From an uncultured archaeon A07HR67 (GTDB taxonomy: Archaea; Halobacteriota; Halobacteria; Halobacteriales; Haloferacaceae): DNA of 38,055 bases. Below are positions 1-38,055 of the stretch, one piece after another. The DNA lies in NCBI GenBank assembly GCA_000496175.1, contig KI543160.1, positions 104,316 to 142,370 on the forward strand, in the 5' to 3' direction. The position numbers and the translations under genes are program-made. How positions within the stretch are numbered: position 1 is the first letter of the stretch; every line of letters starts with the position of its first letter. Below the pieces are notes generated by a model that saw only the letters and a program-made list of their open reading frames with translations, had not been told where the DNA came from and made no database searches.

Positions 1-64
1 GAGCGAGACGGCCGGCCCTCCGTCGTCCGGTACGTTTAGGCCGGTCGGCGGCCGGAAGGTGGAC

Positions 65-517
65 ATGAGTCTGGAAGCCACCGTCGCCGCTCCGTTCAAG
101 TGGCACGCCGCCGAGCGGCTGGGCGAGGGAGAGTTCGTGGTGGCGCTCTCGTTGGAACGCGACTGGTTCTCGCCGGACCAGGCGAAGCGGCTCGTGGACG
201 TGGCCGTAGGGCGCGGGCTCGTCGACGAGGAAGACGGCGACCTGATCGCGCGGTTCGACCCCGACGAGGTCGTCGTGCCCGAGGGGTTCCGGCCCGACGA
301 GGCGGTGTTGCGCGAACAATCGACCTTCGAGACCGCGCTCGACGCGGTCGTCTCCGCCGGGGTGGAGAAACAACACGCCGTCGCCGGGATCAACGAGCGT
401 CAGCGGACGCTCGCGGTCACCATCGAGGCGGCCGCGGTCCTCTATGCGAAAGAACAGGGCGCGCGCGTCGACCACCTCGTCGAGGACGTCCGCGCCGAGC
501 TGTCGGAGGACGAGTGA
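65..517 (+). CDS. DUF2240-like haloarchaeal protein
   Basis: The product has 150 residues and is acidic. I recognise it as resembling the archaeal DUF2240 family, whose function is unknown. A central segment (VDEEDGDLIARFDPDEV, about residues 50-70) looks like the small winged or beta-hairpin element of that family, and a helical C-terminal half follows. I chose ATG 65 over GTG 59 because a TATA-like gtttagg at 34-40 lies about 27 nt upstream, which fits a leaderless transcript. An aggtgg stretch at 56-61 is also present. The stop overlaps the next start by one base (TGATG), so the two genes form a unit. No catalytic motif is visible. Confidence 0.7.
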   Translation: MSLEATVAAPFKWHAAERLGEGEFVVALSLERDWFSPDQAKRLVDVAVGRGLVDEEDGDLIARFDPDEVVVPEGFRPDEAVLREQSTFETALDAVVSAGVEKQHAVAGINERQRTLAVTIEAAAVLYAKEQGARVDHLVEDVRAELSEDE

Positions 518-963
518 TGGTCGCGGACCGCCTGACCGACGGCGTCCGGATCGGCCAGCTGCTCGCCTCGGAGGTCGCCGGCAACCACGGGCGGCTCCGC
601 GGGCTCGGGGTGACCGACGCCGACCCGGACGTGGAGCCGACGCCCGACGGGGCGTTAGCCTACCGGCTGGTTCGCGACGACAGCGACGGCGGTCTGACGC
701 GCGACGACGCCGAGACGACGGGAGCCGGCGAGACCGACGTCGACGGCGTCGTCGCCGAGGTGTACGTCCAGCCCGACCGGGTGCGGATCGAGTTCGTTCG
801 TGCGCCCGACGCCGTCGCCGACGCCGCCGGCGACCGAAGATTGCGGGTCAGGCCGAAGGCGGTTCGCCCGCCGCGGACGCTGGTGTTTCTCGAGGACGGA
901 GCGGCGGTAAAACGGATTCTGCCGGTTCTCGAACGCGTCGTCGGACCGGAGCGGAACGCGTAG
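517..963 (+). CDS. uncharacterised haloarchaeal protein
   Basis: The product has 148 residues and I do not recognise its family. The ATG at 517 shares its A with the TGA of the preceding gene, so translation is probably coupled. The N-terminal third starts MVADRLTDGVRIGQLLASE and is predicted helical. The middle (about residues 45-75) is a disordered Asp/Gly/Thr-rich stretch. The C-terminal part has alternating hydrophobic residues (VVAEVYVQPDRVRIEFV, then RTLVFLEDGAAVKRILPVL), which suggests a small beta-sheet domain. It has no cysteines or membrane segments. Its job probably relates to that of the DUF2240-like neighbour. Confidence 0.7.
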   Translation: MVADRLTDGVRIGQLLASEVAGNHGRLRGLGVTDADPDVEPTPDGALAYRLVRDDSDGGLTRDDAETTGAGETDVDGVVAEVYVQPDRVRIEFVRAPDAVADAAGDRRLRVRPKAVRPPRTLVFLEDGAAVKRILPVLERVVGPERNA

Positions 964-966
964 GTC

Positions 967-2895
967 TCAGTCGGAACGGCCGCCGTCGCCGAGCGCGACG
1001 GTCGGTCCGCCCGCCGTCGCTCCCGGGTCGTCGCCGGCGGACTCGCCGCCGACGTCGAACTTCCGGAGCAGCCGGCGGAGCCGGTCGGCCTGGTCGGTGA
1101 GCGACTCGGCCTCGGCGGTGGCACCCGCCATCGCGGAGAGCTGTTCGTCGGCCGCCGTGGACGCCTCGTCGGCCCTCGTCGCGGTGGTCTGGCTGATCTC
1201 CGAGACCTCCTCGGCCATCGAGACGGTTTCCTCGGTGCTCGCGGCCTGGTCGTCGGTCGCCTGGCTGATTTCACGGACCCCGTCGTCGGTTTCCGCGGCG
1301 TTGTCGGCCACCCGCGTGAACGCGTCGGCGGCGTCGTGGACGGCCTCAGCGCCGGTCTCCATGTGTTCCTCGGCGGCCCGGACCTCGGCGACCGTCGCCT
1401 CGGTCTGTGCCTGCGTGCCGGCGATCAGTTCTTCGATCTCGCTTGCGGCGTCGCCCGTCTCCTCCGCCAGCTGTTTGACCTCGTCGGCGACGACCGCGAA
1501 CCCGCTGCTCGTGCCGGTTCCGCTCCGACCCTCGGCGCGGGCGGCCTCGATGTTGGCGTTGAGCGCCAGCAGGTTCGTCTGTGCGGCGATGTCGCCGATG
1601 AGGTCGACGATCTCGCCGATCTCTGCCATCCGCTCGTCGAGCACCTGGACCTTCTCAGCTGTCGAGTCGATCGCGTCTCGCGACTCCTGGACGCTTTCGA
1701 TCGCCCGGCGGGCGGTGTCTTCGCCGTCGTCGGCGATCCCGGCCGTCCGCTCGGCCGCGTCGGCCACCGTCTGTGTCGAGGAGGCGACCTCCTCGATCGT
1801 CGCCGAGAGGTTGTTCATCTCCGCGGACACCTGTTCGAGCATCTCGCGTTGTTCGCCCGCGCCGTCGGCGATCTCCGCGATCGATTCTGTCACGTCCTCG
1901 CTCAATCCCTCGGCGGTGTCCACGCCCTCCATCGTCTTCTCGCTGGCGTCGGATACCTCGTGGGCGAACGATTGGATCTCCCGCATCGTCGACTCGATGT
2001 CGTCCATCATGTCGTTGAACGCGACGCCGATCCGTTCCATGGCCTCGCTCTCGCTGTCGGCGTCGAGACGAACTGTCAGGTCACCGTCGGCGGCTCTCCC
2101 CATGGTCGCGCGGTAGCTGTCGGCTTTCGTCTCGAGGTGTTGGTTGAGCCGCTCGACCTCCTCGCGGCGCTTCTCCACCTCGGCTTTGGCCTCCTCGACG
2201 TCTTGGATCTCGGCCTTTTGTTCGGAGACGAGTTCGAGCTGTCGTTCCGCCTCCTCGCGGGATTTCTCGATGGAGTACCAGTTGACCATCAGCGCCAGCG
2301 CGAGCGCGGTGATGAACACCGCGTGGATACCTCCCCAGACGATCGGATTCGCAATCGCGGCCGGGTGGTTGTAGACGAGACTCGAGTCGATCAGGCTGAA
2401 CGCCCCGTGACCGATCGCCACGTATCCCATGCCGATGGCGAACGGAAGCCAGTCCTCGTACACCGCGAGCACGGCGACGAACACGAAAAAGTGGAAGTGT
2501 GCCTCGATGTAGCCGCCGGAGAGCTTGACCAGCGCCATCGACACCGTCATCGCGCTGAACGCCGCGATCACCGTGCGGGTTCGGCGGTCGAAGACCGACC
2601 AGTTCGCCAGCGCCGCGGTCGCGAGGATCAGCCCGAGAAAGCCGCCGAGCATCCACGCCGGAGCGGCGGGAATCTGTGCGCCGGTGACCGACTCCGTCCC
2701 CTCGTACAACCCGAGCGCAAACAGAAACGGCACCTGCGCGACGACGAGCAGCAGGATGTTCCGATGCCGCCCCGACCACATCTCCTGCGGCATCGACGTT
2801 CCGTCCGGAACGTACCGGAGTACCTCGCGGATCGTGTGGCCTAGTCCTGGGCGCTGAGCGGCGTCCGTGCCGGCTCCGACCGCTGAATCGCTCAT
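967..2895 (-). CDS. methyl-accepting transducer, HtrVIII-like (putative aerotaxis)
   Basis: The product is a 642-residue membrane chemotaxis transducer. It has about six hydrophobic segments (near residues 46-64, 81-98, 108-124, 134-149, 151-168 and 182-205), a charged coiled coil (about 208-258), a HAMP-like region (about 258-312) and a long methyl-accepting coiled coil. The hairpin tip (about 431-480) contains [20 protein letters not shown] and then [15 protein letters not shown], which contacts CheA/CheW in this family. The His-rich motif EAHFHFF (131-137) and other membrane His residues (for example in AIGHGAF) resemble the cytochrome-oxidase-like sensor of Halobacterium HtrVIII, an oxygen transducer. 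The aerotaxis role is inferred from that resemblance. It is monocistronic and divergent from nurA. Confidence 0.85.
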
Positions 2896-2977
2896 GACAC
2901 TGATGCTCGTGACCCAAAAAAGAACGTTCCCCTCAAAATATTCGTTCTGATACGCAGAGTGCCCGCGAGAACTGCCG

Positions 2978-3014
2978 GCTGATATTTATCTGATCCCGGG
3001 ACACAGTACACCTG
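2978..3014 (+). promoter_or_regulatory. TATA-like promoter of nurA
   Basis: An AT-rich box, gatatttatctg, centred near 2987 lies about 27 nt before the GTG at 3014. This is the usual spacing for a leaderless haloarchaeal transcript and supports that start. The same 118-bp gap also carries the divergent start region of the transducer gene. Confidence 0.55.
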
Positions 3015-4288
3015 TGACACTCGACCCGATCCACGTCGAGAACATCGCGCGGCTCGCGTACGGAATCGCGGGCGACGTGGACACCACCGACCACGAGGAC
3101 CTCGCAGGGCAGGTCTGGGACGACTGGCTCCCCGGGCTCCGGCACGACGGCCGCGTCGTGATAGAGCCCGTCGCCGACCACGAGCGGCGGCGAGCCCGGA
3201 TCGACGACGTGGCGCTCGCAGAACGCCCCTTCGGGACGGTTCACGGGCTCGACTCCGGCACGATCAACCCGACGACGTTCAAAAACGGGCTCGTCGTCGA
3301 CGTGGCACACGCGGCGATGGCCGCGGAGCCGACCGACCTCGAACTCCACCGCGACCGGACGATCGTCGCGACCGTCCACGCCGGCGACTCGACGGCCGAC
3401 TTCGACGGCGAGTGGACGAGACGCGACGCGGGCCACACCCGCCAGCGCGTGCTCCACGCGCCGCGGGTGAACCGATACGCCGAGGGCGTCGTTCACGCGC
3501 TCGCGTTGTACCTCGCGGAGGGGACTCACGCGCTCGACCACGTCGACCGAGTCGAGGAGCTGCTCGTGCTCGACGGCCCCATCTACCCAAAGGAGCTGTT
3601 CACCTGGGAGGACCGCGACCCCGAACTCGGCGAGCTCGCCCGGGAGGCGAAGCCCCGAGCGGTCGTCGAGAAGTACGTTCGGCTCGTCGAGCGGTTCGTC
3701 GAGCGCGAGGTGCCGCTCGCCGGCTTCGTCAAGAACCCGTCCAGCCGGACGATCGTGCGAAGCCTGACCAGAAACGGGGTCGAATCGCCGTGGCCGGACG
3801 ACACCGCGTTCTTCACCCGGCTGTTGGAACGCCGCGAGGCACCCGGCGACCCGCGGGACCCCGAGCGAACCGCCGGCGACCGCCTCGAGGACGACCTCAC
3901 GTTCACCACCTGGTTTCACAGCCGCGGCGGCGCAGACCGGACGATGGCGGCCGACGCCGACGCGCTCGGGATCGACCGCGAGCTCGATCCCGAACTGTAC
4001 GAGGCGACGTTCATGATCCTGTACGATCCTCGGACGGATGTGACGTACAAACTCGAGGCACCCTACGCGTTCACCCGCGACGCGGAGACGCGCGACCGGC
4101 TGACTCGCCAGGTGCTCGGAGACGTGGCGACGACGCGCGGGCCGCCGAGCGCGGTCGGGAAGGCCGATTCGCTCGCGCGGATCGACGCCACGGAGAAGGC
4201 GGCGCTCCGCCGGAAGTTCGAAGAACGGTTCGACAGCGAGCAGCAGGCGACGTACGACGACCATCGGTGGGGAAAAGACCGGTACTGA
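3014..4288 (+). CDS. nurA: DNA double-strand break repair nuclease NurA family
   Basis: The product has 424 residues and is NurA-like. In archaea NurA is the nuclease partner of the HerA translocase, together resecting DNA ends with Mre11-Rad50. The motif GLDSGTINPTTF near residue 80 is the N-terminal metal-binding Asp motif of the NurA/RNase H-like fold. GFVKNPSSRTIVRSL (about residue 240), a motif common in NurA proteins, follows. Late motifs include YKLEAPYAF. The GTG start is supported by the TATA-like box about 27 nt upstream. No herA or mre11-rad50 gene lies within this window, so the partner must be encoded elsewhere. It is convergent with the protease gene. Confidence 0.8.
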   Translation: MTLDPIHVENIARLAYGIAGDVDTTDHEDLAGQVWDDWLPGLRHDGRVVIEPVADHERRRARIDDVALAERPFGTVHGLDSGTINPTTFKNGLVVDVAHAAMAAEPTDLELHRDRTIVATVHAGDSTADFDGEWTRRDAGHTRQRVLHAPRVNRYAEGVVHALALYLAEGTHALDHVDRVEELLVLDGPIYPKELFTWEDRDPELGELAREAKPRAVVEKYVRLVERFVEREVPLAGFVKNPSSRTIVRSLTRNGVESPWPDDTAFFTRLLERREAPGDPRDPERTAGDRLEDDLTFTTWFHSRGGADRTMAADADALGIDRELDPELYEATFMILYDPRTDVTYKLEAPYAFTRDAETRDRLTRQVLGDVATTRGPPSAVGKADSLARIDATEKAALRRKFEERFDSEQQATYDDHRWGKDRY

Positions 4289-4356
4289 GTCGCGGATCGA
4301 AACGGCGCGCCGCCGCATCGGGATGGATCGGCTCTCAGATCACACCGAACCCGACC

Positions 4357-5085
4357 TCACATCGCGCCCGCCAACAACACCGCGTAGATCCCGGCGTTGT
4401 ACGCGCCGTGTGCCAGCCCGGGGACGGCCACGTTGTCGGTTCGCTCGTAGAGCAGCCCGAGCACGCAGCCGAGCACGACGACGATGACGACGTACACCCA
4501 CTGCTCGGCGAGCGATCCCCGGATCCCCGAGAGGTGAACGACGCCGAACAACGCGCTCGCGAGCAGGATCGCCGGAGCGGCGCCGAACGCCCGGCGGAGG
4601 CCTCCCTGGACCACGCCGCGGAACAACACCTCCTCGACCGGGCCGACGACGAGCAGCGAGACGGCGATCATCGCGAGGTAGTAGGTGACCGGGTCGCCGC
4701 CCGGGACGACCGCCTGGTTTTCGCCGGGCGAGAGCCCGACCTGTTGGAGCGCGAACAACGAGCCGTACTGGAGCGCCAACAGGCCGATGCCGGCGGCGAC
4801 GACGACGCCGAGCTCGCGAGGGGTCGGCCGGGAGACCCGGAGGAGGTCCTGCTGGTCGGTAAAGGCGAGGTAGCCGAGCGCGGCCGCGAGGAAGGCGGCG
4901 AACTGCGCGACCGTTCGCAGGAGCCGCCAGCCGTTTCCGCCCTCGGCGACGAGACCGGCGCGGACGCCGAGAGCCGCAATCGAGGGGGTGACCGCGCTCG
5001 CGACGACGAGCGCGAAGACGACCGCGAAGACCGCGCTCGCGAGACGGACGAGGCGGTCGACCGGCACCGAGAGATCGTCAGTCAT
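4357..5085 (-). CDS. CPBP-family intramembrane metalloprotease
   Basis: The product has 242 residues and about seven or eight membrane segments. It carries the three CPBP (CAAX protease and bacteriocin-processing) motifs: EEVLFRG with E151-E152 and R156, FGVVHL with H184, and HGAYN starting at H226. In related enzymes the glutamates and histidines form the active site within the membrane. In prenylated-protein systems this fold trims CAAX tails, but in archaea the substrates are unknown. The gene lies 78 bp downstream of pgi on the same strand, so read-through is possible. It is convergent with nurA across a 68-bp gap in which no clear terminator is visible. Confidence 0.85.
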   Translation of the reverse strand: MTDDLSVPVDRLVRLASAVFAVVFALVVASAVTPSIAALGVRAGLVAEGGNGWRLLRTVAQFAAFLAAALGYLAFTDQQDLLRVSRPTPRELGVVVAAGIGLLALQYGSLFALQQVGLSPGENQAVVPGGDPVTYYLAMIAVSLLVVGPVEEVLFRGVVQGGLRRAFGAAPAILLASALFGVVHLSGIRGSLAEQWVYVVIVVVLGCVLGLLYERTDNVAVPGLAHGAYNAGIYAVLLAGAM

Positions 5086-5163
5086 CGGCGGATGTAGGGA
5101 ACGCGGCGTGTTATGGGCTCCGGAAGAGTGCTCGGCCGGGTGGCGGTCTCGGGTGGTTGCGTG

Positions 5164-6453
5164 CTACTCGCCGATCCGGAACTCGCGTTTGTCGGCGACC
5201 GCCGCCGCCTCGGGGAAATCGCCGCCGCCGAGCAGCCCGCGGGCCGCCTTCTTTCCCCACTCGACGGCCGGCTGGGTGAACGTCGGCACGTTCGCGAGCT
5301 CGCCGTACAACACGCAGGCGGCCTCCATCCCGTACAACAGCTCGCCCAGCGCGTGCTCGTCCACCCGGTCGATCTCGATCCGGACGTTGGGGACGCCGGC
5401 GGCGGCGAGGCTCGCCTCCGTCGCCGCGAACTCCGCGTCGAACAGGTCGCCGAGCGAGGAGCCGCCGAGGTACGCGAGGCCGTCGAGGTCGGTCTCGGGA
5501 ATCGGCGAGGCGGCGCGCTCGGTCGGGCGGACGAGCGTGACGAGCTTGTCGGCCGGGCCCGCGCGGTACAGTTGGAGCTGAGAGTGTTGGTCGGTCGCGC
5601 CGAGCGCGCGCGCCGGCGTCTGTCCGAGCCCGTCCTTGCCGAGGCTCTCGGCCCACAGCTGGGCGAACCACTCCGCGAACGTTTCTAACGATTCGGCGTA
5701 CGGCATGAACGCGTTCGTGAGCGCGCCGCGTTCCGCGAGCGCGTACGTCGTCGCGCCGTAGGCGTACGCCGGCGACTCGAAGACCGACCCCGAGAGCGAC
5801 GCCATCCCGTCTCGTCCGCCGGCAAGCACCGCCTCGATGTCGTGTCCTTGGAGCGCGGCGACCGCGAGCCCCACGGTGGAGAGGACAGAGAACCTCCCCG
5901 GGACCCCTGTCGGAACGTCGAGTGCGGGCAGGTCGTGGGTCGTCGCGAGCCGGCGGAGGTTCCCGTCCTCGCCGGTGATCACGAGCGTGCGCTGGGTCCA
6001 GTCGACGCCCGCCGCGTCCATCGCCTCGCGGACGACGAGGAAGTTCGCGAGCGTCTCCGCGGTGGTACCCGACCGCGAGACCACGGTGACGACGACGTCG
6101 TCGAGCGGAAGCCCTGCAAGGAGGGTTCGAACCGCGTCGGGGTCGACGTTGTCGAGCGTGTAGGCGTCCACGTCGCTTTCAAGCGCGTCAGCGAGCGTCG
6201 CCGCTCCGAGCGCGCTTCCCCCGATTCCGACCGTGAGAACCGCGGCCGGATCGTCGAACGGCTCGACCGCGGCGCGGATCGCGTCCGGGTCGGCCGTCTC
6301 GGGCAGGGTCAACGAGGCGTAGCCGAACTCGTCGGCGTCCATGCCGTCGGCGATCCGGTCGTGGGCGGCCGCGACCCGGTCGTCGAGCCGATCGAGCGTC
6401 TCCTCCGTGAGCCCCGGCTGGGTGCCGAGGACGTTGCCGATGTCCACTTCCAT
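5164..6453 (-). CDS. pgi: glucose-6-phosphate isomerase
   Basis: The product has 429 residues and belongs to the SIS-fold PGI superfamily. It interconverts glucose 6-phosphate and fructose 6-phosphate, which in haloarchaea mainly serves gluconeogenesis. Visible motifs are GIGGSALG (76-83), the phosphate-binding SRSGTTAET (126-134), ESLGKDG with E269, TDQHSQL with H290, and a C-terminal EWGKK containing the conserved lysine. ATG 6453 is preferred over the upstream start at 6471 because a TATA-like cttatga lies about 25 nt before it, fitting a leaderless mRNA. The upstream start would also put the box inside the transcript's coding part. Confidence 0.93.
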   Translation of the reverse strand: MEVDIGNVLGTQPGLTEETLDRLDDRVAAAHDRIADGMDADEFGYASLTLPETADPDAIRAAVEPFDDPAAVLTVGIGGSALGAATLADALESDVDAYTLDNVDPDAVRTLLAGLPLDDVVVTVVSRSGTTAETLANFLVVREAMDAAGVDWTQRTLVITGEDGNLRRLATTHDLPALDVPTGVPGRFSVLSTVGLAVAALQGHDIEAVLAGGRDGMASLSGSVFESPAYAYGATTYALAERGALTNAFMPYAESLETFAEWFAQLWAESLGKDGLGQTPARALGATDQHSQLQLYRAGPADKLVTLVRPTERAASPIPETDLDGLAYLGGSSLGDLFDAEFAATEASLAAAGVPNVRIEIDRVDEHALGELLYGMEAACVLYGELANVPTFTQPAVEWGKKAARGLLGGGDFPEAAAVADKREFRIGE

Positions 6454-6638
6454 ACGGTGAACAGATCCCAACGACTCATAAGCGTAGGCCGTAGCGGTCC
6501 ACGCCGACGGGCCGGCCAGCGGTCGGGCGCCGGTCGGGGTCGGCGCGCCGAGCCGTGGGCTGTCGGTGCTCCGCCGTCGGTCGGTCGTCGGTCGAGACGC
6601 CGATGTCGAGGATCGCCCGGCCGGGGCTCCGATCCGTC

Positions 6639-7733
6639 TTAGTCAGCCGGGATCACCGGCTCGTTCTCGTCGAGCGCGGGTCGGCCGAACCACTGGTCGA
6701 ACGAGAACGGTCCCGATCCGAGCGTGAAGACGGCCGACGCCATGCCGAACAACACCACGTGAGCCAGGACGGGGTCGTCTGGCAGCCCGAACAGGGTCGT
6801 GGTAAAAAGCACGAAGGAGACGGCGGCCGCTCCCCGGGTGAAGAAGCCGGCGACGAGCGCCAGCCCAACGGCGATCTCGGTCACGCCGGCGCCGACGACC
6901 CAGAGCCCCGGATCGACCGGGACGACCGACGTGAGGTCGTACTTCTCGACGACCAGCAGCACACTGGCCGGGTCGGCGAGCTTCTGGATCAGCCCGAGAT
7001 ACACGAACGTGACGCCCATCCCGACGCGCAAGATGAGCGGAACGTAGCGGCGGGCGGGCGCCGTCGTCTCGTCGAGAAACGCCTTCAGGTGGTGAACGGG
7101 GTCGACACGCCCGTAGTACGTTTCCGGCGTGCTCGCAACCTCGAGTAGCATGTCGTCGGCGCTCGGGCGGCCGCCGCCGAGAACGATGAGGGCGAGAAAC
7201 ACCGGCACGTACTCCATCGCGATGACGACGCCCGGGTCGACGGCCGCCAGCACCCACGCGAACGTGAGCAATCCCGTCGTCGAGACGATCCGCGTCGCGA
7301 TACCGAAGAGCACGCAGAACCCGATCCCGATGAACAACACGCGGAGAAACGGGTTCGCGGCGGTGTCGAACGTCAGCGTCGGCGCGAACAGGTAGCCCTG
7401 GAAGCCGGCTCCGACCAAGGGAAGACCGATCGAGAGCCGGAGCATCCACGGGATGAGGTCGCCGTAGCCCGCGAGCTTCTCACGGAGGACGACGATGTCG
7501 AGAATCGTCGGCCGCACCCACAGGTACGCCGCCATCCCGGCGACGACGGCGACGCCGGAGCCGGCGAACAACGCCGCGTTGAGCGGGTCGGACAACACCT
7601 CGGTCAGAAACGCCACGGCGTTCGTCGGGTCGCCCGGGTCCTCAGTGACGTAGTCGACGTGTGCCGCCGCCGGGCGGGCGGCGACGGCCGCGAGGACCGC
7701 GAGGAGGACGGTCGTGACGGATCGGCTGGCCAT
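6639..7733 (-). CDS. DoxX-like multi-pass membrane protein
   Basis: The product has 364 residues. An N-terminal hydrophobic stretch ending in AHVDYVTE looks like a signal peptide or first membrane segment, and about eight further hydrophobic segments follow. The second half (about residues 220-350) resembles the DoxX/SURF4-like four-helix module: LRVGMGVTFVYLGLIQKLADP, then GAGVTEIAVGLALVAGFFTR and HVVLFGMASAVFTLG. DoxX relatives are quinone-linked or redox-associated membrane proteins, but this product's substrate cannot be told from the sequence. The ATG at 7733 has a TATA-like box (tagatacc) about 27 nt upstream. It appears monocistronic. Confidence 0.75.
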   Translation of the reverse strand: MASRSVTTVLLAVLAAVAARPAAAHVDYVTEDPGDPTNAVAFLTEVLSDPLNAALFAGSGVAVVAGMAAYLWVRPTILDIVVLREKLAGYGDLIPWMLRLSIGLPLVGAGFQGYLFAPTLTFDTAANPFLRVLFIGIGFCVLFGIATRIVSTTGLLTFAWVLAAVDPGVVIAMEYVPVFLALIVLGGGRPSADDMLLEVASTPETYYGRVDPVHHLKAFLDETTAPARRYVPLILRVGMGVTFVYLGLIQKLADPASVLLVVEKYDLTSVVPVDPGLWVVGAGVTEIAVGLALVAGFFTRGAAAVSFVLFTTTLFGLPDDPVLAHVVLFGMASAVFTLGSGPFSFDQWFGRPALDENEPVIPAD

Positions 7734-7802
7734 GAGCCGTGTAGGTACCCGGGGTATCTAACGGTGTCTGTCGGAGGGCGTCTCGCGGTCGCCGGGCGAG
7801 CG

Positions 7803-8246
7803 TTACTCGTCGGCGGCGTTCTCCGCCACCACGTCTCGGTAGACGCGGCCGAACGCGTTGCGTCGGAGGGTGCTCGCGGCCGCCTCCGGCTCGGTCTGGA
7901 ACGTGGTCGCGACGACGGTTTCGGCGAACGGAACGGGGTGCCACGCGACGCGGTCGACGTGTTCGGAGCCGAGTCTGATCACGTCGTCGTCGGTGAATTC
8001 GCTCGCGTCAAGCCAGTCGTCGAACTCGGCGCGGTCGGCGAGGTGGACGGCGAGTAGCTCCGCGAAGGCGGCGTCACGGGCGGTTTCGACCACCGCCGGC
8101 GTGACGCGCTCGTCGTACTCGTCGGCGTCGAACTCCATCGCCTTGGTTGTCTCGCGAACCACGACCTGTGCCGCCGGGCCCACGTCTTCGTAGCGGTCGA
8201 TCGCCTCCGCAGATGTCGTCGGCGCGAATACGCCCCTTGTCTCCAT
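7803..8246 (-). CDS. DUF5809-like haloarchaeal protein
   Basis: The product has 147 residues, is acidic and mostly helical, with no membrane segment or cysteine pair. It resembles the haloarchaeal DUF5809 family as I remember it. No function is known. It lies 36 bp downstream of a zinc-finger-like protein on the same strand and is probably co-transcribed with it. The conserved-looking core is WHPVPFAETVVATTFQTEPEAAASTLRRNAFGRVYRDVV near the C-terminus, here only named for its position (about residues 101-140). The start ATG at 8246 has no strong promoter of its own. Confidence 0.7.
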   Translation of the reverse strand: METRGVFAPTTSAEAIDRYEDVGPAAQVVVRETTKAMEFDADEYDERVTPAVVETARDAAFAELLAVHLADRAEFDDWLDASEFTDDDVIRLGSEHVDRVAWHPVPFAETVVATTFQTEPEAAASTLRRNAFGRVYRDVVAENAADE

Positions 8247-8282
8247 GGCGGCCGTTGGTGGCCGAGACTCAAGATCGTTCGG

Positions 8283-8831
8283 TTACGGTGAGGTATCGGA
8301 GCCGGTGTCTGTGTCGTCGGACGCGGCGTCAGCAGTGTCGTCAGTGGCAGTGTCGTCGGACGCGGCGTCGGCAGTATCGTCAGTGGCAGTGTCGTCGGAC
8401 GCGGCGTCGGCAGTGTCGTCCGCTGTCGCGTCCTCGTACATCTGCCGCGTCAGTTCGCGCGCCTCTCGGAGCGCGGCCGCGGTCTCGGGGTCCGCGTCGT
8501 CGGGCGGCAGCGGATCGGCGCTGCCGCCGGCGCCGGTACCGCTGTCGACGCCGGTACCGTGTCGGTGCTCGTGGCCGTCGATGGCGGGGTCGACGGCTGG
8601 ACGGCCACGGTCGGTCGTGTCCTCGAACACCTCGTCGTACTCGGCAGGAGGGGCGTGCTCGACGACTGCCTCGGCGAGCCCTGCGGGATCGGCCGTCTCC
8701 CACGCCGGGGCGTGCTCGTCGAGCCACGCTCGGTGGTCGTCGTCGTGGAGCATCGCCGTGAACGCGAGGTGGTGAGCGAGGTGCTCACCGTCGCGCTGTG
8801 GCGTCGCGCACACCGGACACGCGTATCCCAT
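8283..8831 (-). CDS. zinc-finger-like DUF5810-type protein with 13-residue repeats
   Basis: The product has 182 residues. The N-terminus has MGYACPVCATPQRDGEHLA with C5, C8, H17, H20 and H21, a C2H2-like metal site preceding a helical region (to about residue 75). The middle is disordered. The C-terminus is built from about three copies of a 13-residue unit, ATDDTADAASDDT, encoded by a 39-bp DNA repeat. The arrangement resembles the haloarchaeal DUF5810 family, which I recall as a neighbour of DUF5809. A TATA-like gatttaccg about 30 nt before ATG 8831 supports the start. It forms a likely operon with the downstream gene. Nucleic-acid binding is only inferred from the finger. Confidence 0.7.
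   Translation of the reverse strand: MGYACPVCATPQRDGEHLAHHLAFTAMLHDDDHRAWLDEHAPAWETADPAGLAEAVVEHAPPAEYDEVFEDTTDRGRPAVDPAIDGHEHRHGTGVDSGTGAGGSADPLPPDDADPETAAALREARELTRQMYEDATADDTADAASDDTATDDTADAASDDTATDDTADAASDDTDTGSDTSP
8311..8427. repeat. 39-bp tandem repeat, three copies
   Basis: Three head-to-tail 39-bp units at 8311-8349, 8350-8388 and 8389-8427 differ at only a few positions. The last unit diverges in its final bases. Each unit is 13 codons, so gain or loss of a copy keeps the reading frame of the zinc-finger-like protein. Confidence 0.9.
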
Positions 8832-8957
8832 CGTGGCTGGCCTACGGACGTGAACGGTAAATCGGCGTCGGAACCGGGGAGACGGCCCGCGGCGGCGGTC
8901 GGATCGGTCCAGACCGTGACGAAACGGATCTGACAGGGAGCGGCGACGCCGCTATAA

Positions 8958-9018
8958 CAGCAACTTTATCACTCGCACGGGGCGAAAATTCGGATAAGAC
9001 TACTCCGTTAGGAGGAAC
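8958..9018 (+). promoter_or_regulatory. promoter and Shine-Dalgarno site of aIF2-gamma operon
   Basis: A TATA-like aactttatcac near 8963-8973 is followed by about 50 nt and then ggaggaac at 9011-9018. The latter pairs with the 3' end of the 16S rRNA in this window (cacctcc). It lies five bases before GTG 9023. This gene has a leader and ribosome binding site, unlike most genes here. Confidence 0.65.
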
Positions 9019-9022
9019 CACA

Positions 9023-10267
9023 GTGACCCAAGCCAACACACAACCGGAGGTGAATATCGGTCTCGTCGGTCACGTCGACCACGGGAAGACGACGCTCGTC
9101 CAGGCGTTGTCCGGCTCGTGGACCGACCAGCACAGCGAGGAGATGAAACGCGGGATCTCGATCCGGCTCGGGTACGCGGACGCGACGTTCAGACGGTGTC
9201 CAGGCGTCGACGCGCCCGAGTGTTACACGACGGACGAGACGTGTCCCGACGGCGCCGAGAGCGAGCCGTTGCGGACCGTCTCGTTCGTCGACGCGCCCGG
9301 CCACGAGACGCTGATGGCGACGATGCTTTCGGGCGCGTCGATCATGGACGGGGCGGTCCTCGTCGTGAGCGCGACCGAGAACGTGCCACAGGCACAGACC
9401 GAAGAACACCTGATGGCGCTCGATCTCATCGGGATCGAGAACATCGTGATCGCTCAGAACAAGGTCGACCTCGTCAGCCGCGACCGCGCGGTCGACAACC
9501 ACGCCCAGATCCGGGAGTTCATCGAGGGAACGGTGGCAGAGGGCGCGCCGATCGTTCCCGTCTCGGCGGGACAGGAGGTGAACCTCGACCTGTTGATCGA
9601 GGCGATCGAAGCGGAGATCCCGACGCCGGAACGCGACCCCACCGAGGACGCCCGGATGTTCGCGGCGCGGTCGTTCGACATCAACCGTCCCGGCGCGACC
9701 GCCGACGAGCTCAAAGGCGGCGTCGTCGGCGGCTCGCTGGTTCAGGGGGAGCTGTCGGTGGGCGACGGCCTCGAGATCCGTCCCGGCCGCGAGGTCGAGG
9801 AGGGCGGCCAGACCGAGTGGCGGTCGCTGGAGACGTCTATCCGGTCGCTCCAGGCGGGCAACGAGAACGTCGAGACGGCCGAGCCGGGCGGGCTCCTCGG
9901 CGTCGGGACGGGGCTCGACCCCAGCCTAACGAAGGGCGACGCGCTCGCGGGACAGGTCGCCGGCGAGCCGGGGACGCTCCCGCCGACGCGCCACGAGTTC
10001 GAGATGGGTGTCGACCTCCTCGACCGGGTCGTCGGCAAGGAGAACGACGAGAGCGGCGACAGCGACATCGAGGAGATCTCGACCGGCGAGCCGCTGATGT
10101 TGACCGTCGGCACCGCCACCACGGTCGGGGCCGTGACCAGCGCGCGCGACGGCGAGTGTGAGGTCAGCCTCAAACGGCCGGTGTGTGCGGAGACGGGCGC
10201 ACAGATCGCGATCAACCGCCGGGTCGGCGCGCGATGGCGGCTCATCGGCGTCGGGACGTTGTCGTAG
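9023..10267 (+). CDS. eif2g: translation initiation factor aIF2 subunit gamma
   Basis: The product has 414 residues. It is the GTPase core of the heterotrimeric factor that delivers initiator methionyl-tRNA to the small ribosomal subunit. G motifs are GHVDHGKTT (16-24), DAPGHE (90-95) and NKVD (146-149). A cysteine-containing insert (C59, C67, C74) follows switch 1 at the family's zinc-knuckle position. Beta-barrel domains II and III follow (from about residue 205), ending [15 protein letters not shown]. The length is typical. GTG 9023 is fixed by the strong Shine-Dalgarno just upstream. It leads a cluster with a PIN protein, Rpo7 and Spt4, a widely conserved archaeal arrangement. Confidence 0.97.
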
Positions 10268-10268
10268 C

Positions 10269-10685
10269 GTGGCCGACGACGCCGGCACGGGCGAGCCGAC
10301 CGGACCACCCGTCATCGCGCTCGACGCGAGCGCGCTGATGGCCCCGGTCGAGACGAACGTTCGGCTGTTCGAGGAGCTCGACCGGGTCCTCGGCGCCTAC
10401 GAACCGGTCGTTCCGTCGGCGGTGCTCGCGGAACTCGACGGGATCGGATCCGGAGCCGGCGAGGCGGCGACCGCGGCGAGCGTCGGCGCGGACCTCGCGA
10501 CCCGGGCGGAGACGGTCGAGACCGACGAGGCGTACGCGGACGACGCGCTCGTCGAGTTGGCCCGAACGGCGCGCGTCGACTACGTCGTCACGGCCGACCG
10601 TCCCCTGGTGGAACGGGTGCTGGACGCGGAGACACCGGTACTCTGTTTACGGGGGCCGAACACACTAACGGTAACGGACCCATAA
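10269..10685 (+). CDS. PIN-domain protein next to aIF2-gamma
   Basis: The product has 138 residues. The PIN-fold pattern is ALDASALMAP (first acidic residue near residue 17), PSAVLAELDGI (E near residue 53), DDALVELA and YVVTADRPLVERVL (late aspartates). These residues would form the Mg-dependent ribonuclease site. The GTG at 10269 begins two bases after the aIF2-gamma stop, giving near-coupled translation. An in-frame start further upstream would overlap aIF2-gamma and is unlikely. This is a lone PIN protein without an antitoxin gene beside it. Conserved placement between aIF2-gamma and Rpo7 in archaea suggests a housekeeping RNA role, perhaps in rRNA processing. That role is inference. Confidence 0.82.
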   Translation: MADDAGTGEPTGPPVIALDASALMAPVETNVRLFEELDRVLGAYEPVVPSAVLAELDGIGSGAGEAATAASVGADLATRAETVETDEAYADDALVELARTARVDYVVTADRPLVERVLDAETPVLCLRGPNTLTVTDP

Positions 10686-10768
10686 CGAGCCCGAACACGG
10701 CTCGTGGGGGCGACGCGGAGGAACCGACGGCGACGAACGACGGACGCGATCACACACAACACACGCAC

Positions 10769-11350
10769 ATGTACAAACGAGTTCGACTCAAGGACACGGT
10801 CGAGGTCCCGCCGAAGCACCTGGCGGACGTCACCGACGAGCGGGTGAAAGCCCTGTTACAGGACAAACTGGAAGGACGAATGGACGAAGACGTCGGCAGC
10901 GTCGTGAGCGTTATCGAGGTCCACGACATCGGCGAGGGGGCGGTTCTCCACAACCGCCCCGGCGTCTACTACGAGGCCGAGTTCGACGCGCTCACCTTCG
11001 ATCCCCACATGCAGGAGGTCGTCGACGGGACGGTCGTCGAAACGGTCGAATTCGGCGCGTTCGTCGGAATCGGTCCGGTCGACGGGCTGCTCCACGTCTC
11101 GCAGATCACCGACGAGTACCTCACATTCGACGCGGCGAACCAACAGCTCGCCTCCTCGGACTCCGACAAGAGCCTCGGCGTCGACGACGCGGTTCGGGTG
11201 CGGGTCGTCACGAAAAGCGTCGACGAACGAAACCCCCGCGACTCGAAGATCGGGCTCACCGCCAAACAGCCGGGACTCGGCAAACACGACTGGCTCGAGA
11301 GCGACCGGCGGCGGCGGGCCGAGGCCGGCACGACCACGGAGGACGACTGA
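10769..11350 (+). CDS. rpo7: DNA-directed RNA polymerase subunit Rpo7 (E')
   Basis: The product has 193 residues. Rpo7, with Rpo4, forms the stalk of archaeal RNA polymerase and binds emerging RNA. The N-terminal RNP-like domain (about 1-80) begins MYKRVRLKDTVEVPPKHL. The C-terminal S1 (OB-fold) domain (about 82-160) contains VVETVEFGAFVGIGPVDGLLHVSQI. An acidic tail follows. The ATG at 10769 sits 83 nt after the PIN gene stop. The stop codon overlaps the start of spt4 (ATGA). A TATA-like element is not obvious, so co-transcription from the aIF2-gamma promoter is likely. Confidence 0.96.
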   Translation: MYKRVRLKDTVEVPPKHLADVTDERVKALLQDKLEGRMDEDVGSVVSVIEVHDIGEGAVLHNRPGVYYEAEFDALTFDPHMQEVVDGTVVETVEFGAFVGIGPVDGLLHVSQITDEYLTFDAANQQLASSDSDKSLGVDDAVRVRVVTKSVDERNPRDSKIGLTAKQPGLGKHDWLESDRRRRAEAGTTTEDD

Positions 11351-11547
11351 TGGCCGAAGACCGGCTCGCCTGTCGCGAGTGTCACTACGTCAACGACCCG
11401 GACGCACAGACCTGCGAGCACTGTGGCTCCTCCTCGTTGACCGAAGACTGGGCCGGCTACGTCATCATCACGGCGCCCGAGGAGAGCCAGATCGCCGAGG
11501 AAATGAACGTCACGAAGCCGGGCTCGTACGCGCTGAAGGTCCGGTGA
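11350..11547 (+). CDS. spt4: transcription elongation factor Spt4 (RpoE2)
   Basis: The product has 65 residues. It has one zinc-ribbon with C8-x2-C11 and C22-x2-C25, then the Spt5-binding segment DWAGYVIITAPEESQIAEEMN. Spt4 pairs with the NGN domain of Spt5 and supports processive transcription. The length matches archaeal Spt4. Its start shares bases with the rpo7 stop (ATGA overlap), so the two are translationally coupled, as in many archaea. Confidence 0.95.
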   Translation: MAEDRLACRECHYVNDPDAQTCEHCGSSSLTEDWAGYVIITAPEESQIAEEMNVTKPGSYALKVR

Positions 11548-11630
11548 GGCGGGCGCGGCCGGAACCCAGGGCCTGCCGACCACACCCGACCCGGACGCGA
11601 CGACTCGCGACGAGACGGCCCCCGCACACC

Positions 11631-12242
11631 ATGACATCTGACGACACGGTGACGCTGCCGGACTCGCTGCGCGACGCGTTCAAAGAGCCGATGGGCCCGG
11701 TGACGACCGACGTCGATGGACTGCTCGCGGCCGTCGTCGCGACCCGAGAAACACACGAGGCGCCCGACGCCCCGGTCGTCGCCGTCGGCGACGTCGTCAC
11801 CTACCACCTCAGAGAAGCGGGTCGCGTTCCGGACGTCGCACTCGTCGACGGAAAGACCGAGCGCGAGGCGGTGCGCTCGGAGATAAACGAGACGCTCGCG
11901 GCCGGCACCGAGCGCCGGATCACCGTCGAAAACCCCGCAGCGGCGCTCACGGCGTCTCTTCTCGAAGCGTTGGCGGACGCGCTCGCCGACCCCGATCCGG
12001 TCACGATCGAGGTGGACGGCGAGGAGGACCTGGCCGCGCTGCCGGCGATCGTCGCAGCACCCGACGGCGCGAGCGTCGTCTACGGCCAGCCCGGCGAAGG
12101 GATGGTTCGAGTCGGCGTCACTCCAGAAACGCGTCGAGCGGCCCGCGAACTGTTCGACCGGCTCGACGGCGACATCGACGCCGCCTATCGGGCGCTTGGG
12201 TTCGACGGGCGGGAGGCCGAGACCGACCGGACCAACCGCTGA
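11631..12242 (+). CDS. GTP-dependent dephospho-CoA kinase (DUF359 family)
   Basis: The product has 203 residues. DUF359 proteins were shown in Thermococcus to phosphorylate dephospho-CoA with GTP, the last step of archaeal coenzyme A synthesis. Family motifs visible are VVAVGDVVTYHL (about 46-57), PDVALVDGKTERE (65-77), ENPAAALTASLL (about 101-112), then VDGEEDLAALPAIVAAP and VYGQPGEGMVRV. I chose ATG 11631 because the family motifs begin right after it. Upstream in-frame codons run into spt4. It follows spt4 by 83 nt on the same strand and may be read from the same transcript. Confidence 0.9.
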   Translation: MTSDDTVTLPDSLRDAFKEPMGPVTTDVDGLLAAVVATRETHEAPDAPVVAVGDVVTYHLREAGRVPDVALVDGKTEREAVRSEINETLAAGTERRITVENPAAALTASLLEALADALADPDPVTIEVDGEEDLAALPAIVAAPDGASVVYGQPGEGMVRVGVTPETRRAARELFDRLDGDIDAAYRALGFDGREAETDRTNR

Positions 12243-12251
12243 TCCGGAGGC

Positions 12252-12842
12252 TCACTCCTCGGCGACACTCACGCCGAGCGCGAGGGTGAGGAGCGCGCCG
12301 AAAAGCGCCACGCCGGTCGTCACCCGCGGCGTGGTGGGATACGTCGCCAGCGGAAAGTAGGGGGTGATCCCGTGGGCTATCAGCCACTCGATTCGGCCGA
12401 CGCCGGCGAACCCGCTCGCGAGCAGACCGATCCCGGCCGCGGTTCCTAAGGCTCCAGTGACGAATCCGAACCCTGTGAGGGCGTCTTCGGCGCCGACGAG
12501 CTCCCACACCTGCGACTCGGAAATGTCGGTGATACGGCGCCGATAGGCCGCGAGCACGGTCAGGCCGACGCCCGCGAGCGTGAGAAACACTTCCCCGAGG
12601 ACGACGACCGCGGCGGCTCCGAGCGATGTGCGTGTCGGGTCACCCGAAAAGTACGTCTGTTGAACCGGGTCCGGCAGGGTCGCGACAATCGGCGCGGCGA
12701 GGGCGGCGACAAGGAGGATGAGCCCACACCACCGGACCTTCGATGCGACGGAGACGATCGGAACGAGCCCGTGTTTCGCTCGGATCAATTCGTACCGGGA
12801 TCGATCGGTGGGGTCGCCGCCGGAGTCGGAGGTGGGGGTCAT
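12252..12842 (-). CDS. uncharacterised membrane protein
   Basis: The product has 196 residues and I do not recognise it. About four hydrophobic segments are visible: residues 37-55 (CGLILLVAALAAPIVATL), about 75-96, about 122-145 and about 172-192. An N-terminal charged region may face the cytoplasm. It is convergent with the dephospho-CoA kinase gene (9-bp gap). The ATG at 12842 has a TATA-like cacttaggcc about 31 nt upstream, consistent with a leaderless transcript. No binding or catalytic motif is seen. Confidence 0.7.
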   Translation of the reverse strand: MTPTSDSGGDPTDRSRYELIRAKHGLVPIVSVASKVRWCGLILLVAALAAPIVATLPDPVQQTYFSGDPTRTSLGAAAVVVLGEVFLTLAGVGLTVLAAYRRRITDISESQVWELVGAEDALTGFGFVTGALGTAAGIGLLASGFAGVGRIEWLIAHGITPYFPLATYPTTPRVTTGVALFGALLTLALGVSVAEE

Positions 12843-12973
12843 TCCGAGTAGCTGTTCGGGTCGCAGGGCCTAAGTGCTGACCCGGGGAGTCGCGCTCACA
12901 GGCGGTTCTGCGGGTGTACACCCGCTTCGAAATCCTTTTACAGCGTTCGAAGGGTAGTACACGTAACTAACTC

Positions 12974-13264
12974 ATGAACGTCGACATCATCTCCGAGGAA
13001 GAAAACCCGATGTTGCACCGGACGGATATTCGCTTCGAGACGGTTCACGACGAGGCGACCCCATCTCGACTCTCGGTTCGTGACTCGCTCGCGGCCAAAC
13101 TCGACAAGGCCTCCGAAGAGGTCGTCGTTCACGAACTCAACACCAAGTTCGGGATGCGCAAGACGATCGGCTACGCCAAGGTGTACGACTCCGCGGGAGA
13201 CGCACTCGACGTCGAACAAGACCACATGCTCGAGCGGAACAAGATCGGCGACGACGACGCCTGA
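12974..13264 (+). CDS. rps24e: 30S ribosomal protein S24e
   Basis: The product has 96 residues. It matches S24e throughout: MNVDIISEEENPMLHRTDI at the start, then SVRDSLAAKL, VVHELNTKFGMRKTIGYAKVY and the C-terminal EQDHMLERNKI. It is a component of the archaeal and eukaryotic small ribosomal subunit. A TATA-like ccttttac near 12933-12940 gives a short leader before ATG 12974. In other haloarchaea that I know, the tiny zinc-ribbon protein S27ae directly follows. Here only 12 bases separate the stop from the kae1 start, so S27ae is missing from this place. Confidence 0.95.
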   Translation: MNVDIISEEENPMLHRTDIRFETVHDEATPSRLSVRDSLAAKLDKASEEVVVHELNTKFGMRKTIGYAKVYDSAGDALDVEQDHMLERNKIGDDDA

Positions 13265-13276
13265 GGCGCCAGCCGG

Positions 13277-15081
13277 ATGCGGGTTCTCGGCATCGAGGGA
13301 ACGGCGTGGTGTGCGAGCGCCGCGTTTACGACACCGAAACGGACGAGACGCGGATCGAGTCCGACGCCTACCAGCCGGACAGCGGCGGAATCCACCCGCG
13401 GGAGGCCGCCGAACACATGGCCGACGCCCTTCCGACGGTCGTCGACCGCGTCCTGACTGCCGCCGAGGCCGACCACGGGGCCGAGGCGGTCGACGCCGTC
13501 GCCTTTTCTCGTGGCCCCGGCTTGGGGCCGTGTCTCCGGACGGTCGGAACGGCCGCTCGGTCGCTCGCCGGAACGCTTGAGGTGCCGCTCGTGGGGGTCA
13601 ATCACATGATCGCCCACCTCGAAATCGGCCGCCACGAGTCGGCGTTGTCGGATCCGGTCTGTCTGAACGCCTCGGGCGCGAACGCACACCTGCTGGGCTA
13701 CCACGACGGCCGATACCGCGTGCTCGGCGAGACGATGGACGCCGGCGTCGGCAACGCGATCGACAAGTTCACCCGACACGTCGGCTGGAGCCATCCCGGC
13801 GGCCCGAAGGTCGAAGCCGCCGCGGCGGAGGCAGCGGCCGAGGCCGGAGGCCGGCCGAACGCGACGGAGGACCTCCTCGAGTTGCCGTACGTCGTGAAGG
13901 GAATGGACTTCTCGTTTTCTGGGATCAGTTCGGCGGCCAACGACGCGTACGACGACGGCGAGTCGGTCGAACGGGTGTGTTTCGCGCTTCAAGAACACGT
14001 CTTCGCGATGCTCACCGAGGTGTCCGAGCGGGCCCTCTCGTTGACCGGCGCCGACGAACTCGTGTTGGGCGGCGGGGTCGGACAGAACGATCGTCTCCGA
14101 GAGATGCTCAGAACGATGTGTGCGGCGCGCGGAGCCGACTTCTACGCCCCTCCAGCCCGGTATCTGCGCGACAACGCAGGGATGATCGCGGTTCTCGGCG
14201 CGAAGATGGCAGCAGCAGGAGACACGCTTCCGATCCGGGGATCGTCGATCGACCCGGAGTTCCGGCCGGACCAGGTGCCGGTGACGTGGCGCGACGACGA
14301 CTCGTCGGTCGTGAGGGGGAGAGACGGTCTCGCGAGCGAGCCACAGTTGTGTCCCGAGAACGACGCGACCGATCTCCGTGGCGCGGAAGCGGTCGTGGGG
14401 GTCGTCGCCTCCGACCCGGCCGACGGGATTAACGGTCCGTTCGTGCGGAAACGACGAGTACAGAAGTCGTACCGGCACCCGGTGTTAGACCGAACGCTCC
14501 GGCGGAGCCGCACCGTCTCTGAGGCCCGCCTGACGAGCGAGGCGCGGCGAGCCGGGGTGGCGACGCCGCTGGTGTACGACGTCGACGTGCCGGCGGCGAC
14601 GCTGACGCTCCAGTACGTGGGTGACCACGATCTCGCGGCGGACGTCGACGGACGGCGAGAAGCGTCTCGAAGCGCGGACGGACCAGAGGAAGCGAGCGGC
14701 CGCGACGGGAGCGACCCCGTCGACGGGGGAGACCGGACGATTCGAGCCGTCCGAACGGTCGGGAGCCACCTCGCGCGGCTTCACGACGCGGGTATCGTCC
14801 ACGGGGATCCGACGACGCGAAACGTTAGAGTGGGCGAGGCGGGGGCGACCGCCGACCGAAGCGCGGATCCGACGTTTCTGATCGATTTCGGATTGGGGTA
14901 TCACACCGGCCACGTGGAAGACCACGCGATGGACCTCCACGTGTTCGAAGGGTCACTCGCCGCGACGGCCGCGACCCCCGACCCGCTCGTCGCCGCGTTC
15001 GAGGCGGGGTATCGCGACGCGGGCGACGAGACCGTCCTCGACCGGCTTCGAGAGGTACAACGGCGGGGTCGGTACCGGTGA
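13277..15081 (+). CDS. Kae1-Bud32 fusion (KEOPS), apparent single-base frameshift
   Basis: This gene encodes the tRNA threonylcarbamoyladenosine (t6A) synthesis component Kae1 fused to the atypical kinase Bud32. ATG 13277 gives MRVLGIEGTAWCASAA and then goes out of frame. The expected continuation, VYDTETDETRIESDAYQPD, lies in another frame from 13324. One extra G near 13324 would restore 601 residues. Kae1 spans about 1-325, with metal-binding His codons at 13603 and 13615 (HMIAH). Bud32 follows from about residue 390, with HGDPTTRNV and DFGLG. As read, only a product starting at GTG 13306 without the N-terminal ATP-fold strand would be made. Since KEOPS is normally essential, a sequencing error is plausible. 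Confidence 0.88.
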
Positions 15082-15124
15082 GGGGATCGAAACGCGCCGC
15101 CGGAGGTGCCGTTCCGTCCGGGAC

Positions 15125-15134
15125 GATTTATATC
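15125..15134 (+). promoter_or_regulatory. TATA box of DUF5808 gene
   Basis: The box gatttatatc lies about 27 nt before ATG 15156, the spacing expected for a leaderless haloarchaeal transcript. It separates this gene from kae1-bud32 transcriptionally. Confidence 0.65.
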
Positions 15135-15155
15135 CCTGGCGCGTGACCGATACGT

Positions 15156-15452
15156 ATGGGAGACAAACCGTCATCGGGAGAGATACTTGGCATCCCGTAC
15201 AACTTCGAGCGACCGAGCCTCGGCCGACTGCTCTCGTCGCACTGGCAGCCCGACGAGGGAATGCTCGTCGAGAAGCCGTTCGGAATCGGGTACACGCTCA
15301 ACCTGGCGAACTGGCGCTCGTGGGTCGTGCTCGCGGTCGCCGGCGGGCTGTACTGGCAGCAGAACGGGTCGGAGACGACGGCCGACGCCGACGACTCGGC
15401 CGGATCGGAGGGCGACGACGACGGCCCCGTCGAAGTGATTGTTGACGATTGA
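15156..15452 (+). CDS. DUF5808 domain protein
   Basis: The product has 98 residues. The core (about 10-55) reads GIPYNFERPSLGRLLSSHWQPDEG and then KPFGIGYTLNLANWRSW, which matches the DUF5808 pattern as I know it (PYxFxxP...WxPxxx...KxFGxGYxxN). A short hydrophobic stretch (about 56-66, VVLAVAGGLYW) may be a membrane anchor, and an acidic low-complexity tail follows. The function of the family is unknown. It has its own promoter and is followed 87 bp later by the signal peptidase gene on the same strand. Confidence 0.75.
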   Translation: MGDKPSSGEILGIPYNFERPSLGRLLSSHWQPDEGMLVEKPFGIGYTLNLANWRSWVVLAVAGGLYWQQNGSETTADADDSAGSEGDDDGPVEVIVDD

Positions 15453-15539
15453 TCCGGTTGTCGGTGCGCATTTTTCTTGGGCGGAGACGCGGTCGATCGA
15501 GGACCCGGAGACTTATCACTGGAACCCGCTAAGCCCGAC

Positions 15540-16708
15540 ATGATGGATCCTGAGGATCGGTCGGAATCCGGCGAGACGGATCCAACGGATGAGACGACCG
15601 CTGGAGACGAGCCGACGAGCGCGTGTGGTCCGTCAGAGAACGGTACGCCCGGCGAGCCGACGGAGTCGAGGGCGGGCGACAGGCCGAAACGAGACGCGTC
15701 TCCGGGTGACGACGCGGAAGGTGATGCCGAGACCGGAACCAACTCCCAGCCGGACAGTCCGGAGACGGCGGCCGAGAGCGGGTCGGACGACGAGGCGAGA
15801 AGCGGGGTGGACGACGAGGCGAGAAGCGGGTGGACGACGAGGTAAGAAGCGAGTCCGGGGAGGGATCTGACGCCGGAGCGGACGACGAGACCCCGAGTCT
15901 CCGGTATCGGTTCCGTCACGACATGGAGGGGCCGGTGATGTGGCTCCGGGAGATGCTTTCCAGCGTCGCGATCGTGTTGTTGCTCGGATTGTTGTTGTTC
16001 GGAGTTAGCGGCGTGTGGCCGCCGATGGTCGCGGTCGAGTCGGGAAGTATGGAGCCGAACATGCAGGTTGGCGACCTCGTGTTCGTCACCGAGCCGGGGC
16101 GGTTCGCTCCCGACGCCGCCGACAACGGCGTCGGCGTAGTGACCCACGAGGCGGGGCGAGCGAGCGAGTATCGCACCTTCGGAGACTACGGCTCCGTGGT
16201 CATCTATCAGCCTCCCGGGAGACGAGCGTCGCCGATCATTCATCGGGCGATGTTCCACGTCGAAGCGGGCGAGAACTGGTACGACCGGGCCGACGACCGG
16301 TTCCACGGAGCGGACAACTGTGCGGAGCTGCGCAACTGCCCTGCGCCGCGTAGCGGATTCATCACCCTCGGAGACGACAACGCCGAGTACGACCAGGCCA
16401 ACGGCCTCGCCGAACCCGTGGCGTCCGAGTGGATCCTCGGCGTCGCCAGAGCCCGGGTGCCGTATCTCGGCTATACTCGGCTGATCACGACCGGTGAGGC
16501 CGAGGTGAGCGATCTGGTCGGGACGGCAGTCGCGTCGGGCGCGAGCGATCCGAACGCGGAGTCGACGTGTGTTCTGAAGACGGACGGTCGTCGGCTCTCA
16601 CGGACCGCGACCGAAGCCGAGCGAGCCGGGTGTCCGGACCTGAGGACCGCCGGTCCGCTGGCTGGATCGCGTACAACGTCGGCGACGACGCCGACCGTGG
16701 CGGCGTAA
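15540..16708 (+). CDS. signal peptidase I (Sec11 type), frameshifted in a repeat
   Basis: This is an archaeal ER-type signal peptidase, which removes signal peptides from secreted proteins at the membrane. ATG 15540 (TATA-like cttatcac about 27 nt upstream) opens a roughly 100-residue acidic disordered N-terminal region. The frame then breaks in a 24-bp repeat at 15828-15830, where GGG stands for GGGG in the previous copy. The downstream frame carries a membrane segment (SSVAIVLLLGLLLFGVSG) and the active site: Ser codon 16046 in ESGSMEP, His codon 16241 in IIHRAMF, Asp codons 16373 and 16376 in GDDN. Restoring the G gives 389 residues. A functional product starting at GTG 15830 is also conceivable. 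Confidence 0.85.
15786..15856. repeat. 24-bp tandem repeat with one copy lacking a G
   Basis: Three head-to-tail units lie at 15786-15809 (24 bp), 15810-15832 (23 bp) and 15833-15856 (24 bp, diverged). The second has GGG where the first has GGGG. That one-base difference breaks the signal peptidase reading frame. Confidence 0.9.
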
Positions 16709-16728
16709 CCCCCCGGGGCACCCTAGAG

Positions 16729-18387
16729 TCAGTTGTCGAAGCGGGCCTGGACGAACGGCTGTGCGTTCTCGATGTCACCGAGCCGTGAGTCGGAGAGCAG
16801 CACGGCCTCGGTTTCTTCGACCGGAACCGACAGCCCCATCTCCTTGGTTCGGCCGTACCGCCCCTTCGAGACGACGACGGCGTTGACGATCCCGAGCATG
16901 TCGAGTTCGCTGATCAGGTCGGTGACGCGGCGTTGTGTCAACACGTCGGCGTCGATCTCCTCACAGAGCCGCTTGTAGATGTTGAACACCTCGCCGGTGT
17001 TGATGTTGTGGACGCCGTTCTTTTCTAAAAGAATGACGGCAAATAAAACGATCTTGCTCTGTGTCGGAAGCGTCCGCACCACCTCGACGACCCGGTCGAG
17101 CTCGATCTTGTCTTGTGCCTGACGGACGTGTTTCTCCGCGACGATCTCGGCTTGTGAGCGCTCGGCGAGTTCTCCCGCAGTCCGGAGGAGGTCGAGCGCG
17201 CGGCGGGCGTCTCCGTGTTCCTGGGCGGCGAACGCGGCACACAACGGGATCACGTCGTCGGTGAGCGCGTCGGGTTTGAACGCGATGTCGGCGCGGTGTT
17301 GAAGAATGTCGCGGAGCTGGTTGGCGTCGTACGGCGGGAAGACAATCTCCTCCTCGCCGAGACTGGATTTGACCCGGGGATCTAAGAAATCGGTGAACTT
17401 CAGATCGTTCGAGATTCCCATGATCGAGATGCGCGAGTTGGCCAGCTCGGAGTTCATCCGGGAGAGGTTGTACAACGTGTCGTCGCCGCTCTTCTCGACG
17501 AGTTTGTCGATCTCGTCGAGCATGATGACGACCACGCGTTCGTGGTAGTCGACCGCGTCGAAGAACGTGGTGTACACGCGGTCGGTCGGCCAGCCGGTCA
17601 TCGGGACCTCCTGCATCTCCTCGGCGTCCGTCTCTAGCGTCTCGATGCGGGCGTCGAGCTGTTCGAGCGTCGCAAACTGCGTTGAGGCGAGCGCGGCCGG
17701 GTTGTCGGCAGCGGCCGAGCGGAGCTCGCGACACCGCTCGAGCCGGTCGGCGATGACGCGCTGGTTCTTTTCGATGAAGGTGTTAGCGAGCTGAGCGAGC
17801 ACCCGGTACTGCGTGTCGGTCACCTCGCAGTTGATGTACTCGACCTCACAGGGAACGTCGTACTTCTGTGAGGTGGATTCGAGCTCCTGTGAGACGAACT
17901 TCGCCGAGGCGGTCTTTCCGGTTCCCGTCTTGCCGTATATCAGAATGTTCGAGGGGGTCTCGCCGCGGAGCGCCGACACGAGAATCGTCGCCATCCGGTT
18001 GATCTGGTCGGTTCGGTGCGGGAGTTCGCGGGGCGTGTACGACGGGCGGAGCACCTCTTTGTTCTCGAAGATCGGTTCACCCGAAAGGAGGTCGTCGAAG
18101 AGCCCCTGACTGTCGTCGTCGCCGCCGTCGTCGAAGACAACCCCGTCTAAGCCGACGTCGGTAGACGACCGATCACGGCTTTCGGCGTCGAGGTCGGCGT
18201 CGTCGCCGACGGCTTCGGTGTCGGTCTCGTCGACGGCGGTGCTGGTCACGGGGTCGGTCTCGGAGCTGCCAGCGCCGGCGTTCTCGCCGGATGACAGAGC
18301 CGAGTCGGGATCCTCAAAGTCCTCTCCGTCTGTCCCGTCGTCGTCTCCTTGGTCGTCGGCGTGCGGCGTGTGTTCTCTTTCGTCCAT
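16729..18387 (-). CDS. orc1: Orc1/Cdc6 replication initiator
   Basis: The product has 552 residues and is an AAA+ origin-binding protein. An acidic disordered N-terminus (about 1-100) is unusually long. Walker A GKTGTGKT lies near 150-157, Walker B VVVIMLDEIDK near 284-294, sensor 1 in ISIMGISNDLKF, and DPRVKSSLGEEEIVFPPYDANQL is the family's box with the origin-contacting loop. A winged-helix domain occupies the last 120 residues or so (RRVTDLISELDMLGIV). I chose ATG 18387 because the family-like text begins there. The frame stays open 950 bp upstream into the origin region, but that part looks non-coding. It lies beside ORB-like elements and oapABC, the pattern of haloarchaeal oriC1. It is convergent with the signal peptidase gene. 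Confidence 0.95.
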   Translation of the reverse strand: MDEREHTPHADDQGDDDGTDGEDFEDPDSALSSGENAGAGSSETDPVTSTAVDETDTEAVGDDADLDAESRDRSSTDVGLDGVVFDDGGDDDSQGLFDDLLSGEPIFENKEVLRPSYTPRELPHRTDQINRMATILVSALRGETPSNILIYGKTGTGKTASAKFVSQELESTSQKYDVPCEVEYINCEVTDTQYRVLAQLANTFIEKNQRVIADRLERCRELRSAAADNPAALASTQFATLEQLDARIETLETDAEEMQEVPMTGWPTDRVYTTFFDAVDYHERVVVIMLDEIDKLVEKSGDDTLYNLSRMNSELANSRISIMGISNDLKFTDFLDPRVKSSLGEEEIVFPPYDANQLRDILQHRADIAFKPDALTDDVIPLCAAFAAQEHGDARRALDLLRTAGELAERSQAEIVAEKHVRQAQDKIELDRVVEVVRTLPTQSKIVLFAVILLEKNGVHNINTGEVFNIYKRLCEEIDADVLTQRRVTDLISELDMLGIVNAVVVSKGRYGRTKEMGLSVPVEETEAVLLSDSRLGDIENAQPFVQARFDN

Positions 18388-18391
18388 ATCG

Positions 18392-18414
18392 TACCCCCCT
18401 GTTTCAGGTGGAGA
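18392..18414 (-). promoter_or_regulatory. ORB-like element upstream of orc1
   Basis: Read on the minus strand this is tctccacctgaaacaggggg followed by gta. It resembles the other two ORBs (TCCA, GAAAC and a G-run in the same order) but the G-run differs. It lies 5 bases upstream of the orc1 start, downstream of a TATA-like ttgtatact at about 18427-18436. It could let Orc1 control its own gene. Confidence 0.6.
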
Positions 18415-18621
18415 CGCCGCCCGCACGAGTATACAAGCGGTTGATACGGGCAAAACACCCGTTCTGAGGCGATAGTGGCGTGCGGGCGTGTCCAGTTGAT
18501 GCAGTCGAACCAGATGAAGACGTGCTACAAAAGTGTTCCTCTCCGGGACTGTGCTCGCGTGAGTCGACACGAGGATTCTCGAAGGTGTCGGCGGAGGAGT
18601 GAGCCTCGTTCGCAGCGCACG

Positions 18622-18659
18622 TTCTGTCGGTGACGGCTCATTCTGCCGGTAACGGCTGA
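18622..18659. repeat. 19-bp tandem repeat near origin
   Basis: Two adjacent 19-bp units, ttctgtcggtgacggctca and ttctgccggtaacggctga, match at 16 of 19 positions. They are followed by partly similar text (gcctgacggcgtcggtaa). They lie between orc1 and the left ORB, and I know of no function for them. Confidence 0.7.
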
Positions 18660-18810
18660 ATATCGCCTGACGGCGTCGGTAAAATAATCTCGGGCGGTGG
18701 ACCACAACAAAAGACGACGTCAGGGTGAGCGACGCGAGCGTGGATTCCGCTGGATCGACTTCCGAGAAAACGACTGGAACGGGCCCGAGCCGGTGACCAA
18801 CGCTTTGTCG

Positions 18811-18841
18811 ACCCCCACACCCCTTCGTTTCGGGTGGAACT
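18811..18841 (-). promoter_or_regulatory. ORB element (left of AT-rich stretch)
   Basis: The minus strand reads gttccacccgaaacgaaggg followed by a G-rich tail (gtgtgggggt). It shares the core GAAACGAAGGGGTG with the right-hand ORB and is inverted relative to it. It fits the origin recognition box bound by haloarchaeal Orc1. Confidence 0.8.
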
Positions 18842-18865
18842 CGATATGAAGGGGGTGGGGATGGG

Positions 18866-18970
18866 CCGTTATTGATAGCGGTAGTTTTATTATCTTGGTA
18901 ATAAAACAGGACCCTCGACAATCCCTTCCTAAATATTTCAAATATGGTTTTGTGAATAAAACGAATTCGG
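18866..18970. other. AT-rich presumed DNA unwinding element
   Basis: This is one of the most AT-rich stretches of the window. It includes the perfect inverted repeat gttttatta / taataaaac (18884-18907, 6-base loop) and the palindrome atatttcaaatat (18933-18945). Its place between two inverted ORBs suggests the site of initial strand opening. Confidence 0.7.
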
Positions 18971-19015
18971 TCTGACGACGACCGCTCACCGAGTTCAGCC
19001 TCCGGCCCCATCGGC

Positions 19016-19044
19016 GTCTCCAGTTGAAACGAAGGGGTGGGGGG
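19016..19044 (+). promoter_or_regulatory. ORB element (right of AT-rich stretch)
   Basis: The plus strand reads gtctccagttgaaacgaagg followed by ggtgggggg. It shares GAAACGAAGGGGTG with the left ORB in opposite orientation, so the pair faces the AT-rich stretch symmetrically. Confidence 0.8.
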
Positions 19045-19356
19045 CCAGCGATCGGAAGACGGCTCGTGAGGAGCCCCAGAGTGGCGACCGAGACCGATCG
19101 GAACGCGGCAGCGGCGTTTGACGCCGTCGCTCGAGTTTGACACTGTCACTCGACTCATCTTCACGAGACCCGACGGCTCGTCGACACGGCTCTGAGACGC
19201 ACTCGTCTCCGCTCGACGACCGGTTCTTCCGCGGTCAGTGTGTCTGACGCAGTTGTTAAGTGAACGGGGAGAGCATTCACCGACATACCCGCACGTGCCC
19301 GGGATCAGACCGACACACAGGGCGCTTGGGAACACATCACGGCGGTGGATATCAGG

Positions 19357-19998
19357 ATGGGATTGTTAACGAACCTCAGAGACAGCATATTGCGGGTCAC
19401 AGACGGGTTGTTCGCGGCCGATGAGCCCAAGCGAATCGGGATATACGGGCCGCCGAACGCCGGGAAGACGACCCTCGCGAACCGTATCGCACGCGACTGG
19501 ACCGGCGATGCCGTCGGGCCGGAGAGTCAAGTTCCACACGAAACCAGGCGGGCCCGCCGGAAGGAAGACGTCGAGATCGAACGGAACGGGCAGACGGTGA
19601 CGATCGACATCGTCGACACCCCAGGGGTGACGACGAAAGTCGATTACAAGGAGTTTCTCGACCACGACATGGACAAAGAAGACGCCGTCCGTCGCTCCCG
19701 GGAAGCCACAGAAGGCGTCGCGGAGGCGATGCACTGGCTCCGCGAGGACGTCGACGGCGTCATCTACGTGCTCGATTCGACCACCGACCCGTTCACGCAG
19801 GTGAACACGATGCTCATCGGGATTATCGAGTCACAGGACCTTCCGGCGCTCATCCTCGCAAATAAAACTGACCTCTCCGAGTCGGACGTCACACAGATCG
19901 CCAACGCGTTTCCGCAACACGAAACGGTACCGCTGTCGGCGCTGGAGGGGGAAAACATGGACGAAGTGTACACGAAAATCGCGGAGTACTTCGGATAA
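19357..19998 (+). CDS. oapA: origin-associated GTP-binding protein OapA
   Basis: The product has 213 residues and is a Ras-like GTPase: P-loop GPPNAGKTT (31-39), switch or G3 motif DTPGV (about 90-94), G4 NKTD (about 172-175) and a likely G5 near PLSALEG. Haloarchaeal oapA genes sit next to oriC1 and have been named origin-associated proteins. The biochemical role is not settled. ATG 19357 is preferred over GTG 19345 because the family begins MGLLTxL. A TATA-like gttgttaag ends at 19260, implying a leader of about 70 nt. The stop overlaps the oapB start by one base (TAATG). Confidence 0.88.
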   Translation: MGLLTNLRDSILRVTDGLFAADEPKRIGIYGPPNAGKTTLANRIARDWTGDAVGPESQVPHETRRARRKEDVEIERNGQTVTIDIVDTPGVTTKVDYKEFLDHDMDKEDAVRRSREATEGVAEAMHWLREDVDGVIYVLDSTTDPFTQVNTMLIGIIESQDLPALILANKTDLSESDVTQIANAFPQHETVPLSALEGENMDEVYTKIAEYFG

Positions 19999-20405
19999 TG
20001 CCGGGCGCGACTCCCGACGTCGACGGCGGCGACGACCCGGCCGACGATGGCGTCCGCATCGACATGATAAGCGGAGCCCGGATGGAGGGGCTCACTAGCA
20101 TGGAGAAGATCCGGCTCATCCTCGACGGGGTTCGCGAGGGCAACATCGTCATTCTCGAGGAGGGGCTTTCTCCCGACGAGGAGTCCAAGCTCATCGAGGT
20201 GACGATGACCGAGATCAGCCCCGACGACTTCACCGGAATCGAGATCGAGACGTATCCCAAGCCGAACGCCGGCAACAAGAGTTTTCTCGACAGGCTGATG
20301 GGGAGAGAATCCGCCCAGAAGCTCACCGTCATCGGACCTGCCAACCGGATCGAGACGCTGCACAAAGACGAGAATCTCATCAGCACGCTCGTCTCCCGAC
20401 AGTAA
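19998..20405 (+). CDS. oapB: origin-associated protein OapB (DUF2073)
   Basis: The product has 135 residues. After a short acidic N-terminus it follows the DUF2073 pattern: IDMISGARMEGLTSMEKIRLILDGV (about 21-45), GNIVILEEGLSPDEESKLIEVTM, GIEIETYP, then LMGRESAQKLTVIGPANRIETLHKDENLISTLV. It is predicted alpha/beta and KH-like in shape. The function is unknown. It is translationally coupled on both sides (one-base overlaps with oapA and oapC). The gene order oapA-oapB-oapC beside orc1 is conserved in haloarchaea. Confidence 0.88.
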   Translation: MPGATPDVDGGDDPADDGVRIDMISGARMEGLTSMEKIRLILDGVREGNIVILEEGLSPDEESKLIEVTMTEISPDDFTGIEIETYPKPNAGNKSFLDRLMGRESAQKLTVIGPANRIETLHKDENLISTLVSRQ

Positions 20406-21085
20406 TGCCCCACCAGTGTATCGAGTGCGGCCGGACGTTCTCCGACGGCTCCAAGGAAATGCTCTCCGGCTGTCCCGAGTGTGGCGGCAACAAGTTTCAG
20501 TTCAGGCCAGGCGGAACCTCCGAGCCCTCTACCGACCCGACCCCGCAAATGGAGAATTCGTCGGTCGGCCTTTCTGCCTCGTCCGAAGCGTCTGCTCCGT
20601 CCGAAGCGTCTGCTCCGTCCGAGGCCGCCAGTTCGACCGATACACTCGATCCGACGGATACGACGGAGTCGCCCGCCGACCGTTCTGACACTTCCGACCC
20701 AACCGGCTCCAGCCGGGATACCCCATCCGGTCGCGACGCGACCGACGACACCGAGTCTGCGTCCGACCGTGCCGCCGGCGACGCCGGCGAAGACACCGCA
20801 CAGGCAAGCGCCCGATCCGACGTCGTCACTCCCGACGAGCTTGACCGGGCGAGCCGGGAGGTCGAGCCGTCCGACCAGGACGACGCGACGGAGCCGCGGC
20901 CCGACATCGACGAGCTCCGCGACGAACTCAACGAGCAGTTCGAAAGCATTCGGATCGTGAGCCCCGGTACGTACGAGCTCAACCTGATGGAGCTGTACGA
21001 TCGTCAAGAATACATCATTTCTCTCCAAGAGGACGGGCGGTACGTCATCGAGATGCCCGACGCCTGGGGCGTCGACGAGGAGTGA
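20405..21085 (+). CDS. oapC: origin-associated zinc-ribbon protein OapC
   Basis: The product has 226 residues. A zinc ribbon (C5-x2-C8 and C23-x2-C26 within HQCIECGRTF...SGCPECGGNKF) is followed by a long Ser/Asp/Thr-rich disordered linker (about 40-165), part of it built from SEASAP repeats. A conserved C-terminal domain follows (about 170-226: ESIRIVSPGTYELNLMELYDRQEYIISLQEDGRYVIEMP). It is the third gene of the oapABC unit and its stop is followed by a 376-bp gap. Nucleic-acid contact through the ribbon is an inference. Confidence 0.88.
   Translation: MPHQCIECGRTFSDGSKEMLSGCPECGGNKFQFRPGGTSEPSTDPTPQMENSSVGLSASSEASAPSEASAPSEAASSTDTLDPTDTTESPADRSDTSDPTGSSRDTPSGRDATDDTESASDRAAGDAGEDTAQASARSDVVTPDELDRASREVEPSDQDDATEPRPDIDELRDELNEQFESIRIVSPGTYELNLMELYDRQEYIISLQEDGRYVIEMPDAWGVDEE
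20581..20625. repeat. 18-bp tandem repeat in oapC linker
   Basis: The 18-bp unit gtccgaagcgtctgctcc occurs twice at 20581-20598 and 20599-20616, and a partial third copy follows. It encodes SEASAP units in the disordered linker. Copy change would preserve the frame. Confidence 0.85.
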
Positions 21086-21461
21086 GGCGGAGCCACCAGC
21101 CGCGCAGACGGATCTATCCGGCGTCGTTCTCGGCACGCGTTGCCGATTCGTCTCTGTACCGGCCTGATGGCCGCCGAACGACGCCGAATCGTCTCGCCGA
21201 CGGGTTTCCTCGACTCCGGCGGACGGTCCTCGCCGAAGTGGACACAGTTATCCGGCCCCCTCCGTTACGGACCCGCATGTTTCGTGATCACCGCGCCGTC
21301 GTCGGCCCACGATCTACGGTCAGCGTGGCTCTCGGAGCCGTGTTCCCGCCCGGTAGCCGCCGCCATCCCGCAGGCGGGTCGGCGGCACGAACCGACGATC
21401 AGACCGGACCCGACGACCGACCTGTCCCGCCGGGAGCCGAACACAGTAGCGGAGGAGACGT
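21086..21461. other. 376-bp gap before aspartate kinase
   Basis: I find no convincing gene or RNA here. A TATA-like cagttatccgg is at about 21246-21256. The last bases contain a Shine-Dalgarno-like ggagga (21452-21457), five bases before the aspartate kinase ATG. If that TATA-like box is used the leader would be roughly 190 nt long. The hairpin-forming potential of the GC-rich sequence was not computed. Confidence 0.5.
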
Positions 21462-22643
21462 ATGCGCGTAGTCGCGAAGTTCGGCGGGACGAGCCTCGGG
21501 AGCGGCGACCGGATCGACCGCGCCGCAGACTCGGTTGCTAACGCGGTCGCCGCAGGCCACGAGATCGCCGTCGTCGCGAGCGCGATGGGGTCGAGGACGG
21601 ACGAACTCCTCGATGACATCACCTTCGAGACGAACGACGCCGACCGCGCGGAGATCGTCTCGATGGGCGAACGGACCAGCGTCAGGATGTTGAAAGCCGC
21701 GCTCGGGGTCCGCGACATCGAAGCGGTCTTTCTCGAGCCCGGCCACCCCGACTGGCCCGTGATAACGAACGAGCTCGGCGAAGTCGACGTCGCGGAAACG
21801 CGTCGCCGTGCGGCGGCCTTAGCGGACCGACTCGACGGCGTCGTCCCGATCATCACCGGCTTTCTCGCGGAAGATCACGACGGCAACGTCACCACGCTCG
21901 GACGCGGCGGCTCCGACACCACCGCGGTCATGCTCGGAAACTACATGAACGCCGACGAGGTGGTCATCGTCACCGATGTCGAGGGCGTGATGACCGGCGA
22001 CCCGCGCGTCGTCGAGGGCGCCCGCAACGTTGGCCGGATCACGGTTGACGAGCTCCGAAACCTCTCGTTTCGCGGCGCGGAGGTCGTCGCCCCGTCGGCG
22101 TTGTCGTATAAGGACGAGACCCTCGCGGTCCGGGTCGTCCACTATCAACACGGCGACCTGCTCAGAGGTGGCACCCGGGTCGAAGGCCAGTTCGAGAATC
22201 TCATCGACATGCGCGAAACCCCGCTCGCGTGCCTGACGGTTGCCGGCCGAGCGATCCGCAATCGCCCCGGAATTCTCTCGGATCTGTCTAGCGGCCTCAG
22301 CAGCGAGGGGATCAACATCGACGCGGTCGCGTCTGGGATGGACTCCGTCACCTTCTATCTCGACGCCGACATCGCAGAGCCCGCGGAGGCGGTGTTACAC
22401 GAGACCGTCGTCGGCGACGAGACGCTCTCGTCGGTGACCGTCGCGGACCCGATCGCGGTGATCCGGGTGACCGGCGGCGAACTCCCCAACCAGTCGGGCG
22501 TCATTCAAAACGTCATCGGTCCGCTCGCGGAGTCCGGAATCAACATCATCGATCTGATCACGAGCGCGACTTCCGTCGCGGTCTTCGTCGACTGGAGCGA
22601 CCGCGAGGCCGCCTTGGAGATCATCCAGCAGCGCTTCGACTAA
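21462..22643 (+). CDS. lysC: aspartate kinase
   Basis: The product has 393 residues. It phosphorylates aspartate, the entry step to threonine, methionine and lysine synthesis. The amino-acid kinase domain begins KFGGTSLGSG (6-15), with GRGGSDTTA near 147-155 and TDVEGVMTGDPRVVEGA. Two ACT regulatory modules occupy about 245-393 (VAGRAIRNRPGILSDLSSGLSSEGINIDAVASG, and the second with NQSGVIQNVIGPLAESGINI, here named only by position). The ACT pair implies feedback control by an end-product amino acid. The ATG has a ggagga ribosome binding site five bases upstream. It is the only amino-acid pathway gene here. Confidence 0.95.
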   Translation: MRVVAKFGGTSLGSGDRIDRAADSVANAVAAGHEIAVVASAMGSRTDELLDDITFETNDADRAEIVSMGERTSVRMLKAALGVRDIEAVFLEPGHPDWPVITNELGEVDVAETRRRAAALADRLDGVVPIITGFLAEDHDGNVTTLGRGGSDTTAVMLGNYMNADEVVIVTDVEGVMTGDPRVVEGARNVGRITVDELRNLSFRGAEVVAPSALSYKDETLAVRVVHYQHGDLLRGGTRVEGQFENLIDMRETPLACLTVAGRAIRNRPGILSDLSSGLSSEGINIDAVASGMDSVTFYLDADIAEPAEAVLHETVVGDETLSSVTVADPIAVIRVTGGELPNQSGVIQNVIGPLAESGINIIDLITSATSVAVFVDWSDREAALEIIQQRFD

Positions 22644-22675
22644 CCGGCGGCCCGGGCTCGCCCGTCGCGGCGGAC

Positions 22676-23203
22676 TCACTCCCCGTTCGTCTCGAACCGA
22701 AACCGCGTCGTCTTCCGGTTCTCGAACCGCGGACCGGAGCCGACCGCGACGAAGCCGGCGTCTTCGACGGCGGCGATTCGGTCCCGCTCCTCGTCGGCGA
22801 CGACCACCTCGACGTCCATCGCTTCTCGTCTCGCGAACCGTTTCGGCTCCTCGAACAACCGGCCGGCAGCCGATCCGGGAGCGGCGAAATGGGTAACGTG
22901 GACGGTATCTCCACGCGCGTCGAACGCGACGAACCCAACAATCGAGCCGTCGGTGTCGCCGGGGTCGTCGACGCCATCCCGGTCGCCGCTGGCGTCCCGG
23001 CCGCCGCTGGCGTCGCTCGTCCGCCGCCCGTCGTCGAGATCGCTCGTCTCCTCGTCCGATTCGTTCTCGCCCGGTTCGGTCGGGTCTCTCACCGCGACAC
23101 GAACCGACCGATCGTGTACCATGTTCACGAGGATGTCCGGCGGCCGCCCGACGAGTTCCGCGAGACGCTCCGCGTCCGATTCGAGCGCGTCACGAATACG
23201 CAT
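22676..23203 (-). CDS. GNAT-like N-acetyltransferase with low-complexity insert
   Basis: The product has 175 residues. It starts MRIRDALESDAERLAEL, the usual first strand-helix of GNAT proteins. IVGFVAFDARGDTVHVTHFAAP gives central beta strands, followed by GSAAGRLFEEPKRFARR in place of the acetyl-CoA loop and a late helix-strand (VEDAGFVAVGSGPRF). Residues about 40-86 form an Asp/Gly/Ser-rich insert that splits the fold. The acetyl-CoA loop is not a perfect Q/RxxGxG/A. The substrate is unknown. The TATA-like cttatacat lies about 25 nt before ATG 23203, so the transcript is leaderless. It is divergent from the small membrane peptide gene. Confidence 0.65.
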   Translation of the reverse strand: MRIRDALESDAERLAELVGRPPDILVNMVHDRSVRVAVRDPTEPGENESDEETSDLDDGRRTSDASGGRDASGDRDGVDDPGDTDGSIVGFVAFDARGDTVHVTHFAAPGSAAGRLFEEPKRFARREAMDVEVVVADEERDRIAAVEDAGFVAVGSGPRFENRKTTRFRFETNGE

Positions 23204-23309
23204 ACCACGGGTACCCTGTCCGGATGTATAAGTCCGTGGGGTGACCCGTCACCGGGTCGAACCGAGCCGACGGCCACAGAGTGTCGCCGGCCGAGACCGC
23301 CGACCGAAC

Positions 23310-23320
23310 GGATTTAACCG
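23310..23320 (+). promoter_or_regulatory. TATA box of small membrane protein unit
   Basis: The box ggatttaaccg lies about 27 nt upstream of ATG 23342, supporting a leaderless transcript that begins with the 32-residue peptide gene. It is the best support that this short frame is real. Confidence 0.6.
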
Positions 23321-23341
23321 GACGGCACGAACGTGTTCCAC

Positions 23342-23440
23342 ATGAGCAAACCCAGCAAAATCGTCGTCGGAACGGTCGGCATCTCGGCCCTCCTGTCGGT
23401 TCTGATCATCCTCTCGTACGTCTTCGGTACTGCCGGGTGA
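23342..23440 (+). CDS. 32-residue single-span membrane peptide
   Basis: The peptide begins MSKPSKIVVGTVGISALLSV and ends IILSYVFGTAG. Its basic N-terminus followed by about 23 hydrophobic residues predicts a single membrane span with the N-terminus inside. Its TGA overlaps the next ATG (TGATG), and a TATA-like box lies about 27 nt upstream. Leaderless start, coupling and composition together argue that it is a real gene. I do not recognise a family. It may serve as a membrane anchor or partner of the following protein, which is inference. Confidence 0.7.
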   Translation: MSKPSKIVVGTVGISALLSVLIILSYVFGTAG

Positions 23441-24303
23441 TGTTCTCTCCACGCGCCCTCGACGACGACCTGTCGGCCGTTCGCGACCGCCACGCGCCGG
23501 GGTCGCCGGTGATCGACGTCGACGCCGAGTTCGAGACCCTGCCACCTGCGGCCGCCGAGGACCTCGGGCTGTTCGTCGACGACCTCGACCCGGCGTCGAG
23601 CCCCACGGAGTGGCTCCCGGACGACGCCCCTGAACTGCTCCGGCAGTACGCGGGTCCCGCGTTCACCATCGGGCTTCCCGGCGCCGGAACCGTGCTCAGA
23701 ACCACGCAGACGAGTCCGCAGGCGGTGCTTCTCAAGCGCCGCGCGGAAGGGACGCCAGACGATTTTCTCGCGTTCCTGATCGCAGACCGGCTGGTTCAAG
23801 TCGGGATCGAACCCGCACCCGGAACGGTCGCTTCGCCCGCAGCGTCGAACGACAGGCTGCCGGAGACGTTTCTCCCCTTCTTCGGCCCGCGCTACGCCGA
23901 CCTCGACGCGGCCGTCCGCAGGCCGGACGGAGCCCCCGACGCGTCCTCGGCGTTCGGTCCGACCGATGTCTTCCAGGTGGCGACGGCGTTGTTCGACGCC
24001 TGGATCGGGCTCTACACCCGCGACGTGTTCGCGTCGTGGGAGGGAGAGTTCCCTCGACTGTTCGACGCGTGGACAGACGCTGGCGAGCGCCTCGAGGGCC
24101 GACTCGCCGACCTTCCCGGCGAGGTCGCCCGCGGAGAGACAGCGTTCCCGAGCGCGACGGAGTACGCCTGTTCGGCCGTTCGACACGGACTCGACCTGCC
24201 GGCGCCGTTCGCGGCGCTCGACACGGCGGCGTATCGCGACAGAGGCGCCGCCTACGCGGTGAAATGGGCCGAAAAGACGTTCGCGTCGATGGCCGAGGAG
24301 TGA
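23440..24303 (+). CDS. uncharacterised haloarchaeal protein
   Basis: The product has 287 residues, is soluble and acidic, with no cysteine-rich or membrane segment. I do not recognise a family with certainty. The start ATG 23440 overlaps the stop of the 32-residue peptide gene. Earlier in-frame codons would extend into the promoter region. Notable segments are RQYAGPAFTIGLPGAGTVLRTTQTSP (about 69-93), FLAFLIADRLVQVGIEP (about 108-125) and a helical C-terminal half ending in YRDRGAAYAVKWAEKTFASM. It is convergent with a KaiC-like protein gene 27 bp later. Confidence 0.75.
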   Translation: MFSPRALDDDLSAVRDRHAPGSPVIDVDAEFETLPPAAAEDLGLFVDDLDPASSPTEWLPDDAPELLRQYAGPAFTIGLPGAGTVLRTTQTSPQAVLLKRRAEGTPDDFLAFLIADRLVQVGIEPAPGTVASPAASNDRLPETFLPFFGPRYADLDAAVRRPDGAPDASSAFGPTDVFQVATALFDAWIGLYTRDVFASWEGEFPRLFDAWTDAGERLEGRLADLPGEVARGETAFPSATEYACSAVRHGLDLPAPFAALDTAAYRDRGAAYAVKWAEKTFASMAEE

Positions 24304-24330
24304 CCCCTCGGCGGTCGCCGACCCGGCCGG

Positions 24331-24909
24331 TCAGAGGCTGACTTCGACGGCACCGGTCTCGTCGAGCGTGATGACGCCGTCGAACAACTCCCGGAAGCGG
24401 TCGAGCGTCGCCACCTCGTGGACCTCTTCGGAGAGGTGGAAGATGCCGACGGCGTCGTGCGTCGCGAGCAGTTCGAGAACCTCTGCGGCCGCCTCGTACA
24501 CCGCGTCGTCGTCGGCGTAGTACGCCATCTCGGTGAGTGAGTCGACGGAGACCCGGCGTTTGCCGTCCGTCTCGCTCAGGAATCGCTCGACGCGGTCAAC
24601 CACTCCGTCGAGATCGTCGGGAGCAGAGACGTAGTAGACGTCGTCGCTCGACCGGCGAGAGTACCCGCGCTCGACCGAGAGGGTGTCGAGAATCGTCGCC
24701 TTCTCCTCGTCGACGTCGTAGTACTCGAGCTTTTGTTCGACCTCGCGTGCGGTCGTCCGCGTCGAGACGACGAGAAACGCGTCGGTGTCGGTTTTCAGAA
24801 AATCGGTGTCGATCCGGTCGGTCTCCCCGATGCTCGGGTGGACGAGCAGGAGGCCCGTCCCCCCCGGGATCGTTTCGGGTCCGTTCTCGACCGCGAGCGC
24901 GTACTCCAT
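24331..24909 (-). CDS. KaiC/RecA-like haloarchaeal protein without P-loop
   Basis: The product has 192 residues. Its layout resembles KaiC-like RecA-fold relatives common in haloarchaea: GTGLLLVHPSIGETD at residues 17-31 sits where a Walker A would be but lacks GKT. Later beta-strands follow (AFLVVSTRTTAREVEQKLEYYDVDEEKATILDTL, and KRRVSVDSLTEM where a Walker B aspartate could sit). So it probably keeps the fold without ATP hydrolysis. The TATA-like cattaagtc lies about 25 nt before ATG 24909 on the minus strand. The function is unknown. Confidence 0.65.
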   Translation of the reverse strand: MEYALAVENGPETIPGGTGLLLVHPSIGETDRIDTDFLKTDTDAFLVVSTRTTAREVEQKLEYYDVDEEKATILDTLSVERGYSRRSSDDVYYVSAPDDLDGVVDRVERFLSETDGKRRVSVDSLTEMAYYADDDAVYEAAAEVLELLATHDAVGIFHLSEEVHEVATLDRFRELFDGVITLDETGAVEVSL

Positions 24910-25103
24910 ATCTGTGACACCCGCCGGATCGACTTAATGATGCGGGCCTGCCCGCCGCGAGCGGCTTTTCGCTTGTCGTTCTCGTCTGCCGGTTTCACGC
25001 CTTCGACGCCCACTCCGGTGAGTCACGCGTCTCGATCTCACCCGGCGTTCTCGCGGCTCGCCGCCGGACGGCTTTTCACGGATCCACCCGTCGGTACGCC
25101 CGA

Positions 25104-25676
25104 ATGGACGGTCACGAAGACGCGCGGGACGTCTACCGACAGGCGCTCCCCGTCGTTCTCGTCAGTCTCGTTGCCGGGTTGTTTGCGGGAACGATTCTCG
25201 GGTCCGAGACGATGCGCGCCGGCATCGAGAACGTGCCCGGCGTTCTCTTGTTGCTTCCGGCGTTTCTCGCGACCCGCGGCGGCGTCTACGGCTCGCTTGG
25301 TGCTCGCCTCTCGACGGGACTCCACCAAGGAGTGATCGAGCCCACGTTCGACCTCGACCGCCGACTCACCAACGCGATCGTCGCGTCGTTCATCAACGGG
25401 ATGCTCGTCTCCGTGTTCATCGCGGTCATCACCTACCTCACCCTGTTTCTCCTCGGCGGCCAGGGGAGCCTGTTCGAACTCGTCGGGATCATGATCGTCG
25501 CCGGCTTCCTGTCTGCGGTTCTGATGATCTCGGTGTTGATCGTCGTCATCTTCGTCGGGTTCAGACGCGGGCTCAACCCCGACAACGTGATCGGTCCGGT
25601 GGTGACGACGCTCGGCGACGTGTTTGGCGTCCTCTTTCTGCTCGTCGGCATCTACGTGGTGGGGGTGATCGCGTGA
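25104..25676 (+). CDS. MgtE/SLC41-type divalent cation transporter half, first subunit
   Basis: The product has 190 residues and about five membrane segments. It corresponds to the membrane domain of MgtE/SLC41 magnesium transporters only. NVPGVLLLLPAFLATRGGVYGSLGARLSTGLHQG (about 47-80) contains the family's conserved P-x-GN/R-like loop, with a Gly/Arg-rich turn lining the pore. LNPDNVIGPVVTTLGDVFGVLFLL (about 156-180) holds the conserved N-x-D-N and D of the last helices. The cytoplasmic N and CBS domains that sense Mg in bacterial MgtE are absent. It overlaps the next gene by four bases, so the two halves are probably made together. Confidence 0.85.
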   Translation: MDGHEDARDVYRQALPVVLVSLVAGLFAGTILGSETMRAGIENVPGVLLLLPAFLATRGGVYGSLGARLSTGLHQGVIEPTFDLDRRLTNAIVASFINGMLVSVFIAVITYLTLFLLGGQGSLFELVGIMIVAGFLSAVLMISVLIVVIFVGFRRGLNPDNVIGPVVTTLGDVFGVLFLLVGIYVVGVIA

Positions 25677-26275
25677 GCGACGCCTCGGACGTCGTATCGG
25701 CCGAGCCGACCGGGTCGACCGTCGTTGACGAGTGGTCGGTCCGCCGGATCGTCTGGACGATGGTGCCGCTTCTCGCCGGCCTCTCGGTGCTCCAACTCGT
25801 CTCGGGGACCGTTCTGGAGAGCTTCGAGGCGACCCTGTTGCAGTACCCGGCGCTGCTGGTTCTGCTCCCCGTACAGATCGGGACCGCGGGGAACCTCGCG
25901 TCGATCATGTGTTCTCGGCTCACCACGCAGTTGTACCTCGGGACATACGAACCGAGCCTCTCGAACCCGGACGTTCGCGCCAACGTCGGGGCGGTGTTCG
26001 CGCTCGCCGGCACCGTCTTCGGGCTCGTCGGCGTCGCCGCGTGGGCGATCGGCGTCGCGCTCGGCGGAACGCTCGCGCTCGGCCGCGTCCTGGTGATCTC
26101 GTTGTCGTCCGGAATGCTTCTCGCGGTGCTCGTCGTGACGACGAGCGTCGCGGCCGTTGAGGCGTCCTACCGGATCGGGCTCAACCCCGACGACACGACG
26201 ATACCGATCGTGACCAACGTGTGTGATATCGCCGGCGTGTTGATACTGTTCGCGGTCGTCACCGCCGTGGTGTGA
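25673..26275 (+). CDS. MgtE/SLC41-type divalent cation transporter half, second subunit
   Basis: The product has 200 residues and five membrane segments, again a lone MgtE membrane domain. YPALLVLLPVQIGTAGNLASIMCSRLTTQLYLG (about 61-93) has the classic P-x-Q-x-G-x-x-GN motif. LNPDDTTIPIVTNVCDIAGVLILF (about 169-192) has the conserved N-P-D and T-N-x-x-D pore residues. The GTG start (GTGA overlap with the stop of the first half) ensures coupling. SLC41 proteins have two such domains in one chain, so a heterodimer is the natural reading. The specific ion is unproven. Confidence 0.87.
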   Translation: MSDASDVVSAEPTGSTVVDEWSVRRIVWTMVPLLAGLSVLQLVSGTVLESFEATLLQYPALLVLLPVQIGTAGNLASIMCSRLTTQLYLGTYEPSLSNPDVRANVGAVFALAGTVFGLVGVAAWAIGVALGGTLALGRVLVISLSSGMLLAVLVVTTSVAAVEASYRIGLNPDDTTIPIVTNVCDIAGVLILFAVVTAVV

Positions 26276-26384
26276 CTCGGCGGGCTCTGTTGTGGTGCGG
26301 CTTGAGATCTCACCGTGTCCCGGCCGGGGCACAGCGAGGAGTCCCGACCGGGACCTCTTCGCCATCTCGCGTCCCGACCGCCGC

Positions 26385-26828
26385 TCAGAACACGCTGTCG
26401 GCCGTCGCGGCTCCGACGACGCTGAACACGGCCCCGACAGAGACCGCCGTGGCAGTCGTCTGCCACAGCTCGACGCCGGTCACCCCGTCCTGGATGAGAA
26501 ACGTGTCGGGAGCGTCGAAAAGCACCGCGAGCACGAACACGGAGCCGAACGCGACGGTCATGAGCGAGAGGAACCGAACCGGTACGCCTGCGATCTCCTG
26601 TTCGGTGTCGGGGTCCCGCCCGGTGTCGGCGCGGTACAGCGTGGCGTAGCCGATCGCGGCGACGACGCCGGCGGTCAGAACCGCCTGAATCGCGTTCATC
26701 CCGCTCGCGAGCACCCACACCTCTTCGGTGACGACGAACGGTCCGGCCAGCAGGAATCCCCCGACGACCTGTTGGGCGGAGTCGGCGAATCGAAACTGCG
26801 CCCGGCGCAGACGGGTCGGTCGCTTCAT
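26385..26828 (-). CDS. DUF2391-like membrane protein
   Basis: The product has 147 residues and about four membrane segments (near 20-41, 45-66, 88-106 and 120-141). The N-terminal AQFRFADSAQQVVGGFLLAGPFVVTEEVW matches the DUF2391 signature I recall (F-x-D-x-x-Q-x-x-x-G followed by a P and T-E-E-x-W). Function unknown. A run of T residues on the minus strand upstream of ATG 26828 may form part of its promoter. It is convergent with the transporter operon, 109 bp away, and divergent from the methyltransferase. Confidence 0.65.
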   Translation of the reverse strand: MKRPTRLRRAQFRFADSAQQVVGGFLLAGPFVVTEEVWVLASGMNAIQAVLTAGVVAAIGYATLYRADTGRDPDTEQEIAGVPVRFLSLMTVAFGSVFVLAVLFDAPDTFLIQDGVTGVELWQTTATAVSVGAVFSVVGAATADSVF

Positions 26829-26980
26829 GTACCGACCACCCGGGCGTGAGAAAAAAACGCGTCGTTCACCCGTGCTCGTCCGCCACAGCCTCGGAGTCGT
26901 CCGGCTGCCGCCCGCCGCCCGCTTGCGAGACCCGCACTCTGGGTCGATCCGATTTTCACCCGGCCGCTCCTCCTCCGAAT

Positions 26981-27658
26981 ATGAACGCCAGACAGGAGTT
27001 CGACGAGTGGGCGACCGCCGGCAAGGATCGCGGCATGGAGGACCGCCACTGGCACACCGCCAAACACGTTCTCGCGCGCATGCCCGTCGAAGCGGGCGAC
27101 ACCGTCCTCGACCTCGGAACCGGCTCCGGCTACGCGCTCCGTGCGCTCCGAGAACGTGGAATCGGCCGCGGCTACGGACTCGACGGCGCGCCGGAGATGG
27201 TCCGAAACGCCCGCGGATACACCGACGACGACGCGGTCGCGTTTCTGATCGGCGACTTCGACTCGCTTCCCGTCGCCGACGACGCCGTCGACCACGCGTT
27301 TTCGATGGAGGCGTTCTACTACGCTGCCGACCCGCGAGCCACGCTCGAGGAGGTCCGCCGAGTTCTGGCTCCCGGCGGAACGTTCTACTGTGCGGTCAAC
27401 TACTTCGCCGAAAGCGAGTCGACCCGCGAGTGGCAGACGAACGTCTCGGTTCCGATGACGCGGTGGAATCGCACTGAGTACCGCGAGGCGTTCCGTGAGG
27501 CGGGACTGGTCGTCGCCGAGCAGGACACGATCGCCGACCGCGAGACCGAGATCCCGCCGGCGTCGGCGTTCCCGACGGACAACTGGGAGAGCCGCGAGGC
27601 GATGGTGGACCGCTACCGGACGTGGGGGACGCTGGTGACCGTCGGCGTCGCGCCCTGA
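26981..27658 (+). CDS. class I SAM-dependent methyltransferase
   Basis: The product has 225 residues. The Rossmann methyltransferase motifs are clear: VLDLGTGSGYALRAL (motif I, about 43-57), GLDGAPEMV (motif II region), FLIGDFDSLPVADDAVDHAFSME (motifs III-IV, about 89-111) and LEEVRRVLAPGGTFYCAV (post-motif region). It resembles the UbiE/Methyltransf_11 group; the acceptor substrate cannot be named. ATG 26981 is supported by a TATA-like gattttcac about 27 nt upstream. It precedes valS by 98 bp but valS has its own promoter-like sequence. Confidence 0.85.
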   Translation: MNARQEFDEWATAGKDRGMEDRHWHTAKHVLARMPVEAGDTVLDLGTGSGYALRALRERGIGRGYGLDGAPEMVRNARGYTDDDAVAFLIGDFDSLPVADDAVDHAFSMEAFYYAADPRATLEEVRRVLAPGGTFYCAVNYFAESESTREWQTNVSVPMTRWNRTEYREAFREAGLVVAEQDTIADRETEIPPASAFPTDNWESREAMVDRYRTWGTLVTVGVAP

Positions 27659-27756
27659 GCCGACCGGTCGGGGTCGCCGCCCCGTCTCGACGCCCGCTCA
27701 CGGCCCCCACACAACCGAGTCCGTTAAGGGGGAACCGCGGGAATTTATATCCGATA

Positions 27757-30435
27757 ATGCCCAGCGGAGAGTACGACCCCGACACCGCCGAGCCGCACTG
27801 GCAGCGGCGATGGGTCGACGAGGAGACGTACGCGTACCCCGACGATCCCGTCGACCCGAACACCGCGTTCTCCATCGATACGCCCCCGCCGACCGTCTCC
27901 GGAAGCCTCCACTGGGGCCACGTATACGGCTCGATTCTGCAGGACATCGTCGCTCGCTTCCACCGGATGTACGACAGCGAGGTGTTCTACCCGTTCGGCT
28001 ACGACGACAACGGAATCGCCTCCGAACGGCTCACCGAACGCGAACTCGACGTCCGTCATCAGGAGTTCGAGCGCCGGGAGTTCCAACAGAAGTGTCGGGA
28101 GGTGTGTCTGACGTACGAAGACGAGTTCACCGAGAAGATGCAAGGCGTCGGCCTCTCGATCGACTGGGACAACACCTACCGGACCATCTCTCCAGCGGTA
28201 CAACGGATCTCACAGCTCTCCTTTATCGACCTCTACGAGAAGGGTCGAGAATACCGCCAGGAGGCGCCGGCAATCTGGTGTCCCGAGTGTGAAACCGCCA
28301 TCTCACAGGTGGAGACGGAAGACGACGAGCGGGACTCACACTTCCACGACATCGAGTTCGCGGTCGCAGACGCCGACGCGGACACGGCTCCGGACGCGTT
28401 CACCATCTCCACCACGCGTCCCGAACTGCTTCCCGCCTGCGTCGCCGTCTTCGTCCACCCGGACGACGAGACGAACCAGGCGCTCGTCGGCCACGAGGCG
28501 GAAGTCCCCCTCTTCGGCCACGAGGTTCCGATCATCGCCGACGACCGCGTCGACATGGAGACGGGGTCGGGAATCGTGATGTGTTGTACCTTCGGCGACC
28601 AGAACGACATCGAGTGGTACCAGGCACACGACCTGGACCTTCGGGTCGCTATCGACGAGTCCGCACACATGACCGGCGTCGCAGACGAGTACGAGGGGCT
28701 CCACTCGTCTGCGGCCCGCGAGGCGATCGTCGAGGACCTCGACGACGCCGGTGCGTTGTTGGACCGCTGGGAGATTTCTCACACCGTCAACGTTCACGAG
28801 CGCTGTGAGACGGGCGTGGAGTTCCTCGTGACCGAGCAGTGGTACATCGAGGTGCTCGACAAACGCGAGGAGTACCTCCAGGCCGGCCGCGAGATGGAGT
28901 GGTTCCCCGAGAAGATGTTCACCCGATACCAACACTGGGTGGAGGGGTTGCAGTGGGACTGGCTCATCTCCCGGCAGCGTTCCTCGGGCATTCCGTTCCC
29001 GGTCTGGTACTGCGAGGCGTGTGACGAGGAGGTGTTGGCCAGTAAGGCCGACCTGCCGGTCGACCCGCTCTCCGACGACCCGCCTGCGGACGCGTGTCCG
29101 GCGTGCGGCCACGACGAGTTCGTGCCCGAGGACGACGTTCTCGACACCTGGGCTACCTCCTCGCTCACCCCACTTATCAACGCGGGCTGGGACTGGGACG
29201 CCGACGCAGGCGCGTTCGAGATGGACCGCCCGGAGATTTATCCGATCGACGTCCGTCCGCAGGGCCACGACATCATCTCGTTCTGGCTGTTCCACACCGT
29301 GATCAAGTGTTACGAGCACACGGGGGAGGTCCCGTTCGAGTCGACGATGATCAACGGGATGGTGCTCGACGAGAATCGCGAGAAGATGTCGAAATCCAAG
29401 GGGAACGTGGTCGACCCCGACGCGGTGTTAGACGAGTATCCGGTCGATGCCGCCCGCTACTGGGCGGCGGGCTCGGCCATCGGCGACGACCTCCCGTATC
29501 AGGAGAAGGGACTTCGCGCGGGCGAGAAGCTCATCAGAAAGCTCTGGAACGCCTCGAAGCTCGTCGAGTCGCTCGCGCCGGAGCCGTATCCGGAGCGCCC
29601 GAGCGAGGGTCTTCGCGAGCTCGACCGGTGGCTGCTCGCGGAGCTCGACCGCGAGATCGAGACGCTCACCGACCGGCTGGCGGCCCGCGAGTTCTCGAAG
29701 GCGCGTGACGGCATCCGGAGCTTCTTCTGGAACACGTTCTGTGACGACTACCTCGAGATCGCGAAACAACGCGAAGACGCCTCGGCGGCGTACACCCTGC
29801 GGACGGCCCACCGCCGGTTCCTGAAGTTGTTCGCGCCCGTTCTCGCTCACGTCACGGAGGAGCTCTGGCAGGACATGTACGCGGACGCCGCGGGCACCGA
29901 CGCCGCCGTCGGCGCCGACGCCACGAACGCGCAGGCGGGCGACTCGATACACCTTGCCGACTGGCCGGAGCCGCTCGGGCTCGACGCCGACGCCGACGCG
30001 GGGCGTGCCGCGATGGCGGTCGTCGGCGCGCTCCGCCGGTACAAAAGCGAGAATCAGCTGCCGCTCAACGCCGACCTCGACGCGGTCGAGGTGTACGCCG
30101 ACATCCGTGGCTTCGAGACGGACGTCACGGGCGTGATGCACGTCGACGAGCTCACCGTCCATCCGGACGCGGAGCCGCCCGTCGAGACGGTGATCACCGG
30201 CGTCGACCTCGCGTACGCCACGATCGGTCCGAAACACGGCGACCGCGTCGGCGACATCGACGCCGCGATCGCGAACGAGGAGTACGAACTCGCCGGCGAC
30301 GAGCTCCACGCCGCCGGCGTGACCCTCGCTCCCGACGAGTTCTCACTCGAAGAGGACAGACGGTACGCGGGTGAGGGAGAACTGCTGGACGCCGACGACG
30401 TGGTCGTGATCGTCAAAACGGCGGTCGAGGCCTGA
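27757..30435 (+). CDS. valS: valyl-tRNA synthetase
   Basis: The product has 892 residues, a class I synthetase charging tRNA-Val. The HIGH-like motif is LHWGHVYG (HWGH, 52-55), and KMSKSKGNV lies at about 543-551. The CP1 editing domain (about 205-380) clears mischarged threonine. Cysteine pairs CPEC (about 174) and CEAC and CPAC (about 425-455) suggest structural zinc sites. An anticodon-binding helical domain follows (about 625-780), with FFWNTFCDDYLEIAK. A short alpha/beta C-terminal module ends the chain. I chose ATG 27757 since the PEAE-x-x-W-like start (DTAEPHWQRRW) begins 9 residues later. A ttaagg about 32 nt upstream may be the TATA box. Confidence 0.95.
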   Translation: MPSGEYDPDTAEPHWQRRWVDEETYAYPDDPVDPNTAFSIDTPPPTVSGSLHWGHVYGSILQDIVARFHRMYDSEVFYPFGYDDNGIASERLTERELDVRHQEFERREFQQKCREVCLTYEDEFTEKMQGVGLSIDWDNTYRTISPAVQRISQLSFIDLYEKGREYRQEAPAIWCPECETAISQVETEDDERDSHFHDIEFAVADADADTAPDAFTISTTRPELLPACVAVFVHPDDETNQALVGHEAEVPLFGHEVPIIADDRVDMETGSGIVMCCTFGDQNDIEWYQAHDLDLRVAIDESAHMTGVADEYEGLHSSAAREAIVEDLDDAGALLDRWEISHTVNVHERCETGVEFLVTEQWYIEVLDKREEYLQAGREMEWFPEKMFTRYQHWVEGLQWDWLISRQRSSGIPFPVWYCEACDEEVLASKADLPVDPLSDDPPADACPACGHDEFVPEDDVLDTWATSSLTPLINAGWDWDADAGAFEMDRPEIYPIDVRPQGHDIISFWLFHTVIKCYEHTGEVPFESTMINGMVLDENREKMSKSKGNVVDPDAVLDEYPVDAARYWAAGSAIGDDLPYQEKGLRAGEKLIRKLWNASKLVESLAPEPYPERPSEGLRELDRWLLAELDREIETLTDRLAAREFSKARDGIRSFFWNTFCDDYLEIAKQREDASAAYTLRTAHRRFLKLFAPVLAHVTEELWQDMYADAAGTDAAVGADATNAQAGDSIHLADWPEPLGLDADADAGRAAMAVVGALRRYKSENQLPLNADLDAVEVYADIRGFETDVTGVMHVDELTVHPDAEPPVETVITGVDLAYATIGPKHGDRVGDIDAAIANEEYELAGDELHAAGVTLAPDEFSLEEDRRYAGEGELLDADDVVVIVKTAVEA

Positions 30436-30451
30436 GTCGTCGCCCCCGCGA

Positions 30452-31510
30452 TCAGTCGAGGTCCGCGCCGACCGCGTCCTCGACCGTCTCGAACCCGTCG
30501 CGGTCGAGTAGTTCGAGCAGTCCCCGATTGATGTCGCGGGCGATTCCCGGCCCCTCGTAGACGAGTGCGGTGTACAGTTGGACGATCGACGCCCCAGCAC
30601 GAATCTTCGCGTACGCGCCGGCCGCGTCGGAGACGCCACCGACCCCGACGACGGGAACGTCGGTGCGTTCCGCGACGAACCGGACCTGATCCGTTGCGCG
30701 GTCCTCTATCGGTCCTCCCGAGAGCCCGCCGCGCTCGGCGCGGTTCGGGTGTTCTAATTTCGCCGGCCGCTCGGTGGTGGTGTTCGAGGCGATCACCCCG
30801 TCGAGACCCAACTCGTCGACGACGGTAAGTGCGTCTTCGACGGCTCCCTCCGGAAGGTCCGGCGAGAGTTTCACCAACAATGGGGACGCCCCGGCGTCGA
30901 CGAGCGTTCCGAGAATTTCTTCTAACGCCGCTCGATTCTGAAGTTCCCTGAGTCCCGGCGTGTTGGGGCTCGAAACGTTCACCACGAAGTAGTCGCCGGC
31001 CTCGGCGACGCGCTCGTATGTGTACCGGTAGTCGTCGGGTGCCTCCGCGAGCGGCGTGGACTTGGATTTCCCGATGTTCACTCCGATCGGCACCGCCGGA
31101 AGCGGTTCTCGGTCGAGACGCTCGCCGACCGCGTCGGCTCCCTCGTTGTTGAACCCCATTCGGTTGATCAGCGCCTCGTCTTCCGGGAGTCGAAAGAGCC
31201 GGGGGCGGGCGTTCCCTGACTGGCCCTCGGCGGTCACGCCGCCCACCTCGACGTGTCCGAAGCCGAGCGCGGCGAGCGCCCGCGGGGTTTCGGCGTTCTT
31301 ATCGAATCCGGCGGCGACGCCGACGGGGGTGGGAAACGACTCGCCGAACGCGTCGACCCGCAAGCGGGGGTCATCGAGGGCGTATCGCCGCCGTAGTGCT
31401 CCCGTCACGGGGGTTCCCTGTACGCCGCGGAGTAGCCGGTGTGTCGTGTTGTGTGCCGTCTCGGGCGGGATCGCGAACAACGCCGGCTTCAACAGGTCGT
31501 ACACACCCAT
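30452..31510 (-). CDS. pyrD: dihydroorotate dehydrogenase (quinone), class 2
   Basis: The product has 352 residues. It oxidises dihydroorotate to orotate in pyrimidine synthesis, passing electrons to quinone at the membrane. FMN-binding and active-site motifs are VGVAAGFDKNAETP, VEVGGVTAEGQSGNARPRLFRL, INRMGFNNEGAD, and NVSSPNTPGLRELQ (about 175-188), in which Ser takes the class-2 catalytic base position. A helical N-terminal segment (GVYDLLKPALFAIPPETAH) fits the membrane-associated helices of class 2. ATG 31510 is chosen over 31540 because attgatacc lies about 30 nt upstream. It is tail-to-tail with valS across 16 bp. Confidence 0.93.
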   Translation of the reverse strand: MGVYDLLKPALFAIPPETAHNTTHRLLRGVQGTPVTGALRRRYALDDPRLRVDAFGESFPTPVGVAAGFDKNAETPRALAALGFGHVEVGGVTAEGQSGNARPRLFRLPEDEALINRMGFNNEGADAVGERLDREPLPAVPIGVNIGKSKSTPLAEAPDDYRYTYERVAEAGDYFVVNVSSPNTPGLRELQNRAALEEILGTLVDAGASPLLVKLSPDLPEGAVEDALTVVDELGLDGVIASNTTTERPAKLEHPNRAERGGLSGGPIEDRATDQVRFVAERTDVPVVGVGGVSDAAGAYAKIRAGASIVQLYTALVYEGPGIARDINRGLLELLDRDGFETVEDAVGADLD

Positions 31511-31605
31511 TGATCGATTCTCGTCGTCGACGGGTATCAATCCGCCGACCCGGCGGCGTCGTCCGCGCGTTCTCCGGCAACCGAGCCGTGACCCGCACGA
31601 TGGTC

Positions 31606-31809
31606 TCAGAAGTCGTGTTGGAGCTGTTCGGGATCGGAGTCGGCCTTCTGGATAATGATCTTGCCGTCGCGGACCCGGACAAACACCTCGTCGCCGATCT
31701 CCATTCCGGCGACGGCGAGTTCGTCCTCGTGGAGGTTCACGTGGACGTTGTGGTACTCCCCGTCGTCGTCTTTGGCGCCACTCGGGCTGAGCTTCTTTTT
31801 ACGAACCAT
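31606..31809 (-). CDS. AbrB-like (swapped-hairpin) small protein
   Basis: The product has 67 residues. A basic N-terminus (MVRKKKLSPSGA) precedes a core, HNVHVNLHEDELAVAGMEIGDEVFVRVRDGKIIIQKAD, named by its position at about 20-57. It has the strand-turn pattern (strand, L-G-I-x-x-G-D-x-V, strand G-x-I-x-I) of AbrB/MazE/SpoVT DNA-binding proteins. It could be a transcription regulator or an antitoxin-like relative, but no toxin gene is adjacent. The TATA-like cttatatgt lies about 36 nt before ATG 31809, giving a short leader. It is divergent from the MC1 gene. Confidence 0.75.
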   Translation of the reverse strand: MVRKKKLSPSGAKDDDGEYHNVHVNLHEDELAVAGMEIGDEVFVRVRDGKIIIQKADSDPEQLQHDF

Positions 31810-31864
31810 CGCGGGTGTATGGGTCGCACTTCGCCACAGCAGACATATAAGTGTTGTTTACCGA

Positions 31865-31888
31865 TTCGGGCCGTCGTACCGGCCCGAA
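31865..31888. repeat. perfect 9-bp inverted repeat between divergent promoters
   Basis: The arm ttcgggccg (31865-31873) and cggcccgaa (31880-31888) enclose 6 bases. It lies between the TATA-like boxes of the AbrB-like gene and MC1, so it could be an operator or a transcript hairpin. Confidence 0.7.
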
Positions 31889-32003
31889 ACGATGGATCGC
31901 TGTCTCGTCTCGTCGCGATTTGTTCCGCGTCGTGACTCGGGGTTCGAATCCGCACGCCCGCCCGTGGTATATAGGTGAGCCGCCGAACAGTTTTCACTTC
32001 GCC

Positions 32004-32045
32004 GATATATTTATTACAGGCTGTGTGTTGGATTGACATGGAGGT
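32004..32045 (+). promoter_or_regulatory. promoter and Shine-Dalgarno site of MC1
   Basis: A strong TATA-like gatatatttatta at 32004-32015 is followed by ggaggt at 32040-32045, six bases before ATG 32052. The latter is a full match to the 16S 3' end. A second TATA-like ggtatatagg (31967-31976) lies further upstream and might be an alternative promoter. Confidence 0.65.
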
Positions 32046-32051
32046 AAAACC

Positions 32052-32381
32052 ATGGTACGTGAAGACGGTAAGCGAAACTTCGCCCTCCGTGAGGAGGACG
32101 GGTCGGAACCGAGCGAATTCTCCGGCAACATGCCGAGACAGGCCGCGCTCAAGGCGGCTCGGACGCTCGACCCTGCCCCCTCCGAGGACGAGGCGGATCG
32201 AACGACGATCAGGCTCCGCGAGAAGGGTACCGAAAAGGTCCACGAGTACGAGGGGTGGGCGTGGAAGGAGAACGCCCCCGAAGTCGACGACGCCGACGAC
32301 GACTTCTGGCTCAACGACCTCGAGGACATCACGAAGGCAAACGTCTCGAAACAAGGGATCGAGTACCTCGACGAGGAGTAG
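32052..32381 (+). CDS. non-histone chromosomal protein MC1
   Basis: The product has 109 residues. It matches MC1: MVREDGKRNFALREEDG at the start, GNMPRQAALKAARTLDP (about 29-45), TIRLREKGTEKVHEYEGWAWKE (about 57-77) and the C-terminal ITKANVSKQGIEYLDEE. MC1 is a small architectural DNA-binding protein of Methanosarcina and haloarchaea that sharply bends DNA. It is more acidic overall than methanogen MC1, as is usual in halophiles. A full ribosome binding site and strong TATA box suggest high expression. It lies just upstream of the rRNA promoter region on the same strand. Confidence 0.95.
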   Translation: MVREDGKRNFALREEDGSEPSEFSGNMPRQAALKAARTLDPAPSEDEADRTTIRLREKGTEKVHEYEGWAWKENAPEVDDADDDFWLNDLEDITKANVSKQGIEYLDEE

Positions 32382-32512
32382 ATCGGTCGCCCACTCAGCC
32401 AGCGTTCTTTCGCGCCAACGTACCCGTGTCGTTCCGTTCGAAACCGCATCACGAGCTTCCGACGGGCTCACCGCGTCGAGCCATGAAACCGCATGACGTG
32501 GCGTCTCTGCTT

Positions 32513-32555
32513 CGACGGGGTTATACGTCTACCTTCCATTTGTATGAATGCGAAG
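32513..32555 (+). promoter_or_regulatory. rRNA promoter P1
   Basis: The unit cgacggggttatacg is followed, 26 or so bases later, by atgaatgcgaag. Known Halobacterium rRNA promoters combine a similar GACGG-TTA box with a TGCGA sequence at the start site. The expected start is near 32549-32552. Confidence 0.75.
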
Positions 32556-32609
32556 TGCCCCCGTCGACGGGGGATCGACCGGCCGTTGACTCGGCCGGCC
32601 GACGCGTTC

Positions 32610-32655
32610 CGACGGGGTTAAGTGTATAACCCGGTTTGGATTGAATGCGAAGAAC
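32610..32655 (+). promoter_or_regulatory. rRNA promoter P2
   Basis: The unit cgacggggttaag is followed at the same distance by ttgaatgcgaag. This is the same two-element design as P1, so a duplicated promoter. The expected start is near 32646-32648. Confidence 0.75.
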
Positions 32656-32711
32656 GAACGCGGATTCGGGCCGTTCGATTCGCCCCGATTCCGCAGGACC
32701 AAGCGAGGTCC

Positions 32712-32745
32712 GATGGGCTTATATGCCATCGTGACCAATGTTCAG
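32712..32745 (+). promoter_or_regulatory. possible rRNA promoter P3
   Basis: The box gatgggcttatatgcc has a good TATA-like core, but lacks the tgaatgcgaag start-site element shared by P1 and P2. It is less certain than those. Confidence 0.5.
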
Positions 32746-32801
32746 GTCCGCGAGACATGAGGATTTCGCCCCCTGCGCCCCGGCGTAAGAGGAAATCTGA
32801 T

Positions 32802-32830
32802 GTGAGCCTTGGTAGTTCGGTGTCATCCGG
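32802..32830 (+). other. pre-16S processing stem, 5' strand
   Basis: The sequence gtgagccttggtagttcg followed by gtgtcatccgg is complementary to the 16S trailer at 34525-34554, apart from a few mismatches and a bulge. Archaeal pre-16S is cut by the splicing endonuclease at a bulge-helix-bulge in this kind of stem. Confidence 0.8.
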
Positions 32831-32872
32831 GTCGCCGGCGACACTGGACACCATATTGGACCATGCAATGGT

Positions 32873-32893
32873 GTGTTGATACCATATCAACAC
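32873..32893 (+). other. hairpin in 16S leader
   Basis: Perfect 8-bp arms, gtgttgat and atcaacac, enclose the loop accat. It is about 48 nt upstream of the 16S 5' end, inside the processing stem. Confidence 0.7.
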
Positions 32894-32940
32894 CCGCCAA
32901 CATAACCCCCCTCCGCCGGGAATCAGGCGTGAGGGTATTC

Positions 32941-34408
<1,468 letters not shown>

Positions 34409-34420
34409 ACAGACCCGAGA

Positions 34421-34483
34421 CTCCCTCCAGGGAGGCTCACTTTCGACCGTCCCACACGGTCACTCGACCGTCACCAGACGGTC
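34421..34483 (+). other. three tandem hairpins in 16S-tRNA spacer
   Basis: The first is ctccct/agggag (34421-34434). Then gaccgt / acggtc occurs twice, at 34445-34461 and 34466-34483, each with a 5-6 nt loop. The second and third are near copies of each other. Confidence 0.65.
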
Positions 34484-34524
34484 ACTACTCATTCGCATCG
34501 GTCCAACTCCACGTCACCGCCGAT

Positions 34525-34554
34525 CCGGACACAGACGAACTACCGAGGCTCATA
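34525..34554 (+). other. pre-16S processing stem, 3' strand
   Basis: The sequence ccggacacagacgaactacc followed by gaggctcatac pairs with 32802-32830, forming the stem that encloses 16S. Confidence 0.8.
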
Positions 34555-34590
34555 CACGAGACGCCCCGTACCCCTCTCCACCGGAGAGGT

Positions 34591-34662
34591 GGGCTCATAG
34601 CTCAGCGGTAGAGTGCCTCCTTTGCAAGGAGGATGCCCTGGGTTCGAATCCCAGTGAGTCCA
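34591..34662 (+). tRNA. tRNA-Ala (TGC)
   Basis: This 72-nt gene lies in the 16S-23S spacer. The acceptor arms are gggctca and tgagtcc with discriminator A. The anticodon stem cctcc/ggagg carries the loop tttgcaa, so the anticodon is TGC. The T arm has ggttcgaatcc. The 3' CCA is not encoded. A 7-bp hairpin (cctctcc/ggagagg) immediately precedes it. tRNA-Ala here is the standard archaeal rRNA operon arrangement. Confidence 0.97.
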
Positions 34663-34793
34663 TGTCACCTACCGCGAATCCGTCCCCTTAACTGGGCGAC
34701 GCGATTCCGTTGGGTTACGACCGATGCACCATCCCGGGAAACCGCGGATGGGAAGGGTTCGACGAACACCCCGCCAGGGTGATTCGATGACGA

Positions 34794-34842
34794 CCGTGTA
34801 TACGTGCGATCCAGACGTCCACTGAACTCATTCGAGTTCGTG
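34794..34842 (+). other. pre-23S processing stem, 5' strand
   Basis: The segments cgtgtatacgtgcgatccag and actgaactcattcgagt pair with 37863-37911 around a short unpaired stretch (acgtcc opposite ttaccgcc). This is the bulge-helix-bulge layout cut by the splicing endonuclease. Confidence 0.8.
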
Positions 34843-34929
34843 GAACGTCAGTGAACCAATTACAGTCGGTGACTCTTTAGAGAGTCTACTGACACCGTCA
34901 GTAATTTGTATAGAATTGACTGACACACT

Positions 34930-37846
<2,917 letters not shown>

Positions 37847-37862
37847 TACGGTCACTGGACGG

Positions 37863-37911
37863 TACCACACTCGAATGAGTTCAGGCGGTAACTGGATCGC
37901 ACGTACACACG
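37863..37911 (+). other. pre-23S processing stem, 3' strand
   Basis: The segments actcgaatgagttcag and actggatcgcacgtacacac are complementary to 34794-34842 and close the stem enclosing 23S. Confidence 0.8.
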
Positions 37912-37921
37912 GTAGTCACCA

Positions 37922-37972
37922 CCGACACTGGTATCCGCGCGAGCGGTTCCGGTTCGAATCCGGAAGTCGGCA
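37922..37972 (+). other. tRNA-like mini-helix before 5S rRNA
   Basis: A T-arm-like hairpin (ttccgg, loop ttcgaat, ccggaa at 37947-37965) is followed by gtcgg, which pairs with ccgac at 37922-37926. Thus only an acceptor-like stem and T arm exist, with no anticodon arm. In Haloferax a tRNA-like element upstream of 5S is cut by tRNase Z to make the 5S 5' end, and this fits that role. Confidence 0.75.
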
Positions 37973-38055
37973 TGAAGGCGGCCAGAGCGGTGGGGCGACA
38001 CCCGTACCCATTCCGAACACGGAAGTTAAGCCCACCAGCGTACCGGGAAGTACTG
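37973..38055 (+). rRNA. rrfA: 5S ribosomal RNA, 5' part (cut by window edge)
   Basis: The sequence tgaaggcggccagagcggtg and later acccattccgaacacggaag match haloarchaeal 5S. The first 83 or so of about 120 nt are present and the gene runs past the window end. The 5' end is set just after the tRNA-like element. Confidence 0.93.

Follow-up and report, generated by a model that had tools for sequence, protein, structure and literature searches.

The haloarchaeal origin oriC1, with its ORBs, G-strings, enhancer and neighboring genes, is already known (PMC3528665, PMC3936714, PMC4010727). In Haloarcula hispanica, an AT-rich region together with two inverted ORBs was established by experiment as the minimal oriC1, and the G-strings are essential (PMC3936714). 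The oriC1-cdc6A locus of this organism and its haloarchaeal homologs have an adjacent orc1/cdc6 gene, inverted ORBs with G-strings, an AT-rich region and a gene for a GTP-binding protein (PMC3936714, PMC3528665), and the locus described here is similar in all of these respects. It differs from H. hispanica oriC1-cdc6A in its G-rich enhancer repeat, of which only the half next to orc1 is clear.

Additional initiator boxes near an origin have also been described. The ORB-rich region oriC2D of H. hispanica, downstream of cdc6E, has such boxes (PMC3936714), as does the present locus. In oriC2D there are 11 ORBs in one intergenic region, whereas no dense intergenic cluster of this type is found beside the initiator gene here, and the extra boxes occur singly or as one pair, scattered over tens of kb and in part within coding sequences. 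ORBs have also been noted downstream of the initiator genes in other haloarchaeal ori-cdc6 regions, and were read as titration sites that take up initiator and restrain initiation (PMC3936714). In a prediction for Natrinema, one cdc6 gene has both a single-ORB site and a two-ORB site beside it (PMC5350488). The autoregulation and titration of bacterial DnaA are alike in that boxes are present at the promoter region of the initiator gene (dnaA) as well as at other chromosomal sites (datA) (PMC3936714). The proteins and the boxes of the two systems are unrelated, however, and the archaeal case presented here is known from the arrangement of its sequence alone.

The window, the whole stretch of 38,055 nucleotides that was analyzed, forms one end of contig C7 (142 kb) in an assembly of 2.89 Mb that is 82% complete. 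As an origin, the locus is ordinary, one more well-formed oriC1 of the known kind. The part worth following is an ORB in the orc1 leader and the ORBs in dp1, the gene for the small subunit of PolD. No earlier description of the leader ORB or of the dp1 ORB pair was found in the oriC1 literature covered, which excludes Norais 2007 and Coker 2009. These extra ORBs matter because the ways in which archaea limit the amount of their initiator are poorly known. The features of the origin and its neighboring genes are as follows.

15830-16708: signal peptidase gene, a conserved neighbor of oriC1
16729..18387, minus strand: orc1, oriC1-type Orc1/Cdc6 initiator of 552 amino acids (NF001625, 654 bits, cut-off 501)
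18809..18840, minus strand: ORB-L with its outward G-string (44.1 bits at 18815-18840; contains the exact 14-mer)
18851..18860, plus strand: clear half of the G-rich enhancer repeat, on the orc1 side (from the sequence; role from PMC3936714)
18872..18965: AT-rich stretch, candidate duplex-opening site, holding the most AT-rich 60-mer of the window
19017..19046, plus strand: ORB-R with its outward G-string (41.7 bits at 19017-19042; contains the exact 14-mer)
19357..19998, plus strand: oapA (arvA), small GTPase (small_GTP, 55.6 bits, above the cut-off; MMR_HSR1)
19998..20405, plus strand: oapB (arvB) (PF09846 OapB, 145.5 bits)
20405..21085, plus strand: oapC (arvC) (PF09845 OapC, 96.8 bits)

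An earlier sequence-only reading of this DNA had proposed that orc1 and oapABC diverge from a region with two inverted ORBs that share a common sequence and enclose an AT-rich stretch. The profiles bear out the divergent arrangement of these genes, all of them intact, with orc1 at 16729-18387 on the minus strand and oapABC at 19357-21085 on the plus strand. The Orc1 protein has a Cdc6 lid and a C-terminal winged helix (Pfam profiles), and the nearest relatives of its gene are haloarchaeal oriC1 orc1 genes. An initiator gene of the oriC1 type is thus adjacent to the ORBs, and the profiles also identify the other haloarchaeal oriC1 neighbors, the GTP-binding protein gene with the rest of oapABC and the signal peptidase gene. 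The place of oapA and the order of the genes match the published description (PMC10927574). OapA, OapB and OapC have since been renamed ArvA, ArvB and ArvC, as OapA is a GTPase that drives the formation of extracellular vesicles in Haloferax, and the name 'origin-associated' is therefore uninformative on replication (PMC10927574). In at least 17 of 51 genomes of the genus, oapA and the ORBs are separated by about 8-12 kb, and the two are directly adjacent in the window. The corresponding stretch of one of these relatives (G048, C1:1640000-1654500) has genes for a CoA-transferase, a thiolase, a TetR protein, an amidohydrolase and an FAA-hydrolase.

The ORBs were scored with a weight matrix of 26 columns, trained on 60 flanking ORBs of other genomes. 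Exactly three sites on the two strands of the window have scores above 4 bits, and two of them, ORB-L and ORB-R, form the inverted pair that had been proposed. They are located on opposite strands, 202 bp apart, and each ends in a halophile G-string that points outward. The shared 14-mer, GAAACGAAGGGGTG, has exactly two mismatch-free copies in the window, at 18818-18831 (minus strand) and 19026-19039 (plus strand), and GAAACRAAGGGG is matched exactly at only two places in the entire 2.89 Mb assembly, ORB-L and ORB-R. Between them is the AT-rich stretch, and no 60-mers elsewhere in the window are as AT-rich as those with starts at 18882-18902 (42/60 at 18885-18945). At the place of the clear enhancer half (18851-18860), several of the relatives listed have a C-rich run. 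The half of the enhancer repeat on the oapA side is degenerate, and half enhancer repeats are reported from other haloarchaea as well (PMC3936714). The same overall layout is found in 75 loci with an ORB pair, with a median spacing of 228 bp.

The third site, ORB3, is located between this core and orc1, in a region with the following features.

18389..18414, minus strand: ORB3, immediately before the orc1 start codon and pointing toward orc1 (10.4 bits)
18489..18546, minus strand: orc1 promoter block, with the BRE/TATA-like GAGAGGAACACTTTTGTA followed by the box TTCATCTGGTTCGACTGCATCAACTGGAC (covered in 51/51 relatives of the genus)
18491..18499, plus strand (opposite to ORB3): TCCAGTTGA, possible half-ORB inside the promoter box, a direct repeat with ORB-R (GGCGTSTCCAGTTGA)

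The sequence-only reading had noted a third, more divergent ORB beside orc1. The site itself is real, although its score is far below those of the origin ORBs on the same matrix, but it does not belong to the minimal origin, since the minimum determined by experiment in H. hispanica is the AT-rich region and two inverted ORBs (PMC3936714). Of 32 haloarchaeal loci from outside the genus, 29 carry an ORB-like site at this position. The promoter block of 58 bp has sharp edges in all 51 relatives of the genus, and the leader between this block and ORB3 is variable. The promoter box is unique in the genome, even with up to 3 mismatches allowed. A related box, defined as a match to at least 9 of the 11 letters of TTCAACTGGAC or ATCAACTGGAC, is found in 24 of the 32 loci outside the genus, 71-78 nt before the ORB-like site (74-78 nt in 23 of the 24). 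An initiator box is thus conserved in the promoter or leader of the initiator gene, with ORB3 and the promoter box at a fixed spacing. The better reading of ORB3 is that of a conserved leader element of orc1, as it directly precedes the start codon and its distance to the promoter is constant among haloarchaea. The segment TCCAGTTGA in the promoter box resembles half an ORB; the nine shared letters are weak evidence, and the resemblance is suggestive only.

A conserved leader of about 115 nt that ends in an initiator box is unusual, as 72% of the coding transcripts of Haloferax volcanii are leaderless (PMC4983044). The simplest reading, in which we infer the start of the mRNA, the binding of Orc1, and repression or titration, is that Orc1 regulates its own gene through ORB3. 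Transcription of the gene would be driven by the TATA box near 18530 and would give a leader of some 115 nt that closes with ORB3 at the start codon, where bound Orc1 would hold down its own production. Two other candidates for the leader were rejected. For a riboswitch or small RNA, an alifold analysis of 52 leaders gave only a small hairpin inside ORB3, in which three of the five pairs are invariant and compensatory changes lend no support, and a comparison with Rfam yielded no credible match. For a leader peptide, the frame through the box (TTC ATC TGG TTC GAC TGC ATC AAC TGG) lacks a start codon and is closely preceded by a stop.

A different explanation is that ORB3 is not a site for Orc1 at all, its G-run being a ribosome-binding sequence and the remainder due to chance or part of the orc1 promoter. 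The G-run is indeed a few nucleotides before the start codon in the genus, near the position expected for a Shine-Dalgarno sequence, and could serve partly as a ribosome-binding site. However, the TCCAnnnGAAA half of ORB3, which has no role in ribosome binding, is kept in 29/32 of the loci outside the genus, and in those loci the ORB site often ends 12-13 nt short of the start codon. We therefore consider this explanation unlikely, and retain the autoregulatory reading of ORB3. In orc1 loci of methanogens and related archaea (L041, L044, L049, L050 and L068), ORB-like sites are found on the orc1 strand about 88-100 nt before the matched start, and a promoter-proximal ORB may therefore predate the haloarchaea.

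ORBs are also present farther from the origin. The pattern TCCANNNGAAACNNNGGGGT has six copies in the assembly, all on contig C7, and the control with the reversed pattern has none. Three of the copies are ORB-L, ORB-R and ORB3, and the other three (starting at C7:34947, 72677 and 86941) are accessory sites.

C7:34947-34966: accessory ORB within a gene of the beta-carotene-dioxygenase family
C7:72677-72696: accessory ORB just past the 3' end of cgi121, beside a hel308-like gene
C7:86941-86960: ORB inside the N-terminal part of the dp1 coding sequence (NF003116, 852 bits for dp1)

An inverted GTTCCAGTTGAAAC is located about 45 nt before the ORB at C7:72677-72696. Twelve near-complete genomes of the genus together have 34 ORBs outside the origin, and 33 of these are no more than 45 kb from oriC1; most share one strand, and several unrelated genes are represented. 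The binomial value for this clustering (2e-48) treats sites and genomes as independent and is not taken as a probability. One accessory ORB of the genus, between serA and a CBS/CNNM-like gene, is not found in the source genome. In a broader set of 39 genomes from ten families, the reversed control is zero everywhere, and among the matches listed most are near the ORB pair, with some farther away.

The accessory ORBs, and above all those of dp1, may take up Orc1 or tie the expression of PolD to the level of Orc1. Their proximity to oriC1, their shared strand and their placement at unrelated genes would also suit sites that mainly organize or segregate the chromosome, like parS, rather than regulate orc1 or dp1. 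The sites are few, however, and the best conserved of them are at replication genes (orc1 and dp1), which fits better with regulation or titration. To our knowledge, no segregation protein binds ORBs, which also counts against such a role, and we regard it as improbable. Regulation or titration by Orc1 is preferred for these sites.

For the origin itself, a shift in GC skew near the ORBs had been named as a check by the sequence-only reading. Along the 142 kb contig, the cumulative GC skew climbs to a maximum at position ~20,164 of the window, 1.1 kb from ORB-R, and then falls, placing an extremum at this locus. Predicted origins of Haloquadratum are likewise near maxima of the cumulative GC skew (PMC3119063). 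To the right of the turn, the contig continues for only 18 kb before it stops in an rRNA operon, and as a result the skew is supportive rather than decisive. This operon (16S, tRNA-Ala, 23S and a cut 5S), at 32941-38055, is the last feature of the contig, at a distance of 14 kb from the origin, and accounts for the low GC content there.

The type of initiator, the synteny, the inverted ORBs with their G-strings, the AT-rich site and the skew maximum all support the assignment to oriC1, and the region is very probably the working oriC1 of this chromosome. By analogy with the studied members of the oriC1 family, monomers of Orc1 would bind both inverted ORBs, with the winged helix on TCCAnnnGAAAC and the AAA+ domain on the G-string. 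Orc1 at the ORBs around the AT-rich stretch would recruit MCM there, and replication would be bidirectional from about 18.9 kb. Alternatively, oriC1 could be intact in sequence and yet dormant, and the chromosome would then be replicated through recombination or from different origins. Haloferax mediterranei does have dormant origins whose ORBs are intact (PMC4595724), and another Orc/Cdc6-like gene is present at C15:497399-498487. However, the ORBs, the G-strings and Orc1 are all intact here, the skew maximum of the contig is at the site, and no oriC1-type ORBs (the one type of box covered) are found around the gene on C15, which was rejected as a second origin. Dormancy is thus highly unlikely, and we take oriC1 as active; as the assembly is 82% complete, other origins may be absent from it.

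Of 28 loci near orc1, 27 have an ORB in the N-terminal coding part of dp1, and among 30 genomes sampled across the order, 25 have one on the dp1 strand; the genomes share ancestry, and these counts show constraint, not independent origins. Some genomes have no dp1 ORB, including both members of one genus (G062 and G076). Where two ORBs are present in dp1 they diverge, like those of the origin, with a spacing of 56 bp (ten genomes) or 53 bp (three) in the 30-genome set, and the 28 loci add a few pairs with wider spacing. On the dp1 strand, the ORBs always have the same codon phase, and the codons CCA, GAA, and ACG or ACA are each used in 25/25. An alternative in which a conserved protein motif (SPVETEG-like) gives rise to these ORBs incidentally, and they have no role as DNA sites, would agree with the constant phase and strand, but it is strongly disfavored and very improbable, since synonymous recoding with the protein kept predicts an ORB on the dp1 strand in 0.74 genomes against 25 seen (0.34 against 14 on the opposite strand), and since CCA and GAA are invariably used though they are minor codons in dp1 (6% and 24%).

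With the dp1 ORBs taken as DNA sites, the chances appear even that they and the leader site act through Orc1, by feedback or titration. The arrangement suggests a broader model, in which Orc1 may control both itself and the replicative polymerase through class-wide ORBs outside the origin, comprising an orc1-leader ORB at a fixed distance from the promoter and a divergent dp1 pair 53 or 56 bp apart under selection at the DNA level, all within tens of kb of oriC1; we hold this model to be evenly balanced between true and false. Conserved across haloarchaeal families, the leader box and the dp1 box pair give precise predictions that are testable in Haloferax or Haloarcula. In the source genome dp1 is located 36 kb from the origin, in one relative 40 kb, and the ORB is kept in both.
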